64,000 bases of DNA from NCBI GenBank assembly GCA_903883645.1, contig CAISBR010000004.1, positions 1-64,000 of the forward strand. Reading direction: 5' to 3'. Shown in pieces: positions 1 through 64,000 of the stretch; position 1 is the stretch's first letter, and each line of letters opens with the position of its first letter. The notes beneath the pieces are model-generated. The model saw only the letters and a list, made by a program, of their open reading frames with translations. It did no database searches and was not told the DNA's origin. The position numbers were made by a program, and so were the translations under genes. The DNA is from an uncultured Myxococcales bacterium. Its GTDB lineage: Bacteria > Myxococcota_A > UBA9042.

Positions 1-33
1 GCCCGGTGGATAGGCGCCCGGTGGATAGGCGCC
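1..33. repeat. 15-bp tandem repeat in the proline-rich tail
   Basis: The unit gcccggtggataggc occurs twice in direct tandem at 1-15 and 16-30 and starts a third time. Read on the minus strand it encodes Gly-Ala-Tyr-Pro-Pro units. It runs off the window edge, so the copy number is unknown. Confidence 0.7.
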
Positions 34-927
34 AGGGGGCGGGCTAGGTGGGTACGCCGGTGGCGGCGCCCGGAAACTGCGACTTTTGATCTGGTCCCAG
101 CTCGGCCAGGTGATCGAGAGGCCGACAAGGCCCATCAGCGGCGGCAGATCGAATTGCGCCTGCAGCGTGCCCTTTTGCTTTTGCTGTACGACAAAGTTGG
201 CGTCGGTCAGCACATGAAAATCCTTACTCGTTGGCCGCCCTTGCGTATCGTAGCCGCCCTGCGTCGCGGTGATCACCAAGTCTTCGGACCGCGAGCTCGA
301 GTCGGTCAGTCGGGCCGAAACCTGAACAAATGCATGAGCCCACCAGGCCAGCGTGTACTCAACGCCGCCCGTTGCGTACCAACCACTCCGGCTCTCTTTC
401 GACGTGTATTTGACGGCATCGCCGGCCTGAATAATAGCATTACCAATACTTACCGGGTCTTGGATTGCCAGCGTATAGTTGGCCTGCACCTTCGCGTCCA
501 GATTGAGCCAACTGATGCCCCCCAGCGCGCGCAACCGCCCGTCGTACCCGCTCAATTGGTGCTTGTACAGCGCGTCGACCTGCAGCATATCCAGGTTCGC
601 ATCGCTCGACAGGCCGGGCGCAACCACTAGACGCGCAAACGAAAAATCGAGCCCAAGCGGAATCTGCGTCATCGACCCCGTGGGGCCCACCTTGCCCGCC
701 TGCGGGGCCAGCTTGACCGGCAATGTAAACGACTTGCCCGACCACCCCGTTGGGCTAGTAGCGAGCATATCGACGCCCGAAAACGTATAGGTTCCATCGA
801 CTTTGGGCATAAGCACGGTCTGTTGCAAGCCGACGCTGCAGCCTGCGGCTGTCCCAGCGATCAGCAGCGCGATCAAAGGCAGCACTGCCCGATTGATCCG
901 GCCCAAGACGGTTCGGCCCATCGTCAT
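1..927 (-). CDS. Proline-rich lipoprotein, C-terminus cut by window edge
   Basis: This frame stays open from an ATG at 927 to the left edge, so it is missing from the ORF track. The N-terminus MTMGRTVLGRINRAVLPL is followed by a hydrophobic stretch and the lipobox-like TAAGC, so Cys30 is the probable lipidated residue. The body (about residues 35-285) looks like a beta-rich periplasmic or outer-membrane-attached domain with no family I recognise. It ends in a Pro/Tyr/Gly tail with the repeated unit GAYPP, encoded by a 15-base tandem repeat at the edge. The start ATG overlaps the stop of the upstream gene (ATGA at 927-924), so the two are probably translationally coupled. Function is unknown; the tail could span peptidoglycan or bind a partner. 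Confidence 0.7.
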   Translation of the reverse strand, partial: MTMGRTVLGRINRAVLPLIALLIAGTAAGCSVGLQQTVLMPKVDGTYTFSGVDMLATSPTGWSGKSFTLPVKLAPQAGKVGPTGSMTQIPLGLDFSFARLVVAPGLSSDANLDMLQVDALYKHQLSGYDGRLRALGGISWLNLDAKVQANYTLAIQDPVSIGNAIIQAGDAVKYTSKESRSGWYATGGVEYTLAWWAHAFVQVSARLTDSSSRSEDLVITATQGGYDTQGRPTSKDFHVLTDANFVVQQKQKGTLQAQFDLPPLMGLVGLSITWPSWDQIKSRSFRAPPPAYPPSPPPGAYPPGAYPPG

Positions 928-1409
928 ACCTCGTCGAGCGAATGAATCAGGCGTGGCCCGCGATCGACTGGCGCTGCGGCGGCCGCTGGCTCTGAGCCGC
1001 CCGTAAGTTGAGCATATTCCCAGATCATGTCGTTGAGCAGCGCCACCGCTTCGCTCGGTTCGACCGCCTCGGCCGGCATACGGCGGCAAAGCACCACCGC
1101 CACTTCGTCTTCGTTGATCGGCAGCAGCCCGATCGAACACGTCATTAGCCGGGGATTCAGGGCAAAAAGCGACACGCCGCCGTCCGCCGCCGCCGCTTCT
1201 TCCCACGGCCCGACGATCACGGCACAGAGGAGCGCAACCCCCACTGCTGCATCGGGTTCTAGCACCAGGATACACGTCGCTTCGTGGCCCGGATGCACAA
1301 ACGAGATGGCCACAGCATCGGTCGCCGCATCCAAGTCGAGCGCGACGCCCGGAATCGCAGCCTCGACGGCCCGCTGCAATTGCTCGCCAAGTTGCTGCAG
1401 GTTGAACAC
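924..1409 (-). CDS. Small protein, possibly YbjN/CesT-like fold
   Basis: About 161 residues from a GTG at 1409 (VFNLQQLGEQLQ). The ORF track extends to 1586, but the extra N-terminal sequence is Arg/Cys-rich and looks non-coding. There is no signal peptide, so it is probably cytoplasmic. The alternation of an N-terminal helix, strands (AISFVHPG, CILVLEPD), a loop with ALNPRLMTCSIGLLPINED and a C-terminal helix (LLNDMIWEYAQLTGG) resembles the YbjN / type III chaperone-like alpha-beta fold, but this is only a fold impression. It overlaps the downstream lipoprotein gene by ATGA, suggesting a functional link such as a chaperone for it. Function unproven. Confidence 0.55.
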   Translation of the reverse strand: MFNLQQLGEQLQRAVEAAIPGVALDLDAATDAVAISFVHPGHEATCILVLEPDAAVGVALLCAVIVGPWEEAAAADGGVSLFALNPRLMTCSIGLLPINEDEVAVVLCRRMPAEAVEPSEAVALLNDMIWEYAQLTGGSEPAAAAAPVDRGPRLIHSLDEV

Positions 1410-1616
1410 GAACTCACCGTTCGGGCGCCGGCCCAGTCGCAGAGTACAGGGGTTGCCGGGCGCGAGACAAGTCCGTGACCGCCTATGCCGAGTTGAAGGT
1501 TTTGCGGCAGCGTCGCATGATCGCTGCTGCCATGAATCAAATGCGCGGTGGCAGCGTAGAACAGCGGGCGACGCAACACGGGCCACGCACTTGTAGAAAA
1601 TGGGGAGACCGGGGCG

Positions 1617-2630
1617 ATGCAGCGTGCAGGCAAGCAGATCAAAATACGCGGTGTGCGAGCCATCATGGCAGCGTTGGGGCTGCTGGCGGCGCTCAGCGTG
1701 GCGGGGTGCGGTACTAGTACGGTCAGCATGATGGCGGTGCGGCCCGCCTTCTTGAATGCGCGCGCCTACGGCGGCACGGTAAGCGTCGCGGGATTTATGC
1801 CGGTTTACCCGGACTATGCCCTAGTGGCGGGCCAGCTGCAGCGCGAGGTGGCCGAGCGCATCGCCAACGGCTCGGTGCCGGGGTCCGTGCAACTGCTTGA
1901 ATATGGTGGTGGACTGTCGGTCAGCGGACGCGTCGATCTGTACGCGGCGCAACTGCATTCGCGCGAGCGCATGGCGACCTGCAACGACCCGATCAAGGTC
2001 GACGAGGGCAAGGGCTCAATCACCAAATACATCGACAGACCCTGCACTTGGCGGTGGCTCGACTGGACTTGCCAGGTGGTGGTTACGACGCAGGTGACCG
2101 ACGCGGGCGGGCGGGTGCTGCTAATCCGCCCGATCTCGGCGCAGAGGAGTGGCAGCACGATGCAAGTGCGTGATATTATGCCAACTCCGCCCAATTCGCA
2201 CCCGATCTTGCAAGAGCTGCGAATGAGCGTAGCCGAGCAAATTGCGTGGTTGGTAGCGGCCCATCGCGAGCGCGTCAACGTGGTGTTCTACAACTGCGAG
2301 AAACCCGCGAAAGCTACTTGCGAAGTGGGCGTACAACGGATGGCCGAGGGGCGCTACGACGAGGCCGCGGCCGCCTTTACCGACGCCTTGGCTCAGCTCG
2401 ATCGCGCCGGTGCCAACAAGGATGATCGCGCAAAAGTGCTGTGGAACCGTGCACTTGTCTTCGAGTTTTCGCGACAGTTTGACCAGGCCGAGGCCGACTT
2501 GCGCGCGGCTTACGCCCTGGACGACGAGCGCCAGTACCGCGATCAGATCGGCGCGGTCGAGCGTGAGCGCGCTGCGCATCAACAGCTGCTAGAGCAGGGT
2601 CTGGGGCCGCAGCCTCAGGCGCCGAAGTAG
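1617..2630 (+). CDS. Lipoprotein with C-terminal TPR-like repeats
   Basis: A 337-residue protein. The N-terminus MQRAGKQIKIRGVR is basic and followed by AALGLLAALSVAGC, a good lipobox with Cys31. The middle region (about 40-215) is probably a beta-rich periplasmic domain containing a few cysteines. Residues about 225-310 contain helical pairs such as GRYDEAAAAFTDALAQLD and RQFDQAEADLRAAYALDD, which match the tetratricopeptide pattern. A GGGGAG ribosome site lies about 10 bases before the chosen ATG; an internal ATG at 1665 would leave too short an n-region. It is divergent from the small gene at 924-1409 and precedes folC by four bases. The role is probably protein-protein interaction in the envelope. 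Confidence 0.75.
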   Translation: MQRAGKQIKIRGVRAIMAALGLLAALSVAGCGTSTVSMMAVRPAFLNARAYGGTVSVAGFMPVYPDYALVAGQLQREVAERIANGSVPGSVQLLEYGGGLSVSGRVDLYAAQLHSRERMATCNDPIKVDEGKGSITKYIDRPCTWRWLDWTCQVVVTTQVTDAGGRVLLIRPISAQRSGSTMQVRDIMPTPPNSHPILQELRMSVAEQIAWLVAAHRERVNVVFYNCEKPAKATCEVGVQRMAEGRYDEAAAAFTDALAQLDRAGANKDDRAKVLWNRALVFEFSRQFDQAEADLRAAYALDDERQYRDQIGAVERERAAHQQLLEQGLGPQPQAPK

Positions 2631-2634
2631 GCGT

Positions 2635-4005
2635 ATGAACGAAGCAATCGTCTCACACGACGGTCCGGGCCACCTGTGGCTGGCCAGCCTGGGCCGCCGC
2701 GGCATGGAACTTGGGCTGCAGCGCATTCAGACGCTACTGCAACGCTTGGGCGACCCACAACAGCCGTTTGCGGTGGTGGCCGTAGCGGGGACGGACGGCA
2801 AAGGTTCGACGTCGGCGATGGTGGCGGCCATGCTGCAAGCGGCCATGCTCAAGGTCGGGCATTACACGTCGCCGCACCTGCTCGAAACCCGTGAACGTGT
2901 TGTACTTTCTGGCCAGGCCGTGCCAGCCGAAACGCTCGATGCGGCTTTGGCCAAAGTGCAATACGCCTGCGCCGGCGACCTGGACCCCACGCCGTTCGAA
3001 GCCCTGACGGCGGCGGCACTGCTCGTCTTTGCCGAGGCGCAGGTCGACGTGGCCGTGCTTGAGGTCGGGCTGGGTGGCCGACTCGACGCGGTAAATGCCA
3101 CGGAGCCAGTTGTCAGTATCATCACGCACTTGGACTACGATCACGTGGCGGTTCTGGGACACAGCCTGCCCCAGATCGCCTGGGAAAAGGTCGCGATCGC
3201 GCGCGATGGCCGCGCCTTGGTCTGTGCCCAGCCGGGCCTGGTCAAGCCGGCGCTGCGCAAGCACGGTATCGTGCCGCGGTTGCTCACGTTGGGGCACGAC
3301 TTACTGGTCCAACAACCCGCTGACTTGCAAGGACAATGGCTGTCGCGTGCGCAACTTGCTGGCCCCGCGCTTGGCGATGCGCTGCCCATCGAGCTGAGCT
3401 TGCCGGGTCTGCATCAGTTGGATAACGCGGGCTTGGCGGCCCTGGCGTACTTGGCCTTTGCCGAATGGTGGCTGGCCATGCACGGCAAGCCGTTGCCGCC
3501 GCTCGACGAAGTGACGCCCGCGCTGGCCGAAGTGCAGTGGCCGCTGCGGGCTGAAATCCTGAGCACAGGCCCGCTCGTGGTCGCGGATGCCGCACACAAT
3601 CCCTCGGGTATCGCGGCATTGGCCGATTGGCTGGGCGCGCGCGGTCGGGGCTGGCAGGTGATGCTGGCCGTGCGCACGGATCGCGACGCCGAACAGCTGC
3701 TGCGGGCCCTGGCCCCCGTCACCGCCTGTTTTTGGCTGCCGCGCTGCGAGGGTTCGACCCTGCGCTCGGCCGACGAGCTCGCCGAACTGATCGACCGCGT
3801 CGCCCCGGCGTGTGCAGTAGCCGTCGGCTCGGCCCACAAGTGCTTGGAACAGGCGCGCCGCGAAGTGGGCAAAGGCCCCGGCGTAGCGATTACCGGCAGC
3901 CAGCACGCACTGGGCGAATGGCTCAAGACGGGCGTGATCGCCAGCCCGCGCCTAAACCGCCGCTTGGGCAATGCGCCCAGGTCGGACACCCCAACGGCAG
4001 GATGA
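2635..4005 (+). CDS. folC: Folylpolyglutamate synthase / dihydrofolate synthase
   Basis: A 456-residue ATP-dependent ligase that adds glutamate to dihydropteroate or folate in folate metabolism. The P-loop is AGTDGKGSTSAMV near residue 52, followed by the Mur-ligase-type signature YTSPHLLETRERV and VLEVGLGGRLDAVNAT, then ITHLDYDH. The C-terminal domain includes VVADAAHNPSGIAAL, the usual start of the ligase C-terminal domain. The length is normal for the family. The start is four bases after the TPR lipoprotein stop, so the two probably share a transcript. The last 25 or so residues extend slightly beyond a typical FolC. The assignment is firm; whether it is mono- or bifunctional cannot be read from the sequence. 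Confidence 0.93.
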   Translation: MNEAIVSHDGPGHLWLASLGRRGMELGLQRIQTLLQRLGDPQQPFAVVAVAGTDGKGSTSAMVAAMLQAAMLKVGHYTSPHLLETRERVVLSGQAVPAETLDAALAKVQYACAGDLDPTPFEALTAAALLVFAEAQVDVAVLEVGLGGRLDAVNATEPVVSIITHLDYDHVAVLGHSLPQIAWEKVAIARDGRALVCAQPGLVKPALRKHGIVPRLLTLGHDLLVQQPADLQGQWLSRAQLAGPALGDALPIELSLPGLHQLDNAGLAALAYLAFAEWWLAMHGKPLPPLDEVTPALAEVQWPLRAEILSTGPLVVADAAHNPSGIAALADWLGARGRGWQVMLAVRTDRDAEQLLRALAPVTACFWLPRCEGSTLRSADELAELIDRVAPACAVAVGSAHKCLEQARREVGKGPGVAITGSQHALGEWLKTGVIASPRLNRRLGNAPRSDTPTAG

Positions 4006-4103
4006 CTGGGCGGCACAGGGCCAGCCAAAGTCCACCGAACGCGCGACCCGGGGCGGAGGGTCGAAATCGCGCCAGCTACCGCCCAACGACAGAGGAGTAA
4101 CCC

Positions 4104-4430
4104 ATGCATCTGCTTAAGATCTTGATGACCCTGGCTATCGGTACCGCCCTTGCCCTGCCCGCCTACGCCGATGGCCGTGGCGGTGGCAATCCCCATCCGG
4201 CAACTGCGGCTCCGGCAGCCCCCGGCGCGACGGCTCCGGCTCCGGCCGCAGCCCCTGTCAAAGACGCGCGCTCGGGTGGCACCGGTGCGGCCGCCCCCGC
4301 GGCAGCCGGCGATAGCCGCAAGAGCGGCGGCGGCGCGATGAAAGAAGGCAAGCCAGTCAAGGTCAAGAAAGAGAAGAAGGCCAAGGCGCCCAAGGCGAAA
4401 AAAGCCAAGAAAGTGGCCGCCCCCAAGTAG
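4104..4430 (+). CDS. Small secreted Ala/Pro- and Lys-rich protein
   Basis: A 108-residue protein with a clear signal peptide (MHLLKILMTLAIGTALALPAYA, cleavage after AYA). The mature part is low complexity: an Ala/Pro-rich first half and a strongly basic C-terminus (KEKKAKAPKAKKAKKVAAPK). A strong ribosome site (agaggag) lies six bases before the ATG. Such tails suggest a nucleic-acid- or polyanion-binding periplasmic peptide, but no family is recognised. The following intergenic segment holds a large hairpin. Confidence 0.7.
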   Translation: MHLLKILMTLAIGTALALPAYADGRGGGNPHPATAAPAAPGATAPAPAAAPVKDARSGGTGAAAPAAAGDSRKSGGGAMKEGKPVKVKKEKKAKAPKAKKAKKVAAPK

Positions 4431-4440
4431 CTCCGCAGTC

Positions 4441-4496
4441 GTTTCGCGATTGCGACCGGCCCGCTATCTTGGCAGGCCGGTCGCGATCGGCGAAAC
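4441..4496. promoter_or_regulatory. Long imperfect hairpin just upstream of dut
   Basis: The arm GTTTCGCGATTGCGACCGGCC (4441-4461) pairs with GGCCGGTCGCGATCGGCGAAAC (4475-4496). Only one bulged base and one mismatch interrupt about 20 pairs, and the loop is 13 bases. It sits between the stop of the Lys-rich gene and the dut ATG at 4504. It lacks a following T-run, so it is either a Rho-assisted terminator or stability element for the upstream gene, or a structure limiting access to the dut start. Confidence 0.65.
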
Positions 4497-4503
4497 TGGC
4501 GGC

Positions 4504-4962
4504 ATGTCTGCCACGATCATCTGTGTAAGCCGCCTTTTCCCCGACCGCGATGCCGATCTACCCCTGCCGCGCTATATGAGCAGCGGCGCCGCTGGAGCGG
4601 ATGTGGTGGCTGCTATCGACACGCCAATTACCCTACAACCACTTGAGCGCACAGCCATTTCGACTGGGCTCGCCCTGGCCATTCCAGCCGGGTTTGAGGT
4701 TCAAGTCCGGCCTCGCTCGGGCCTCGCGCTGCACAGCGGCATCACGGTGCTGAACGCGCCCGGCACAATCGACAGCGACTATCGGGGCGAACTGCGCATC
4801 CTACTGGTCAACCTGGGCAGTCAGGCGGCGACGTTGACACGCGGCGACCGTATTGCCCAGTTGGTGGTGGCCAAGGTCGAGCAGTTGGAGTTCAAAGAAG
4901 TAGACGAGTTACCCCCTTCGGCACGCGGCCAGGGCGGCTTTGGCTCAACGGGGCAGAAGTGA
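4504..4962 (+). CDS. dut: Deoxyuridine 5'-triphosphate nucleotidohydrolase
   Basis: A homotrimeric dUTPase that hydrolyses dUTP to dUMP and pyrophosphate, keeping uracil out of DNA and feeding dTMP synthesis. The 152-residue length from ATG 4504 fits the family; the ORF track uses an upstream TTG at 4450 that falls inside the hairpin. Visible motifs in order are SSGAAGADV-like (motif 1, SGAAGADVVA), RPRSGLALHSGI (motif 2), GTIDSDYRGELRI (motif 3), GDRIAQLVV (motif 4) and the C-terminal glycine-rich RGQGGFGSTG (motif 5). All five motifs are intact. The stop overlaps the GTG start of the next gene (GTGA). Confidence 0.95.
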   Translation: MSATIICVSRLFPDRDADLPLPRYMSSGAAGADVVAAIDTPITLQPLERTAISTGLALAIPAGFEVQVRPRSGLALHSGITVLNAPGTIDSDYRGELRILLVNLGSQAATLTRGDRIAQLVVAKVEQLEFKEVDELPPSARGQGGFGSTGQK

Positions 4963-7577
4963 TTCAGAGACACCGCACTAGTCTGCAAATTGGCTTGGTT
5001 TTCTGGCTACTGCTGGCCCACATGGGCGCAGCTTGGGCCGTGGATACGCCCGCGGCGATCGAGCCGCCTGCCCTGCAAAGGCCCATCGAGCCCGTGTACC
5101 CGGCCGAGCTGGCTGCGCGCGGTGTGGCGGGCAGCGTGGTGGTCGAGGTCGATATCGACGCCAAGGGGCAAGTGACGGCGGCCCAAGTGGTCGAGTCGGC
5201 CGGCCCCGAATTCGATGCCGCCGCGCTGGTCGCAGCCAAGCAACTGCAGTGGACGCCGGCCAAGCAGGCGGGCAAGGCCATTGCCGTGCGAATTCGTTAT
5301 CGTTTTGCCTTTAGGCCGCCCTTGGTCGCCGAGCGGCGCGGACTGGCTCCGTCGCAAGGTCGCTATGATCGCCGCGACTTGGAACTGGCACCGGCAGGGG
5401 CGACGAGCCTAGAGGGCACCGTCACCGAGCGCGGCACCGGTCGGCCAGTGGTGGCAGCGCCGGTCACGGTGCCAGCCCTCAATGCCGAGACAAGCACGGA
5501 TGGCGACGGACACTTTCGCTTTGGCCTGCTGCGTGCGGGCACGTACGAGGTGTATCTGCCGGGCACCGATCACAAGCCGCTGCGGCAAAAGATTACGGTC
5601 CCGGCTATGGGCGCGGCGACGGCCAAGTTCAAGGTCGAGCGGTTGTCGTATACGGTGTACCGGGCCACGGCCCAGGCACCGCAAGAGGCCGGCGAGATTG
5701 CGCGGCGCAGCCTAGGTGTCGAAGAAATTCAACGCATTCCTGGCACTCAGGGCGATGCATTCAAGGTGATCGCCAATCTACCTGGTGTGGCGCGGCCGGC
5801 GGCGGGCTCAGGCTTCTTGGTCGTGCGCGGCTCGGCGCCCCAAGACACGCTGATCGCAGTAGAAGGAGTACACATTCCGCTGATTTACCACTTTGGCGGC
5901 GTGTACTCGATCCTAAATACCGACTTGCTCGAGAGCATCGACTTCTACCCCGGCGGCTATCCCGTGCGCTACGGGCGCCAGTCGGGTGGCCTGATCAACG
6001 CCAGGTTGGCCGCGCCGCGCGATCTCGACGGCTGGCACGGATACGCCGAGGCCAACATCTTCCACGCCGGCTTCTTGATCAAGGGCCCCCTGGGCCCCGA
6101 TACGCAGCTGACGGTGGCGGCGCGGCGCTCGTACATCGATGCCTTCTTAAGCCTTGAGCCGATTGCCAAATTGCTGCCGCTCACTCTGGCGCCGCGCTAC
6201 TACGACTACCAGGTCAAGCTCGATCACCGCGTGTCGGATCGGACCAGCGCGACCATGTTCCTGTTTGGGAGCGACGACAGCTTGTCGGCCGTGCTGCCCA
6301 ATCCCCCGGCGGCATTTCCGCAGGCGAGGGGCGACATTGAGACTCGCACCTCATTCCACACCCTGCTGGGCATCTTGCGCCACCGCGGCAACGGCTGGAC
6401 GTCGAACACCACCTTGGCAGGCACCCTGGGCACCGCCAACGCCAACTTCGCCGACTTGTTTCGATTTGATCTGTTCAACCGCGAGTACACGCTGCGGCAA
6501 GACTTTACCATCGGCGACGGCCCGGTGCAGCTGCGCCCCGGCCTCGATATTTTGTGCAATCCTTTCAGCATCGAGGTTTACGCCCCACCACTCACGAGCA
6601 GCGGCGAGCGCGGCACCGGTGGCGGCGGCTCGGGCGGCCTGCCACGCAGCGTCTTGGCCAAGCAAGAGGGCGTCTTGATCTCGCCGTCAGCCTATTTCGA
6701 CACGGTGCTGAAGCTGCGTCCTGGGCTAGAAGTGGTGCCCGGCTTGCGCTTGGACCTGTTCCGCGGTCTGTCGGGCGGCGATGCGGTGACGCCCCGGCTC
6801 AACGTGCGCTGGCAGGCGCTGCGCGGCCTGACGCTGAAGGCCGCCTCGGGCATGGCGGTGCAGCGACCGCAGCCGCAAGAGCTTGGCGATCGCTTTGGTA
6901 ATCCTAATTTGCAACCCTTTCGCAGCTATGAGACGGCGGGCGGCTTTGAGTGGAAAGCGACGGAGGCGGTGGATCTGGATGTGCAAGTGTTCCGCAAAGA
7001 CCTGCACGACTTGGTGATCTACCCCAAAAGCGTGCTACCCCAAGCGCCGATCAACGCCGGCCGAGGCTGGATCACCGGCGCCGAGGTGCTGCTGCGCCAC
7101 CGCCCGGTCGGCCGCTTCTTTGGCTGGATCGCCTACACCGTGCAGCGCGCCGAGCGGCAAGACACGCCGAGCGACCCGGTGCGCTTGTTCGGCTGGGATC
7201 AGACCCACATCTTGACGCTGCTGGGCTCGTACAAGCTACCCGACAATTGGGAGGTAGGTCTACGATTCCGCTACGTAACTGGCAATCCGATTACGCCGGT
7301 ATCCACGGCGGTGTACAACGAGCAGACCGATACCTACACCCGCGTGCAGTCGCCGAATTTGCTGAGCGAGCGGTTGCCGGGATTCCACCAGCTCGACGTG
7401 CGCATCGACAAGAAGATTGTGTTCGATAGTTGGCTGCTGAATCTGTACCTCGATGTGCAGAATACCTACAACCACGGTAACCCCGAGAATATCCAGTACA
7501 ATTACGACGCCACCCAGTCTACCTACGCCACCGGCTTGCCGATCATTCCGAGCCTGGGTGTCCGCGGCGAGTTCTAG
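4959..7577 (+). CDS. TonB-dependent receptor with N-terminal TonB-like domain
   Basis: An 872-residue outer-membrane protein starting at GTG 4959. Domains in order: signal peptide (about 1-27); a TonB C-terminal-like domain (PIEPVYPAELAARGVAG...VDIDAKGQVTAAQVVES, about 40-115); a carboxypeptidase-regulatory-like beta-sandwich (EGTVTERGTGRPVVAAPVTV, about 150-230); a plug domain (VIANLPGVARPA, FLVVRGSAPQDTLIAVEGV, about 245-345); and a 22-strand-type barrel ending in the outer-membrane motif LGVRGEF. The family imports siderophores, cofactors or sugars using TonB energy. The N-terminal TonB-like domain on the same chain is unusual for enterobacterial receptors but is seen in delta-proteobacterial-type receptors. 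Substrate is unknown. It overlaps dut by four bases. Confidence 0.85.
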   Translation: MIQRHRTSLQIGLVFWLLLAHMGAAWAVDTPAAIEPPALQRPIEPVYPAELAARGVAGSVVVEVDIDAKGQVTAAQVVESAGPEFDAAALVAAKQLQWTPAKQAGKAIAVRIRYRFAFRPPLVAERRGLAPSQGRYDRRDLELAPAGATSLEGTVTERGTGRPVVAAPVTVPALNAETSTDGDGHFRFGLLRAGTYEVYLPGTDHKPLRQKITVPAMGAATAKFKVERLSYTVYRATAQAPQEAGEIARRSLGVEEIQRIPGTQGDAFKVIANLPGVARPAAGSGFLVVRGSAPQDTLIAVEGVHIPLIYHFGGVYSILNTDLLESIDFYPGGYPVRYGRQSGGLINARLAAPRDLDGWHGYAEANIFHAGFLIKGPLGPDTQLTVAARRSYIDAFLSLEPIAKLLPLTLAPRYYDYQVKLDHRVSDRTSATMFLFGSDDSLSAVLPNPPAAFPQARGDIETRTSFHTLLGILRHRGNGWTSNTTLAGTLGTANANFADLFRFDLFNREYTLRQDFTIGDGPVQLRPGLDILCNPFSIEVYAPPLTSSGERGTGGGGSGGLPRSVLAKQEGVLISPSAYFDTVLKLRPGLEVVPGLRLDLFRGLSGGDAVTPRLNVRWQALRGLTLKAASGMAVQRPQPQELGDRFGNPNLQPFRSYETAGGFEWKATEAVDLDVQVFRKDLHDLVIYPKSVLPQAPINAGRGWITGAEVLLRHRPVGRFFGWIAYTVQRAERQDTPSDPVRLFGWDQTHILTLLGSYKLPDNWEVGLRFRYVTGNPITPVSTAVYNEQTDTYTRVQSPNLLSERLPGFHQLDVRIDKKIVFDSWLLNLYLDVQNTYNHGNPENIQYNYDATQSTYATGLPIIPSLGVRGEF

Positions 7578-7604
7578 GCGAAACTGGATAACCTCGCGCA
7601 ATTG

Positions 7605-7634
7605 CAGCCAGATACCAGCCAGATGCCAGCCAGC
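7605..7634. repeat. 11-bp direct repeat, about 2.7 copies
   Basis: The unit cagccagatac / cagccagatgc is repeated in tandem, followed by a partial cagccagc copy. It lies in the 243-base non-coding stretch between the receptor gene and the first cyclic-nucleotide-binding gene. Nothing else is evident in that stretch, and no clear terminator is seen. Confidence 0.5.
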
Positions 7635-7820
7635 GTTGTTCGGCGATCGCAACTGTGCTAGCCTTTGGCCACAATTGTTAGTGAGTGACGACCGGTGAGC
7701 GCCCTAGCGAGCGCCGGGTGTGGGCATGCTAAACTGAGCACTGGTCGCTGCAACGCCGGCCGCGCCCGACGACAGCCCAGTTGTGGCGGCGTGGTAAGCG
7801 ATGTAAGGCAAGGGGATGCG

Positions 7821-8384
7821 ATGGATTTCGTGCTGGCGAGCTTGCTAGAGAACTTGCCGGTCATGCGGTCGCTGAACGACGATGGCCGCCGCGAGCTGAC
7901 GCGCTGGCTGCGGATGATCCCCGTGGATGCAGGCGATGTGATCTTTCGCCAAGGTGAGCGAGGCGGCGCGCTGCTGTGGGTTTTGCAGGGCATTGTGCGG
8001 CTCGAAGTCGCGGATCACACTGGCCGCAGCCACGGCGTATGCAACGCGCAGCCGGGCGAATTGATAGGTGAACTTTCATTTGGCGAAATGGCGACACGCG
8101 CCAACACGGCCATTGCCGCGAGCTCCGTGGTGCTAGCCGAGCTAACGGACTCGGACCTGAATTTGCTGGAGCGGCGGGCTCCGCTGGTGGCTTCGCGCGT
8201 GCTGGCCAGCTTGACCATGGTCAGCTTGCGCCGGCTGCGGCACATCAACCGCGAGCTCGACCAGCGGGTAGCGCGGCACGTGGGGCAGGCCGCTCAACTG
8301 GCGCCGGCGCCCGAGCAGGCTGCTACCGGTCTGGCACGCCTTTGGGGCAAGCTGGTGAACGATGACCCAGAGCAGGGAGCATAA
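7821..8384 (+). CDS. Cyclic-nucleotide-binding domain protein 1
   Basis: A 187-residue cytoplasmic protein from ATG 7821, preceded by AGGGG; the ORF track start at 7695 adds a non-coding-looking extension. Residues about 15-130 form a cNMP-binding beta-roll: LRMIPVDAGDVIFRQGERGGALLWVLQGIVRL, then PGELIGELSFGEMATRANTAIAAS and VLAELTDSDLNLL. The phosphate-cassette position reads GELSFGEMATRANT, which lacks the canonical RAA arginine arrangement, so ligand binding is uncertain. No helix-turn-helix follows; the C-terminus is a short helical tail. It is paired with a second such gene six bases downstream. Probably a Crp-fold sensor or scaffold, not a transcription factor. Confidence 0.8.
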   Translation: MDFVLASLLENLPVMRSLNDDGRRELTRWLRMIPVDAGDVIFRQGERGGALLWVLQGIVRLEVADHTGRSHGVCNAQPGELIGELSFGEMATRANTAIAASSVVLAELTDSDLNLLERRAPLVASRVLASLTMVSLRRLRHINRELDQRVARHVGQAAQLAPAPEQAATGLARLWGKLVNDDPEQGA

Positions 8385-8390
8385 CCTAAG

Positions 8391-9020
8391 ATGGCGCAAG
8401 CGATTCTAGAGCGACTTCGCGCGAATCCCGCGGTCGCTAGGTGGCCGGATGCAGACTTGACGGTCTTGGCCGGCGCAGTCGTGCTCGAGCGCTATCAGCA
8501 GGGCGCTATGTTGTGCCGAGAAGGGCGGCCCGGCGCGTGCTGCTGGCTGGTTCTTGACGGGCATCTCGAGGTCGTGCGCGGCATTGCCGGCCATCGCATC
8601 GAAGTCGCCCGTGCGGGCGTGGGCGAGTGGGTCGGGCAGCTATCGCTCATCGACGGGTCGCCGCGCTCTGCGACCGTGATGGCGGCGACGGATACAGAAG
8701 TATTAGTAATGACTCGCGATATTTTTGAACAGTTGCTGGCATCGCAAGCCCCCGTGGCGTTGCGCTTCCAGCGGCACGTGGCGATGGCGGCGACCCAAAA
8801 CCTGCGAGCGGCGGCCGAGCACTTGGCGAAAGTGCTGGGTCTCGTGGCCGAACAGGGTGAGCTGCTGCCGTCTGACCTGTATACGGTGCGCACACGGCGA
8901 CCGAGGGCTCTGCCGGCCCACCACGGCATTCGCTGGCCTGTCGTGCTGCGGTCGCACACACCGCGGCCGGGGTTGGCGGCACAGCCCGCGGCAGATCCCG
9001 AAGAAACGAACCGAAGCTAG
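8391..9020 (+). CDS. Cyclic-nucleotide-binding domain protein 2
   Basis: A 209-residue partner of the preceding gene. Residues about 15-125 are a cNMP-binding beta-roll (GAVVLERYQQGAMLCREGRPGACCWLVLDGHLEVV) with the cassette GEWVGQLSLIDGSPRSATVMAATDTEVLVMTRDIFEQLL. Here an Arg precedes SAT, close to the canonical PRSAT motif, so this copy looks more able to bind a nucleotide than copy 1. The C-terminus is helical then low-complexity, with no DNA-binding domain. The two genes are tandem and probably co-transcribed. Ligand (cAMP, cGMP or none) is unknown. Confidence 0.8.
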   Translation: MAQAILERLRANPAVARWPDADLTVLAGAVVLERYQQGAMLCREGRPGACCWLVLDGHLEVVRGIAGHRIEVARAGVGEWVGQLSLIDGSPRSATVMAATDTEVLVMTRDIFEQLLASQAPVALRFQRHVAMAATQNLRAAAEHLAKVLGLVAEQGELLPSDLYTVRTRRPRALPAHHGIRWPVVLRSHTPRPGLAAQPAADPEETNRS

Positions 9021-9026
9021 CGCGTC

Positions 9027-9941
9027 TCAGCCCTTGCCGGGCACGACCTTGCCTTTGTAGATCGCGTGGCGAATCGCGTCGCAGTCGCAGTGCCACTCGG
9101 CGGGGGCCTGCTGGCAGACGAGCGCCGCAATCAAGCGATGCCCGCCACCATTGGGATGCACGTGATCAAAGTCGTGGTACTGCTTGGCCAAATACTGCTG
9201 CGGCACGGCGCGCGCGGCGTCGATCCAGCGGTCGCGCTCGGCGCTGCGCTTGGCCCACGGGCTTGAATCGAACGTTCGCTCTAGTGGCTCGCGCGGCCGC
9301 TGCACGGCACTCGCACCTGCTCGCAGCGGCGATCGCCACAGATCAATCGCAATATCAGGAAGTTCACCCTTCTGCCACGGCGCATCGGCACTGGCGCGCT
9401 GCGCGACGCGCTTGCCAAACGCCGTCGGCGGGGTCAGATGGCCCAGCACAAACTCGACCACATGCTCGGTGGCGCGGTGCAGATGCAGGGCCTTCCAGTT
9501 GTCGAAGCGCGGGTCATCGTCGCTACCCCACGGCGACAGCGAGAGCGCCAGCACCTTTAACCCCGCGTCATGGCTAGTGGTAAATAGGCGACTGAGCCAC
9601 CACGCCGTCGACTCCGGCGCCCACACCGAGTTCAGGCCGCCCTGAATGATCACCCACTGCAGGCCACTGCGGGTCGTCGGCTCCGCCAGGACTCCGTCGC
9701 GCAAGTTTTTCAAGATCTTAGCCGCACCGGCGCCCACCTCGCCCCGGTTCACCACTTCGAGGTCGCGGCAGCCATACTGCAGGTATTGGCCGAAGTTGCC
9801 TGCGTAATAGCGCGAGATCGAGCCGCCCAGCACCACAGCGCGGACCGGCCGGGTCGTGTGCCACGGATTCTTAGGCGCATCGTCGGCCAGTGCAGGCATG
9901 GCCAGCAAACCCGCTAAAGCACAAGCAAAAAGCCGGAGCAC
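9027..9941 (-). CDS. Secreted SGNH/GDSL-type hydrolase
   Basis: A 304-residue protein from GTG 9941 with a signal peptide (MLRLFACALAGLLAMPALA). The SGNH blocks are visible: block I VVLGGSISRYY (nucleophile Ser after GG), block III IIQGGLNSVW (Gly and Asn of the oxyanion hole), and block V DFDHVHPNGGGH (catalytic Asp and His). It probably hydrolyses an ester on a polysaccharide, lipid or peptidoglycan in the periplasm or outside; the substrate is unknown. It starts three bases after the galE stop, so it is co-transcribed with galE, which suggests a role in exopolysaccharide deacetylation or similar. Confidence 0.75.
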   Translation of the reverse strand: MLRLFACALAGLLAMPALADDAPKNPWHTTRPVRAVVLGGSISRYYAGNFGQYLQYGCRDLEVVNRGEVGAGAAKILKNLRDGVLAEPTTRSGLQWVIIQGGLNSVWAPESTAWWLSRLFTTSHDAGLKVLALSLSPWGSDDDPRFDNWKALHLHRATEHVVEFVLGHLTPPTAFGKRVAQRASADAPWQKGELPDIAIDLWRSPLRAGASAVQRPREPLERTFDSSPWAKRSAERDRWIDAARAVPQQYLAKQYHDFDHVHPNGGGHRLIAALVCQQAPAEWHCDCDAIRHAIYKGKVVPGKG

Positions 9942-9944
9942 CGG

Positions 9945-10952
9945 CTAGGCTCGCCGCAAGGTAGCCACACAATCGGCCACCATCTGCACCAGGTCGCGGC
10001 ACGGCTCAATGCCCAGCAGCACTCGCATCTTGGACGACTCGGCGACGAGGGCCGCAATATCGCCATCGCGACGGCTAGTTAGCACGTGTGGCACCGGCAC
10101 GCCCATCACCTTTTCTACGGCGTGGATCACTTCGAGCACACTCGACGGCCGGCCCGAGCCCACGTGCAGCACTTCGTGCCCCGCCTGACCCGCCAAGCAG
10201 GTGGCGCGGCTGTACTTGGCACCGCGAATCAGCGCCGCGATCACATCGCGCATATGCACGTAATCACGCAGACAAGTGCCATCGGGCGTGGGCCAATCGG
10301 TGCCAAAGACCTTGAGCGGCGGCAGATCGCCCCAGGCCGCGCGCACCGCCAGCGGAATCAAGTGCGACTCGGGCTCATGGCGCTCGGCGCAGCCACAATC
10401 GGCGCCCGACACATTGAAAAACCGCAGCGCAATGGTCGAGATCCGACCCGTCGCCGCCGCGGCCGCCAAGGTCTGTTCGGCCTGCCACTTGCTCAGACCG
10501 TATGGACTCTCAGGGTCGATCGCCGCCGACTCGTCGAGTTGCTCCGCCCCACCCTGCTCGGGCCCCAGCACCGCCGCCGAGGAGGCCAGCACCAGCGCCG
10601 GCACGCCCACCTCGAGACAGGCCTCGGTAACCACGCGCGTCCCCTCGGCATTAACTGACAAGTAACGGTCTGGCTGCGCCACCGACTCGCCGACCAGGAT
10701 CAGCGCCGCCAAGTGGAACACCGCCTCGGGAACACTGCCACAGGCCTGCAAAGCCTCGCGCACCGCCTCGGGGTCGCGCACATCGCCGGCCACCACATGC
10801 ACGCTCGGCGGCACGGTGTCGCGATGGCCGCGTTCAAAGCTGTCGAGCGCCACCACCCGCGTGCCTTGGGCCAGCAGATGCTGCACCAGCGTGGTGCCAA
10901 CAAAGCCGCCAGCGCCGGTCACAAGAGCGGTACGCAGAGGACGATCGAACAT
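9945..10952 (-). CDS. galE: UDP-glucose 4-epimerase
   Basis: A 335-residue NAD-dependent sugar-nucleotide epimerase interconverting UDP-glucose and UDP-galactose (or related N-acetyl forms). It shows the Rossmann motif VTGAGGFVGTTLV at the N-terminus, the catalytic YGLSKWQAE (YxxxK), ALRFFNVSGAD, HEPESHLIPLA and the GalE-type DYVHMRDV. The usual SSS[AT]VYG is ASSAAVLG, so the Tyr is replaced in that loop. The start has a good ribosome site (GGGAGAAAGG). It lies in a minus-strand run after the SlyD-like gene and before the SGNH hydrolase. Confidence 0.92.
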   Translation of the reverse strand: MFDRPLRTALVTGAGGFVGTTLVQHLLAQGTRVVALDSFERGHRDTVPPSVHVVAGDVRDPEAVREALQACGSVPEAVFHLAALILVGESVAQPDRYLSVNAEGTRVVTEACLEVGVPALVLASSAAVLGPEQGGAEQLDESAAIDPESPYGLSKWQAEQTLAAAAATGRISTIALRFFNVSGADCGCAERHEPESHLIPLAVRAAWGDLPPLKVFGTDWPTPDGTCLRDYVHMRDVIAALIRGAKYSRATCLAGQAGHEVLHVGSGRPSSVLEVIHAVEKVMGVPVPHVLTSRRDGDIAALVAESSKMRVLLGIEPCRDLVQMVADCVATLRRA

Positions 10953-11006
10953 CGCCTTTCTCCCGATTTGCAGTGTTCAGAAGGGCTTAGTGGCGTTTCG
11001 AACGGG

Positions 11007-11492
11007 CTAGTGGTGATGACCACCCGGGCCGTGCACATGGCCGTGGGTCAGTTCTTCCTCGCTCGCCGCGCGCACATCCATGACTTCGATGGTAAAGTGC
11101 AGCGTCTCGTCCGCCAGCGGGTGGTTGCCGTCGAGCACCACATCGCTGTCGTGGGTACCCGCGATCCACACCGGAAACGCATTGCCCTGCTGATCTTCGA
11201 GCTCGAGTGGCAGGCCGATCTCGACCACAAAGTCTTTGGGCAGCGCGGTGCGCGGCAAAGCGATGACCTTCGACTCGTCGCGCACGCCGTAACCCTGCTC
11301 GGGCGAAACCGAAATGACGCGCTTGTCGCCCTTGACCAAGTCAAGCAGTTCGCTCTCGAGGCCCGGCACGATGTTTTCGTGGCCGACCAAGAAGAAGAAC
11401 TGACCGTCACTCGACTCGTCGATGACCTCGTCTTCTTCGCCCACGCGCAGTTGATAGTTCATAGCGACAACGGTATTGGGAGCAATTTTCAT
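11007..11492 (-). CDS. FKBP-type peptidyl-prolyl isomerase, SlyD-like
   Basis: A 161-residue protein from ATG 11492 (MKIAPNTVVAMNYQL); the ORF track uses an upstream TTG. The FKBP halves are NYQLRVGEEDEVIDES...FLVGHENIVPGLESELLDL and a C-terminal DETLHFTIEVMDVRAAS. Between them is the insert-in-flap domain typical of SlyD (about residues 70-125). The C-terminus is His-rich (HGHVHGPGGHHH), like the metal-binding tail of SlyD. It acts as a cytoplasmic folding catalyst/chaperone with possible Ni or Zn binding. It lies 54 bases upstream of galE. Confidence 0.88.
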   Translation of the reverse strand: MKIAPNTVVAMNYQLRVGEEDEVIDESSDGQFFFLVGHENIVPGLESELLDLVKGDKRVISVSPEQGYGVRDESKVIALPRTALPKDFVVEIGLPLELEDQQGNAFPVWIAGTHDSDVVLDGNHPLADETLHFTIEVMDVRAASEEELTHGHVHGPGGHHH

Positions 11493-11617
11493 ATTTGATT
11501 CCAACGGGCTTGGCCCGAGATCGAGTCCATTCGCCGGCGAACTCTGGCCAGCAGAGGCGCAAGTCTGCCACGGTTCGCGGCAGCTTGCACGGTGCGTGCG
11601 CGCAACCTAGCGACGAT

Positions 11618-14107
11618 TCACGGGGCGGCGCCAAAGTCAGCGGCACTGCGCGGAGCGAGCTTTTCTTCCGAATAGCTAAAGTACATCACGCCGCGAATAA
11701 AGCTGAATATACTCATAGCTTTGGGGCGCGGAACGTCCTTGTCCCAGGCCACCAGCAAATCGTCGATCCGCAGACCGCCCAGCGCCAGCAACTCGCCAAA
11801 ATCCTTGCCCGAGTCCGCGTCCGCGTTGTCACTTTCGATTTGCGCATTCTGCACTTGTACCAACAGCGATCGGTACGGCAGCGATGTAGGCGCCGCCGCC
11901 AGCGTGGTGGCATCGACCGCGAGCGGCACCGGCTCGCCGAGCACCGCCCCAATCTCAAGCTGCGCACCCGCGATCGAGCGCAAACCAAACACATCCGCGA
12001 CCTTGCCAGTCACCGTCAGCTCTTGCCCCAGCTTTAGGCCCAGATTCGGCTTGGCGAGTTGGATATACACCCCGCCCCACGGCACCGCGGGCACCGGCTG
12101 CGCCCACGCGATGTCGCCCTTCTTCGTCACCGCCGCCAGCTGCAGGCCTTTGATGCGGATCTGCTCGCCCGCGGGCCACTTATCCGGGTTTTGATTGAAC
12201 TCGACCGCCGAAATCTCGTTCACAGGGCACGCAGCGTCGCCGGGATTGGCCGCCTTGGGGCACGGATCGCACGCATCCCCTTTGCCGTCGCCATCGCCGT
12301 CAACTTGAGTGTCATTGGCTACTTGCGGGCAGTTGTCCTGGTCGTTGGCCCGGCCATCGCCGTCGAGGTCGGTCGGCCCCGGCTTGGGGCACTGCGTAGC
12401 ATTTTGCACCAGCGGGCACGGGTCGCAGGCATCGCCCACCTTGTCGCCGTCCAGGTCGCCCTGGTCCGGATTCCACACGTTGGGGCAGTTATCGGCCGTG
12501 CCTTTTTGGCGATCACCGTCCGGATCCGCGGCACTGGGCGGGTCGGCCAGGGTCGGCGCCATGTCGCACTTGATAAGGGCATCGCCCGCCGTACCGCACA
12601 AAAAGAGCGGCCAGAGCTCATATGCGTAGAGAAATTCAGTAGAAGGCAGGTCTTTGGCTTTAGCCGTCGCCAGCGTCGAGATGAGCGTGTTCTGCACATC
12701 CGCCAGTTTTTCGCCGCCCTTCGCCCCCGTTGTCGGATCTTGGCTACACAGCCGCTTTGGAATCCCGCACACATCCAGCGTTTCACAATCACTTTTGCCC
12801 AGTTGCAGCATCAACTCGTCGTCGCCATACAGCGCCTTGCCGCCCACCATGGTCAGCCGCACCTGCTCGGGCCGCGCGGCGATCACACTCTCGAGCGGCT
12901 TCTTGCGATCGCCGGTAAACACCGCAATATCGGCCATATAACCGGTTGCCAACTTGCCCACCCAGTTATCGGCGCCCACCGCCTTCGCGGCCTGCGTCGT
13001 GACCATCCCCACCAGAATCTCAGGGGTAAGCATGCCGCCAAAACGCTTATCGCTCACAGTCTTGGCGCACTTCAGCTCGTCGAGCGGATGAATCGACCCC
13101 GAGGCCGTCCAATCCGGCCCCAGTGCCACGGTCAGGCCCAGGTTTAGCGCGGCCGGCACCCGCGTCGTGTCGCCATACAGGTCCAAATTCGATTGCGGCG
13201 ACCAGATGATCGCCATGTTCTGCTGCCGCGCCTCGGCCAGCTCCACCCCCGTCAGCCCCGTAGCGTGGATCATCGACACATGCGGCCGCGCCAGCCCCAA
13301 GTCTACGAGATCGTACCACTCTTGCTTGGCTGCCGCGTTCACCCCCTCGCCCAAGTGGATAATCACGTTTTGGTAAGTCGCCGCGTCGAGCCCCTGTTTC
13401 CAGTTGTCGATGTCGGACTGCGCCGCGCCCGCGATCGCCGGAACTACATGTGTTTCAATAAGATAGCCGGTAAGACCGCTCGCCCCCTTCTTGTCGTCGA
13501 GATCGCGCACCCAGCCCGTCGCACAGGTCCCAACCGCGCTCGACACCCCTTGAATCGAAGTAACACCAGAAAGCAGCTCGCGAAATTCGGTCCACTTCAA
13601 GTTCTCGCACTTGGCTGCCGTGCCCACGCTCGCGTTCGGCTTCTTAAATGCCTTGTAACTATTATCTTTCTGCCACGCATAGCGGTCTTGGTACAGCTGC
13701 GCGTGCTTCCAACGCGGCAAGTGGTCGTAGGTGCCGTGGTCGTGGGCGTTGATAAGCCCCGGCGTGATCACCCCGCCGGTACAGATCACGGTGGCGGTGG
13801 CGGCCTGGGGCGACTCACTACAATCGCTAGAAACACAAAGAATCTGACCGGTATTGGCGTTGACGTAGACCTCGCCGTCGTCGAGGCGCAGCTCGCCGGT
13901 CCACACCGTGCCCCGCAAGCGAATAAGGTTGGGGTCGCCCGCCATGGGCTGACAGGGGGCAAAGCTAATTGTATCGGCTACTTTAGTGCTATCGGCGCTG
14001 GCGTCGTGGGCCGCAGACGCCGAGGTGGCGGTCGCATTGCTGCCCGAGCCACAACCGACAAGGGTCGCGAGTAGTAGAACAGCAAGACTAGCAACGCTTT
14101 TATTCAT
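11618..14107 (-). CDS. Amidohydrolase lipoprotein with thrombospondin type 3 repeats
   Basis: An 829-residue protein from ATG 14107 (MNKSVASLAVLLLATLVGC, lipid Cys19); the ORF track start at 14290 precedes the signal. Residues about 60-470 are an amidohydrolase/imidazolonepropionase-type TIM barrel. They show the metal motif NAHDHG (His122, His124), a later SMIHATGL and the late acidic segment LGPDWTASGSIHPLDELK. Residues about 540-630 hold calcium-binding thrombospondin type 3-like repeats (DLDGDKVGDACDPCP, DGDGDGKGDACDPCP). The C-terminal 190 residues look like an OB-fold/beta-sandwich. This is a surface-attached hydrolase of a C-N bond in an unknown substrate. Divergent from the Kazal lipoprotein. 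Confidence 0.8.
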   Translation of the reverse strand: MNKSVASLAVLLLATLVGCGSGSNATATSASAAHDASADSTKVADTISFAPCQPMAGDPNLIRLRGTVWTGELRLDDGEVYVNANTGQILCVSSDCSESPQAATATVICTGGVITPGLINAHDHGTYDHLPRWKHAQLYQDRYAWQKDNSYKAFKKPNASVGTAAKCENLKWTEFRELLSGVTSIQGVSSAVGTCATGWVRDLDDKKGASGLTGYLIETHVVPAIAGAAQSDIDNWKQGLDAATYQNVIIHLGEGVNAAAKQEWYDLVDLGLARPHVSMIHATGLTGVELAEARQQNMAIIWSPQSNLDLYGDTTRVPAALNLGLTVALGPDWTASGSIHPLDELKCAKTVSDKRFGGMLTPEILVGMVTTQAAKAVGADNWVGKLATGYMADIAVFTGDRKKPLESVIAARPEQVRLTMVGGKALYGDDELMLQLGKSDCETLDVCGIPKRLCSQDPTTGAKGGEKLADVQNTLISTLATAKAKDLPSTEFLYAYELWPLFLCGTAGDALIKCDMAPTLADPPSAADPDGDRQKGTADNCPNVWNPDQGDLDGDKVGDACDPCPLVQNATQCPKPGPTDLDGDGRANDQDNCPQVANDTQVDGDGDGKGDACDPCPKAANPGDAACPVNEISAVEFNQNPDKWPAGEQIRIKGLQLAAVTKKGDIAWAQPVPAVPWGGVYIQLAKPNLGLKLGQELTVTGKVADVFGLRSIAGAQLEIGAVLGEPVPLAVDATTLAAAPTSLPYRSLLVQVQNAQIESDNADADSGKDFGELLALGGLRIDDLLVAWDKDVPRPKAMSIFSFIRGVMYFSYSEEKLAPRSAADFGAAP

Positions 14108-14234
14108 ACAGGCAGGTCCAGAGGCCGGCACCGGTGCCAGGGCCGCGACCCCTACAGACCGCGCACTTGCAGCATACGGTCGCCATCGCATGGCGTCGAG
14201 CCAGCGCAACACATCGGCACATGCGGCAAGGTGC

Positions 14235-14263
14235 TTGGAAAGCGGCGACGTGTCAGGCATACT
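14235..14263 (+). promoter_or_regulatory. Candidate sigma-70-type promoter for the Kazal lipoprotein gene
   Basis: TTGGAA at 14235-14240 is separated by 17 bases from CATACT at 14258-14263. Spacing is ideal, with three or four of six matches per box. It lies in the divergent intergenic region about 70 bases before the ATG at 14332. Confidence 0.35.
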
Positions 14264-14331
14264 GGCGCTAGCGTGTCGCTGCCCCCCCAAGCGGCCTGGA
14301 CTCGCAACCCCCGAATTCGGAGGCTGATCTC

Positions 14332-15861
14332 ATGCGCCTGCTTGCTGTTCGTTCCAATCCATTGCTCTGTCTCGTTGTCGCTTCGGCGCTCGCGCTGTCG
14401 TCGCTGGCGGCTGGCTGCAGCTCGAGTTCCACGGCGGCCGCGACCCCCGACGAGGGGACCACCGACGAGGGCGACGCCGAGCCGGGTGTCGACGGCAGCA
14501 CCGACAAAGGCGACACGCTCGTGGGCGACGCCAAGCCCGCCGATGTCGCGGTCAGCCCCGACGGCACACCCCTCGACACGACCGACGAAGACAGCCAAGT
14601 CGACGGCACGGACGACGACAGCGGCGTAGATGCGGCCGGTGATGCGTCGTCGACAGGCGACACCACCGACGCGGGCGCAGATACGGTCGGCGACACGGGA
14701 GGGCCTAAGATTATTCTGCCCGACTGTGCCATCGGCAGCTGCGCCAAGTGCTCGTACTGCCCGACCGCGCCCCTGTGCGTCGGCGGTGTCACGTACAACA
14801 ATGACTGCGACGCGATCTGCAAGCTTGACCTGAAAGAGGGCTTGGGGCCGATCCTCGACCAGGTCAAGAAGGGCGCCTGCCCCGAGTGCGCGGCGTGCGG
14901 CACTGAGACCATCAAGTGCAACACCCAGAGCCAGCACTGCGCCATTGGCGAAAACGGTGTGTTTGTCGACAAGACCACCTCGACCTGCCTCAAAGACGCC
15001 GACTGCGCTGCCGCCTATACCCAGTGCGCGACGCTCGAAGACGGCAGCAAGGTCGAGATCGACTCGCCCTGCCAGGCCAGCTGCCTCAAGCTCAAGACCG
15101 GCATCACCAACCCCACGCCCGGCGCCTGCAAGACCAAGTGCTCAGCGCCGCCAGCCAGCTGCCCCACGACCAAGCCGTCGTCGGCCGTGCCGTCTGTGCC
15201 CGTCTGCGCCAAAGAAGACGGCAAGTCGTACGACACCGCCTGCGCGCTGAAGAACTGCTCACTCGACGGTTGCTACGCCACGGGCGAAACCGCGGCAACC
15301 CTGGCCTGCGGCACCGGTCTGACCAAAGAATGCGACGGCGAGTGCTTTGCCGATGCCTCGAAAGTCAGCGCCACGGCAGCCAATTGCCCCAAAGACTGCA
15401 ACTCGGTCTGCGGCGTGCTGCCCACCGGCCGCGGCAAATCGTTCCGCAACGAGTGCCTGGCCACCAACGCCGGCGCCAAGGTTAAAGACTGCACCGGCAT
15501 CACCGCTACCCCTGACGACAAGTGCGCCGCCGACACGCTGTACAGCAACCGCGGCTGCTGCGCCGACGTCAACTACACGCTCGGCGGCATCAAGCAGGTT
15601 TGCGCCAAGAAGGTCGACCCCGCGGGCGGCCCTGAGCTATGGGTAACCTTTCGCAATACCAACGAGTTTAAGTGCCTGACTACCGGCCAGACGGGTTGGG
15701 AGCAGCAGTACTACGGCCCCTGCCTGTGCAAATGCTCCGACGTAGAAAAGCTGGTCTGCGGCGACAACGGCCAGACCTACCTGAACCAGTGCGTCGCCGA
15801 GTGCTACAACAAGTTGCTCATGCCCGGCTTTACCACCAAGCCCGGCTCTTGCACGCCGTAA
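14332..15861 (+). CDS. Cys-rich lipoprotein with several Kazal-type inhibitor-like domains
   Basis: A 509-residue protein. The signal ends in ALSSLAAGC (lipid Cys29), followed by an acidic Asp/Thr/Gly linker (about 30-125). The rest is cysteine-rich and contains at least four segments resembling the Kazal serine-protease-inhibitor core C-x-(D/N)G-x-(T/S)Y-x-N-x-C: CVGGVTYNNDCDAIC (about residue 150), VCAKEDGKSYDTACALKNC (about 291), CGVLPTGRGKSFRNEC (about 360) and VCGDNGQTYLNQCVAEC (about 476). Kazal domains in secreted proteins inhibit serine proteases, so this could protect the cell surface from self or foreign proteases. Inhibitory loop specificity cannot be read reliably. The ribosome site CGGAGG lies upstream of the ATG. 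Confidence 0.75.
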   Translation: MRLLAVRSNPLLCLVVASALALSSLAAGCSSSSTAAATPDEGTTDEGDAEPGVDGSTDKGDTLVGDAKPADVAVSPDGTPLDTTDEDSQVDGTDDDSGVDAAGDASSTGDTTDAGADTVGDTGGPKIILPDCAIGSCAKCSYCPTAPLCVGGVTYNNDCDAICKLDLKEGLGPILDQVKKGACPECAACGTETIKCNTQSQHCAIGENGVFVDKTTSTCLKDADCAAAYTQCATLEDGSKVEIDSPCQASCLKLKTGITNPTPGACKTKCSAPPASCPTTKPSSAVPSVPVCAKEDGKSYDTACALKNCSLDGCYATGETAATLACGTGLTKECDGECFADASKVSATAANCPKDCNSVCGVLPTGRGKSFRNECLATNAGAKVKDCTGITATPDDKCAADTLYSNRGCCADVNYTLGGIKQVCAKKVDPAGGPELWVTFRNTNEFKCLTTGQTGWEQQYYGPCLCKCSDVEKLVCGDNGQTYLNQCVAECYNKLLMPGFTTKPGSCTP

Positions 15862-15881
15862 GAAATAGCCACTAGCTTCAG

Positions 15882-16532
15882 CTACTTCACGGGCTTGTTC
15901 AGAGCGATCTGGGCAAGCTTCGTGCTTTTTGCCGTGGCCAGTGTGCGCCAGGGCAGGCGCCTCAGCCGGGCCAGCAACGCGCCGCGCTCAAGATAATCCG
16001 CCGCCAGTTCGGGGTGTTGCCGCAGGTGATCCCGCAGTTGGGCATAGTGCTGCACGGCCCGGTCCAGGCACTTGGGCAGCGCCGCCATAGCCTCGTCGGC
16101 GATGCGACCCGCCAGGCCCGGGGCATTTCCTGCCGTACCTACGCACAGTTGCACGTCGCCACGCTGCCGCACCGCCAGCCACCACGCCGAGCACGACTCG
16201 GGGCGATCGGCCGCGGTGCACAGCGTCTGATGTTGCTCGCACGCGGCAAAAACTGCTGCATCCACCTGGGGTTGGTCGGTGCAGGCCACCACCAAGAAGT
16301 GGCCGACCACATCGCTTGGAGCAAATTCGCGCAGGTGCAAGGTGATCGCGCCCGCATTCGCCAAGTCTTGGATCGCCGGCAAGGCCTGTGGTGCTACCAC
16401 ATCGACGCGCGCGCCGGCAGCCAACAGCGTTTCTAGCTTGCGAACCGCGACGTTGCCAGCACCAACCAGCAAGACAGCACGCTCCTCGAGGCGCACGGCT
16501 AGGGGCAAGGGCAGCCGGCTCACGGTAGCCAC
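15882..16532 (-). CDS. Siroheme synthase N-terminal-type: precorrin-2 dehydrogenase / ferrochelatase
   Basis: A 216-residue protein from GTG 16532. It corresponds to the Met8/CysG N-terminal enzyme that oxidises precorrin-2 to sirohydrochlorin using NAD and may insert iron. The Rossmann segment is VLLVGAGNVAVRKLETLLAAGARVDVVAP. The catalytic-region equivalent is TAADRPESCSAWWLAV, with the conserved Asp present although the usual N-V-V-D context is changed. VGTAGNAPGLAGRIADEA matches the STGGKSP-type loop. The start overlaps the methyltransferase stop by 13 bases, giving a two-gene siroheme operon. Confidence 0.87.
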   Translation of the reverse strand: MATVSRLPLPLAVRLEERAVLLVGAGNVAVRKLETLLAAGARVDVVAPQALPAIQDLANAGAITLHLREFAPSDVVGHFLVVACTDQPQVDAAVFAACEQHQTLCTAADRPESCSAWWLAVRQRGDVQLCVGTAGNAPGLAGRIADEAMAALPKCLDRAVQHYAQLRDHLRQHPELAADYLERGALLARLRRLPWRTLATAKSTKLAQIALNKPVK

Positions 16533-17272
16533 CGCTGCGCCACCACGGCGCCCAAAATCGCCACCGACGGACTGCGCGGGTCCGGCGCATCACGGTCGGC
16601 ATACGCCTGCGAAAGATTTGTAATCCTGCACGTTTGCTCGTCGCGGCCCGCCCAGGTCACCCACGCGAGCGGCAGGTCGGGCGGGTAGCCGGTTTGCAGC
16701 AACTGCCCCAGCCAAAGGCCGCGACTGGCCACGCCCATCAGGACCACCAGCGTCAGTTGCGGCGCAAACAGAGGCCAGATCGGCAGCGCTTCGTTCTGGC
16801 GGTGCGCCGAGATCACGGCAAATCCATCAGCAACACCTCGCAAGGTCAGAGGAATCCCCGCCAATGTGGGCGCCGCCAAGGCCGACGACACCCCCGGAAC
16901 CACATCGAACGGCACCTCGGCAGCGAGCAGCGCCCCCACCTCTTCGCCGGCGCGCCCCAGCACCATCGGGTCGCCGCCCTTGAGCCGCACCACTGCCTTA
17001 CCAGCCTTGGCTAGGCGCACAAGAAGATTATTAATCTCAGACTGTTTCATGCCGTGTGCACCGGCGCGCTTGCCGGCATCGATCACCTCGGCCGCCAGCC
17101 CGCCCAGCAGTGCCGGATCGACGAGCGCGTCGACGACCACCACATCGGCCGAGTGCAGCAGCGCAAGCCCACGCAATGTCATCAGATCTGCGGCACCCGG
17201 CCCAGCCCCCACCAGGTACACCCAACCCGGGCGGGCAACAACAAGCGGCAAGTGACGAAGGGGATGTGGCAT
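16520..17272 (-). CDS. cobA: Uroporphyrinogen-III C-methyltransferase
   Basis: A 250-residue SAM-dependent enzyme that methylates uroporphyrinogen III at C2 and C7 to precorrin-2. ATG 17272 (MPHPLRHLPLVV) is preferred over the ORF-track start. Signatures: VYLVGAGPGAADLMTLRG (SAM site), VVVVDALVDPALL, VRLKGGDPMVLGRAGEE, VPGVSSALAAPTLAGIPLTLRG, and a late VVLMGVASRG corresponding to LMG in the family. The C-terminus is slightly divergent. It lies upstream of and overlaps the Met8-like gene; together they make siroheme from uroporphyrinogen III. The 5' end is divergent from the MlaE permease gene. Confidence 0.92.
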   Translation of the reverse strand: MPHPLRHLPLVVARPGWVYLVGAGPGAADLMTLRGLALLHSADVVVVDALVDPALLGGLAAEVIDAGKRAGAHGMKQSEINNLLVRLAKAGKAVVRLKGGDPMVLGRAGEEVGALLAAEVPFDVVPGVSSALAAPTLAGIPLTLRGVADGFAVISAHRQNEALPIWPLFAPQLTLVVLMGVASRGLWLGQLLQTGYPPDLPLAWVTWAGRDEQTCRITNLSQAYADRDAPDPRSPSVAILGAVVAQRWLP

Positions 17273-17362
17273 GATCGTCCAAGTGTAGCGAGGCTGCGAA
17301 GCGGCGAAAACTCGCGACACGCCAAGCCCGCGCTATGCTGGCAGTTGGCGCCCAATGGCGCC

Positions 17363-18202
17363 GTGCGAGACGCTGTGCCCGACGGGGACTCTCAGCCCAC
17401 AACCCCTTGGTTCAAGCCGCTGTTGTTGCTGGGGTCCGTGCCGCTGGCCGCTGTAACCTATATGGGCGCGGTGGTGCTCTTTGCCGTGACCGCAGTGTGG
17501 CGCGCGCGGCGGCGACCGTATCGCTTCAGCTCCTATCTGCAGCAGATGGAGTTCGCCGGCGTCGGCTCGCTGGGTATTATCTTGCTCACTGGCACCTTTA
17601 CCGGCGCGGTGTTCGCCATCCAAACCTCTGTGGCCTTTGGTATTTTTAACGCGAAGGCGCTGATCGGCGGTTCGGTGACCCAGGCGCTGGTGCTCGAACT
17701 GGCCCCGACCATTGGTGCGCTGATGGTGGCGGGGCGGGTAGGCTCGGCCATGACAACCGAATTGGGCACGATGCGCGTGACCGAGCAGATCGATGCGCTC
17801 GAGACAATGGCTGTCGATCCGCTGCACTACTTGGTCGCACCGCGGCTAGTGGCGACCACGGTGATGATGCCGATGCTGACCATCGCGTTTAACGGCGTAG
17901 GCATGGTGGGCGCCTATCTGGTGTGCACAAGCCTGCTAGGTATTGACCGCGCTTCGTTTTTTTCGCGCATCTACGCTTGGCTCATACCGTCGGATATCTA
18001 TTGCTCGGTCGTAAAGGGCACGGCCTTCGGGGCGATCATCGGCGCCATCGCCCTGTACAAGGGCTTCAATGCCTCAGGCGGCTCGCGCGGCGTCGGCCTC
18101 GCCACCACCAGCACCGTGGTCACCGCCAGCGTCACCGTGCTCATCGTCGACTACTTGATCACCAGCTTGTGGATGGTCATCTTCCCCAGCATGGCGATCT
18201 GA
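17363..18202 (+). CDS. MlaE-type ABC transporter permease
   Basis: About 279 residues from GTG 17363 (or 275 from GTG 17375); the ORF track extends back to 17054 through the siroheme gene. The protein has five or six hydrophobic segments and the MlaE family core: GIILLTGTFTGAVFAIQTSVAF, LVLELAPTIGALMVAGRVGSAMTTELGTMRVTEQIDALE and PRLVATTVMMPMLTI. MlaE is the inner-membrane permease of phospholipid/sterol transport systems that maintain outer-membrane lipid asymmetry. The usual partners MlaF (ATPase) and MlaD (MCE protein) are not next to it here, so it must work with subunits encoded elsewhere. Confidence 0.88.
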   Translation: MRDAVPDGDSQPTTPWFKPLLLLGSVPLAAVTYMGAVVLFAVTAVWRARRRPYRFSSYLQQMEFAGVGSLGIILLTGTFTGAVFAIQTSVAFGIFNAKALIGGSVTQALVLELAPTIGALMVAGRVGSAMTTELGTMRVTEQIDALETMAVDPLHYLVAPRLVATTVMMPMLTIAFNGVGMVGAYLVCTSLLGIDRASFFSRIYAWLIPSDIYCSVVKGTAFGAIIGAIALYKGFNASGGSRGVGLATTSTVVTASVTVLIVDYLITSLWMVIFPSMAI

Positions 18203-18210
18203 GGCGCGGT

Positions 18211-18239
18211 TTGCACTTGCGGGGGCCGGCCCGTACACT
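18211..18239 (+). promoter_or_regulatory. Candidate promoter upstream of prfB
   Basis: TTGCAC (18211-18216) and TACACT (18234-18239) are 17 bases apart. The boxes are weak, but the placement is right for a transcript starting near 18246. Confidence 0.3.
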
Positions 18240-18250
18240 GCGCCGCGCTG

Positions 18251-18266
18251 CCCAGACCGGTCTGGG
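18251..18266. promoter_or_regulatory. Perfect 16-bp palindrome in the prfB leader
   Basis: CCCAGACCGGTCTGGG is a perfect dyad with no spacer, 20 bases before the prfB ATG and just downstream of the candidate -10 box. It could be an operator for a dimeric repressor; as RNA it could form only a hairpin with a very small loop. Confidence 0.45.
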
Positions 18267-18286
18267 GCGACCCTTCGCGAGGATAT

Positions 18287-19424
18287 ATGGCTACTTTTTC
18301 TGACCTGCGGGCCTGCGCCAGCGTGATCGATGTGCGAATCGATGCGCTGCGCAGGAGTCTTTGACTGCGATGCCAAAGCCGCACGATTACATGAACTTGA
18401 AGCCCTAAGCGCCGAGGGCGACTTCTGGCTCGATGCCGACCGCGCCCAAAAGCTGATGAAAGAGCGTGGCGACATTGCCGCCGATTTGGGCAATGTGCTC
18501 GAGCCTGAAGCCGTGGTGCGCGATGTGCGCGACATGGCTGAACTGGCTGAGATGGAAGGCGAAAGCGGGTTAATCGACGACTTGCAGAGCCAGCTCGACG
18601 ACGTGAGCGCCCGCCTCGACGCGGTGGAATTCGCCCGCACCATGTCGGGACACACCGACAAATCGCCCGCAATTCTGCAAATCAACGCCGGCGCGGGCGG
18701 CACCGAAAGCGCCGATTGGGCGTGGATGCTGCTGCGCATGTACACGCGCTGGGGCGAAACCCATGGCATGAAGGTCGAATTGCTCGACGAAGTGCCCGGC
18801 GAAGAAGCGGGCGTGCGCAACGCCGTGATCCGCGTCGAGGGGCCGTTTGCCTTCGGCTGGCTCAAGGCCGAGAACGGCGTGCACCGCCTGGTGCGCATCA
18901 GCCCATTTGACGCCGCCAAACGCCGCCACACCAGCTTTTGCAGCGTATTCGTGGTGCCCGAAGAAGACGACGAGATCGACATCGAGATCAACGAATTGGA
19001 CTTGCGAGTCGATACGTTCCGAGCCTCGGGCGCAGGCGGCCAGCACGTGAACCGCACCGACTCGGCCATCCGCTTGACCCACATCCCCACGGGCATTGCG
19101 GTGGCGGTGCAAGCCGAGCGCAGCCAGCACAAGAACCGCAGCTTGGCCATGAAGATGCTGAAAGCGCGGCTGATTGATCTGGAACGCAAGAAGCGCAACG
19201 CCGTCAAAGACGAGATCGAGGCCGCCAAGCTGGGCATTAACTTTGGCAGTCAGATTCGCAGCTACGTGCTGCAGCCGTACCAGATGGTCAAAGACCACCG
19301 CACCGGGCATCAGACCAGCAACACTTCTGGCGTGCTCGACGGCGATTTGGGTGAGTTTATGAAGGCTTATCTGCTGGCGTCGGCTTCGGGTGCGCCGCTG
19401 GCCGTGCAAGTCGACGACGACTAA
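18287..19424 (+). CDS. prfB: Peptide chain release factor 2, programmed +1 frameshift
   Basis: RF2 recognises UGA and UAA stop codons and triggers peptidyl-tRNA hydrolysis. A zero-frame ORF starts at ATG 18287 with GAGGA upstream, encodes MATFSDLRACASVIDVRIDA and a few more residues, and reaches CTT TGA C at 18359-18365. Codon 26 is UGA, exactly as in the well-known RF2 autoregulatory site, with an internal Shine-Dalgarno-like AGGAG just before CTTTGAC. A +1 shift continues as DCDAKAARLHELEALSAEGDFW. The ORF track instead lists an artefactual start at 18330. Downstream features are RISPFDAAKRRHTSF (SPF-type stop-recognition region) and ASGAGGQHVNRTDSA (catalytic GGQ). The shifted product is about 378 residues. 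Confidence 0.95.
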
Positions 19425-19455
19425 CTTCGCGACCCTGGGCAAGAAACCAACTGGG

Positions 19456-19516
19456 CTAAAAAACCGAAAGCCCGGAACGCGGTCCTACTCCAAAGAGTAA
19501 GGCGCGCCCGGGCTTA
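19456..19516 (-). terminator. Rho-independent terminator of the tRNA operon
   Basis: On the minus strand, AAGCCCGG (complement of 19508-19515) pairs with CCGGGCTT (complement of 19468-19475). An inner TTACTC/GAGTA stem is present, and a run of six T follows (complement of 19458-19463). It lies directly downstream of tRNA-Glu. On the plus strand there is no T-run, so prfB is not terminated intrinsically by it. Confidence 0.75.
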
Positions 19517-19521
19517 CGGTA

Positions 19522-19597
19522 TGGCGTCCCCAGCGGGAATCGAACCCGCGTTATCGGCGTGAAAGGCCGGTGTCCTAGGCCGCTAGACGATGGGGAC
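19522..19597 (-). tRNA. tRNA-Glu (anticodon TTC)
   Basis: On the minus strand the sequence begins GTCCCCATCGTCTAGCGG and ends GTTCGAATCCCGCTGGGGACGCCA. The acceptor arm GTCCCC/GGGGAC pairs, the anticodon loop CCTTTCAC holds TTC, and CCA is encoded. The length is 76 nt. It is followed by a Rho-independent terminator and lies one base from tRNA-Lys. Confidence 0.95.
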
Positions 19598-19598
19598 G

Positions 19599-19674
19599 TG
19601 GTGAGCCGGGAGGGGATCGAACCCTCGACCAACAGATTAAAAGTCTGCTGCTCTACCGACTGAGCTACCGGCTC
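19599..19674 (-). tRNA. tRNA-Lys (anticodon TTT)
   Basis: On the minus strand it begins GAGCCGGTAGCTCAGTCGG, has the anticodon arm CAGACTTTTAATCTG (anticodon TTT), the T arm GAGGGTTCGATCCCCTC, and ends CCGGCTCACCA. The acceptor stem pairs fully and CCA is encoded; length 76 nt. It is upstream of tRNA-Glu in the same transcription unit. Confidence 0.95.
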
Positions 19675-19701
19675 GGTAGGTCGGCGAATCCGGAGACACT
19701 C

Positions 19702-19753
19702 TTGAGAAGTGTCCTTGAGAAGTGTCCTTGAGAAGTGTCCTTGAGAGGTGTCA
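19702..19753. repeat. 13-bp tandem repeat, four copies
   Basis: ttgagaagtgtcc occurs three times exactly (19702-19714, 19715-19727, 19728-19740), and a fourth copy, ttgagaggtgtca, follows. It lies immediately upstream of tRNA-Lys on the minus strand and could influence the tRNA promoter; otherwise it is a short replication-slippage array. Confidence 0.75.
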
Positions 19754-19856
19754 CGTTGCGGTGGCCTAAGTCCGCGTGCCCGCGCAGGGCCGGCGAAGTT
19801 TAGAGACGATTGCCGGCAGCGTCAAGGGGGCTCGCTGGCAACGTCGCGTTCTGTAG

Positions 19857-19885
19857 TTGACAGCGCGCAGCAATGACCGCACATT
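19857..19885 (+). promoter_or_regulatory. Candidate lepA promoter
   Basis: A perfect -35 box TTGACA (19857-19862) is followed after 17 bases by CACATT (19880-19885), a weak -10. It sits about 45 bases before the lepA ATG in an otherwise featureless intergenic stretch. Confidence 0.35.
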
Positions 19886-19930
19886 GCGCGACGTTCCAGC
19901 CCGTCGCTGGCCCACTACCGCAGCGAGCCG

Positions 19931-21739
19931 ATGAAGGCCAACCACATCCGAAATTTTAGCATTATCGCCCACATCGACCACGGCAAGTCGACGCTGGCGG
20001 ACCGCATCCTCGAGCTGACTGGCGCCGTAGAAAAGCGCGATATGCAAGAGCAGTACCTCGATTCGATGGATATCGAGCGCGAGCGCGGCATTACCATCAA
20101 GTCGCAGGCCGTGCGGCTGCACTATGTGGCCAAAGACGGCATCGACTACATGCTGCACCTGATCGACACGCCCGGACATGTGGATTTTCATTACGAAGTC
20201 TCGCGTTCGCTGGCGGCGTGCGAGGGTGCGCTGCTGGTGGTCGATGCGTCGCAAGGGGTCGAAGCGCAGACACTGGCCAATGTGTACCTGGCGCTCGATC
20301 AAGGGCTCGAATTGGTGCCCGTGATCAACAAGATCGACCTGCCCGCGGCCCGGCCCGACGAGGTGGTGCGCGAGATCGAAGAGGGTATCGGCATCGACGC
20401 CTCGGGCGCGGTGTTCGCTTCGGGCAAGACCGGCCTGGGTATTGTAGAGCTGCTCGAAGCGGTGATTGCCCACGTGCCGCCGCCCGAAGGTGACCCCGAA
20501 GCCCCGCTTCGCGCAATGGTTTTTGACAGCCAGTACGACAACTACCGCGGCGTGTTGGTGCAGGTTCGCATCATCGATGGCAGCGTGAAGAAGGGCGATC
20601 GCGTCTACTTCATGGAGTCGGGCAGCGAGTACGAGGTGCTCGAAGTCCGCATTCGCACTCCCAAAGATGTGATCGTCGATCAGCTGAGCTTTGGCGAGTC
20701 GGGCGTGCTGGTCTGCGGCATCAAGACCGTGCGCGATGTGCAAGTCGGCGAAACAATTACGGGGGCCAAGCGCCGCGCCGAGCACGCGCTCAAGGGCTTC
20801 AAGAAAATTCAGCAGATGGTGTTCTCGGGCATCTTCCCGGTGGAATCGCACGATTACGAAAAGCTGCGCGACGCCATCGAAAAACTGGCGCTCAACGACT
20901 CGGCGTTTTCGTGGGAGCCCGAGACTAGCTCCGCGCTCGGCTTCGGTTTTCGCTGTGGTTTCTTAGGCATGCTGCACATGGAGGTGTTCCAAGAGCGGCT
21001 CGAGCGCGAGTTCGACGTCGACCTGATCACCACGGCGCCCAGTGTCGTGTATCATGTCTACAAGAACGACAAGACCATGCTCGAAATCAGCAATCCCGGC
21101 GATCTGCCGCCCACGGGCGACATTGACCGCATCGAGGAGCCGATCGTGCGGGCGACGATCCACACGCCGACCGACCACATTGGGCCGATCGTCAAGCTGT
21201 GCACCGATCGCCGCGGTCACCAAAAAGACATGCGCTACATCTCGCAAACCCGCGTCATGCTCGAGTACGAGATTCCGCTGGCCGAGATCGTGTTCGACTT
21301 TTTTGACAAGCTGAAAACAGCGACGCGCGGCTACGCGAGCTTAGATTATGAATTCAAGATGTTCCGTGCCGACGACCTGGTGCGACTCGACGTTTTGCTC
21401 CACAGCGACATCGTTGACGCCCTGAGCGTGATCGTCCACCGCGAAAAATCGTACGAAAAGGGCAAGGCCCTGGTGCATCGCCTGCGCAAAGTGATTCCGC
21501 GTCAGCAGTTCGACGTGGCGATCCAGGCGGCGGTGGGTGCTCGCATCATCTCGCGCGAGACCGTCAAGGCTATGCGCAAAGATGTGACGGCCAAGTGCTA
21601 TGGCGGCGATATCTCGCGGAAACGCAAGCTTTTAGAGCGGCAGAAAGAGGGCAAGAAGCGCATGAAGATGGTCGGCACGGTCGATGTGCCGCAAGAGGCG
21701 TTCTTGGCCGTACTGTCGAGCGACGACGATGACGATTAG
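19931..21739 (+). CDS. lepA: Elongation factor 4
   Basis: A 602-residue ribosome-associated GTPase that can back-translocate or rescue stalled ribosomes. G motifs: [14 protein letters not shown] (G1), [10 protein letters not shown] (G2), DTPGHVDF (G3), NKIDLP (G4) and a G5-like ASGKTG. The domain order matches EF4: G domain, beta-barrel, EF-G-like domains III/V, and the EF4-specific C-terminal domain with [28 protein letters not shown]. The length is standard. It is convergent with the muramidase-like gene 18 bases downstream. Confidence 0.97.
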
Positions 21740-21757
21740 GTTGTAACCAACTGAATC

Positions 21758-22564
21758 TTACGACTTTTTTCGCGTGCGTTTGACCGGTTTGCCATCGTCG
21801 TCGTCATCGCCGCCTGGCTTGACCGCCTGCTTGTATGCCTGCGCCGAGGCGGCCAGCGCCTGGTCGTAGCCCAGAGCACCGTAGCCCGGACCAGCACGCA
21901 ACAGGGCCACGCCCGCCCAATCTGCCTGACCAATCGCGGTCTTAAGCGAGGGATCGCCAGCAATCACCGCCGTCACCGCATCGAGTTGTGCCGTCGCATT
22001 GCCATCGAGCGCCTGCTTCATCGCCTCGGCCGACGGATAACCCGCTGCCACGGCCTCGCTACCGCTCACTTGCCCAAGGCCCATCCGCAACGAGCGATGC
22101 GCCGCCTCGCCGTCGAGCGCTTTGGCCTGGTCGAAGACGCGCTGCTCAGCCTGCTGGTCGCGGTGGGTCGCCGCCAGCCAGCGCCCCGTTTCGCGAAAAA
22201 AAGCATAGGGTTCAAAGCGAATGGCCAGAGTCTCGTTACCGGCGAGCTTGGGCACGTACTGGCCCTCGGTCAGCACCACCGCCGCCAGATTCTCGCCCGG
22301 CACACCCAACTTGCCCGCCGACTGCTGCAGTTGTTCGCCATGTTGCGCCGCCAGGGTGAGGGCCGCCTGATGCAGCTCGCTGGCTGGCCCCGTAGGAGTT
22401 ACCGCAGGTTGCGACCCCGAGGTGCCCGGCGAACGCGCTGCAGCGGCCCCCTGGTAGCGATGGCCAGCGGCACTATCGGTCGCACCACGGCCAACCGCAA
22501 CCGTCTTGCCCGAGCTTGGCGCGGGTCGCGTGGTCTGCTGCTGCTTGGGCGCGTCGTGCTTCAT
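21758..22564 (-). CDS. N-acetylmuramidase-like (DUF3380-type) protein
   Basis: About 268 residues from ATG 22564 (MKHDAPKQQQ); the ORF track uses an upstream TTG. There is no signal peptide. Residues 1-70 are Pro/Ser/Gly-rich and probably disordered. Residues about 75-245 resemble the phage-type N-acetylmuramidase domain: AAVVLTEGQYVP (position of the catalytic Glu), ETLAIRFEPYAFFRET (compare ILFERH), SLRMGLGQVSGSEAVAAGYPS (compare SWGLFQIMGFN) and DWAGVALLRAGPGY (compare FARGYNG). Key aromatic positions are altered, so activity is uncertain. The C-terminus is acidic then basic (DDDDDGKPVKRTRKKS). It may be a peptidoglycan-binding or cryptic lytic protein. Confidence 0.6.
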   Translation of the reverse strand: MKHDAPKQQQTTRPAPSSGKTVAVGRGATDSAAGHRYQGAAAARSPGTSGSQPAVTPTGPASELHQAALTLAAQHGEQLQQSAGKLGVPGENLAAVVLTEGQYVPKLAGNETLAIRFEPYAFFRETGRWLAATHRDQQAEQRVFDQAKALDGEAAHRSLRMGLGQVSGSEAVAAGYPSAEAMKQALDGNATAQLDAVTAVIAGDPSLKTAIGQADWAGVALLRAGPGYGALGYDQALAASAQAYKQAVKPGGDDDDDGKPVKRTRKKS

Positions 22565-22625
22565 GATCACCGCGGCATGGCCGTTGAACTGTTTTGCCAC
22601 GGCTCGGCCGCATTCGCAAACCTTT

Positions 22626-22678
22626 GGGCGCAAAGCCGACCGCAAGGGCTCACAGTTTGACCTTTTGCGCCCGGTCGG
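22626..22678. promoter_or_regulatory. Interlocked inverted repeats (possible pseudoknot) before the sigma-factor gene
   Basis: GGGCGCAAA (22626-22634) is complementary to TTTGCGCCC (22664-22672), and CCGACCG (22636-22642) is complementary to CGGTCGG (22672-22678). The order A-B-A'-B' is that of an H-type pseudoknot, ending 12 bases before the AGGAG ribosome site. It could equally be two overlapping operator dyads. Confidence 0.4.
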
Positions 22679-22701
22679 TGTCCAATCGGCAGGAGCGTTC
22701 C

Positions 22702-23340
22702 ATGTCGGTGTCGTCCAATTCCCTTGCTCATCTTCCGTTGCCGCAGGTACCTATGGCCGCCGCGCACGATGATCCCCAGCAAGATGACAATCGACTGCTG
22801 CAGCAAGTGGTGCAAGGCGACCGCCAAGCGTTTGCCGTGCTGGTTCGCCGCCATCAGCGCACGGTTTTTCATGTGGCCTGGCGCTATGTCGGCGACGACG
22901 AAGATGCCCGCGATGTGACCCAAGCCGCGTTTGTGCGCGCCTGGCAAAATTGCGCAAGTTTTCGCGGCGACTCCAGTTTTCGCACTTGGCTCGTGCAGAT
23001 TGCCATCAATTTGGCGTTGAATTTCCGCCGTGATCGCAGTCGGCGCCGCCAAGAGCCCCTGGGCGACGAGCAGACCACCCTGCCCGACCCGCACACCCAG
23101 CACCCAACCGACCGTATTGCCCACGCCGAGACGGCGGAACAGCTGCGGCAAGCGGTCGAGGCCCTGCCACCCAAGCAGCGGATGGTGGTCGAGCTGCGCG
23201 TGCATGAGGGCCTTTCGTTTAAAGAAGTAGCCGACATCGCCGAGTGCAGCGAAGACGCGGCCAAAGCCAATTTTCACTACGCGCTGAAGCGTTTGCGCAG
23301 CTTGCTCGCGCCGGTGCCCCAGGCCAAGGCCGAGCGCTAG
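22702..23340 (+). CDS. ECF-type RNA polymerase sigma factor
   Basis: A 212-residue sigma-70-family group 4 factor from ATG 22702, with AGGAG six bases upstream. Region 2 (about 30-100): LLQQVVQGDRQAFAVLVRRHQRTVFHVAWRYVGDDEDARDVTQAAFVRAWQN. Region 4 (about 145-200): LPPKQRMVVELRVHEGLSFKEVADIAECSEDAAKANFHYALKRL. It directs RNA polymerase to envelope-stress-type promoters. It is followed by its likely zinc anti-sigma factor and a periplasmic protein, the usual RpoE-like arrangement. The regulon is unknown. Confidence 0.92.
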   Translation: MSVSSNSLAHLPLPQVPMAAAHDDPQQDDNRLLQQVVQGDRQAFAVLVRRHQRTVFHVAWRYVGDDEDARDVTQAAFVRAWQNCASFRGDSSFRTWLVQIAINLALNFRRDRSRRRQEPLGDEQTTLPDPHTQHPTDRIAHAETAEQLRQAVEALPPKQRMVVELRVHEGLSFKEVADIAECSEDAAKANFHYALKRLRSLLAPVPQAKAER

Positions 23341-23367
23341 CCGCAGGCGATGCCACAGGAGGATACG

Positions 23368-24015
23368 ATGCAACCCCATGATCCCCAAAATGATCCCTTA
23401 AGGCAAAGGCCTGCGCCACGCTTTGAGGTGATCGCCGGCGGCAAGCCAGATCGCTGTCAAGAGCTCGCGGAGGAGTTGGCGCTGTGGACCGACGATGCGC
23501 TCGACGACGAGCAGGCCCAGCAAGTAGCTGATCACGTTCGTGTTTGCCGCGCTTGTGCCAGCGAGGCCCGGGCTTTGCGCGAGACGCTGGCTCTGCTGCG
23601 CGATGCCGATGAGCGCAGTCGCCCAGCGCGGACCCCCGGGTTTTGGAGTGCACTGGAAACGTCGGTGCTTACCGAGGTCGATCGACAGCCGCAGGCGACG
23701 CCTTGGTGGCAACGCTCGGCGTGGCGCTTTGGGCTCGCGACGGCCCTGGCAGCCGTGGTACTGGGTGCAGTGGCGGTGCCGATGGCGCATTGGTTGGCCC
23801 AAGCTCCGGCAGAGGCCGCGGCGACGGGCGACGCGGTGGCAGTGTTTGGCACGGCCAGCGAGGCCGTTACTGAAGATCGCAATTTTGTAAATGATCTGGC
23901 TGCGACGGACGATGACCCGCTGGGCACAGTCGATGAACTCGACGACCTCGACGATGTAGACCTGGACGCCTTGGGCACTGCCATGGACGACCCGAATAAC
24001 GGACATGGAGCCTAA
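23368..24015 (+). CDS. Zinc-finger anti-sigma factor, single-pass membrane
   Basis: A 215-residue protein from ATG 23368 with a perfect AGGAGG five bases upstream. The N-terminal ZAS domain carries CQELAEELALWTDDALDDEQ followed by HVRVCRACAS, the Hx3Cx2C zinc-binding motif of anti-sigma factors. One transmembrane helix (GLATALAAVVLGAVAVPMA, about 130-150) separates it from an acidic periplasmic tail (DELDDLDDVDLDALG). It should hold the upstream sigma factor at the membrane until signalled. It lies 27 bases downstream of the sigma gene in one operon. Confidence 0.88.
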   Translation: MQPHDPQNDPLRQRPAPRFEVIAGGKPDRCQELAEELALWTDDALDDEQAQQVADHVRVCRACASEARALRETLALLRDADERSRPARTPGFWSALETSVLTEVDRQPQATPWWQRSAWRFGLATALAAVVLGAVAVPMAHWLAQAPAEAAATGDAVAVFGTASEAVTEDRNFVNDLAATDDDPLGTVDELDDLDDVDLDALGTAMDDPNNGHGA

Positions 24016-24019
24016 GGTG

Positions 24020-24661
24020 ATGCTTGTACGCCCCTTTCGCCGGCACTGGGCGGCCTTGAATGCCGCGGTGACCGTAGCCGTGCTGGGCCTAGCGACCTCG
24101 CCTGTGCTGGCCGAGGATGCCCTGCCGCCCCGCCCCGCCGCCAGCACGACGGCTGCGCCCGCGCCCCTGCCGCCGCAACTTGGCAAGCCGCCCACCGCCA
24201 AGCCGGCCAAGCCGCCCAGCAAGGTCGATCCCAAACAGCGCGAGGCGGCGAAACAGAAATTGCTGCAAAGCATCCGCGCCATGCGGGCCAAAGAATTGGG
24301 CGACGTGCTGAACCCCGATACCGCGGCGGTGGCCAAGGTGGTCGAGCTGTCGTCGGGTTTTGAAGATCAGCTGGTGGCGGCCCGCCAAGATCTCAGGCAA
24401 AAGCGCAGCGCTATCGATATCTTGCTAGCCCAACCCAAGCCAGATGACCCGGCACTCAACCGAGCGGTCGACGCCCTGATGGCCCAGCGCAGAAAGCTAG
24501 AAGACATCGAGGCCGAGCGCACCGCGGCATTACGCAAGGTGCTGACGCCAAATCAGTTTGCCCGTGTGGTAGTGGCGTGGCCGCGCATCAATCGGCGCAT
24601 TCAAGAGCAGCTGTATCGGGCGCTGCTGTCGGCGAAGCAGGGCGCGGTCGACGTCGAGTAA
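24020..24661 (+). CDS. Periplasmic helical protein, Spy/CpxP-like
   Basis: About 213 residues from ATG 24020 (an ATG at 24005 would overlap the anti-sigma stop). The signal peptide ends near SPVLAEDA; a Pro/Ala-rich linker follows. From about residue 70 it is almost wholly helical, ending with LTPNQFARVVVAWPRINRRI. That LTPxQ motif is typical of the Spy/CpxP/ZraP/CnrX class of periplasmic helical hairpins that act as chaperones or metal sensors in sigma or two-component systems. As the third gene of the sigma / anti-sigma operon it is a plausible sensor or effector of envelope stress. Confidence 0.68.
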   Translation: MLVRPFRRHWAALNAAVTVAVLGLATSPVLAEDALPPRPAASTTAAPAPLPPQLGKPPTAKPAKPPSKVDPKQREAAKQKLLQSIRAMRAKELGDVLNPDTAAVAKVVELSSGFEDQLVAARQDLRQKRSAIDILLAQPKPDDPALNRAVDALMAQRRKLEDIEAERTAALRKVLTPNQFARVVVAWPRINRRIQEQLYRALLSAKQGAVDVE

Positions 24662-24691
24662 ACCGGCAGACGCCAACAGGCGAAATTGCGG

Positions 24692-25945
<1,254 letters not shown>

Positions 25946-26074
25946 GGTGACCTCCGGGGCCGGCATTGTCGGTCAAGTGCGGCGACCTGCAAAGGGCACA
26001 TGCGCGTGCGCGGTTGACAACGTAGCCACAGTTCGAAAAAACGCAGCTGCGGGCCGCTCCCGCTTGAGCGCGCA

Positions 26075-26629
26075 ATGCCCCTGCCCTGGATGGAACACAG
26101 TCGCACGCAGATAGCCGAAACCCGTGTTTTTACAGTGTGGTCGACCCAGCGCGCGTCGCCGCGTACGGGCGCGGTCCACACGTTTGGCCTGATCGACTGC
26201 CCCGATTGGGTCAATGTGGTGCCGCTGACGGATACCGGCGAGCTGGTGATGATCGAGCAATTTCGCCATGGCATTTCTGCAGTTACACTAGAAGTGCCGG
26301 GCGGCATGGTCGACCCGGGCGAGTCGCCGCTCGAGGCCGCCCGCCGCGAGCTGCTCGAAGAAACGGGATATGCCTGTCGCGAGATCCGCCCACTGGGCGC
26401 GGTGCATCCCAATCCGGCCCTGCAACCCAATCGCTGCCACTCGTTCGTGGCACTGGGCTGCCACAAAGTGTGCGAGCCGCATTTCGATTCGACGGAAGAC
26501 TGTCGCCTAAAGGTGGTGCAAGCCGATCAGGCCGGCGCGTTGGTGGGCGATGGCTCCATTACGCATGCGCTGGTGATCACGGCGTTTTCGTATGCTTGGT
26601 TGCAGGGTTACCTACCTATCAAGCCCTAG
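26075..26629 (+). CDS. NUDIX hydrolase
   Basis: A 184-residue protein. The NUDIX box GMVDPGESPLEAARRELLEETGY matches GX5EX7REUXEEXGU completely. The N-terminal beta region (TQIAETRVFTVWS, GLIDCPDWVNVVPLTDTGELVMIEQFRHGI) and the upstream EVPGG segment resemble ADP-ribose pyrophosphatases, so nucleotide-sugar or ADP-ribose clearance is likely. It is divergent from hisD and its stop abuts the convergent PilZ gene stop. Confidence 0.9.
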   Translation: MPLPWMEHSRTQIAETRVFTVWSTQRASPRTGAVHTFGLIDCPDWVNVVPLTDTGELVMIEQFRHGISAVTLEVPGGMVDPGESPLEAARRELLEETGYACREIRPLGAVHPNPALQPNRCHSFVALGCHKVCEPHFDSTEDCRLKVVQADQAGALVGDGSITHALVITAFSYAWLQGYLPIKP

Positions 26630-26980
26630 CTAACCCTCGTCGCGCGCCATCGCCGCGATCAAGCGCTTGCGCTGGTCTGGAAACAGGTGCTTGAAGCGGA
26701 TTGCCCAGGCCAATTCGCTCGCGGGCGACGGCCCCATCACTTCGCCAAGTGCGCGGACGGGTTCACCTTCGTCGACATCGAGGTCGAGCCACACATAGCG
26801 CCCCAGCACCGCCGACGGCGGCTCGGCCAGGCTTACACCTTGCAGATCAAAGTGCTGGGCGGTGGCCACACAATCGGGCTCGTCCTGGGCACGCCGGCGA
26901 TGCAGCCCCACACGGTAGGCGTGCGGCGCGCGCTGCTCCGGGGCACGGCGAGAGGCGACGGAAGTGGTCTCGGTCTGCAT
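26630..26980 (-). CDS. PilZ-like domain protein
   Basis: A 116-residue cytoplasmic protein. An Arg-rich segment near residue 25 (YRVGLHRRRAQDEPDCVATAQHFDLQGVSLAEPP) corresponds to the PilZ RxxxR and D/NxSxxG regions, though the second motif is degenerate. Strands (YVWLDLDVDE, VRALGEVM, AIRFKHL) follow, then a C-terminal helix (DQRKRLIAAMARDEG). PilZ domains bind cyclic di-GMP, but the altered DLQGVSL motif leaves binding doubtful. It is the last gene of a minus-strand run with the repeat coiled-coil protein and a DUF2007-like protein. Confidence 0.68.
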   Translation of the reverse strand: MQTETTSVASRRAPEQRAPHAYRVGLHRRRAQDEPDCVATAQHFDLQGVSLAEPPSAVLGRYVWLDLDVDEGEPVRALGEVMGPSPASELAWAIRFKHLFPDQRKRLIAAMARDEG

Positions 26981-27065
26981 GGGGCCCTAGACTGCCAACT
27001 GCGGCAGACTGCGATAGTGGCCCAGCCTCGTGCGCCGTCAAAAAATGCGCACGCTCGACCGCCGG

Positions 27066-28160
27066 CTAGTGGGCGCGGGCCTTGACGATCTCATCGTATT
27101 CAGCCGTATACATGCCCAGATTATTGCGTACAATCTGCAGGTTTTGCGTGTTCGCCGGCCTACCGTGCACATCGTCGAGGCGCTGCATCTGCCGCTCGAC
27201 CTCGCTCAGCCGGTCGATAATGCCGCACAACCGATCGAGATCACGGGTAGCGCGCGTCTTGCCCGCAAAGTGCTCGCCGTAGGACTCAAACTCCGCGTTC
27301 GCCGCGGTCGCCAGGTCGCTCTCGAGCGAGGCCGCACTCGCCTTTTGCCGCTCCGCACGAATCGCCGTCAGCTCGCTTTGCCACGCCACAAGCCGCGACT
27401 CGACAATACCGAGGTTCTGGTCATTGCTCGCATCGGCCAAGCCCTGCTTCTTCAGCGCCACCATCTTGTCGCGCACGGTCTGCAGCGCACCGGTCAGCCG
27501 CACCAGCAGCTCGGGGCGCCGCGACACCCGCGGCTGATTGGCAAAGCAGCGCGTGTACTGAGCAAACAGGTTATTGGCCGTGCCGCCCAGCGCCGAAGCC
27601 TGGTCATCCGGCGCACCGTCGCTCTGGGCCTTTGCGACCTCTTGCCGCTCTTTGGTGAACTGGTCGATACGGCCGTCGATCACCGCCAGGTCGCTGCGCG
27701 CACCCTCGAGGTCGGGCCGCTGCGCCACCAAGGCCGCCATCGCCGCGCGAATCGTCTTGAGTTCATCGAGCATGTCGCCCAGCAGCGTGCCGTCGCGACT
27801 CGTGCGACTCTGCCCCGCAAAGTGGCGAGCATACACATGAAACACTTGGTTGGCCCGCGACCCCAGCTTGCCCGCTTCGGTCGCTTGCGGCCCCTGGCGC
27901 TTGGCTTGGTCGATCAGCGTGCGTTCGCTGCGGTACAGCTCGAGCTGCCGTTCGGACTGCGCCACCACCTCGTCGCGTTCTGCCGATTCGCCTTTGGCAC
28001 TGCGCAGTTGCCCGGCAAGGTCTTGGCACGAAGCGATCAGGTCGTCGAGCAGGTCAAGGCTGCGCGTCGCCCGCGCGTGACCGGCAAAATTCGCCGCGTA
28101 GCGCTGATCGATCTGTTCAAGTTGCTTCTTGATCTTAGTAGCTTGCGTGTCTTGCGTCAT
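27066..28160 (-). CDS. Four-fold repeat helical protein, unknown function
   Basis: About 364 residues from ATG 28160 (MTQDTQATKIKKQLEQ). No signal or membrane segment is present. Four repeats of about 90 residues each begin with a Y-x-x-(H/N/C)-FA-(G/N)-x-x-R motif (YAANFAGHARATRSLDLLDD, YARHFAGQSRTSRDGTLLGD, YTRCFANQPRVSRRPELLVR, YGEHFAGKTRATRDLDRLCG). Each has a second helix of the type NLQIVRNNLGMYTAEYDEIV. The repeats are helical and would stack as a solenoid or long coiled coil. I recognise no family. It follows a DUF2007-like gene and precedes a PilZ gene. Confidence 0.8.
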   Translation of the reverse strand: MTQDTQATKIKKQLEQIDQRYAANFAGHARATRSLDLLDDLIASCQDLAGQLRSAKGESAERDEVVAQSERQLELYRSERTLIDQAKRQGPQATEAGKLGSRANQVFHVYARHFAGQSRTSRDGTLLGDMLDELKTIRAAMAALVAQRPDLEGARSDLAVIDGRIDQFTKERQEVAKAQSDGAPDDQASALGGTANNLFAQYTRCFANQPRVSRRPELLVRLTGALQTVRDKMVALKKQGLADASNDQNLGIVESRLVAWQSELTAIRAERQKASAASLESDLATAANAEFESYGEHFAGKTRATRDLDRLCGIIDRLSEVERQMQRLDDVHGRPANTQNLQIVRNNLGMYTAEYDEIVKARAH

Positions 28161-28244
28161 CAGGCGCTGGGTTCCATACGCCGCGTTAGGCGGCAGGCTC
28201 CACAGCAAAGCACGCCACTTCGGCCGCGCAAGGCACGGCTTCGG

Positions 28245-28511
28245 CTATTGCGGGTCGTCGCGCAATTCTTCGGTGTCTTGCACCTTGGCATCGCCGTACT
28301 CGGCAATCAGGGCCTCGGCGCGATCGGCGTCGTCCAGCGGCACCACCACCCCCGTGCCGTGGGCAAACGCCAGCGCCGGGTCCAGGCCGCCCAGGTCATC
28401 TTCGTCGATAAGCTGTGCGTCGATGCCGTTGCCGCGAAGCCACTGCAAAATCGGCTCGGCGTCCATCGGGTTGTCTGCGTAGAAGACCTTGCGTTCGTCG
28501 GAGAATACCAT
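28245..28511 (-). CDS. Small DUF2007-like signalling protein
   Basis: An 88-residue protein from ATG 28511, preceded by GGAGGG; the ORF track start at 28724 is far upstream in another gene. KVFYADNPMDAEPILQWLRGNGIDAQLIDEDDL and VVVPLDDADRAEALIAEYGDA match the alpha-beta ACT/GIY-like fold of the DUF2007 family (putative signal-transducing proteins). It is cytoplasmic, with an acidic C-terminus. It lies 84 bases upstream of the repeat protein. Function unknown. Confidence 0.72.
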   Translation of the reverse strand: MVFSDERKVFYADNPMDAEPILQWLRGNGIDAQLIDEDDLGGLDPALAFAHGTGVVVPLDDADRAEALIAEYGDAKVQDTEELRDDPQ

Positions 28512-28570
28512 GATCGCCCTCCACTTTCGCTGCCTAGACTCAAGGTAGGTCGGCGCGGGCCAGCGGCAAG

Positions 28571-30856
28571 CTATTTCGTGGAGCACATGGCGGCGTCGGC
28601 GCTGCCGAGCGGGCTTAGGTAGCACGGGCGAATGCAGGCGGTGCCCGTATCGCTCCACATCTTGCCGCCCTTGGGGTCTTTGGGGTCTTTCAGGGCCAAG
28701 CACTGGTTGCCAGTCTGCAAGCACGGCTTAAACACGGCGTCGGTGCCGCCAATGGCGTCGTTCGGCCAGTTGATCTTGCCCACGTACCACATGTCGACCG
28801 GGCTCATCTCTTGGTCTTTGTACTCGACCTTCAAGTTGCCGAGGACATAAATCCGCACAGTTGCATAGCTTTTGCCAAAACCGTGGTCGTTCCAGTAGTG
28901 CACACCGACCGAGTACTGCAACGGCTCGCTCACCGTGCCCTGCGGCACATCGAGGTTGATGTTCTCGGGCCCGGCGCCATCGGTGTCGTCGAGGTCGAGA
29001 TGCGCATCGTCGTCGGTAGTCGACGCGCTGCCCCACTTGGGCATGGGGTTGAACCAGAAGCAATCAAACGGCTGATTGAACCACGGGTCGGGCTCGCCAT
29101 CGCAGTCGAGATCCTGGCCTTGCGCCAGCGGATGGGCCAAGTGCAAGTCCATGTCGGCACCCACGCCCTGGCCTTGGTTGGTCTCGTCCGAATCGGCGGG
29201 CGTCTTCCACAGCAGCTCCGCGTGCAGAGCTTCGCTAGGAATCACCAGCACTTCGACACACACGGGGTCGCCGCACGACTTCTTGGGCGGACTCTGATTG
29301 TCGTACACATCCAGGCAAAACTCGTAGGTACCCGCGGCGTTCGTGGTAAAGGTGGGGTCGGGGAAGTTGGCGCCGGGCACAAATGTCTGCTTGTAGCCTT
29401 CGGGCTGCTTGGCCACGGTCCACACGTACTTCGACACGCTGCCACCGCCGGGGGCATACGACGCTGAACCCTTTAAGTGCAATACGGTTTGCGGCACGAC
29501 CTGTTCGCCTTCTTGCACCGTGACCAGCGCCACCGGGCAGGTCTCGGCCACACACACGCCCGTCAGCTTGAGCGCCACGGGCGAGGCATTCGACTCAAAG
29601 TCCAAACTGCCCAGGTCGGGCGCATCCGCCAGCGCAGGCGGCATGTAAGTCACTTTAAACTCTTTACTATCGTTGACGGCGAGCACCCACGGCGCTGCGG
29701 CGGTCGGCTTGCCCAGCGTGCCAAAATCGACCGTATAGGCATCGCGCGCGCCGGCGTTGAGGCCGATGTTGCTGAGTGTGAGCTTTTCGCTGCCGCAGTT
29801 GGCCACGGTGATGTTTTGCGGAACCGTGCTGCCGACTTTGACCGCGCCAAAATTGACCACCGGCGACGGCGTAACCTGGATACACGGCACCTTGGTGTTG
29901 GCGGTGACGAGGATCGGCAGGCCGCCGACAATGGTGAGATCGTTGCTGAAAATCTTGATCTCGCCGGCGCGTTTCTTGTCGTCGACGGGCTTAAAGTGCA
30001 CGACGCCGCCGAGGGTACTGCCCGGCGCAATCGCCAGCGGCGGATCAAAGGCGGGCAGCGCGGTGCCGCCCTTTAGACTTTTGCCGGCAATGTCGACCGC
30101 GAACGACGAGTCGAGGTTCAGCTCAAATTTGCTGAGATACAGCGTACTTTCGCCGCCATTGAGCACCGCAAAGGTACCCGTGGCCTCGCTGCCGAGCTTG
30201 ACGTAGGGGAAGTCGACCTGCGGCGGCTGCACGCTGATCTTCGGTTTGCCTGCCGTGGTAACCACCTGGAAACACAGGTTCTTCTTGGCAAAATCCTTGT
30301 CGCCGCCCATCACCATGCACACCTTGGCGGTGCGAACCTTGGTGTCGAACTGGGTGTAGCGGATCTTGAACGTTTCCTGCGCGAACAGACCGCTTGGGGT
30401 GGCGCCGCCCACGGGCGCGAGCTTCTTCCACATCCCCTTCTTTTCTGAGCAGGGAACGGTGCCGGTCGAGTCCCAGCAAGAAAGTGCAACCACAGACGTT
30501 TCTTGCGGATTAGTGGGCGTATAGCTGAACTTGATGTCGTCGATGCGCAGCGCCGCCGCCGAGGTCAAATTGGCGGTATTGGTGATGCGAAACTCAGCAT
30601 CGGTGGTCTGCCCCAACGCGACCGAGCCGATCTGCAACTCGGTCTTGTCGCCCGTCGCGCCGGTCATTTGCTGGCTGTTGGCTAGGCGGCGCACCTCGGC
30701 CTTGGCGTAGCAGTCGAGGCCCGTTTGCACGCCGTTTAGGCAGCTTTCGAGCCCACCGCCCTCGCTCGACGCGGTGGTCGAGGTACTGGCGTCTTGGCCA
30801 CAGGCGCTCAGCAAAAGCGCGACTATAATCAACACGTTCCATGGCATGGTTCGCAT
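28571..30856 (-). CDS. Large lipoprotein with Hydin/SPD2-like (choice-of-anchor) beta domains
   Basis: A 761-residue protein from ATG 30856 (MRTMPWNVLIIVALLLSACG, lipid Cys19). Residues about 60-460 contain immunoglobulin-like ASH/SPD2/Hydin-type repeats, recognisable by VDFPYVKLGSEATGTFAVLNGGESTLYLSKF and VVNFGAVKVGSTVPQNITVANCGSEKLTLSNI. A PKD-like domain follows (LHLKGSASYAPGGGSVSKYVWTV, TNAAGTYEFCLDVYDNQSP). The C-terminal 200 residues contain aspartate-rich, calcium-type segments (DDDAHLDLDDTDGAGPE). It is probably exposed on the outer membrane. Function is unknown. Confidence 0.75.
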   Translation of the reverse strand: MRTMPWNVLIIVALLLSACGQDASTSTTASSEGGGLESCLNGVQTGLDCYAKAEVRRLANSQQMTGATGDKTELQIGSVALGQTTDAEFRITNTANLTSAAALRIDDIKFSYTPTNPQETSVVALSCWDSTGTVPCSEKKGMWKKLAPVGGATPSGLFAQETFKIRYTQFDTKVRTAKVCMVMGGDKDFAKKNLCFQVVTTAGKPKISVQPPQVDFPYVKLGSEATGTFAVLNGGESTLYLSKFELNLDSSFAVDIAGKSLKGGTALPAFDPPLAIAPGSTLGGVVHFKPVDDKKRAGEIKIFSNDLTIVGGLPILVTANTKVPCIQVTPSPVVNFGAVKVGSTVPQNITVANCGSEKLTLSNIGLNAGARDAYTVDFGTLGKPTAAAPWVLAVNDSKEFKVTYMPPALADAPDLGSLDFESNASPVALKLTGVCVAETCPVALVTVQEGEQVVPQTVLHLKGSASYAPGGGSVSKYVWTVAKQPEGYKQTFVPGANFPDPTFTTNAAGTYEFCLDVYDNQSPPKKSCGDPVCVEVLVIPSEALHAELLWKTPADSDETNQGQGVGADMDLHLAHPLAQGQDLDCDGEPDPWFNQPFDCFWFNPMPKWGSASTTDDDAHLDLDDTDGAGPENINLDVPQGTVSEPLQYSVGVHYWNDHGFGKSYATVRIYVLGNLKVEYKDQEMSPVDMWYVGKINWPNDAIGGTDAVFKPCLQTGNQCLALKDPKDPKGGKMWSDTGTACIRPCYLSPLGSADAAMCSTK

Positions 30857-30996
30857 GCAATTCCCCATCGGCCGCTTTTGACGCAATTGGCAGCGACCAC
30901 AGCCCGCGCAGCAACCGCTCATCGTGCGGTAACCCGCCAGCTTGCGCAAGTGGCCGCGGGCGCGACGGCGAGGTCGCCCACAGACCGGCTCTGACG

Positions 30997-32259
30997 CTAA
31001 CGGAACAAGCTAAACAGGGTGGCGATGCCAATGTGGACCTGAACGATGCGCGCGCGCTGTGTTTCCCACAACTCAAGGCCTAGGCCGTTCCAGCGAAAGC
31101 CGTCGCCGTCGCCGCTGAACCACACGCCGGCGCGCAATTCGTCGGCCCAGCCAAGTGTGGGCGAGCCGTTGCGGCGGTCGCTGCTGGCCGACCAGCTGGG
31201 TTCGAACCAGGCGATCGTGTCGTATTTGCCAAGAGTGGTGTGGCCTTGGGCGCGGGCCGACATCAGCAAGGTGCCGGGCAAGACACTTTCGGTCACGCCG
31301 GTGACGCTGAGGCCGCCCTGTACAGCCAAGCCATGCCGGGCGTTGCCGACTTGGGCGCCTAGAAACCCTGCCAAACCATAAGAAAATCCTAGGGGCAAGC
31401 CGCCGCCAAACTCCAAGCGCAGGGTCGCCGTCCAGCCCTGCTGCCGCGAGGCGCTCAGGATGTGTACGCCCAGGTCGCCGGCTAATTTCTGCTGGCCACC
31501 ACTGAAGTTACCCCCTACATAGGCCGAGCCGAAGCCGAGACCGGTATCGCCCTTAGGCGTGAGCAGATCGGGGTCGAACAAGCTGCCGGCCGCTGCAGGC
31601 CAGTCGCGCGCACACACAGCATCGGCCGTAGGGCGAATCTCATCGGTTAAGTCTGGGTGATTTGGACATAAAGTGGCCTTGTCGACCTTGGCCTCGCGCA
31701 GCATCCAGATGGACGCAGCCGCGAGATCGGGCGTGGGCACCGCATCAAACTCGTCGACGGCGCCCGCCGGTGCTGGGCTGGGCGGCTCGGGCGGCGGCAC
31801 GTACTCCGTCACCAGTCGCATGGCTACCCAGCTCGTCTTGCCGACAATGCCGGCCGAAACGATCGTGGCCGACCAACCGGCGCTGGCTTGCACGGCCCCG
31901 ACATCGACCACCCGACCGTCGCTGTAGCGCACACGGTGGCGGACAGAGCCTACGTAGGCGACGTGGATCGTGTCGCCATCGTCGACGGCAGTCGCGGGCA
32001 GTCGGGCCAAGGCAGCCACAGCCAATTTGCGAATTGCGGCAGGATCTTGCTGAGGTAGCGGGCCAACAATACCCGCAACGGTGCCCACGGCGACCACGGG
32101 CGGCGGCGCCACAGGCACGGGATCGGTCGCGGCGGGGGTCCCCGGCTTTGCCCCAGGCGGTGCAGGCCGCGGCCCCGCCAGGCCCATAGCCGGCACCAAC
32201 AGCAGCGACGCAATCGCGCCAAGCACCAACAGCAAGCTGCGTTTGACCCTAATCTTCAT
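30997..32259 (-). CDS. Secreted protein with C-terminal beta-barrel-like domain
   Basis: About 420 residues from ATG 32259 (MKIRVKRSLLLVLGAIASLL), with a signal peptide ending near MGLAGP. A Pro-rich linker is followed by a region with VHVAYVGSVRHRVRYSDGRVV-type strands, then from about residue 235 alternating Gly/aromatic strands (GDTGLGFGSAYVGGNFSGGQ, FSYGLAGFLGAQVGNARHGL) typical of outer-membrane beta-barrels, ending IGIATLFSLFR. It is 140 bases upstream of the Hydin-like lipoprotein and probably in the same transcription unit. Function unknown. Confidence 0.65.
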   Translation of the reverse strand: MKIRVKRSLLLVLGAIASLLLVPAMGLAGPRPAPPGAKPGTPAATDPVPVAPPPVVAVGTVAGIVGPLPQQDPAAIRKLAVAALARLPATAVDDGDTIHVAYVGSVRHRVRYSDGRVVDVGAVQASAGWSATIVSAGIVGKTSWVAMRLVTEYVPPPEPPSPAPAGAVDEFDAVPTPDLAAASIWMLREAKVDKATLCPNHPDLTDEIRPTADAVCARDWPAAAGSLFDPDLLTPKGDTGLGFGSAYVGGNFSGGQQKLAGDLGVHILSASRQQGWTATLRLEFGGGLPLGFSYGLAGFLGAQVGNARHGLAVQGGLSVTGVTESVLPGTLLMSARAQGHTTLGKYDTIAWFEPSWSASSDRRNGSPTLGWADELRAGVWFSGDGDGFRWNGLGLELWETQRARIVQVHIGIATLFSLFR

Positions 32260-32542
32260 AGCTTTTGCCCCGCAACTGGACGAGCGACCCGCCGCCATCG
32301 TAGAACGCGCGACGGATGCGACGCAATTGCCGCGATCGCACCTTCGACACAAATTTTAAGATTGTAGGTGCCCTGCGACCTAGCGAGGCAGGCGGCGGAG
32401 TTGCTAGGCTTGCCCTGCCCGGCCAGCCGTGGTCGGCCCCACCGGGCACCCATCCGGCGCCCGACGTCGCAGCGCCAGACTGTTCACGGCCTATACCATC
32501 TTTCTGCAGAATACTTAAGAACTTACGACCCATGGAGGACTC

Positions 32543-33046
32543 ATGCGCCTTGTCGCCATCACCCTGTTGACCCTGCTCGCCACCGCCTGTAACTCGGAAG
32601 GCGGCAATCAGACCACGGCCGACAACACCTGCTCGGCCAAGGTGGCTTGGTCCGGCGGCGACCATGGCAGCAGCGAAATGCGTCCGGGTGGCGACTGCAT
32701 CGGTTGCCACAAAAGTCGCGGCGAAGGACCCAACTACGTAGTCGCGGGCACGATCTACGGCGACATCGCCGATCACGACAACTGCGAAGGCAAGTCGGCC
32801 ATTACGGTGCAGATCACGGGCGCCGACGGCAAAGTCACCTCGGTGACCAGCAACGCCGCGGGCAACTTTTCGCTGAGCAACAGCAAGGGCTCAGTCAAGT
32901 TCCCGTACACCGTACAACTGCTCTACAACGGCAAGAAATACGGGGCGATGGCCACCAAGGTGTCGGACGGGTCGTGCAATACGTGCCACACCGCCACCGG
33001 CGAGACCGAGGGCCCCGCCGGGCGCATCATCGCGTTCGAAGAATAA
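32543..33046 (+). CDS. Lipoprotein with two CxxCH heme-binding motifs
   Basis: A 167-residue protein with lipobox LLATAC (Cys16). CIGCHKSRGEGP (about residue 51) and CNTCHTATGE (about 145) are c-type heme attachment motifs. Between them is a carboxypeptidase-regulatory-like beta fold (VVAGTIYGDIADHDNCEGK, NAAGNFSLSNSKGSVKFPYTV). It could be a diheme cytochrome c of the outer envelope. A GGAGGA site precedes the ATG. It is divergent from the beta-barrel gene; the roughly 280-base spacer before it holds no obvious promoter beyond AT-rich patches. Confidence 0.78.
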   Translation: MRLVAITLLTLLATACNSEGGNQTTADNTCSAKVAWSGGDHGSSEMRPGGDCIGCHKSRGEGPNYVVAGTIYGDIADHDNCEGKSAITVQITGADGKVTSVTSNAAGNFSLSNSKGSVKFPYTVQLLYNGKKYGAMATKVSDGSCNTCHTATGETEGPAGRIIAFEE

Positions 33047-33179
33047 CTGCAGCCGAAGCGAACCGCACCCGCGCAGAATACTTGCCGCTGCGACGCAGAA
33101 ACCGCACCATGATCGCCAGAGTCGCCGCCGCCGAGGGGTTCTGCCCAACGCGGCGAGCGGCAGGCGACAGGGGTGTGCG

Positions 33180-34361
33180 ATGCGAATGCTCGTTCTGATG
33201 GCAATTCTTGGGGCGACAGCTTGTGGTGCGACCCCTAACTCGGGCGGCAATTACTACGACGAGGGCGGGCCGGCGCCAGTATTCGGCAGCGACTCGGGCG
33301 CTGTGACCCCGGCTAGCGACGCAGCGACCGTTAAAGCCGACGCCGCAGCCGACGTAAGCCTAAGCGACACAACCGTTCTAGCCGACGTCACCGTAATCGG
33401 CGAGGATGGTCAGGGCCAAGACGGCGCAAACCCCATCGACGCGATCGCCGATCAAGTGGGCAAAGATACCCAGGCCGACACCAAAGCAGACGCCAAATCC
33501 GACACGGCGGACGCAAAATCGGACACGGTCGACGCCAAAGTAGACGCGAGCCCAGTGTGCGGCGACAAGAAGTGCGACGCGGCAAGCGAGGACTGCGCCA
33601 ACTGCCCCAGCGACTGCGGCGTATGCCCCGCCGTGTGCGGCGACGGCACGTGCGACAGCTCGGAAACCTGCGGCGGCTGCCCAGCCGACTGCTGCACCCC
33701 CAGCTGCGGCAACGGCACCTGCGAGCAACCGGGCGAAAATTGCAGCACCTGTAGCGCGGACTGTGGCAACTGCCCGACCGGCACCTGCAACACCATTACC
33801 TCGCAAGGCTGCAAAGCTGCTGAGCAATGCTACCTGGGCAGCGACATGAAACCGGTCTGCGGCGCGCCCGGCAGCGTGGCCGCAGGCTTGGCCTGCAACG
33901 CCGTAGCCGATTGCGTAAAGGGCTATATCTGCGTCTCGGGCCAATGCAGCAAAGTCTGCGATACCAAGAACTTGACACCCGGCTACGCCTGTCCGAACAG
34001 TGGCATCTGCGACGAGCTGAGCGCCAACGGCGTAGCCTTGCCCAACAACTTGGGCGTGTGCTTTGGCGGGCAAACCTGCAATTTGGTTAACAATTCGGGG
34101 TGCCCTAGCGGCCAGGCGTGCGTCTTCAGCGGCACAACCAAGGGCTGTGTGATCGCGGGCCCCGGCGGTACAGGCGCGGTGTGCCAAGGTTACACCGACT
34201 GCAAGACGAGCCACATCTGCGTCAACGATGGCAAATCATCGACTTGCCGGCAAAAATGCACGACGACGGGCACGGTTACCTGCACCGTCGGCACCTGTTC
34301 GGGCTTGACGAGCGGCAATCCGCCCAAAAGCACACCCGACTCGCTGGGCGGCTGCTTCTAA
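33180..34361 (+). CDS. Cys-rich lipoprotein with CGDxxCD...CPxDC repeats
   Basis: A 393-residue protein with lipobox ILGATAC (Cys15) and a Ser/Asp/Ala-rich linker with DAKSDTADAKSDTVDAKVDA repeats. Residues about 125-205 carry three tandem modules of the type CGDKKCDAASEDCANCPSDC, CGDGTCDSSETCGGCPADC and CGNGTCEQPGENCSTCSADC. The remainder is a looser Cys-rich region (CNTITSQGCKAAEQCYLGSD...). The CGDGxCxxxExCxxCPxDC module is widespread in surface proteins of Myxococcota-like bacteria. Function unknown; likely surface adhesion or stability. Confidence 0.78.
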   Translation: MRMLVLMAILGATACGATPNSGGNYYDEGGPAPVFGSDSGAVTPASDAATVKADAAADVSLSDTTVLADVTVIGEDGQGQDGANPIDAIADQVGKDTQADTKADAKSDTADAKSDTVDAKVDASPVCGDKKCDAASEDCANCPSDCGVCPAVCGDGTCDSSETCGGCPADCCTPSCGNGTCEQPGENCSTCSADCGNCPTGTCNTITSQGCKAAEQCYLGSDMKPVCGAPGSVAAGLACNAVADCVKGYICVSGQCSKVCDTKNLTPGYACPNSGICDELSANGVALPNNLGVCFGGQTCNLVNNSGCPSGQACVFSGTTKGCVIAGPGGTGAVCQGYTDCKTSHICVNDGKSSTCRQKCTTTGTVTCTVGTCSGLTSGNPPKSTPDSLGGCF

Positions 34362-34516
34362 GCCCGCACTGCCAGCGCCAACGCGGCGGCCAATGCAAGG
34401 CCACGAGCCTTGGTTACAACCAATGGATGCCAGCTAGTTTTGCCCCTGGGGCAGATCGAGTGCCGGCGTGGCGCGTCTTGCTGAGTGCGGCAACAGAAGT
34501 CGCCGAGGAGCAAGCG

Positions 34517-35155
34517 ATGGCACACACGACGGCGCGAGCGACAGGGCAGCGGGGGGCGTTGGCAGCGATGGTGGCGGCGGCAGTGGCCTTTGGTGCACTG
34601 GGCGCACCGCCCTTGGATGCAGACGACGATGCGGCGGCCAAACAGGAGCACGCGCAGCTAGTGGCGGTAACGCCCGAGACCGTCAAGGCACTGGGGCGGC
34701 TTGTCAAAGACCCGCTGTCGCCGTCGGGCTGGTCGGCCGAGATCGAAGTGACCAATCCGGCGCAAGAGACCGTGGGGCTCGACGTGGTGGTGGCGGTGAC
34801 GGAGTCGCGCGGTGGCGGCATGTCGCGCATGCCCGCGATGCCCGTGGTTAAATTTTCGCAAAAGACCCATCTCGAACTGCTGGCCGGTGCGCGGGTCAAG
34901 CAGCGCGTGGCCATCCCCAAGGGCACGCTGAGCATTAAGGGCGACAAGGTGCTGCGGCCGACCGCGGTTCGGGTGGCCATCGACAAGCTGCGGCGGGCCG
35001 ACGGTACGCTGGTGGCGGCGAAAAGTATGGGGCGAAAGCTGTTGCCATCACTGGCGATTGGCGACCTTGGCGACCTTCTCGACGACCTTGAGAAGCCGCC
35101 CATGGCCGCGCCAGCCCAGGGCGACGCGGTGGCCAAGCAGGCGCCGCAGCCCTAG
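34517..35155 (+). CDS. Secreted protein of unknown function
   Basis: A 212-residue protein from ATG 34517 with GAGGAG upstream; the ORF track starts at 34118 in a neighbouring gene. N-terminal MAHTTARATGQRGALAAMVA is a plausible signal peptide. A beta-sandwich-like region (WSAEIEVTNPAQETVGLDVVVAVTES) follows, with no enzyme motif. It is three bases before the next ORF-track start and 36 before the deiminase-fold gene, which suggests co-expression. No family recognised. Confidence 0.65.
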   Translation: MAHTTARATGQRGALAAMVAAAVAFGALGAPPLDADDDAAAKQEHAQLVAVTPETVKALGRLVKDPLSPSGWSAEIEVTNPAQETVGLDVVVAVTESRGGGMSRMPAMPVVKFSQKTHLELLAGARVKQRVAIPKGTLSIKGDKVLRPTAVRVAIDKLRRADGTLVAAKSMGRKLLPSLAIGDLGDLLDDLEKPPMAAPAQGDAVAKQAPQP

Positions 35156-35191
35156 CGATTGCCTTCAGCGCGGCGCAGGCGCAGGATCCAT

Positions 35192-36415
35192 ATGGAATTG
35201 CTGAGGTCGTTGCCAATGCCGCGTTGGGCCGCTATTGCCGGGGGACTTGGAGCGGGCGCGCTGGCGGCGCTGCTGGTCAATGGCCTACAACCGAGCAAGA
35301 TACTTGACAAAACCTTGCCGATGCAGGCGATTTCGGAGCTGGATGGCAGGCTGAGCCAGGTTTGGCTGCAGTACTCGGCCGCGGCGCAAGCGGTGGTGGG
35401 GCCGGCGCAGCTCGAGTTCGTGCGGGCGCTGCCGGCGACGACGGCGCAGGTCTGGACGGTGGCGCGCGGCGAGGAAGCCAAGCAATTACGGAACTTTCTG
35501 AGCCATGGCGGGGTGACGCTAAACGCCCAGTCCCAGGTGATCGAGGTGCCCGGGCCGCTGACGCCGTGGACCCGCGATCGGGCCCTGGCACTGCGCCGCG
35601 GCGGGCAGTTGGCGCTGCTAGTGCCGCCGGAACCGGGTGAGAGCTGGCCCGAGCGGCAGGGCGACTGGCACGCCGTGCAGTGGCTGGCAAGCGGGCGGCA
35701 GGGGACAAAGAGCCTAGAGCTGCCTATTGATTTTGACGCGGGCGACCTGATCTTGAGCGACGAAGCGACGCTGTTTGACGCCAACTTACTGGCCAAAAAC
35801 CGTGGGCGCGGTTTTGCGAATTTGGCGGAATTGGCCACGGCCGTGGCGGGTTGGACCGGGCGGCCGGCGCTGGCTTTGGGGCACGACGAGGGCGATGTGC
35901 CGCGCTACCACATGGCGATGTACGTGATGCCGCTGGGGCACAAGCGAGTGCTGGTGGGTGATCCGCAGCTGGGGCGCGCACTTACTGGGCCTAGGTGGCA
36001 GCCCGGCGACCGCTCGCCCGACGACGATAGCCTGCTGCTGGCCGACGATTCGACGGTGACTCAGGCGCGTTTTGACCGTGCAGCCAAAGACTTGCAAGCC
36101 CAAGGTTGGGCGGTGACGCGCGCGCCGGTGGTCGCTTTTGACGACCGCACCTACCTAAGCTACACCAATGTGGTCGCGGAGATCGGCGCTCAGGGGCCGC
36201 GGGTGTACCTGCCGCACTACGCGAGCGCGACCGACGCCGCCGATTCGGTGCTTGGCCGCCTAGACGCTGCGGGGCGTGCGCCGTGGCAGCGTGCGGGGTT
36301 CGCCGTCGTGCCGATTCATGTGGCCGGAGTGTGGCGACATCACGGAACAATCGGCTGCTTAGTCAATGTGTTGTGGCGCGGATCGCTGCCCGCAACGCCG
36401 GCAGTGTCGCGCTAG
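35192..36415 (+). CDS. Membrane-anchored protein with peptidylarginine/agmatine deiminase-like fold
   Basis: About 407 residues from ATG 35192. An N-terminal hydrophobic segment (AAIAGGLGAGALAALLVNGL) anchors it. The remainder resembles the guanidine-modifying (PAD/agmatine deiminase) superfamily: PWTRDRALAL (compare PWARD), DFDAGDLILSDEATLFDANLL (compare the EGGD...GT...LL segment), YHMAMYVMPLGHKRVLVGDP (catalytic His segment), YLSYTNVVAE and VYLPHY, and near the end HHGTIGCLVNVLWR, where the catalytic Cys is conserved but the usual preceding His is Gly. It may hydrolyse or transfer a guanidine-type group in the periplasm, or be an inactive relative. Confidence 0.6.
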   Translation: MELLRSLPMPRWAAIAGGLGAGALAALLVNGLQPSKILDKTLPMQAISELDGRLSQVWLQYSAAAQAVVGPAQLEFVRALPATTAQVWTVARGEEAKQLRNFLSHGGVTLNAQSQVIEVPGPLTPWTRDRALALRRGGQLALLVPPEPGESWPERQGDWHAVQWLASGRQGTKSLELPIDFDAGDLILSDEATLFDANLLAKNRGRGFANLAELATAVAGWTGRPALALGHDEGDVPRYHMAMYVMPLGHKRVLVGDPQLGRALTGPRWQPGDRSPDDDSLLLADDSTVTQARFDRAAKDLQAQGWAVTRAPVVAFDDRTYLSYTNVVAEIGAQGPRVYLPHYASATDAADSVLGRLDAAGRAPWQRAGFAVVPIHVAGVWRHHGTIGCLVNVLWRGSLPATPAVSR

Positions 36416-36519
36416 GTGCGGTGCATCGCAGCAGGCGATTCTTGTGTCCGTGCCGCGGTCTGGGTAGCATGGCGGTAGCGGCTGGCGGCACAGGCACGCG
36501 GCGCCAAGGCGCAGTCAAT

Positions 36520-39500
36520 ATGCAAGGCCAGCACGGTCGGGGTCATTCTTTGAAGTACTTGTCTGTGATTAAGCACTTTACGGCCATGGTGGCGCTGGCA
36601 GCCCTAGCGGCCGGCTGCAGCGAAAACGTTGTCACCAGCGGCAGCAAGGCCTTGAGCGACGCCAAAGCCGACCAGCAAGTGGTCGATCTGCCGCTGGCCG
36701 CCAGCAGCGATCAAGCGGCGTGGTTGTGCCCGGGCGGCTATGGCTGCGCGTGCGAAAACGACGCTGCGTGCCCCAGTTCGGGCCTGTGCGTCGCCGACGG
36801 CAAGGGCCCGGCACACTGCGCGGTACCCTGCCCCGAGGGCTACTGTAGCGACGGCGAGGTGTGCCGACCGCTGCCCAGCGCGAAAGATGGCGGCAACTGG
36901 TGCATCGGCAAGACGGCCCACCTGTGCGATCCCTGCGCCACGACTGCGGATTGTGCCATTGCCGGCCACCCGCAGGCCCGCTGCGTCGACTATGGCAGCG
37001 ACGGGCACTTCTGCGGCCTAGCCTGCCAGGGCGATGCCGAGTGCGGCGCGGGCTACCACTGCGGGCAAGTGAGCACAACAGATGGCAATTCGGCCATGCA
37101 GTGTGTCAAGAGCGGCGTTCAACCGGGCCAGCTGGGCGTGTGCGAGTGCAGCGCGCGTGCCAAGAGCCAAAAGCTTGAAACAGTATGCGGCGTAGGTACT
37201 TGCAAGGGCAAACGCAGCTGCAGCGACGCGGGCTTGGCGGCGTGCAGCGGCGCGGCACCGGGCAACGAAGAGTGCAACGGCCAAGACGACGACTGCGACG
37301 GCCAGACAGACGAGACCAGCTGCAGCGACAACAACCCTTGCACAATAGATAGTTGCGACCTATCCAAAGGCTGCAGCCACGCGCCCGCCGACAGTTTGCC
37401 TTGCTCCGACAAGACGGCGTGCACCGAGGGCGATGCCTGCAAGAACGGCGCGTGCCAGCCAGGCCCCGAGGTCAACTGCGACGACGCAAACCCATGCACC
37501 ATCGAGACTTGTGACCCCATCAAGGGTTGCCAGACCAAGTTCAGCGACGGCAAGGCCTGCGACGACGGCGATGCCTGCACCAAAGACGAGGCGTGCAGCA
37601 GCGGCGCGTGCGCCAGCGGCAAGCCACTGATCTGCGACGACAAAAACCCTTGCACCGCCGACACGTGCAGCGCCGGTGAATGCACCGCCACGCCGGTTGA
37701 CGGCGCACCCTGCAGCGACGGCAGCGCCTGCACGGGCGCCGACACGTGCGCGGGCGGCAAATGCGCCGGCACCACGCTGGTCTGCGACGACAAAAATGCC
37801 TGCACCATAGACAGTTGCGACCCTGCCAAGGGCTGCATCTATCTGCCCGGCCCCGCCACCGCCTGCGACGACGGCAACTTGTGCACCACCGGCGAGACCT
37901 GCCAAAGCGGCAACTGCACCGGCGGCACGACGCAAGCGTGCGCCAACGACAACGCGTGCGCCACCGCCGCGTGCCAGCCCGCGACCGGACTTTGCGCCAT
38001 CAAAAAGAAGGCCGACGGCACCCTATGCAGCGACGGCAAGACCTGTACCGCCGAAGATCATTGCGCTACGGGCGCTTGCGTGGCCAAGCTAAGCTGCGAC
38101 GACAAGGACGCGTGCACCGCCGACCTCTGCGGCTTGAACGGCAACTGCACCCACGTGCCCATTACGACGGGGAACTGCATACCAGCCGCCTGCGTCGGGG
38201 TCGACTGCGATGACAAAAATGGTTGCACGATCGATGGTTGCGACGGCAGCGGCTGCACCCACACCGCGGCAGTGGGCCAAAGTTGCGACGACGCCAGCCT
38301 CTGCACGGTGGGCGACGTCTGCAGCCAGCAGGGCAAGTGCGCGGGTGCCAGCGTGATCTGCGGCGACGATAACCCTTGCACAACCGATAGTTGCGACCCA
38401 CTCAAGGGCTGCAGCAACACCGAGAACAGCCTGCCTTGCGACTTGGGCGGCTGCCAGGCGGGCGCGTGCACTGCGGGAAGCTGCGTGGGCACGGGGCAAG
38501 TCGGCTGCGACGATAAGAGTCCTTGCACGAGCGACAGTTGTGAGGCCAGCGGCTGCGTACACACCCCCACCGGCGACGGCACCGGCTGCGACGATAGCGA
38601 CGCCTGCAGCAGCGGCGACACGTGCAAAGGCGGGGTATGCGCCGGCACCGCGCTCGATTGCACCCTGCCCGGCAACCCTTGCGCCGTTGGCCAATGCGAG
38701 GGCAGCCCCGGCCAATGCACCGTAACCAAGCTAAACGACGGCACATCGTGCGACGACAGCAACACCTGCACCAAGGCCGACAGCTGCGCAAATGGCGCTT
38801 GCGGCGGCAGCGCGGTCGACTGCGACGACAAAAATGCTTGCACTACAGACAGTTGCGACAAGACGGCTGGCTGCCAACACGCCAACGCCAGCGACGGCAG
38901 CAGCTGCAGCGACAGCGACGCCTGCACGGTCAGCGACGCCTGCACCAGCGGCACCTGCAGCGGCACGGCCAAGGTCTGCGACGACAAGAATCCTTGCACC
39001 AGCGATGGTTGCGACCTCTCGGTCGGCTGCACGGTCGCGGCAGTGAGCGATGGCCAAACCTGCGACGACGGCGACACCTGCACCCTGAGCGATGCCTGCC
39101 AAAGCGGCAAATGTACAGGTAATCTTGGCGCAGACGCGGTCAGCTCGCTAGCCGGTGCGGGCAGCTCGGGCTACATAAACGGCAAGGGCGCGGCGGCCAA
39201 GTTCACCCTGCCCTCGGCCATCGCAGTGGGCGCGGACGGCACGTTGTACATCGCAGACGCCGCGGCCAATGGGGCGTATATCCGAAAAGTACTGCAAGAT
39301 GGCACTGTTACCAACCTTGCCGGCAAGGGAATCGACGGTTTTGCCGATGCCAGCGGCGCTTTGGCCCAGTTTTGGAACCCCGCCGGCCTCGCGGTCGATG
39401 CCTCGGGCACGGTCTACGTGGCTGACCGGTTTAACCAGCGTATTCGCAAGATTACCGCAATTGGGGTGGTCACTACGCTCGCTGGCGACGCGGCCGAGCC

Positions 39501-40152
39501 GGGCTTCTTGGATACCAAAGCCATCGGCGGCTACCAAGACGGCCAAGGCACGGCGGCGCGCTTTGACGAACCCGCCGCGATCGCGCTGGGCCCCGACGGC
39601 AAGCTGTACGTCGCCGAGGCCGCCAACCACAAGATCCGCGTGGTCGATAGCGACGGCACGGTCACGACCCTCGCCGGCAGCAGCCAAGGCTACCTCGACG
39701 GCACGGGCACTAGCGCCAAGTTCGACGCACCGCAGGGCATCGCTGTGGCGGCGAACGGCACTGTCTACGTCGCCGACACGGGCAACAACCGCATCCGCGC
39801 CATCAGCGGCGGGGTAGTAACTACCTTTGCCGGAACGGGAATCTACGGATACGCCGACGACCTGCTGCAAAACGCCTGCATCGCCGCCCCAGCCGGCATG
39901 AGCATCGGCAGCGACGGCACGCTGTACGCAACGGACGCATTCCACACCATCCGCGCGCTCAGCAGCACGGTCGTGACGACACTGGCGGGCATCGGCGGCG
40001 CGTCGGGCTACCTGGATGCGGCGCCGCTGCAAGCGAAGTTCAATGGCCCGCTCGGCGTGGTGTGGGCGGGCAAGGGGCTGTGGTTCGTAGCGGATACGCT
40101 CAACTTCCGCGTGCGCAAGCTTCTTTCGCCCACGCTGGCTTGCAAACCGTAG
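36520..40152 (+). CDS. Giant Cys-rich lipoprotein with C-terminal NHL-type beta-propeller
   Basis: About 1210 residues. The start is uncertain (ATG 36520 chosen; TTG 36550 or ATG 36586 possible); the signal ends AALAALAAGC. Residues about 40-260 are Cys-rich with a DDDCDGQTDE metal-binding motif. Residues about 265-870 consist of many repeated units of the form CDDKNPCTxDSCDxxKGC and CDDGDxCTxxDxCxxGxC. From about residue 873 the protein becomes a beta-propeller of NHL repeats (PSAIAVGADGTLYIADAA, NPAGLAVDASGTVYVADRFN, EPAAIALGPDGKLYVAEAAN, APQGIAVAANGTVYVADTGN), five or six blades. NHL propellers bind proteins or RNA, and outside cells bind ligands. Function unknown; likely a long surface stalk with a propeller head. 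Confidence 0.8.
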   Translation: MQGQHGRGHSLKYLSVIKHFTAMVALAALAAGCSENVVTSGSKALSDAKADQQVVDLPLAASSDQAAWLCPGGYGCACENDAACPSSGLCVADGKGPAHCAVPCPEGYCSDGEVCRPLPSAKDGGNWCIGKTAHLCDPCATTADCAIAGHPQARCVDYGSDGHFCGLACQGDAECGAGYHCGQVSTTDGNSAMQCVKSGVQPGQLGVCECSARAKSQKLETVCGVGTCKGKRSCSDAGLAACSGAAPGNEECNGQDDDCDGQTDETSCSDNNPCTIDSCDLSKGCSHAPADSLPCSDKTACTEGDACKNGACQPGPEVNCDDANPCTIETCDPIKGCQTKFSDGKACDDGDACTKDEACSSGACASGKPLICDDKNPCTADTCSAGECTATPVDGAPCSDGSACTGADTCAGGKCAGTTLVCDDKNACTIDSCDPAKGCIYLPGPATACDDGNLCTTGETCQSGNCTGGTTQACANDNACATAACQPATGLCAIKKKADGTLCSDGKTCTAEDHCATGACVAKLSCDDKDACTADLCGLNGNCTHVPITTGNCIPAACVGVDCDDKNGCTIDGCDGSGCTHTAAVGQSCDDASLCTVGDVCSQQGKCAGASVICGDDNPCTTDSCDPLKGCSNTENSLPCDLGGCQAGACTAGSCVGTGQVGCDDKSPCTSDSCEASGCVHTPTGDGTGCDDSDACSSGDTCKGGVCAGTALDCTLPGNPCAVGQCEGSPGQCTVTKLNDGTSCDDSNTCTKADSCANGACGGSAVDCDDKNACTTDSCDKTAGCQHANASDGSSCSDSDACTVSDACTSGTCSGTAKVCDDKNPCTSDGCDLSVGCTVAAVSDGQTCDDGDTCTLSDACQSGKCTGNLGADAVSSLAGAGSSGYINGKGAAAKFTLPSAIAVGADGTLYIADAAANGAYIRKVLQDGTVTNLAGKGIDGFADASGALAQFWNPAGLAVDASGTVYVADRFNQRIRKITAIGVVTTLAGDAAEPGFLDTKAIGGYQDGQGTAARFDEPAAIALGPDGKLYVAEAANHKIRVVDSDGTVTTLAGSSQGYLDGTGTSAKFDAPQGIAVAANGTVYVADTGNNRIRAISGGVVTTFAGTGIYGYADDLLQNACIAAPAGMSIGSDGTLYATDAFHTIRALSSTVVTTLAGIGGASGYLDAAPLQAKFNGPLGVVWAGKGLWFVADTLNFRVRKLLSPTLACKP

Positions 40153-40211
40153 CGCGCGCGACCACCATCGCTGGCGCAAACCCTGGCGACCGCGCAGCGA
40201 GGCAACCGGCT

Positions 40212-41012
40212 ATGCATTCAGCGCGACTGCACGCAAGTAAGCCCTTTATCATCGCGATGTTGCTAGGCATCCTGGCGGGCTGCGATGTGCCCAGTGCCAC
40301 CGGCGTGGCAACGGCTGCGGTGGCCGAAGCCGCGACGCCACTCGAAACCGGATCGCTCGACGCCGTGCTCGAATACCGCGCGCCACCCGCAAAATCTGCG
40401 CCCAGGGTGGCCAAGGGCGAGCCCAGGCCCGAGCCCAAGCCGAAACTGGAACCCAAGCCGGACCCCAAGCCAACGGGGCCGAGCGCCGAGCTCCTGGCCG
40501 CCCAGGCCGAACTTGCGCGTATTCAGGGCGATACTGCGACGATTGCGGCGGCCGAAGCCGCCTTGCGCGCGGCCACTGCCGAAGCTGCGGCGGCCAATGC
40601 CCCCATCGCGGCCGAACTGGCTGCGGTATCGCGCAAGATCCAAGAGGTAGCGCTGAGCATGGAGATTGAGTCGGCACAAGTGCGCCAAAACAAATGCTGT
40701 TCGGTGTGCGGCAACAGCAAGACCGAAATCGAGAGGAACGGCGAGCCGTTCGACAAGCACCTGACCAACGTGAAGGGCACCATCGCCGTGTGCAAGCCGG
40801 GTAAGCTAGAGGCGGTACAACGCAAGTATGCTGGGCAGTTAGAGCCCCTGAAGCAACGGGCGGCCGAGCTGCGGGCCAAGGTGGGGCCGGCCTCGCAAGC
40901 GGCGCAAGCCAAGGTCAACGCGGCCCTGGCGGCGGTAGATGCGGCGAAGGTGGATCGCGCGCAAAAGCTGGCCGCGGCGCAGGCCAAGCTCGATGCAGCG
41001 GCGCACAAATAG
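40212..41012 (+). CDS. Helical lipoprotein with CCxxC motif
   Basis: A 266-residue protein from ATG 40212. MHSARLHASKPFIIAMLLGILAGC gives Cys24 as the lipid site. A Pro/Lys-rich linker (PEPKPKLEPKPDPKPTGP) leads to Ala-rich helices (about 100-175) that could be coiled coil. Next is an unusual NKCCSVCGNSKTEIERNGEPF, with three close cysteines, that may form a metal or disulfide site. The C-terminal helices are also Ala-rich. No family is recognised. It is convergent with the aldehyde dehydrogenase gene. Confidence 0.7.
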   Translation: MHSARLHASKPFIIAMLLGILAGCDVPSATGVATAAVAEAATPLETGSLDAVLEYRAPPAKSAPRVAKGEPRPEPKPKLEPKPDPKPTGPSAELLAAQAELARIQGDTATIAAAEAALRAATAEAAAANAPIAAELAAVSRKIQEVALSMEIESAQVRQNKCCSVCGNSKTEIERNGEPFDKHLTNVKGTIAVCKPGKLEAVQRKYAGQLEPLKQRAAELRAKVGPASQAAQAKVNAALAAVDAAKVDRAQKLAAAQAKLDAAAHK

Positions 41013-41018
41013 CCAAAA

Positions 41019-42476
41019 CTAGATGCCGATCAGCACCTTGAGCAGCCTCTCAATCGGCTTGCCGTAGGGCGGATTGGTCATGCCGGCGGCGTTCATGCGG
41101 CTTTGGTAGAAGACGCCTTTGCAGTGCGACAGGGTGTCGAAGCCCACCTTGCCGTGGTACGCGCCCATACCAGCCGGGCCAACTCCGCCAAAGGGCAGTT
41201 CTTCTTGGGCAATATGCAAGATGGTGTCGTTGACGGTGACGCCGCCCGAAGTGGTGCGCTCGACCACCGTGCCGATGCGGCCACTGTCGCGATCGAAGTA
41301 GTACAAGGCGAGGGGCCGCGGCCGGGCGTTCACGTAAGCAATGGCGCTGTCTAAGGAATCGTACTCGACGAGCGGCAGAATCGGCCCAAAAATCTCGTCT
41401 TGCAGCACGGCCATCGTGTCGTTTGCGCCAATCACCAGGGTGGGCACCAGCTTGCGCGCCGCGGGTTCAAAGGTCTCGCCGGCAGGATTGAGCTCGACCA
41501 GCTGTGCGCCACCGGCCTTGGCCTCGGCCAGATAGCCCTGCAAACGCTCGAATTGACGGTCGTTAATCACCGCACAGTAGTCGGGGCTCTGCGCCAGGGT
41601 CGGCCGCAGACGCGCGATCACGGCCTGGCAAGCCTGCACAAACGCTTGGGTCTGGCCGCGCGGCACCAGCACATAGTCGGGGGCGATGCAGGTCTGGCCG
41701 GCGTTCAGCAGCTTGCCCACTAAGATACGTTCGGCTGCTTTTTCAAGAGGATACGACCCATGCACGATAACCGGCGACTTGCCGCCAAGCTCGAGCGTCA
41801 CCGGTACCAAGTTCTCGGCGGCGGCCCTCATCACGGCGTGGCCCACGCGCGTCGATCCGGTAAATACAATATGATCGAGGGGTAAGCGGCACAGCGCCTC
41901 GGCCACCTCCGGCCCGCCCTGGACCACCTGCACCTGATCGGGGGCAAAGACCTCGCGGATCATGCGCGCCAGCAGCTCGGACGTCTGCGGCGTAAACTCC
42001 GAAGGCTTGATGATCACGCGGTTACCCGCCGCCAGCGCACACACCAGCGGGGCCAGCGCCAGCTGCACGGGGTAGTTCCACGGCGCCAGAATCGCCACCA
42101 CGCCCAGCGGCTGCGGATGCACCTTGTTGCTGCCCGGCTGAAAAGCCCAGTGCACCGGCATGGTTCGCGGCCGTGCCCAGCGCGCTAGGTGCTGCCGCGC
42201 GTGCTTTAGGCCCGCCAGAGTAGGAAACAGGTCGGCCAGCAGCGTCTCGTGGCGCGAGCGGGTGCCAAAATCGGCCTGGATGGCGGCGACAATGTCTTCG
42301 GTGTGGGCGCGAATCACCCGTTCCAGGGCATCGAGCCACGCGCGCCGGCAGGCGACACTGGGCGGCGCTTCGCTGCGACTCAGCTGGTGCATCTTGGCGA
42401 AGGTTGTACGCATTTCGACGATGGCGGGCGACTCGTCGCGGTGGTCGTCTAAGTGGGCAAGCGTAGCGGTACTCAT
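41019..42476 (-). CDS. Aldehyde dehydrogenase (coniferyl-aldehyde-type)
   Basis: A 485-residue NAD(P)-dependent dehydrogenase from ATG 42476 (AGGAGG upstream). Motifs: ILAPWNYPVQLALAPLVCALAAGNRVIIKPSE, VFTGSTRVGH, ELGGKSP (catalytic Glu region), AGQTCIAPDYVLV (catalytic Cys), QDEIFGPILPLVEYD and LPFGGVGPAGMGAYHGKVGFDTLSH. The overall pattern (short N-terminus, FGGVGPAGMG) matches class-3-like and coniferyl-aldehyde dehydrogenases. It oxidises an aldehyde to the acid in the cytoplasm; the substrate is not evident. It follows a phosphoglycolate-phosphatase-like gene by 43 bases. Confidence 0.9.
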   Translation of the reverse strand: MSTATLAHLDDHRDESPAIVEMRTTFAKMHQLSRSEAPPSVACRRAWLDALERVIRAHTEDIVAAIQADFGTRSRHETLLADLFPTLAGLKHARQHLARWARPRTMPVHWAFQPGSNKVHPQPLGVVAILAPWNYPVQLALAPLVCALAAGNRVIIKPSEFTPQTSELLARMIREVFAPDQVQVVQGGPEVAEALCRLPLDHIVFTGSTRVGHAVMRAAAENLVPVTLELGGKSPVIVHGSYPLEKAAERILVGKLLNAGQTCIAPDYVLVPRGQTQAFVQACQAVIARLRPTLAQSPDYCAVINDRQFERLQGYLAEAKAGGAQLVELNPAGETFEPAARKLVPTLVIGANDTMAVLQDEIFGPILPLVEYDSLDSAIAYVNARPRPLALYYFDRDSGRIGTVVERTTSGGVTVNDTILHIAQEELPFGGVGPAGMGAYHGKVGFDTLSHCKGVFYQSRMNAAGMTNPPYGKPIERLLKVLIGI

Positions 42477-42518
42477 GGAGCCTCCTGGCAAGAAGATGGC
42501 GGATTCTGTGCGGTTTGA

Positions 42519-43154
42519 CTAGAGCGAGGTAAGAATCTGCAGCAACTGTGCGGCATCTGCGGCCGTATGGCGAAGATGCGCAACCTCGGCCGGGCGAAAG
42601 CCCCACTGTACCCCCACGGGCCGCATCCCGGCATTGACGGCCGTTTGCAGGTCGACTTCGGTATCGCCCACAAACCAGCAATCTGCAGGCTGTACACCGA
42701 GTTGCCGGCAGATATCGAGCGCCGCCGCCGGATCGGGCTTGCGCGGCCAGTCGGGGCGCTGCCCCACCACCGCACGCCACGGAACTCGGCCAAAGTAGTG
42801 CTGAACCAGGGCCTGGGTCGCCGGGTGAGGCTTATTCGACAGCACCGCGAGCGGCACGCCGGCCAGCACCAGCTGATCGAGCACGGACTCTAGGCCCGGA
42901 TAGACACGAGTCTGGTCGCACATCCTTTGTGTATACAAGATCTTGTAGCGGGCTAGCCACTCTAACTGCGGCTCGGCCGGCGCTGTCGCCCGCTGCAGCA
43001 GCATCTCGGCCCCTTCGCCAACAAAGTGGTAATACTCGGCCACGGGGTGCACAGGCAGGTTCACTTCGGCGAGCAGTGCGTTCGCCGCCGCCGCGATGTC
43101 GGCCACGGAGTCGATGAGCGTGCCGTCGAGGTCAAAGATCACCGCACGGGGCAT
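42519..43154 (-). CDS. gph: HAD phosphatase, phosphoglycolate-phosphatase-like
   Basis: A 211-residue HAD-superfamily hydrolase. Motif I FDLDGTLIDS (nucleophile Asp), motif II VLSNKPHPAT, motif III Lys in PRKPDPAAALD and motif IV FVGDTEVDLQTAVNAGM are all intact. The cap region (about 20-95) and DLDGTLIDSVADIAAAAN resemble Gph, which hydrolyses 2-phosphoglycolate. AGGAAA precedes the ATG. The gene lies 21 bases after the channel-fusion gene in the same transcription unit. Confidence 0.83.
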   Translation of the reverse strand: MPRAVIFDLDGTLIDSVADIAAAANALLAEVNLPVHPVAEYYHFVGEGAEMLLQRATAPAEPQLEWLARYKILYTQRMCDQTRVYPGLESVLDQLVLAGVPLAVLSNKPHPATQALVQHYFGRVPWRAVVGQRPDWPRKPDPAAALDICRQLGVQPADCWFVGDTEVDLQTAVNAGMRPVGVQWGFRPAEVAHLRHTAADAAQLLQILTSL

Positions 43155-43175
43155 AAGATTTTCCTGAGCAAGGCA

Positions 43176-44987
43176 TTAAGCCGAGAGTTTGCGGGCAATT
43201 AGCATCCATGCCAGCGGCAGCACAAACGCACCGATGGTGGCAAGTGCCCCCCAATTGCGCAAGCGGGCGGCCAGATCGTCGCGACCGACAGCATGGGCGC
43301 GGTACTCGGCGATAACTTGCAGCGTGGCGATGCCGATCGAGGCATAGGCGGCAAAATACGACCAATCGACGACCGTCAGGTAGCCGACTTCGGGCAGGTG
43401 GCCGGCCGTATTGACCTGCAACTCGACCGCGCATAGCAGGGCCAACACCGTTAAAAGCAGCTTGGCATCTAGCTTTTCGGCGGGGATGAGGCTCGCTGCC
43501 AGCGCCATTAGCACCATCAGCAGCAGGGGCGCCAAGTCGGCCACGGCAAAACGCAGCACTTCGCGGCGCACATCGACAACAAAGTTGTAACGACTAAAGA
43601 ATTCGGTGGGCCCATACTGCGACTTGACCTCTTCGGAGCGCACCGCCACCAACTGCCAGTCGTGCAGCGAGAAGTTAGGGCCCAGGCGCTGGTCGAGGGT
43701 CAGCTTGGCCTCGGGGTGCCAGCGCGTCTCGCAGTGGAACACCAGCTGCCCGTACTGCAACAGAGGGTGTTCAAACGCTAATTCGAAGCGCTGCGCATCG
43801 AACGGGTAGGCGTGCAGGTCAAAATGGCTGCGGGCGCGCCCGTGCATCCGCCAGTTGAGGCTGTGCCACGGACCGTGCGGCTCGTAGCCGTTGGGGGTGA
43901 TCTCGACCTCGTCGGCGTTCATCACCTCGAACGGCCGCGGATCTTCGGGACCCATGCGCGGATCGAGCCAGCGCAGCTCAAGCGTCGCATCAAAGGTAAA
44001 GGTGCCTTTTTGCAGGTCAATCGCGCTAATCGCAATCAGCCAAACCGTTACGCGCACATCGATGGGCTTGTCGAGCGGCCCACCGCGGGCATAGGCATCG
44101 GCGGCACCCAGATGCAGGGGCAGCGGCGAGGGCATGGCGGCGGTGGCGCGCTGGAGACTGCCCAGACCGGGATCGGCGGTGCGCAGTAAATCGCTTTGAT
44201 TCCAAATGGCTTCGACCAGATCGTCGACCTGCAGGCGCGGCAAGGCAGCCCGCCCCACCAGCACCTGCGGAACGGACAGCGTCACCACCTGTTTGTCGCC
44301 AAGCTTTTGAAATTGAGCGCGATCCACGGTCGCCACCTGCCACGGCCAGGCCGACTCGGGCAGTTCTTTGGTCGACGGCAGCGACAGCCAGTGATCGCCC
44401 GCCGCCAAAGCCGCTGTAAGGCTCGCATCCTCGGGCGCCACCACGGCAAACGCGGCATCGACCTGCCCGGCGTGCAGCGCGGCCAGAGGGTCGGCGGACA
44501 TCTGCACTTGCACCGCAGCCCGCGCCAGGCCGGCGTGCTCAAGCAGCACCAGCAGCGCCTCGCGATCGCCCGTCGCCGTCGCCGCCAGGGCCACCCGCTT
44601 ACCCTGCAACTGGTCGAGCGTCTTCAGATCTTGCCGCACCAGCACGGCCAGGTAGGTGGTATGCAGCACGGCAATGGCCCGCAAGTCCTTGTGCGGCTCT
44701 TGGAAGCGCCCGGTACCCAGCCACGCCGCCCGCGCCAAGTCAGCCCGCGCTACGGCCAGCGCATGACCCGGCTGAGCGAGCAATTTCTCTAGATTATCCA
44801 GCGATCCCGCAGTGGCAGTGGGCGTCACTACCTCGCCGCCGGGCACCGCCTGCGCCGCCTGCGCCAGACCCGCCGCCAAGTGCGCCTCGGCCTTGCCTGC
44901 CGGCCCCGAAAAGATGGGCAGCGCGTGCGCCGCTGGGGCCAGCAGCAGCAGCGCAAAGAGCAGGCAAGCCTGGGCCCATGCTCTCAT
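43176..44987 (-). CDS. Pentameric ligand-gated ion channel fused to a TAXI-type solute-binding domain
   Basis: A 603-residue protein from ATG 44987, which overlaps the peptidase stop (ATGA). After a signal peptide (RAWAQACLLFALLLLAP), residues about 25-300 match the TAXI family of TRAP solute receptors: FSGPAGKAEAHLAAG, TAGSLDNLEKL, ARADLARAAWLG, LQGKRVALAATATGDREALL, HAGQVDAAFAVVAPED, and the terminal LPLHLGAADAYARGG (compare PLHPGA..YY). Residues about 305-475 are a Cys-loop-type ligand-binding domain without the disulfide: TFTFDATLELRWLDPRM, AYPFDAQRFELAFEHP. Then four transmembrane helices: VADLAPLLLMVLMALAASL (M1, conserved Pro), LLLTVLALLCAVELQV (M2, pore) ending HLPEVGYLTVVDWSYF (the LP..Y.T..D signature), M3 and M4. 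It should form a homopentameric inner-membrane channel gated by a periplasmic ligand. Confidence 0.85.
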   Translation of the reverse strand: MRAWAQACLLFALLLLAPAAHALPIFSGPAGKAEAHLAAGLAQAAQAVPGGEVVTPTATAGSLDNLEKLLAQPGHALAVARADLARAAWLGTGRFQEPHKDLRAIAVLHTTYLAVLVRQDLKTLDQLQGKRVALAATATGDREALLVLLEHAGLARAAVQVQMSADPLAALHAGQVDAAFAVVAPEDASLTAALAAGDHWLSLPSTKELPESAWPWQVATVDRAQFQKLGDKQVVTLSVPQVLVGRAALPRLQVDDLVEAIWNQSDLLRTADPGLGSLQRATAAMPSPLPLHLGAADAYARGGPLDKPIDVRVTVWLIAISAIDLQKGTFTFDATLELRWLDPRMGPEDPRPFEVMNADEVEITPNGYEPHGPWHSLNWRMHGRARSHFDLHAYPFDAQRFELAFEHPLLQYGQLVFHCETRWHPEAKLTLDQRLGPNFSLHDWQLVAVRSEEVKSQYGPTEFFSRYNFVVDVRREVLRFAVADLAPLLLMVLMALAASLIPAEKLDAKLLLTVLALLCAVELQVNTAGHLPEVGYLTVVDWSYFAAYASIGIATLQVIAEYRAHAVGRDDLAARLRNWGALATIGAFVLPLAWMLIARKLSA

Positions 44988-47170
44988 TTCCACGCCTCGG
45001 GCAACTGCAAGCCAAACTGCTGCACCAAGAAGGTCAGCCGGTCGGTGGCCTCGTCGATCTGCTTGGTGGTGGGCTTGCCGGCCCCATGCCCAGCGCGCGT
45101 CTCGATCCGCACCCGAATCGGCGCCGGACCGCCCTGAGCCGCCTGCAACGCCGCTGTAAACTTGAACGAATGCGCCGGCACCACCCGATCGTCGTGGTCG
45201 CCCGTGGTCACCAGCGTGGCGGGATAGGCCGTACCCTTGTGCAAGTTATGAAGAGGACTGTACTTGTATAGCCACTCGAAGGCCTTGGCATCGGCACTGC
45301 TGCCGTACTCGGGCACCCAGCCCCAGCCGATGGTGAACAGGTGGTAGCGCAGCATGTCCATCACCCCCACCGCCGGCAGAGCAGCGCCAAATAATTCAGG
45401 CCGTTGCGCTAGACACGCGCCGACGAGCAGCCCGCCGTTGCTACCGCCCGCGATCGCCAAATGCGCCGAGGTCGTCCACTTCTCGCGGGTGAGCAGCTCG
45501 GCCGAGGCAATGAAGTCGTCAAAAACATTCTGCTTCTTTCCTAGCTGCCCAGCTTGATGCCAAGCCTCGCCAAACTCGGCACCGCCGCGCAGCACCGCCA
45601 CCGCCAGCACGCCGCCCGCCTCGATCCAAGCTTGCAGGTCGGGCTTGTAAAACGGCGTCATCTCTACAGAAAACCCGCCATAGCCGTACAGGTAGGCCGG
45701 CGCCGAGCCATCGCGGGGCAGGTCGCTGCGGGCAGTGACAAAAATCGGCACCCGGGTACCATCTTTGCTAGTCGCATAGCGCAGTTGCGTACTGTACTTT
45801 TCGGCGGGCAGACCGCGCTTGGCGTCGAAACGCACCTGCAGCTCGCCCTTGTCGAGGTTGGCGTGGTATACCCGCGCCGGCGCCAAGAAGTCTACGTATG
45901 CAAAGAACAAATTGGCATCACCCGCGTGGCCCGACAGCCCCACCACCGAGCCCAAACGCGGAAACGTCGGCGCGGGCAGCGGCTTGCCCTGATAGTCCAC
46001 GAATTCGAGCTGATGCGAGGCATCGACCAGCTTGCCCAAGACGATACCCTTGCCCGCCAACACCGCGAACGACAAGGTAGAATCCGCCTCGCCCTGCACT
46101 TGCCGCCACCCCGCAGGCAGCGGCCCCACCGGCTTGTCGCTGTCGAGATTTGCCGCCTTGTGCAGGTCGAGCGCCAGCAGCCGGCCCCGCGGCGCACCCC
46201 AATCACTGCGCAAGAACAGCTGGTTACTAGCCACACCCGCCACTTCGAACGCGCCGCCAAAGCCGCTCGCCAGCTGCCGATTGGGACCCAGACCTTTGGT
46301 CGTAATTTCGCGAACATCCAAGCCATTCTTCGACTCGGCGCCGCGCGAGGTGGTCAAAAGCCACCAGTGCCCGTCGTCGCTCACCTCGACGCCAAAGCCC
46401 CACTCGGCCTGCGCGGCGTTCTCGTGCACCACCGCGTCGGCCGACTGCGGCGTGCCCAATTTGTGGAAGCACACCTTCTGGAACTTGTTGACACCTGTAA
46501 GCGTTTCGCCCGCTTTGGGCGCGTCGTAGCGGGAATACCAAAAGCCGCTGCCGTCGGGATGCCAGGCGATCGAGCTAAACTTGACCCATTGCAGTACGTC
46601 GGGCCGATCGGCGCCGCTGTCGACCTCGCGCACGTGGATCTCGTTCCAGTCCGAGCCGCCGCTCGCCAGGGCATAGCCCAGCAACTTGCCGTCGTCACTG
46701 GGCGAAATCGTCTGCAAGAACAGGGTGCCGTCGCCCGCCGCCCGATTGGGATCGTACAGAACCTTGCACGTGCGCTCGTCTTGCGGCGCCCAGCACAGCA
46801 CGGCCTGATTCTGCAGCCCGTCGTTGTGCCGCCAAAATGCCCGCCCGCCCCGCAGCGTAGGCGCCGTTTCTTTCGGAAAATCCCAGATCTGCGCGAGATG
46901 CCGCGCCAACACCGGCCGCTGTGGCACCCGATCGAGCAGCGCCCGCGTGGCCAGGTTCTGCGCTTGCACCCACGCCTGCGTCTCGGCACTGTCTTGCTCG
47001 AGCCAGCGGTACGGGTCGGCGACTTTGTGGCCATGGTAGTCGTCAACCTGGTCGCTGGTGCGCGTCGGCGGCGGCTGCGGCAGCTCGGATTTCGCAGGCG
47101 TCGCAGGCTGTTGAGCAGGCGAGGAACAGGCGACGGCAAGGGCAAGCAACCAAAGCAGCGATGGGCGCAT
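44984..47170 (-). CDS. Prolyl oligopeptidase (S9A), lipoprotein
   Basis: A 728-residue serine peptidase. The N-terminus MRPSLLWLLALAVAC carries a lipobox (Cys15), so the enzyme is envelope-anchored. Propeller-domain features: DYHGHKVADPYRWLEQDSAETQAWV, YSRYDAPKAGETLTGVNKFQ. Catalytic domain: AYLYGYGGFSVEMTPFYKP, Ser in LAIAGGSNGGLLVGACLAQ (GGSNGG), Asp in TTGDHDDRVVPAH, His in TRAGHGAGKP. These are all the catalytic elements. S9A enzymes cut after proline in peptides below about 30 residues. Translationally coupled to the channel fusion; divergent from the reductase at 47344. Confidence 0.92.
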   Translation of the reverse strand: MRPSLLWLLALAVACSSPAQQPATPAKSELPQPPPTRTSDQVDDYHGHKVADPYRWLEQDSAETQAWVQAQNLATRALLDRVPQRPVLARHLAQIWDFPKETAPTLRGGRAFWRHNDGLQNQAVLCWAPQDERTCKVLYDPNRAAGDGTLFLQTISPSDDGKLLGYALASGGSDWNEIHVREVDSGADRPDVLQWVKFSSIAWHPDGSGFWYSRYDAPKAGETLTGVNKFQKVCFHKLGTPQSADAVVHENAAQAEWGFGVEVSDDGHWWLLTTSRGAESKNGLDVREITTKGLGPNRQLASGFGGAFEVAGVASNQLFLRSDWGAPRGRLLALDLHKAANLDSDKPVGPLPAGWRQVQGEADSTLSFAVLAGKGIVLGKLVDASHQLEFVDYQGKPLPAPTFPRLGSVVGLSGHAGDANLFFAYVDFLAPARVYHANLDKGELQVRFDAKRGLPAEKYSTQLRYATSKDGTRVPIFVTARSDLPRDGSAPAYLYGYGGFSVEMTPFYKPDLQAWIEAGGVLAVAVLRGGAEFGEAWHQAGQLGKKQNVFDDFIASAELLTREKWTTSAHLAIAGGSNGGLLVGACLAQRPELFGAALPAVGVMDMLRYHLFTIGWGWVPEYGSSADAKAFEWLYKYSPLHNLHKGTAYPATLVTTGDHDDRVVPAHSFKFTAALQAAQGGPAPIRVRIETRAGHGAGKPTTKQIDEATDRLTFLVQQFGLQLPEAWK

Positions 47171-47343
47171 ACGATTCCTGCGGGTCCGACTGCGACCACA
47201 CGGCGCGATGGTGGCCCGCAGGCCTGCCGATGTCTAGTCGCGACAAAGAGCTGCGTATTTTCAGGCAGTAGAACAAGGGTGCCACGTTCTGCCGTCATCT
47301 GCTACCGTGTCGGCCGGCGCGGTAGCTGCGCGCGTGAGCAAGC

Positions 47344-48123
47344 ATGATCGAACCAATTCTTGTGGGCGCCGGGCGGATTGGCCTGGCCTTGGCGCGGCGA
47401 GCCGAGACGAAAGGCACGCCCACACAGCTACTTGGCCGGCACGACCGTTGGGATGTGCTTGACCAGCCGGCCGGGCAGCCGATCGCCCTATGTGTGCGCA
47501 ACGACGACTTGGCAGTGGTGCTGCCGCGCATCCCCCAGCATCGCCATTGCGATCTGTTGTTTCTGCAGAATGGGATGTTGCGCGATTGGCTGGCGAAGCA
47601 GGGGCTGGCCCAGGCGAGCCGCGGTCTGCTGTTTTTTGCTGTAGCCGACCGTACTTGTGACCCGGCGCCCGGCGGTGTCAGCCCGCTATGGGGCCACCAT
47701 GCCCAAGAGTTTGCCAACTGGCTGAACGCGCTCGACCTGCCGGCCGCGGCGGTAACGGCGCAGGAGTTCGCCGACATTGAACTCGAGAAGCTGCTTTGGA
47801 ATTGCTGCCTTGGTGTGGTGTGCCAGGCGCAGCACTGTACGGCAACAGAGGCCGCAACGGTGTACGCCTCACAACTAGCTGACTTAGTAGCCGAACTGGC
47901 GCAAGTGGGCCGCCCGGCGCTGCGGGCGCAGGCAGACAATGAGGCATTAACCCAGCGAATTATCAGCTATAGCCTGCAGCTTGGTGATTATCGCGCCGCC
48001 GTCAAAGAATGGCCTTGGCGCAATGGCTGGTTCGTGGCCGAGGCCAAGCGGCGCAACATGGCTTGCCCACTGCATGATCGGCTGCTGCACCAGGCGATGG
48101 GCGAGAGTGCTGGCGCGGTCTAG
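47344..48123 (+). CDS. Ketopantoate-reductase-like oxidoreductase
   Basis: A 259-residue protein. EPILVGAGRIGLALARRA is a Rossmann start; the middle contains ADRTCDPAPGGV and a helical domain with FADIELEKLLWNCCLGVVCQ, similar to the KRKLxxN region of ketopantoate reductase and related 6-phosphogluconate-dehydrogenase-like enzymes. Typical Asn/Lys residues are only partly conserved, so substrate is uncertain; a broader hydroxyacid oxidoreductase is possible. It ends by overlapping the 3' end of the convergent lipoprotein gene by four bases. Confidence 0.6.
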   Translation: MIEPILVGAGRIGLALARRAETKGTPTQLLGRHDRWDVLDQPAGQPIALCVRNDDLAVVLPRIPQHRHCDLLFLQNGMLRDWLAKQGLAQASRGLLFFAVADRTCDPAPGGVSPLWGHHAQEFANWLNALDLPAAAVTAQEFADIELEKLLWNCCLGVVCQAQHCTATEAATVYASQLADLVAELAQVGRPALRAQADNEALTQRIISYSLQLGDYRAAVKEWPWRNGWFVAEAKRRNMACPLHDRLLHQAMGESAGAV

Positions 48124-48485
48124 GGTTTGCAATAGCCCTTGCCGTTGCAGCCGGCGCCACTTGCTCCGCCCGGGCAGTCGGCGGCAGTTTTGCACGGCAG
48201 CGTACAGCGTTTGATGCCATCGCCGTAGGCAAAACAGGTCATGGCCGACGGGCAAACGCCCGCTGCGGGGCACGCCTCGCCAAAGCCCGCTGGGCCCAGG
48301 TGATCCCCGGCGCCGGCATCGGCAGCCGTGCCTGTGGCCGCATTGGCCAGGGCCGTGGCGTCGGTAGCGGTCGCGGCGGGTTGGGCGGCAGTCGATGCAG
48401 ACTCGGTCTTGGCGCACCCAGATAGTGCCCAGCTCGCCAACGCCCCCAGCAGCAGCCCTTGCAGTACCTTGTTTACCCGCCTCAT
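48120..48485 (-). CDS. Small lipoprotein with C-terminal CPGGASGAGCNGKG module
   Basis: 121 residues from ATG 48485, which overlaps the upstream gene stop (ATGA). MRRVNKVLQGLLLGALASWALSGC is the signal (Cys24). After an Ala/Thr-rich linker (about 25-70), the C-terminal 50 residues hold a Cys-rich module (CPAAGVCPSAMTCFAYGDG, CPGGASGAGCNGKGYCKP). It is almost identical to the end of the 720-residue protein at 51134-53296. Function unknown; the module may be a disulfide-stabilised binding domain. Confidence 0.78.
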   Translation of the reverse strand: MRRVNKVLQGLLLGALASWALSGCAKTESASTAAQPAATATDATALANAATGTAADAGAGDHLGPAGFGEACPAAGVCPSAMTCFAYGDGIKRCTLPCKTAADCPGGASGAGCNGKGYCKP

Positions 48486-49255
48486 CGCGCCCCCTTGCCG
48501 ACCCCGCCGCCCACGACGAGCAGGCAGCCGGCGTCTTGGATATCGCCGCCCTTGCTGGCGTTTCGCCCCGTTCCGCATTGCGCGCCGAGCCACAGCGGCC
48601 CCAGTGTGCGCCGTGCACCAAGGTGGATGTGGTCCGCTGTGCCCTCGCCACCGGCTAGGACAGCGCTGCGCACGCCCCACGACTCGGCCGAAATGGTCCA
48701 CACATCAGTTAGTTGCCAGGCCGCCGCAGCTTCGTAGCGAGTCCGGCGGTCGTCGCCCGTCAGTCCGTCGATCGCCAGCACGGCCGAAAGATGCACCCGC
48801 CCGAACCGCCCCGCCACACCCGCGCCCAGTTGTGCCGTCGACGGCCGCGTCGCCTGCAGGCGTACCCGGGCGCCCGCCGTCAAGAAGGGGTGCCAGTTCT
48901 CGCCGACCGGCAGCACCACCGTCGCCAGCGGCGCTAGGCCCGCCACGCGCACATCGCTGCTCGAGAGTTGGCGAAAAGCGCCCTCTAGGCTGACTTGCAG
49001 CGGCCCAACTAGCCCCGCGCGCAGGCTAAGCCGTTCGTTTACGCCCTGATACTGCCCCGTGCCGCTGCCCACCCCACCCTTGACGGGCGAGAGCGGCCGC
49101 ACCACTTCGGCCCCCAGGCTGGATTGAACCTCGAGCGGTCGGAGGCTGATGGTGTCTTGCACGCGCACATAGGCCGGAGCATCGGCATACGCCGTCGAGC
49201 CAGCGACCGCGCTGACTAGCAGGACTGCAAAGACGAAGGCACCGCGCGTCGCCAT
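48482..49255 (-). CDS. Secreted outer-membrane beta-barrel-like protein
   Basis: A 257-residue protein with a signal peptide ending in STAYADAP. The mature part has alternating strands (RVQDTISLRPLEVQSSLGAEV, ERLSLRAGLVGPLQVSLEGAF, RYEAAAAWQLTDVWTISAESW, HIHLGARRTLGPLWLGAQCG), typical of a small outer-membrane barrel of about eight to ten strands. No specific family is recognised. It is upstream of, and coupled to, the small Cys-module lipoprotein and seven bases downstream of the P-domain/collar protein, so these are likely one operon. Confidence 0.65.
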   Translation of the reverse strand: MATRGAFVFAVLLVSAVAGSTAYADAPAYVRVQDTISLRPLEVQSSLGAEVVRPLSPVKGGVGSGTGQYQGVNERLSLRAGLVGPLQVSLEGAFRQLSSSDVRVAGLAPLATVVLPVGENWHPFLTAGARVRLQATRPSTAQLGAGVAGRFGRVHLSAVLAIDGLTGDDRRTRYEAAAAWQLTDVWTISAESWGVRSAVLAGGEGTADHIHLGARRTLGPLWLGAQCGTGRNASKGGDIQDAGCLLVVGGGVGKGAR

Positions 49256-49262
49256 CGCCGTC

Positions 49263-51002
49263 TTACTGCTTGATGCAGTAGATGAGACCTACATAAGGCG
49301 GCAAGTGATTGGTGAAATTGGTCCACGTCCACGTGTTTTGGCCGCCCGAGGCGACGGTCTGCTGCGACTCGCCCTGCCATTCGAAGCCGACGTAGCTGTA
49401 CGAACCCGGCGAGTGCCAAGTGCCCGGGCCACGCTGGGTGTAGCCGCCGATGCGGTAGGTGTGCGAGCCGCCCACGCTGCCGAGCGCCACTGTGCCACCC
49501 TGGGGCAAAGGACCGACGCCGAGGGCAAGGCGACCGCGCATGTCGGGGGTACCGTTTGCCCCATCCGCCGCCACCCAGCCCGCCGGGCAGGTATTCAGGT
49601 TGAAAGGCGCGACCATGCCCGACAAGAACGAGGCGCCGCCCACCGTCAGGCCGCCATCGACGATGAGGTCGCCCTTAATCTCGATCTTCTTGTTCGACAG
49701 CGTTTGGATGTTCACGGACCAGCTGAACTTGCCGTCGAAACCACCGGAGCCGCCACCCGATTTCAGGTCCTTGACCGTAATGGACCACTGCCCGGCGATA
49801 TCTTTGCCGACCCAGTCCAAGTCCATATTGCCAGAAACCAACGCCAAGTCTTTGTTGAAGTTGGTGGTCAGGGCCGTGCCGGTCTTGTTGCCGTTGTAAA
49901 GGACATACGGTGTCGCCATCTGCGGGCCATAGAGCTCGATGCGCACACCCGACATGTCCGAGTTGGTCACCTGCACGTTGATCCAAATCTTTTGCGCTTG
50001 GCCGATGCTCGGAAAGTTAAGCGTGTCGGTGGTGCCTGGGCCAAGGCCGTCTGGAATCACGATATTGCTCTTGCCGGCAGTGGAGTCTGTGAATTGATTC
50101 CAGATTAGACCGTTCGAGACCTCGTCGATCAAGTCTGGCGCGATGGCCGATGCGACGCACGCGTACGAGCCGTCGCTGTTGATGCCGTTCATAACGAGGC
50201 CGGTGCCGCAAGTCTTGCCGAGCTGGGTCGGCGTGGGCGTGCCGCTCAGGTCGGCATAGCTGCCGCTGGCGGCGACCTTGGCCAGGCTCGACGCTTTGAC
50301 GTAGCCCGCCAAGTCGGCACTTTTTGCGTATGCAGCGAGGTCGGTTAGCTTGGCGTAGCCACCTAAGTCGGTGAGCTTGGCGAACGCGCCGAGGTCGCTC
50401 GACTTGGCATAGGCGGCGAGATCGGTGAGCTTGGCGAGGCCGCTCAGGTCGGGACCGCCGTTCAGGTCGGTGAATGCTCCCGTGGTGGCCACTTTGGCAA
50501 GGTCAGATACCTTAGCGTAACCACTCATAATTTTTGGATCAACTTGGGCCGCCGTAATGCAGCCCGTGCAATCCATGCTCTCGGCCACGGCGGCGCGCAT
50601 GGCAAAGGCTGTAGCCAAAAGCGGTCGGCGCGGCAGTTCCGTATCGGTTCCCACTTGCAAACCAACCCATAGCGCGGCACCGGTCAAGACCGAGCCAGTG
50701 AGCGGCGACTTGGCGCCCAGAACGGCGCTCCATGTGCCAGCTTTGACGCCGACCGGGAGCGGGCCTTCCATCCAGATGGGGTTACCACCAGACTCATCTT
50801 TGTAAATCGCAAAGGTAAGCTGGTAATTACCGTCGGGAGCAGCACCTCCGGTCGAAGTCAGCGTACCTTCAATGCCGATGGTAGGGGGGACCGCTGCCTG
50901 GGCCGAGGCACTACCGAACAGGAGGCAGATCATGGCGACCTGCCAGCTCGCGCGCGCTGCCCAGATGCGCGCCGCCGTGGTCCAATTTCCTTTGCTTTCC
51001 AT
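49263..51002 (-). CDS. Surface fibre protein: 9-residue repeats, P-domain-like sandwich and phage-collar-like C-terminus
   Basis: A 579-residue protein with a signal peptide ending SASAQAAVPP. An N-terminal beta domain (about 40-140) precedes six or so 9-residue repeats AKxxDLxx(Y/F) (about 190-243), the pattern of trimeric fibre stalks. Residues about 320-435 resemble a proprotein-convertase P-domain (TLNFPSIGQAQKIWINVQV, YVLYNGNKTGTALTTNF, DIAGQWSITVKD). The C-terminus (about 465-579) resembles the phage tail collar domain: CPAGWVAADGANGTPDMRGR and NHLPPYVGLIYCIKQ. GGGAG lies upstream of the ATG. It may be a phage-fibre-derived adhesin or an appendage subunit. Confidence 0.75.
   Translation of the reverse strand: MESKGNWTTAARIWAARASWQVAMICLLFGSASAQAAVPPTIGIEGTLTSTGGAAPDGNYQLTFAIYKDESGGNPIWMEGPLPVGVKAGTWSAVLGAKSPLTGSVLTGAALWVGLQVGTDTELPRRPLLATAFAMRAAVAESMDCTGCITAAQVDPKIMSGYAKVSDLAKVATTGAFTDLNGGPDLSGLAKLTDLAAYAKSSDLGAFAKLTDLGGYAKLTDLAAYAKSADLAGYVKASSLAKVAASGSYADLSGTPTPTQLGKTCGTGLVMNGINSDGSYACVASAIAPDLIDEVSNGLIWNQFTDSTAGKSNIVIPDGLGPGTTDTLNFPSIGQAQKIWINVQVTNSDMSGVRIELYGPQMATPYVLYNGNKTGTALTTNFNKDLALVSGNMDLDWVGKDIAGQWSITVKDLKSGGGSGGFDGKFSWSVNIQTLSNKKIEIKGDLIVDGGLTVGGASFLSGMVAPFNLNTCPAGWVAADGANGTPDMRGRLALGVGPLPQGGTVALGSVGGSHTYRIGGYTQRGPGTWHSPGSYSYVGFEWQGESQQTVASGGQNTWTWTNFTNHLPPYVGLIYCIKQ
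50274..50435 (-). repeat. Six tandem 9-residue (27-nt) coding repeats
   Basis: Within the fibre-like protein, AKLTDLAAY, AKSSDLGAF, AKLTDLGGY, AKLTDLAAY, AKSADLAGY and VKASSLAKV follow without gaps. They are encoded by 27-base units of related sequence. Confidence 0.7.
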
Positions 51003-51133
51003 GATTATGCTCCCGCTGGATTCGCCTTGACCGGCCTCAGGCGTATGGCTTTGAATACAAGACGGCCCGTACGCGCCAATCCCGCAGATTAGCGCCGCTT
51101 AGCAGACCTGGCAACTGCCAATGCGGACGGCGG

Positions 51134-53296
51134 TTACGGCTTACAGAACCCCTTGCCGTTGCAGCCGGCGCCGCTTGCACCGCCTGGGCAGTCCGCGGCC
51201 GAGGTGCACGGAATGGTACATAACTTTCCAATAGTAAACGCAAAACACACCATCGGCGCCGGACATACGCCGTTGGCAGGGCAAGGGTCACCAAAGCTTG
51301 CTGCCGACCCGCCGCAGTCACCCGGGCAGCTGCTGGCCGTCTCGCCCGAGTCGCATGTGCCGTTGCCGCACGCGGCGCTGACACACTGACCGGCGCTGCA
51401 TGTCTGGCCCGCGGCGGCGCAGTCGGTGCCACTGGTCGACCAGCCCGAGCCGTCGGCTAGGCAGACCTGCACGGTATTGCTGCTGCAGTTGGCGGCCCCT
51501 GGTGCACAAACCTGTGCTTGGCAGACGCCCGCTTGGCAGAATTGTCCGGTGCCGCAGGTTTGTAGCGCGGTAGGGCTAACCCCCAACGCATCGCACTTCA
51601 TTGCAACATTACCTTGACAATAAAGGGGATTTTGCGGGTCACACAGCAAGCTGACGCACGCGCCGGCCGAGCAGATCTGGCCGCTTGAGGTGCAGTCGCT
51701 GCCCCCGGATACAAAGCCCGAGCCGTCGGCGTTGCAGACGGTCGCGACCGTGCCATTACAGGTCAACTTTGCAGGATTGCATAGGATTGCCTGGCATCCC
51801 GGCGCGCCACCTTGACCGCTACCGCAGTAGGTGCTGGGTGGGCAGATCTGCCAGCTGAGCACCGCTGTGCCATCGCTGTTGCAGGTGCTGAGCTTGGCGC
51901 CGCTGCACGCCGTGGCCCCGGCCGCGCAAACTACATCTTTACACTGCCCTTCTGAGCACTTCTGCGCGCCGCACGCCTGGCCGCCACCCTGCCAACCCGT
52001 GCCCGAGGCGTTGCATGTCGCAACCACATTCTCTTGGCAAGTTGTTGAATTTGCACTGCAGACTAGAGGCAGACACGAACCGCCGGCACAGGCCTGCCCG
52101 CCGGCACAGGGGGCAACGACCGAACCTGACAGGCCATTCGCCCCGCACAGCACCACGTCGCCACCTACGCAATACGTCGTGTTTGGCGTGCAAGTGGTTG
52201 GAATGCAAGACCCCGCAACACAAACTTGGCCGCCGCACGCCTGGCCTGGACCACTTGGCCCCGAGCCCTGTGGGTTGCACACCTCGACCGCGTTGCCCAC
52301 GCACGTGGCCTGATTGGGCAGACACACCTGCTCTAAGCACGCGCCGCCGCTGCAGTAGTAGCCGGCGCCACAAGTCTGGGTCGCCCAAGCGGACTGGCCA
52401 TCGCTGGCGCAAACCATCACCTGATTGCCTTGGCAGCTCTGGCTTGCGGGCGCGCACAAAGTGGCCGCGCAGTGGTCGCCGAGGCACACTTCGCCGGGAG
52501 CACAGGCCTTGGTGCTGACCACCTTTAACCCATCGCTGGCACACACCTGCAACTGCGCGCCCACGCAACTGATTCCGGGCAAGCATGTCCAAGCCGCGCA
52601 CACCGGGATGGCGCCATCGAGAGTGCACGTGGACTGCGCCGGGCATGGATCGGGCGCGGACAAACTGCTGCCGTCGCTGTTGCAGGTCAGGCGCGCGTTG
52701 GCCTGGCAGATGCCTTGGCCGGGGCTGCAGATGTCGGTGGTGCACACGCCGGTGCCAGCGGGGCCAAAGGGCGCACAGAATTGACCGGGCGCACAGTCAA
52801 GCGATGCCAAGCATTTTGTGCACTTTCCCTTGCCTACGTCGCAATGGGGGGTGTCGCTCGGGCACTGGCCATCGCTGGCGCACGGCAAAAATGGCCGACA
52901 AAGGCCTGCGTCGCAGCTATGGTTGCTAGCGCAATCAGCGATCGTGGAGCAGGCAGTGAGCGGTAGGCAATGGTGGCCGATGCACTCGTGCTCGCCGCTG
53001 CATTGGGCGGCCGACATGCAGGCCACGCAACGACTGGTAATCGGGCTACAAATCGGCTTATCAGCCGGGCATTCACCGTCGCTGGCGCAGGGGATGCCGG
53101 TCGCTGTCGCGTCGCCCGCAGTGTCGCTACCTGAGACTTCGGCGCCCGCCTCACCCACTAGGCTATCGCTGACGGCGCTGTCGCCGGCCACCGAACTAGC
53201 AGGCGCGGCGGCTGGGTTGCTGCTACACGCCAACCCCGCCACCACAGTCAACATCGCCAGCGGCACAAGTTCAATAATTCTCTGCAATAGGCCCAT
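51134..53296 (-). CDS. Cys-rich repeat lipoprotein, 720 residues
   Basis: From ATG 53296 (MGLLQRIIELVPLAMLTVVA followed by GLAC; lipid Cys24). A Ser/Ala/Gly/Asp linker (about 25-70) leads to a first Cys-rich region with CASDGECPADKPIC-type units. Then come about eight repeats of around 50 residues of the form C-x-GN-x-V-x-V-C-x-x-x-G...C-x-x-G-Q-x-C-x-x-G-x-C (for example CVGNAVEVCNPQGSGPSGPG, CSSNTVQVCLADGSGWSTSG). It ends with CGNGTCDSGETASSCPGDCG and the C-terminal module CPANGVCPAPMVCFAF...CPGGASGAGCNGKGFCKP. Probably a surface stalk or adhesin. Just upstream of the fibre-like protein; function unknown. Confidence 0.8.
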   Translation of the reverse strand: MGLLQRIIELVPLAMLTVVAGLACSSNPAAAPASSVAGDSAVSDSLVGEAGAEVSGSDTAGDATATGIPCASDGECPADKPICSPITSRCVACMSAAQCSGEHECIGHHCLPLTACSTIADCASNHSCDAGLCRPFLPCASDGQCPSDTPHCDVGKGKCTKCLASLDCAPGQFCAPFGPAGTGVCTTDICSPGQGICQANARLTCNSDGSSLSAPDPCPAQSTCTLDGAIPVCAAWTCLPGISCVGAQLQVCASDGLKVVSTKACAPGEVCLGDHCAATLCAPASQSCQGNQVMVCASDGQSAWATQTCGAGYYCSGGACLEQVCLPNQATCVGNAVEVCNPQGSGPSGPGQACGGQVCVAGSCIPTTCTPNTTYCVGGDVVLCGANGLSGSVVAPCAGGQACAGGSCLPLVCSANSTTCQENVVATCNASGTGWQGGGQACGAQKCSEGQCKDVVCAAGATACSGAKLSTCNSDGTAVLSWQICPPSTYCGSGQGGAPGCQAILCNPAKLTCNGTVATVCNADGSGFVSGGSDCTSSGQICSAGACVSLLCDPQNPLYCQGNVAMKCDALGVSPTALQTCGTGQFCQAGVCQAQVCAPGAANCSSNTVQVCLADGSGWSTSGTDCAAAGQTCSAGQCVSAACGNGTCDSGETASSCPGDCGGSAASFGDPCPANGVCPAPMVCFAFTIGKLCTIPCTSAADCPGGASGAGCNGKGFCKP

Positions 53297-53344
53297 GCCG
53301 CGTCGCCTGCGACGGTCGCCCCCGGCAACGCCCATCGCGCTACC

Positions 53345-56300
53345 TTACTTGCAGGTGGCGGCGCACGCGACGTCGATCTGGTAGTCCTCGACCGCGTCTT
53401 GGTAGCCGTCGACCACGATGAAGTACTTCTTGCCCTTTACGCCGGCGAAGGTCTTGGTGGCCGTGGTGCCCATCATCAGCGCGTGGCTGGTGCATGAGCC
53501 GGGCCCGCAGGTCTTGCTGCCATCTAAGATGAACAAGTCGACGTAGTTACCGCTCGTGCTCGACGTCTTCTTCAGCGTAACCGTCACATCGCCGGTGCAG
53601 GTGGCATCGTACGTGTAGGTGTACTCGGGGCCCGTGTAGTCGGCCTCGGCGCCGTCGGCGCACTGCCAGCTGTCGATCACATCGGTGCTGCCGGTTGTGC
53701 CGTTGTTGTACTGGTCGCTGCCACCGCAGGCCAGGCTGTAGTCAGAAACGCATTGCGGGGCGGCGACCTTGCAGGCGGGATCGGCCGCGCAATCTGTGTC
53801 GGCGCAGTCGGTTTGGCCGTCTTTGTCGTCGTCGATCTTGTCGCTGCAGTTGGTCTCGGTGGTGGGCGCGGCGCAGCTGCAGTCGACCTTCAGCGTATAG
53901 TTGCCGTTGTAGTTGTTGTAGCCGTCGGCGACCACGTAGTAGGTCTGGCCCTTCTTGGCGGTCCAGGTAGTTTTGCTGGTGGTGCTGCTCATCAGGCCGT
54001 GGACCAAGCAGGCATTGCTGGTGCAGGTCTTGGCGGCATCCAGCACGAACAGGTCGATGTAGCCCGAAGTCGTAGACGTTTTGGTCAGCGTGGCGGTTAC
54101 CGGCCCATCGCACGCGGCGACATAGGTGTACGTGTACTCCGAGCCAGTCTCGCCGGTCATGCTGCCGTCGGCGCACTGCCAGTCGCTCACCACCTTGGTC
54201 GAGCCGGTGCCGTTGTTGCTGTAGCTATCCGAATCGCCGCAGCTCATCGGGTAGTCGGCCTTGCACTGGGTGGCGGCGAGGCAGGTGGCGTCTTTGGCGC
54301 AGTCGCTGTCGGCGCAGTCGGTCTTGCCGTCTTTGTCGTTGTCGACCTTGTCGCCGCAGTTGGTCTCGGTGGCCGGGGTGCTGCAGGCGACGTCTTTGGC
54401 GCAGTCCGTGTCGGCGCAGTCGGTCTTGCCGTCCTTGTCGTTGTCGACCTTGTCGGCGCAAAGCACTTCCGTGCCGGCTACGATGCAGGCGGCGTCTTTG
54501 GCGCAATCGCTGTCGGCGCAGTCGGTTAGGCCGTCTTTGTCGTCGTCGACCTTGTTGGTGCAGCTGGTCTCGGTGGTGGCGCCGCACTTGCAGGTGGTCT
54601 TGATGCTGTAGTTGGCCGAGTACGCGTTGTAGCCGTCGACCACGATGCTCAACTTCTGGCCGTTCTTGACGGTGACGGTCTGGGTGGCGGTGGTGCCGCT
54701 CATCAGCGCGTGGGCGACGCAAGCGTTGCTGCCGCAGGCCTGGCCGCCATCGAGCAAGAACAGGTCTAAGTAACCGCTGGTGGTCGAGGTCTTGGTCACC
54801 GCGACCGTCAGCTGGCCGTCGCACGAGGCGGTGTAGTCGTAGGTGTATTCCGCGCCGGTCTCGCTGCCCATCGTGCCGTCTTGGCACACGTAGGTGCTGA
54901 CGACCTTGGTCGAGCCCGTGCCGTTATTGCTCCACGAATCCGAGCTATTGCACGCGAGCGGATAGTCCGGGACGCAGGCGCACGCACCCTTGCCCGAGCA
55001 GTCGGGGTCGGCGCAATCGACCAAGCCGTCGGCGTCGTTGTCGACCTTGTCGGTGCAGTTGGTCTCGCCGGCAGGCGCGATGCAGGCCGCGTCTTTGGCG
55101 CAGTCGGCGTCGGCGCAGTCGGTCTTGCCGTCTTTGTCGTTGTCGAGCTTGTCGGCGCACAGCGTCTCGGTCGTGCCGCCGGTGCAGACGGGGTCCTTGG
55201 CGCAGTCGCTGTCTAGGCAGTCGGTCTTGCCGTCTACGTCGTTGTCGATCTTGTCGCCGCACGCGGTCTCGACCGTGGGGGCGCAGGCCAAGTTGGTGGC
55301 GCAGTCGCTGTCGAGGCAGTCGAGCTTGCCGTCTTTGTCGTTGTCGATCTTGTCGGTGCACGAGGTCTCAACCGTGGGCGCGCAGGCCAGGTCCGCAGCG
55401 CAGTCGCCATCGAGGCAGTCGACCAACTTGTCGCCATCGTTGTCGATCTTGTCGGTGCAGTTGGTCTCTTTGCCGCCTTCGCAGCCGCACGTAATCTTGA
55501 GCGTGTAGTCGGCCGCAAAGCCCTGGTAACCATCGACAACTACAAAGTACTTGGCGTCTTTCTTGGCAGTAAAGGTCTGCGTGGCCTGCGTCGACGACAT
55601 CAGCGCGTGGGCGATGCACGACGACGAGGCGCAACCCTTGGCCGCGTCTAGGATAAACAAGTCGAGGTAACCCGCCTTGGTGCTCTGCTTAACCAGCGTG
55701 ACGACCACTGGGCCATCGCAGCCCGCGGTGTAGCTGTAGGTGAACTCGGCGCCGGTCTCGCCGTTGACGTTGCCGTCGGTGCACGCGTAGGCGCTGAGCG
55801 CGCTGGTCGAGCCCTTGGCGTCGCTGGTGCCCTTCTCGTTGCCGCCGCAGGTGGTGCTGGCCGCGTCGACGCACTTGTTGGCTGCGCAGGCGACGTCGGC
55901 CTTGCAATCGCTGTCGCCACAGTCGGTTAGGCCGTCTTTGTCGTCGTCGATCTTGTTGCCGCAGTTGGTCTCTTTGCCGGCGCACGCCGCGTCTTTGGCG
56001 CAGTCGCTGTCGGCGCAGTCCGTAGCGCCATCTTGATCGTCGTCGAGCTTGTCGGCGCAGTTGGTCTCGGTGGTGGGCGCGGTGCACTGCTTCTTGCAGA
56101 GCGTGCCGACTTCCTCGACACAGGTAACGTCCCAAGCGGTCTTGCAACAGAACGGGTCGGCCTTGCACACGGTCGCGGCGCAGGCATCGCAGCCGATGGT
56201 CAGCGGCGTGCCACTCTCGAGGCAAACATCGCACTTACTCGCGCACTTGCTGTCTTTGGCGCAGTCGCTGTCGGCGCAGTCGGTAAAGCCGTCTTTGTCG

Positions 56301-57505
56301 TCGTCGAGCTTGTTGCCGCAGTCGGCCTCGGCCACAAGCGCGCACGCGGGGTCCTTGGCGCAGTCAGTGTCTTGGCAATCGAACTTGCCGTCGACATCGT
56401 TGTCTTTGCCGTCGGTGCAATTGGTCTCGGTCGTCACGGTCGAGGCGCACGCAACATCGACGCTGCAGTCGTTGTCTTTGCAGTCCGTAAAGCCGTCGCC
56501 ATCGTCGTCGATGCTGTTGCTGCAGTTCTTCTCGGCGGTCTTGCAGGCATTGTCGGCGGCGCAGTCGGCATCGGCGCAGTCGGTCTGGCCGTCTTTGTCG
56601 TCGTCGACGCCGTCGGTGCAGTTCGCCTCTTTGGTGGGGTTGATCAAGCAAGCCGCGTCTTTGCCGCAGTCGTTGTCGGCGCAGTCGGTCTGGCCGTCGC
56701 CGTCGTCGTCGACCTTGTTGGCGCAGTCGATCTCGCTGCTGGGCTTCTTGCAGGCGTTGTCCGCGGCGCAATCGCTGTCGGCGCAGTCGGTAGCGCCGTC
56801 TTTGTCGTTGTCTTGCTGGTCTTGGCACGCCGTCTCGGGCCCTACTGACTTGCAGGCCGTATCCGACGCACAATCATTGTCAGCACAGTCGGTTAGACCG
56901 TCTTTGTCGTCGTCTTGGGCGTTGCCGCAGTTGGTCTCGGGGCCGGTTTGGCAGGTGCCGTTGGCCGTGCCCTTGCAAGCGCCCGCCGTGCAGGTGTCGT
57001 CGCTGGTGCACTTGTCGCCATCGTCGCAGGGCGCCTGGTTGTTGGTCGCCACGCAGCCGGTCTTGCTATCGCACTTGTTGTCGGTGCAGGGGTTGTTGTC
57101 TTGGCAACTGGTCGCGGTGCCGCCCTGGCACTTGTCGGATTTGCAGGTGCGGCCGGCAAAGCACTTGTTGCCGTCGTCGCAGGGGTCGCCCTCGGCCGAG
57201 GGGCCGGCCTTGCATACACCTGCGGCGCACCACGCTTTTTCGCACGCGGCGAGGTTGGTCACCTTGCCCACGCAGTCGTCGTCCGTCGTGCACCCGGCCG
57301 CCGTGTCGGGCTTGGTCGTATCGAGCTTGGCGGTATCGTTCACCTGGGTGGAGTCGCCCAGATTGACGCCCATGTCATCGCCCGCGACGTCTTTGCCGGT
57401 CGTCTGCTGCGTCTGCGAGGAGCCGGAGTCACCACAGCCGACGGCGACGAGGCCGAGCAGCGCAGTGAGAGCCAAGGACCAACGAATCGTACTGAAATTC
57501 ATCAT
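53345..57505 (-). CDS. Giant Cys/Asp-rich lipoprotein with four PPC-like domains
   Basis: 1386 residues from ATG 57505 (MMNFSTIRWSLALTALLGLV...AVGC; GGAG upstream). An acidic linker is followed by Cys-rich CDDGxxCxxxxxC units (about 60-180). Then comes a long series of repeats of the type ETNCxDKxDNDKDGxTDCADxDC, which look like calcium-binding DxDxDG loops stabilised by disulfides. Interspersed are four related beta-sandwich (pre-peptidase C-terminal-like) domains, marked by GETGAEFTYSYTAGCDGPVV, GYLDLFILDAAKGC and FVVVDGYQGFAADYTLKITC, at about residues 570-670, 870-970, 1105-1210 and 1282-1386. It is probably an extended, calcium-rigidified surface protein. Upstream of and co-oriented with the rest of the cluster. 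Confidence 0.8.
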   Translation of the reverse strand: MMNFSTIRWSLALTALLGLVAVGCGDSGSSQTQQTTGKDVAGDDMGVNLGDSTQVNDTAKLDTTKPDTAAGCTTDDDCVGKVTNLAACEKAWCAAGVCKAGPSAEGDPCDDGNKCFAGRTCKSDKCQGGTATSCQDNNPCTDNKCDSKTGCVATNNQAPCDDGDKCTSDDTCTAGACKGTANGTCQTGPETNCGNAQDDDKDGLTDCADNDCASDTACKSVGPETACQDQQDNDKDGATDCADSDCAADNACKKPSSEIDCANKVDDDGDGQTDCADNDCGKDAACLINPTKEANCTDGVDDDKDGQTDCADADCAADNACKTAEKNCSNSIDDDGDGFTDCKDNDCSVDVACASTVTTETNCTDGKDNDVDGKFDCQDTDCAKDPACALVAEADCGNKLDDDKDGFTDCADSDCAKDSKCASKCDVCLESGTPLTIGCDACAATVCKADPFCCKTAWDVTCVEEVGTLCKKQCTAPTTETNCADKLDDDQDGATDCADSDCAKDAACAGKETNCGNKIDDDKDGLTDCGDSDCKADVACAANKCVDAASTTCGGNEKGTSDAKGSTSALSAYACTDGNVNGETGAEFTYSYTAGCDGPVVVTLVKQSTKAGYLDLFILDAAKGCASSSCIAHALMSSTQATQTFTAKKDAKYFVVVDGYQGFAADYTLKITCGCEGGKETNCTDKIDNDGDKLVDCLDGDCAADLACAPTVETSCTDKIDNDKDGKLDCLDSDCATNLACAPTVETACGDKIDNDVDGKTDCLDSDCAKDPVCTGGTTETLCADKLDNDKDGKTDCADADCAKDAACIAPAGETNCTDKVDNDADGLVDCADPDCSGKGACACVPDYPLACNSSDSWSNNGTGSTKVVSTYVCQDGTMGSETGAEYTYDYTASCDGQLTVAVTKTSTTSGYLDLFLLDGGQACGSNACVAHALMSGTTATQTVTVKNGQKLSIVVDGYNAYSANYSIKTTCKCGATTETSCTNKVDDDKDGLTDCADSDCAKDAACIVAGTEVLCADKVDNDKDGKTDCADTDCAKDVACSTPATETNCGDKVDNDKDGKTDCADSDCAKDATCLAATQCKADYPMSCGDSDSYSNNGTGSTKVVSDWQCADGSMTGETGSEYTYTYVAACDGPVTATLTKTSTTSGYIDLFVLDAAKTCTSNACLVHGLMSSTTSKTTWTAKKGQTYYVVADGYNNYNGNYTLKVDCSCAAPTTETNCSDKIDDDKDGQTDCADTDCAADPACKVAAPQCVSDYSLACGGSDQYNNGTTGSTDVIDSWQCADGAEADYTGPEYTYTYDATCTGDVTVTLKKTSSTSGNYVDLFILDGSKTCGPGSCTSHALMMGTTATKTFAGVKGKKYFIVVDGYQDAVEDYQIDVACAATCK

Positions 57506-57671
57506 GATTCTCCAAGACAACCGGGCATTCGGGCGCCAAATAGGGGTCAAGAGGGTACGGATCAGGGCAGTCTGCGTCAAGCAAAACCAGGTGCCCAGCT
57601 TGTGACATTTGTGCAAACGCTGGCCGCGCGCCGCTTCCCCTTGCCGCCACAATTCCGCTAACCTAGGGGCC

Positions 57672-58769
57672 ATGAACTGGCGCGTGTTTGGGCTGATCCT
57701 ACTTATTACAATGGGTTGTCGACGCAGCCCGGCGCCGATGGCTACACCGCACGCGGTGCCAGAGCCTCAGGCCGTCTTGGCCAACAAAGCCCTAGATTTG
57801 TTCAGGGATGCCACCATCACGGGTAATCCGCCGGCAGGAGCGCCGGACTTGCTGCAAGCGATCGCGGCGATCAAAACCGAGGCGACCAAGCCGGCCCTGG
57901 GCAAGCTGGCCGCGCTGGCGACCCCGGCATCGGTGGCACGGCTGGCTGACCGCACCCGCACCGAGGCGGGGCTGGCGGGGCGACTGCCGCTCACCCCGGG
58001 CAGCGTCTTGGCGCGCTTTGCCAGTAAAATCGAGGCTGTAGAGTACCTTGGCGCGCGGGCGGCGGTGCGCACCGTGGGCAAGCCCCAGCCGCAGACCTCG
58101 TGGTTCTACTACCGCAACGGCGCCTGGCTGCTCGACTTGGCCGACACGCGGGCGCTGCAGCCGGCGTGGACAGGCCCCATAAACTATGAGAATCACTCGG
58201 TAACTCTGGCGCAGGCTTTGACTCCGAGCGGCGATCCGCAGCAGCCCCTGGTCGTGACGCTGCATAGCGACAAGGGCGACGTCCACTGCCTGCTGCACGA
58301 GCAGCAAATGCCCGAAATCGTGGCACATTTTGTAGGTCTGGCCACCGGCGCGCGGGCATCGCGCAAGGCCGAGGCGCGCACCATGGAAAACGTGTGGCAG
58401 CACAAGCGCTTCTACGATGGCACCGTCATTTATCGCGCCCTGCCCGGCCGGCGTATCGAGGCGGGCGACCCCTTCAGTCTCGGCACGGGTCACGCCGGTT
58501 TTCGTCTGGCCGATCGCTTCGATCTCAGCCTGCGCCATAGCATTGCTGGGGTGCTGGGTCTGCTGCCGCTCGGGCCGCACAGCACCAGCTCGATCTTCTA
58601 CATCACGCTGCAGGCCGAGCCCGATTTCGACGATCACGGCGTGATTTTTGGCCTGTGCCGCGATCTCGACGTGGTCGACCGCTGGAGTCGCCAGCCCAAA
58701 GGCAGTATTGTACTGAATCATTTCGACTTTTCGCGCGGATGGCCCAGCGAGGCGCCCGCCCCGCATTGA
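57672..58769 (+). CDS. Cyclophilin-type peptidyl-prolyl isomerase lipoprotein
   Basis: 365 residues from ATG 57672 (AGGGG upstream). MNWRVFGLILLITMGC gives lipid Cys16. The first 180 residues are an unassigned helical/beta region. From about residue 195 is a cyclophilin-type domain: VVTLHSDKGDVHCLLHEQQMP, FYDGTVIYRALPGRRIEAGDP (compare FHRVIPGF..QGGDP), GVLGLLPLGPHSTSSIFYI (compare SGSQFFI) and FDDHGVIFGLCRDLDVVD (compare HVVFG). The active-site Arg (in YRALPG) is present, while several other catalytic positions differ, so activity is likely weakened. It may fold envelope proteins. Confidence 0.78.
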   Translation: MNWRVFGLILLITMGCRRSPAPMATPHAVPEPQAVLANKALDLFRDATITGNPPAGAPDLLQAIAAIKTEATKPALGKLAALATPASVARLADRTRTEAGLAGRLPLTPGSVLARFASKIEAVEYLGARAAVRTVGKPQPQTSWFYYRNGAWLLDLADTRALQPAWTGPINYENHSVTLAQALTPSGDPQQPLVVTLHSDKGDVHCLLHEQQMPEIVAHFVGLATGARASRKAEARTMENVWQHKRFYDGTVIYRALPGRRIEAGDPFSLGTGHAGFRLADRFDLSLRHSIAGVLGLLPLGPHSTSSIFYITLQAEPDFDDHGVIFGLCRDLDVVDRWSRQPKGSIVLNHFDFSRGWPSEAPAPH

Positions 58770-58800
58770 CGGCAGCGGCTGCAATCGCAACACTGGCGCC

Positions 58801-59691
58801 ATGGCCTCGCATCCCATCGTCCACGGGCTCTCGATCGACGTCGAAGACTGGTTCCATATCCTAGACTGCGAGGGCAGCCCCGACGCCAGCCGCTGGGCCG
58901 AGTTGCCATCGCGAGTAGAACGCAACACCGGCATCTTATTGGATCTTTTTGACCGCCACCGCGTCAAGGCGACCTTTTTTTGCCTGGGCTGGGTGGCCGA
59001 GCACTTCCCGACCGTGCCGCAAGAAATTGTGCGCCGCGGCCACGAGTTGGGTTCGCACAGCCATTTGCACGGTCTGGTGGGGCCCCTTGGCGCCGAGAGT
59101 TTTGCCCGCGACCTCGACACCTCGCTGCAAGCGCTGCAACACGCGACGGGCACCACGATTAAGTGCTTTCGCGCGCCCGGCTTTTCGCTGACGCGCACCG
59201 AAGTGGGCTGGGCGCTGCCGCTGCTGGCCTCGCGCGGTATCGACCTCGACTCGTCGCTTTTCTTGACCGACCGGGCCCACGGCGGCCTGCCGCTGGGTCG
59301 CCAAGATCCGTTTACCATCCAGCTACACGACGGGCACAAACTGCTCGAAGTTCCTGTGATTCCGCGTCGTTTTGGCAACCGCGATCTCGCGTTTTCGGGC
59401 GGTGGCTACCTGCGCCTGCTGCCCCTGCCCCTGCTGCGCGCCAGTTTTGCCGAAGTCGAGCGCCAGGGTCATGGCGCGGTGTGCTACCTGCATCCCCGCG
59501 AAATTGATATCGATCAGCCGCGAATGCCGCTGCCGCCCCAGCGCGCTTTCAAGTATTACGTCGGCCTGGGTAGCGTGATGGCCAAGCTCGAGGCGCTGCT
59601 GCAGCAGTTTCATTTCGGCACGTTGCGGCAAATGGCCGAGCGCAACCCACGCGACCGCTCGATTTCGCTCGACAATCTGCTGCGCGGCTAG
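58801..59691 (+). CDS. Polysaccharide deacetylase, exosortase-associated type
   Basis: A 296-residue carbohydrate esterase 4 (NodB) family protein. Motifs: LSIDVEDWFH (metal Asp), KATFFCLGWVAEHFP, GHELGSHSHLHG (metal His pair) and FRAPGFSLT. The C-terminal segment with YLHPREIDIDQPRM and FKYYVGLGSVMAKLE matches the DUF3473 extension of exosortase (XrtA)-associated deacetylases that modify exopolysaccharide. No exosortase gene is in this window. It follows the cyclophilin gene by 31 bases. Confidence 0.88.
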   Translation: MASHPIVHGLSIDVEDWFHILDCEGSPDASRWAELPSRVERNTGILLDLFDRHRVKATFFCLGWVAEHFPTVPQEIVRRGHELGSHSHLHGLVGPLGAESFARDLDTSLQALQHATGTTIKCFRAPGFSLTRTEVGWALPLLASRGIDLDSSLFLTDRAHGGLPLGRQDPFTIQLHDGHKLLEVPVIPRRFGNRDLAFSGGGYLRLLPLPLLRASFAEVERQGHGAVCYLHPREIDIDQPRMPLPPQRAFKYYVGLGSVMAKLEALLQQFHFGTLRQMAERNPRDRSISLDNLLRG

Positions 59692-59781
59692 CCTTGGCGG
59701 GCCCGTCTGCGGTTGCGCCAAGGTCGCGACGTTCCTAGCATGCTGGAGCGGCCCGCGCAGCGACCGTCAGGAGGGCTTTTG

Positions 59782-60957
59782 ATGTACCCAACTTTGCCTC
59801 GCTGGTGGCTTGTGTGCGGTCTACCTTTGGTGCTGATCGCCACCGCACTGAACACACAACTTGCTGTAGCATCACCATTTTCTGGCGCGAACCAGTTTGT
59901 GGGCAAGTCGGTGGTGCCCGATAGCAACGACCAACACTTCTTTGCGGGCGCGCATTTTCAAGTCGCACCGGTCAAGGCGGTGATTCAGTCGGTGGTAAAG
60001 AAGAAGGTGAATGACTACGCGGCACAAAACCCCGGTGCCGCGCAGATGGTCCAGTACATGCAGTATGTGGATGCCAAGCAAGTCAAGCAGTTTGCCGACA
60101 GTGGCCAGGTCGAGCAATACAAGGCCGAGCTGAAGAAGCAGCTGGCGGCGCAAGGGCAGACGCTGACCGCCGACCAGACCGCGCAGATCAACGCGATCGA
60201 CTCGAGCAAGCTGAAGATGCTGGCCACCGTGGTGCAGATGTACCAAGAGCCTGAACCGACTACCACATTTTCGCTCGAGCCCTACGCCGGCTTTATCGCC
60301 GGGCCGCTGATGGTGACGGCGCAGGTGCCGATCGCCGGTTTTCATACGAGCGCGCAAGATACGATGGTGCTTGGCAATCCTGGTCTCGACGTGCGGCTTG
60401 GCCAGCACTTTGGTCTGCAGGGCGCGGCCTTTGCCTATGCCGTGGGTGCGTCGGGCTGGGCGCCGCTGGGCAGCGAAGACTCGAGTACCATTGTGCTTTC
60501 GAACGTGCTCGCCTCGCCGCGCTACATGCACGACTACGCGTCGTGGACGGGCTACGGTGTGTTGGCGGCCGAGCTGGCGGTCTTTGACCTGCAAGTGCGC
60601 GGCGAATACGTCGAGATGCGGCCGTCGTCGAGCCTGAACAGCGACTCGAATCCGCTGAATGACTTACACTTAATGCGCTACGTGAACGCGGGTGCCGCGC
60701 TGTCGACCGACATGGGCTTTGTGGGTCTGTCGCTGGCGGTCGATGGCCTGTTCAACGTGAAGAACGCGCCGGCGTACAATAATACCTACTTTGTGACGGC
60801 GGGCATGCGCTTGTTCTTGAAAAAAGCCCAGATCGGTGCTGCCATCCAGTTGCCGCTGGCCAAACCGGGCGACGGCGATACGGTGCCGGTCGGCGGCATC
60901 AACCTGGGCTCGCCGGCGAGCGTCAACATGCTGCTCAACGCCCAAATTAGCTTGTAA
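59782..60957 (+). CDS. Outer-membrane beta-barrel protein
   Basis: 391 residues from ATG 59782 with AGGAGGG upstream. A signal peptide (MYPTLPRWWLVCGLPLVLIA) is followed by an acidic/Gln-rich helical insertion (about 60-150: KVNDYAAQNPGAAQMVQYMQ). A porin-like barrel follows with TFSLEPYAGFIAGPLMVTAQV, GLQGAAFAYAVGASGWAPL and a terminal VNMLLNAQISL. The helical insert is unusual and could be periplasmic. No family recognised. It is upstream of the radical SAM gene by 12 bases, so probably one operon. Confidence 0.7.
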   Translation: MYPTLPRWWLVCGLPLVLIATALNTQLAVASPFSGANQFVGKSVVPDSNDQHFFAGAHFQVAPVKAVIQSVVKKKVNDYAAQNPGAAQMVQYMQYVDAKQVKQFADSGQVEQYKAELKKQLAAQGQTLTADQTAQINAIDSSKLKMLATVVQMYQEPEPTTTFSLEPYAGFIAGPLMVTAQVPIAGFHTSAQDTMVLGNPGLDVRLGQHFGLQGAAFAYAVGASGWAPLGSEDSSTIVLSNVLASPRYMHDYASWTGYGVLAAELAVFDLQVRGEYVEMRPSSSLNSDSNPLNDLHLMRYVNAGAALSTDMGFVGLSLAVDGLFNVKNAPAYNNTYFVTAGMRLFLKKAQIGAAIQLPLAKPGDGDTVPVGGINLGSPASVNMLLNAQISL

Positions 60958-60969
60958 CATACGGATCTT

Positions 60970-62289
60970 ATGACCAATCTCAATCCGGCGCGCGCCGTGG
61001 TGGCCGACGCTTGCGGCAACATCTTTGATCACCCCGAGCTGCTCATGCTGGCGTGGGACGGAGAAGTCTGGCGCCAGCCGCGGCCCGAAGAGCTGATTAC
61101 GCTGCCTAAGGGCTCGGATATGTTTGTGCTTCCGGGTCGCATTCCCTACGCGGTCGACCCCGAGAGCGACGAGCCGGTCGAGGTGATTGGCGACGACGAC
61201 ACCGGGCAACTGCAGGCCGTGGCTGCGTTTGTTGCGCCGGCCTATGCGCGGCTGCTGCACCCGGCCTACGACACGCCGGCCGGTGCGCCCGATCTGACGC
61301 TTTATGCTTATACGGCAGTGGGTTGGCGCGATGGGCGCTTTGTAGTGCCGGCGATGCGCGTCGACGCGGACCAACGCCAAGACCCGTACCGCTTCGATAT
61401 CGACGAGGTCGAGGCCGGGGTCCGCAAAATCCGCAGTGAACACCCGCAGAACAAAGCCTTAGAGCACATCGAGCACTGTGCCCTGGTCTACCACTGCCGG
61501 GCGGCGCAGAACTTTTACTTGGGCCGGTGGGAAGCGCCGATGCCGGCCGCCAGCACCTGCAACGCCGCGTGTATTGGCTGTATTTCGGACCAGAGTGGCT
61601 CCACGTTCGAGGCGAATCACGAGCGTATCGCCATCCCGTCGCACGCCGCCGACCTGGTCGAGCTCGCATGTCTGCATTTTGAGCGCGTGCCCAATGGCGT
61701 GGCGAGCTTTGGCCAAGGCTGCGAGGGCGAGCCGCTGATGCAGTGGAAAGCGCTGCTCGATACCGTAGTTGGCATCCGTCAGCGCACCAAGGCGGGCGTC
61801 ATCAATCTGAACACCAATGCCTCGCTGCCCGACAAGGTGGCGAAGCTGGCCGAGGCCGGACTCGACTCGATACGCATCTCGCTCAATTCGGCCCGACCGG
61901 CGCTGTACCGGGCCTATTACAAGCCGCGCGGTTACGATTTTGCAGACATCGTGCAGAGTGCCCGCGAGATGCACCAACGCGGCAAGTACGTGTCGCTAAA
62001 CTACTTTGTATTTCCAGGGGTTTCGGACTCACCGGCCGAGATCGAGGCGCTGGCGCAGTTCATCGAAGAAGGTGGCGTCGATCTGATTCAACTGCGCAAT
62101 CTGAATATCGATCCTGAGCTGTACTTGCGCGCACTGCCCGAGGGGGCGGTCGATCAGCCGATTGGCGTGCTCGAAATGGTGGCCGAGCTGCGGCGGCGCT
62201 TCCCCAAACTGCGCTTTGGCTACTTTAACCCGGCCAAGACCAAGTTCGGCCGGCCAGGACCTACGCCAGGGCCTAACACAAGTAACTGA
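60970..62289 (+). CDS. Radical SAM protein
   Basis: A 439-residue protein. The iron-sulfur motif is CNAACIGC (CxxxCxxC), located late (about residue 197) after a 190-residue N-terminal domain. Downstream are radical SAM elements: SFGQGCEGEPLMQW (GGEP-like), VINLNTNASLPDKVAKLAEAGLDSIRISLNS (strand/Ser-Asn region) and LIQLRNLNIDPELY. It generates a 5'-deoxyadenosyl radical, but the substrate is not identifiable. It immediately follows the outer-membrane protein, which could be a partner or merely a neighbour. Confidence 0.85.
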   Translation: MTNLNPARAVVADACGNIFDHPELLMLAWDGEVWRQPRPEELITLPKGSDMFVLPGRIPYAVDPESDEPVEVIGDDDTGQLQAVAAFVAPAYARLLHPAYDTPAGAPDLTLYAYTAVGWRDGRFVVPAMRVDADQRQDPYRFDIDEVEAGVRKIRSEHPQNKALEHIEHCALVYHCRAAQNFYLGRWEAPMPAASTCNAACIGCISDQSGSTFEANHERIAIPSHAADLVELACLHFERVPNGVASFGQGCEGEPLMQWKALLDTVVGIRQRTKAGVINLNTNASLPDKVAKLAEAGLDSIRISLNSARPALYRAYYKPRGYDFADIVQSAREMHQRGKYVSLNYFVFPGVSDSPAEIEALAQFIEEGGVDLIQLRNLNIDPELYLRALPEGAVDQPIGVLEMVAELRRRFPKLRFGYFNPAKTKFGRPGPTPGPNTSN

Positions 62290-62459
62290 TCTGCAAATTA
62301 TTATTCGGTGCACTTGCGCGACTGCTGCGACCTCGCCAGAATCGCTGCGACTGTAGCCCGATCAACCGCAAGCGCTAGGCACCAAGACCTCGTATTTACT
62401 AGCGAAAAGAAGCTGCCACCGCGATGGCGCACCGCAGCACCGACCGAGGAGGACGCCCG

Positions 62460-64000
62460 ATGGCCCGCATCTACTTCTACAGCGACGAAGGCGAGTTGCT
62501 CGACGTCGAGGTCAGCCCCGACTACCCCGAGATCAGTGTCGGTCGACAGGCCAGTTGTGAGATCCGCTCGGCCGGCCAAAGCGTGTCGCGGCGCCATGCC
62601 CGTGTTTACTTCGACCAGGGGCAGTACATCCTGCAAGACCTCAATTCGTCGAACGGTACGTTCTATTCGGGCACGCGGCTGCCGGCGGGCGACTCGGTTG
62701 TGCTCGAGGACGATGCGTTGTTTGCGTGCGGTCAGTTTGAGCTGCGGCTTGCTTACGAAGAGGCCGACTTGCTGATGGCGGAGCAGGGGTGGGACCAGCC
62801 GGGGGCTATTCCGCCGCCGCCGCCGCCGCCGCCACCGCCACCGCCGCCACCGCCTGGACCGCAAGCCTGGGTTGACGCGGTCTCGGCTATTCCGCCGCCG
62901 CCCCCTCCGCCACCGCCACCGCCGTCGTTTGTGGAGAACTTGGCGCCGCCGCCACCGCCGCCGCCTCCTCCGCCACCACCTCCGCCGCCGCCGCCGTTTG
63001 TGGAGAACTTGGCGCCGCCACCGCCGCCACCGCCACCACCACCGCCGCCGCCGTCGTTTGTGGAAAACTTGGCGCCGCCGCCGCCCCCTCCGCCGCCCCC
63101 TCCGCCTCCGCCACCGGCACAGAGCCTGGGGGAGCCCGAGTGGGTAGAGGTGGATAGTGCGACGTTGCCGGCCGACCGCGATGGGCTGCCGACTCTGGGC
63201 CAGCCGGTATGGGCGCCCACAGCGCTGCCAGTAGTGCTTGATCCGCCGGTCGAGGTAGGCGCTGCGGCAGTGCCGGCGCAACGCGCCCAGGGCCCCGGCC
63301 CCACGTTGGCCTATGGCTCGACCGATGCCGCAGCCGCCATCGCCGCGGTCGCAGCCCCACACCGCGGCACGCCGGCACCACTGGCCGAAGCGGAACAAGT
63401 GGAGCCCGAAGAGGTCGAAGACTCGCTGCTCGACGCGATGGGCATGGGCGACGACGAGGCCCCTGCGCCGGCGGTAATCACAGAGGGCACTGAACGACCG
63501 ACTGCAGAAGCTGAAACCGCGCCCCCAAGCGAGCTGATTGCGCGCATTTCGCAGGCTGCGCAAGCCGAAACCGAGACCGAGCAGCCCGTGGCCGATGCCG
63601 CCCTCCTAGCCGAGATCGACGGACTGCGCGCACAACTCGCCGCCAGTCAAGCGGCATGGGCCGAGGAGCACGAGCACGCGGCGGCCGCAGAAGGCTTGGC
63701 CAGCCAGCGCGCAGACGAGCTTGAGCAGGTGCGCCATGCGCTGCAGCAAGCGGAAGCCGCTGTCGCGGAAGTGCCGGCTGTGGACCTCGAGCTACCCACT
63801 CGACTGCAAGACGCGCAAGACTTGCTCGACCAAGCGCGTGCGGAGCTCGCCGATGCCGATGCAAGGCTGGCCCAGGCCGACGCCTACCGCCAAACTGTTG
63901 AAGCCGAGACCGTTGCGACCCAAGCCCTGCTGGCAGCGAAGACCCGCGAGGCCGACGAACAGCGCGAGCTTGTGGATGGCGAGCGCCTGACGCGGCGCCT
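62460..64000 (+). CDS. FHA-domain protein with polyproline tracts, cut by right edge
   Basis: The frame from ATG 62460 (AGGAGG upstream) is open to the right edge, so it is absent from the ORF track. Residues 1-105 are a forkhead-associated domain: ISVGRQASCEIRSAGQSVSRRHARVYF and YILQDLNSSNGTF, with Gly-Arg, Ser and Asn phosphothreonine-binding residues intact. Residues about 118-220 are long polyproline runs separated by repeated FVENLA. After an acidic Ala/Glu-rich linker, a coiled coil begins (about 350 on: LLAEIDGLRAQLAASQAAWAE, AQDLLDQARAELADADARLA) and continues off the edge. It probably links Ser/Thr phosphorylation to a scaffold. Confidence 0.88.
   Translation, partial: MARIYFYSDEGELLDVEVSPDYPEISVGRQASCEIRSAGQSVSRRHARVYFDQGQYILQDLNSSNGTFYSGTRLPAGDSVVLEDDALFACGQFELRLAYEEADLLMAEQGWDQPGAIPPPPPPPPPPPPPPPGPQAWVDAVSAIPPPPPPPPPPPSFVENLAPPPPPPPPPPPPPPPPPFVENLAPPPPPPPPPPPPPSFVENLAPPPPPPPPPPPPPPAQSLGEPEWVEVDSATLPADRDGLPTLGQPVWAPTALPVVLDPPVEVGAAAVPAQRAQGPGPTLAYGSTDAAAAIAAVAAPHRGTPAPLAEAEQVEPEEVEDSLLDAMGMGDDEAPAPAVITEGTERPTAEAETAPPSELIARISQAAQAETETEQPVADAALLAEIDGLRAQLAASQAAWAEEHEHAAAAEGLASQRADELEQVRHALQQAEAAVAEVPAVDLELPTRLQDAQDLLDQARAELADADARLAQADAYRQTVEAETVATQALLAAKTREADEQRELVDGERLTRR
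62811..63118 (+). repeat. Polyproline-coding (CCG/CCA/CCT) repeat tracts
   Basis: Four or five runs of 10-15 proline codons are separated by near-identical segments encoding FVENLA (three copies). The region reads as polyglycine in the opposite frame, giving spurious minus-strand ORFs. Confidence 0.9.

Follow-up and report, generated by a model that had tools for sequence, protein, structure and literature searches.

The window, a 64,000-nucleotide stretch of DNA from an uncultured Myxococcales bacterium, carries a gene whose predicted product combines a signal peptide, a repetitive stalk, a segment resembling the P-domain of proprotein convertases, and a C terminus resembling the collar of phage tail fibers. 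This raises the question of what such a chain is for and whether it belongs to a phage or to the cell.

Architecture of the fiber protein

The gene had been placed at positions 49263 to 51002 by a first-pass annotation that gave no strand. These coordinates indeed delimit a complete open reading frame (ORF) of 579 amino acids with an ATG start, located on the minus strand, as are all parts of the fiber described below. Along the chain, the signal peptide is followed by an N-terminal beta-sandwich domain (N-domain), a CTGC motif, the stalk, the P-domain-like segment, and the collar-like C terminus. The signal peptide (residues 1 to 36, positions 50895 to 51002), recognized by inspection, is a hydrophobic N-terminal helix (residues 7 to 28 in the structure model) with a predicted cleavage site between AQA and AVPP, and its start is kept in the relatives. 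The protein is apparently a secreted one, and it is encoded on the chromosome. The N-domain (residues 37 to 144, positions 50571 to 50894) was modeled with a pLDDT of about 95 and is found in 36 loci of the genome. At its border with the stalk lies the C-T-G-C sequence (residues 145 to 148, positions 50559 to 50570), which corresponds to a conserved CxGC motif.

The stalk (residues 149 to 264, positions 50211 to 50558) has a period of 9 residues. The six tandem AKxxDLxxY repeats first reported there are present as repeats, but their number is only approximate, since five exact consecutive AKxxDLxx[YF] units (residues 190 to 234, positions 50301 to 50435) are flanked on either side by degenerate ones (AKVSDLAKV and VKASSLAKV). 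Shuffling the protein sequence 20,000 times never yielded more than one unit. The stalk also matches PHROG 30808 (residues 134 to 255, E value of 2e-12), yet a tblastn search with the stalk found no match among 50,697 phage records, and a phage origin of the stalk was rejected.

In the window protein, neither the match to P_proprotein (PF01483; residues 339 to 423, E value of 0.0065, 17 bits versus 21) nor that to Collar (PF07484; part of the model, E value of 0.013, 15.9 bits versus 24) reaches the Pfam gathering threshold. Because of this, independent support was required for each domain. In the case of the P-domain, P_proprotein was matched by 20 of 35 paralogues (best E value, 8.6e-10) and by all 15 collar-tipped relatives (best E value, 1e-10), and sibling proteins reached 36 and 33.8 bits. 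Structure prediction, whose matches are independent of the Pfam score, gave the same answer. A first AlphaFold model, for which 15 sequences were aligned, was poor, with a pLDDT of 50 overall, and a deeper alignment raised this value to 72, the low-confidence regions being the collar tip and most of the stalk; the P-module itself reached about 95 in the second model. With these two models from different alignments, Foldseek placed furin, Kex2, and the Aeromonas protease ASP at the top (E values of 5e-5 and 1e-5), ranks 1 to 27 and 1 to 22, respectively, being occupied by P-domain-bearing subtilases. The P-domain noticed at first reading is therefore real. Together with a Cys-containing linker, it forms a shaft module (residues 265 to 440, positions 49683 to 50210). 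This module shares the beta-sandwich fold of the P-domains of proprotein convertases and bacterial subtilases; however, the window chain has no protease domain, and its P-domain is a shaft element common to the paralogues.

The collar-like tip and its surroundings

The tip (residues 459 to 579, positions 49266 to 49628) matched a PHROG tail fiber family with an E value of 1.8e-5. We aligned it with its relatives, 15 members from genera g1, g5, and g6, and found that CPxGW..ADG..TPDxxGR and a terminal PPYxGxxxCxK are conserved. The profile of these 15 relatives matched the phage tail fiber 9qgo (PDB) with an E value of 2.2e-10, which bears out the collar likeness first noted by eye; a profile search without a collar match had been named as a possible refutation of it. 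Homology searches with the tip also retrieved seven phage records, five of them annotated as tail proteins. Furthermore, a sibling from another species of the genus (L099:3-995, on G001:C12) combines the same P-module as the window gene with a full Pfam Collar tip (51.8 bits, 57 of 57 positions). This tip matches 325 phage records, with 40 to 46% identity over 96 to 99% of the tip among the matches listed. Taken together, the profile match of the relatives, the Collar tip of this sibling, and a further variant establish at the family level that collar-type tips are carried on the fiber scaffold. Compared with phage tail collars (PF07484; 9qgo), the window tip has the CPxGW...DG...TPDxRGR core and the C-terminal PPY...K in common, but it is divergent, sits on an apparently exported bacterial protein, and lacks phage genes nearby.

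The further variant occurs on the fiber scaffold in L096, L097, L117, and L126, with the signature CPxGW...GKHxH...PYxQLLxCQK. Its GxHxH-type motif recalls metal-binding phage fiber tips, and it has no Pfam Collar match. Nine window-like collar-tipped fibers, in three groups of three, are found in L085, L086, and L087 of genome G009, with further family members nearby in L086. A separate protein of 383 residues outside the fiber family (L045:2509-3657, on G000:C150) has a hydrophobic stretch around residue 130 and a genuine Collar domain that scores 68.3 bits.

The neighbors of the window gene encode an aldehyde dehydrogenase, a HAD hydrolase, a prolyl oligopeptidase, a ketopantoate reductase-like protein, a radical SAM protein, LepA, and lipoproteins. 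These are ordinary metabolic genes and lipoprotein genes, and none of them matched a phage structural family. The absence of phage genes nearby, as claimed in the first-pass annotation, thus holds, and no prophage or tailocin cluster, looked for as evidence against a cellular role, was found around the gene.

The fiber gene lies in a same-strand run with the genes for a 733-residue Cys-rich lipoprotein, a barrel-like protein of 257 residues (positions 48485 to 49255, minus strand, 7 bp downstream of the fiber), and a small lipoprotein whose gene overlaps that of the barrel. Within positions 48120 to 49255 (minus strand), the Cys-rich C terminus of the small lipoprotein resembles that of the upstream 733-residue one (positions 51137 to 53335). 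We considered the barrel as a conserved partner or anchor, but no homologue was found beside the other fiber genes of the genome, and it therefore cannot be a general anchor. Homologues occur in only 2 of 21 other genomes of the family, G009 and G010, where they are unlinked to fiber genes; both genomes carry collar-tipped fibers. Adjacent lipoproteins were likewise rejected as regular partners (they made up 9 of 54 adjacent genes and 19 of 219 distant ones; Fisher P = 0.13), and no candidate anchor or exporter conserved beside the fiber genes was found.

Two other proteins of the window deserve mention. The first (positions 43179 to 44993, minus strand, 605 residues) has a TAXI/NMT1-type binding domain (NMT1_3, E value of 9.5e-31), after which come a weak match to the ligand-binding domain of neurotransmitter-gated channels (4.9e-5) and hydrophobic segments; it may be a ligand-gated channel to which a sensor domain has been added. 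The second (positions 53348 to 57673, minus strand, 1,442 residues) contains many DNDKDGxTDCxDxDC repeats and repeated beta modules and had no Pfam match at an E value of ≤0.001.

The paralogue family and its exchanged tips

The genome (5.99 Mb, 244 contigs) contains 38 ORFs with an N-domain and/or a P-module, dispersed across many contigs. Two of these ORFs, each located at a contig end (C80 and C173), overlap by 141 identical bp and probably represent a single gene. We therefore count about 37 loci, a number that could drop slightly because of other contig-end fragments. The P-module is present in 21 of the 22 genomes searched in the taxonomic family: there are 32 copies in the window genome, 19 to 26 in five congeners, 67 in G009, and 1 or 2 in genus g6, while G007 has none. 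This expansion is lineage specific and includes tandem arrays sharing one tip type.

The loci of the window genome have the N-domain and the stalk in common, but their C-terminal tips are diverse. Sixteen of 35 paralogues end in a fibrinogen-like GGGWT domain; one matches TLD and one the glycine-rich domain of ALK/LTK, and others are Cys rich or of unknown type. The fibrinogen-like domain of bacterial GGGWT proteins (NF040941) is thus a frequent tip here, although it is absent from the window gene. When clustered by similarity, the tips fell into a group of 19, a group of 6, and 7 singletons, one of which is that of the window gene. Among the 119 pairs of P-modules that are at least 60% identical, 75 carry unrelated tips. 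The clearest case is that of the adjacent genes L042:12426 and L042:15015, whose P-modules and N-domains are 88% and 78% identical, respectively, and whose tips have no similarity. Scaffolds up to 88% identical thus bear unrelated tips, indicating that tips have been swapped. N-domain and P-module identities also correlate weakly with each other (0.33). Recent gene conversion was rejected, as long near-identical DNA is absent between scaffolds with different tips; 100% DNA identity was confined to the 141-bp overlap of the two contig ends and to an overlap between ORFs.

The length of the stalk varies in steps. The distance between the CxGC motif and the cysteine of CGTG ranges from 48 to 138 residues, and 23 of the 24 distances measured equal 3 modulo 9. 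This corresponds to steps of 9 residues (period of 9, Rayleigh P of about 7e-10, which is a guide only because the paralogues are not independent and cases missed by the search pattern are not counted).

The initial reading of the gene as a fusion that recruited a collar was therefore incomplete: a collar-like tip without adjacent phage genes is supported, but the gene is one of about 37 paralogous fibers with exchangeable tips and not a one-off.

Proposed role and comparison with known fibers

The domain order, the multigene family, the swapping of tips, the 9-residue steps, the relatedness of the tip to phage tail fibers, and the absence of adjacent phage genes all support the view that the gene is a member of a lineage-specific mosaic repertoire of surface fibers with interchangeable recognition tips, which we regard as probable. 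Following this model, the signal peptide would export the chain and the conserved N-terminal sandwich would attach it to the surface of the cell. A shaft adjustable in length step by step would be made up of the 9-residue-repeat stalk and the P-domain module, and the C-terminal domain would act as an interchangeable recognition tip, in the window gene a collar-like one related to phage receptor-binding tips. With about 37 loci bearing different tips, the cell could recognize a wide range of ligands; glycans on the surface of other microbes are the most plausible ones, as with the MAT (mosaic adhesive trimer) fibers of Bdellovibrio. By inference, these fibers would trimerize, be displayed at the surface through their N-domain, bind glycans, and serve in predation or attachment.

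Other roles were weighed against this one. The fibers could be structural or developmental, forming a sheath, a biofilm matrix, or cell-cell contacts, with tips that bind self rather than prey or foreign surfaces. The many copies per genome and the lineage-specific expansion with tandem arrays of one tip type would suit such a role; however, the diversity and swapping of tips on near-identical scaffolds, including a phage receptor-binding tip, fit varied foreign ligands better, and we consider a matrix function rather unlikely. It is less likely still that the chains are secreted substrate-binding fibers that retain polysaccharides or particles close by: the folds of fibrinogen-like and lectin-like tips generally bind carbohydrates and a congener apparently comes from groundwater, but no carbohydrate-active enzyme domain was found in the chains of the 35 members scanned. 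Finally, that the gene is a true tail fiber left over from a prophage, a tailocin, or an extracellular contractile injection system is suggested by the PHROG resemblance of tip and stalk and by the phage-like identity of the sibling tip, but it is largely refuted, and hardly credible, given an apparent signal peptide that phage fibers would not need, housekeeping neighbors, about 37 paralogues on many contigs, and the near-ubiquity of the P-module in the family.

We return to the repertoire of surface fibers and to its best known parallel, the MAT fibers of Bdellovibrio bacteriovorus. These are surface-displayed trimers, one of which binds bacterial glycans; there are 21 paralogues with variable tips, including phage-like and lectin-like folds, and tips have been swapped (PMC10769870). 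The first-pass annotation was right about a collar-like tip on an apparently secreted protein with no phage genes nearby, and the protein may, as it proposed, be an adhesin or appendage, but it missed this described system of the same design. Our literature search found only three papers that mention mosaic adhesive trimers by name and no paper on bacterial P-domain/collar fibers.

Some differences are clear. The shaft of the window family consists of the 9-residue-repeat stalk and the P-domain module, the latter unreported for MATs, whereas several MATs have a beta-helix (PMC10769870). The main text of the MAT paper does not mention collar or fibrinogen-like tips (PMC10769870). Conversely, no Pfam match to the S74 peptidase/chaperone tip was found among the 35 paralogues; this tip is also lacking in 8 of the 21 Bdellovibrio MATs. 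As for the N-domain, we scanned for NCBIfam NF053851 (Bdello_MAT_N), whose curated cutoff is 60 bits. The best paralogue in the protein scan scored below it (21.4 bits, E value of 1.7e-4), and no match was listed for the window protein itself. Nevertheless, 23 of the 52 genomes scanned in the class had a match with an E value of ≤0.001, compared to none of 14 controls, suggesting that the N-domain is distantly akin to Bdello_MAT_N. Since no match in the 52 genomes reaches the curated cutoff, we liken the family to MATs in its working but do not class it as MAT.

MATs have been described in one predator, and the spread of such kits, their anchor, and the origin of their tips are wider questions. 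The window lineage bears on them: the genomes of several of its species hold between 19 and 67 copies of the P-module, tips have been swapped, shaft lengths are quantized, and one sibling tip is plainly of phage type. This opens the exchange of tips between phage and cell to sequence-based tests, and the family offers natural binding tips on separable scaffolds. More tentatively, an uncultured deltaproteobacterial family outside the Bdellovibrio group may possess a large arsenal for recognizing prey or partners, with a MAT-related base, a P-domain shaft, and tips taken directly from phage receptor-binding proteins. If so, phage host-recognition domains would serve as bacterial recognition domains.

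Overall, both systems place a conserved beta-rich N-domain of ~130 residues directly behind a signal peptide, and they have in common a large set of paralogues (21 there, about 37 loci here) and a constant N terminus with diverse, swapped C-terminal tips, phage-like and lectin-like folds among them. We thus read the window family as a MAT-like mosaic adhesin repertoire which, by analogy, would form trimers, be displayed at the surface, bind ligands, and perhaps serve in predation.
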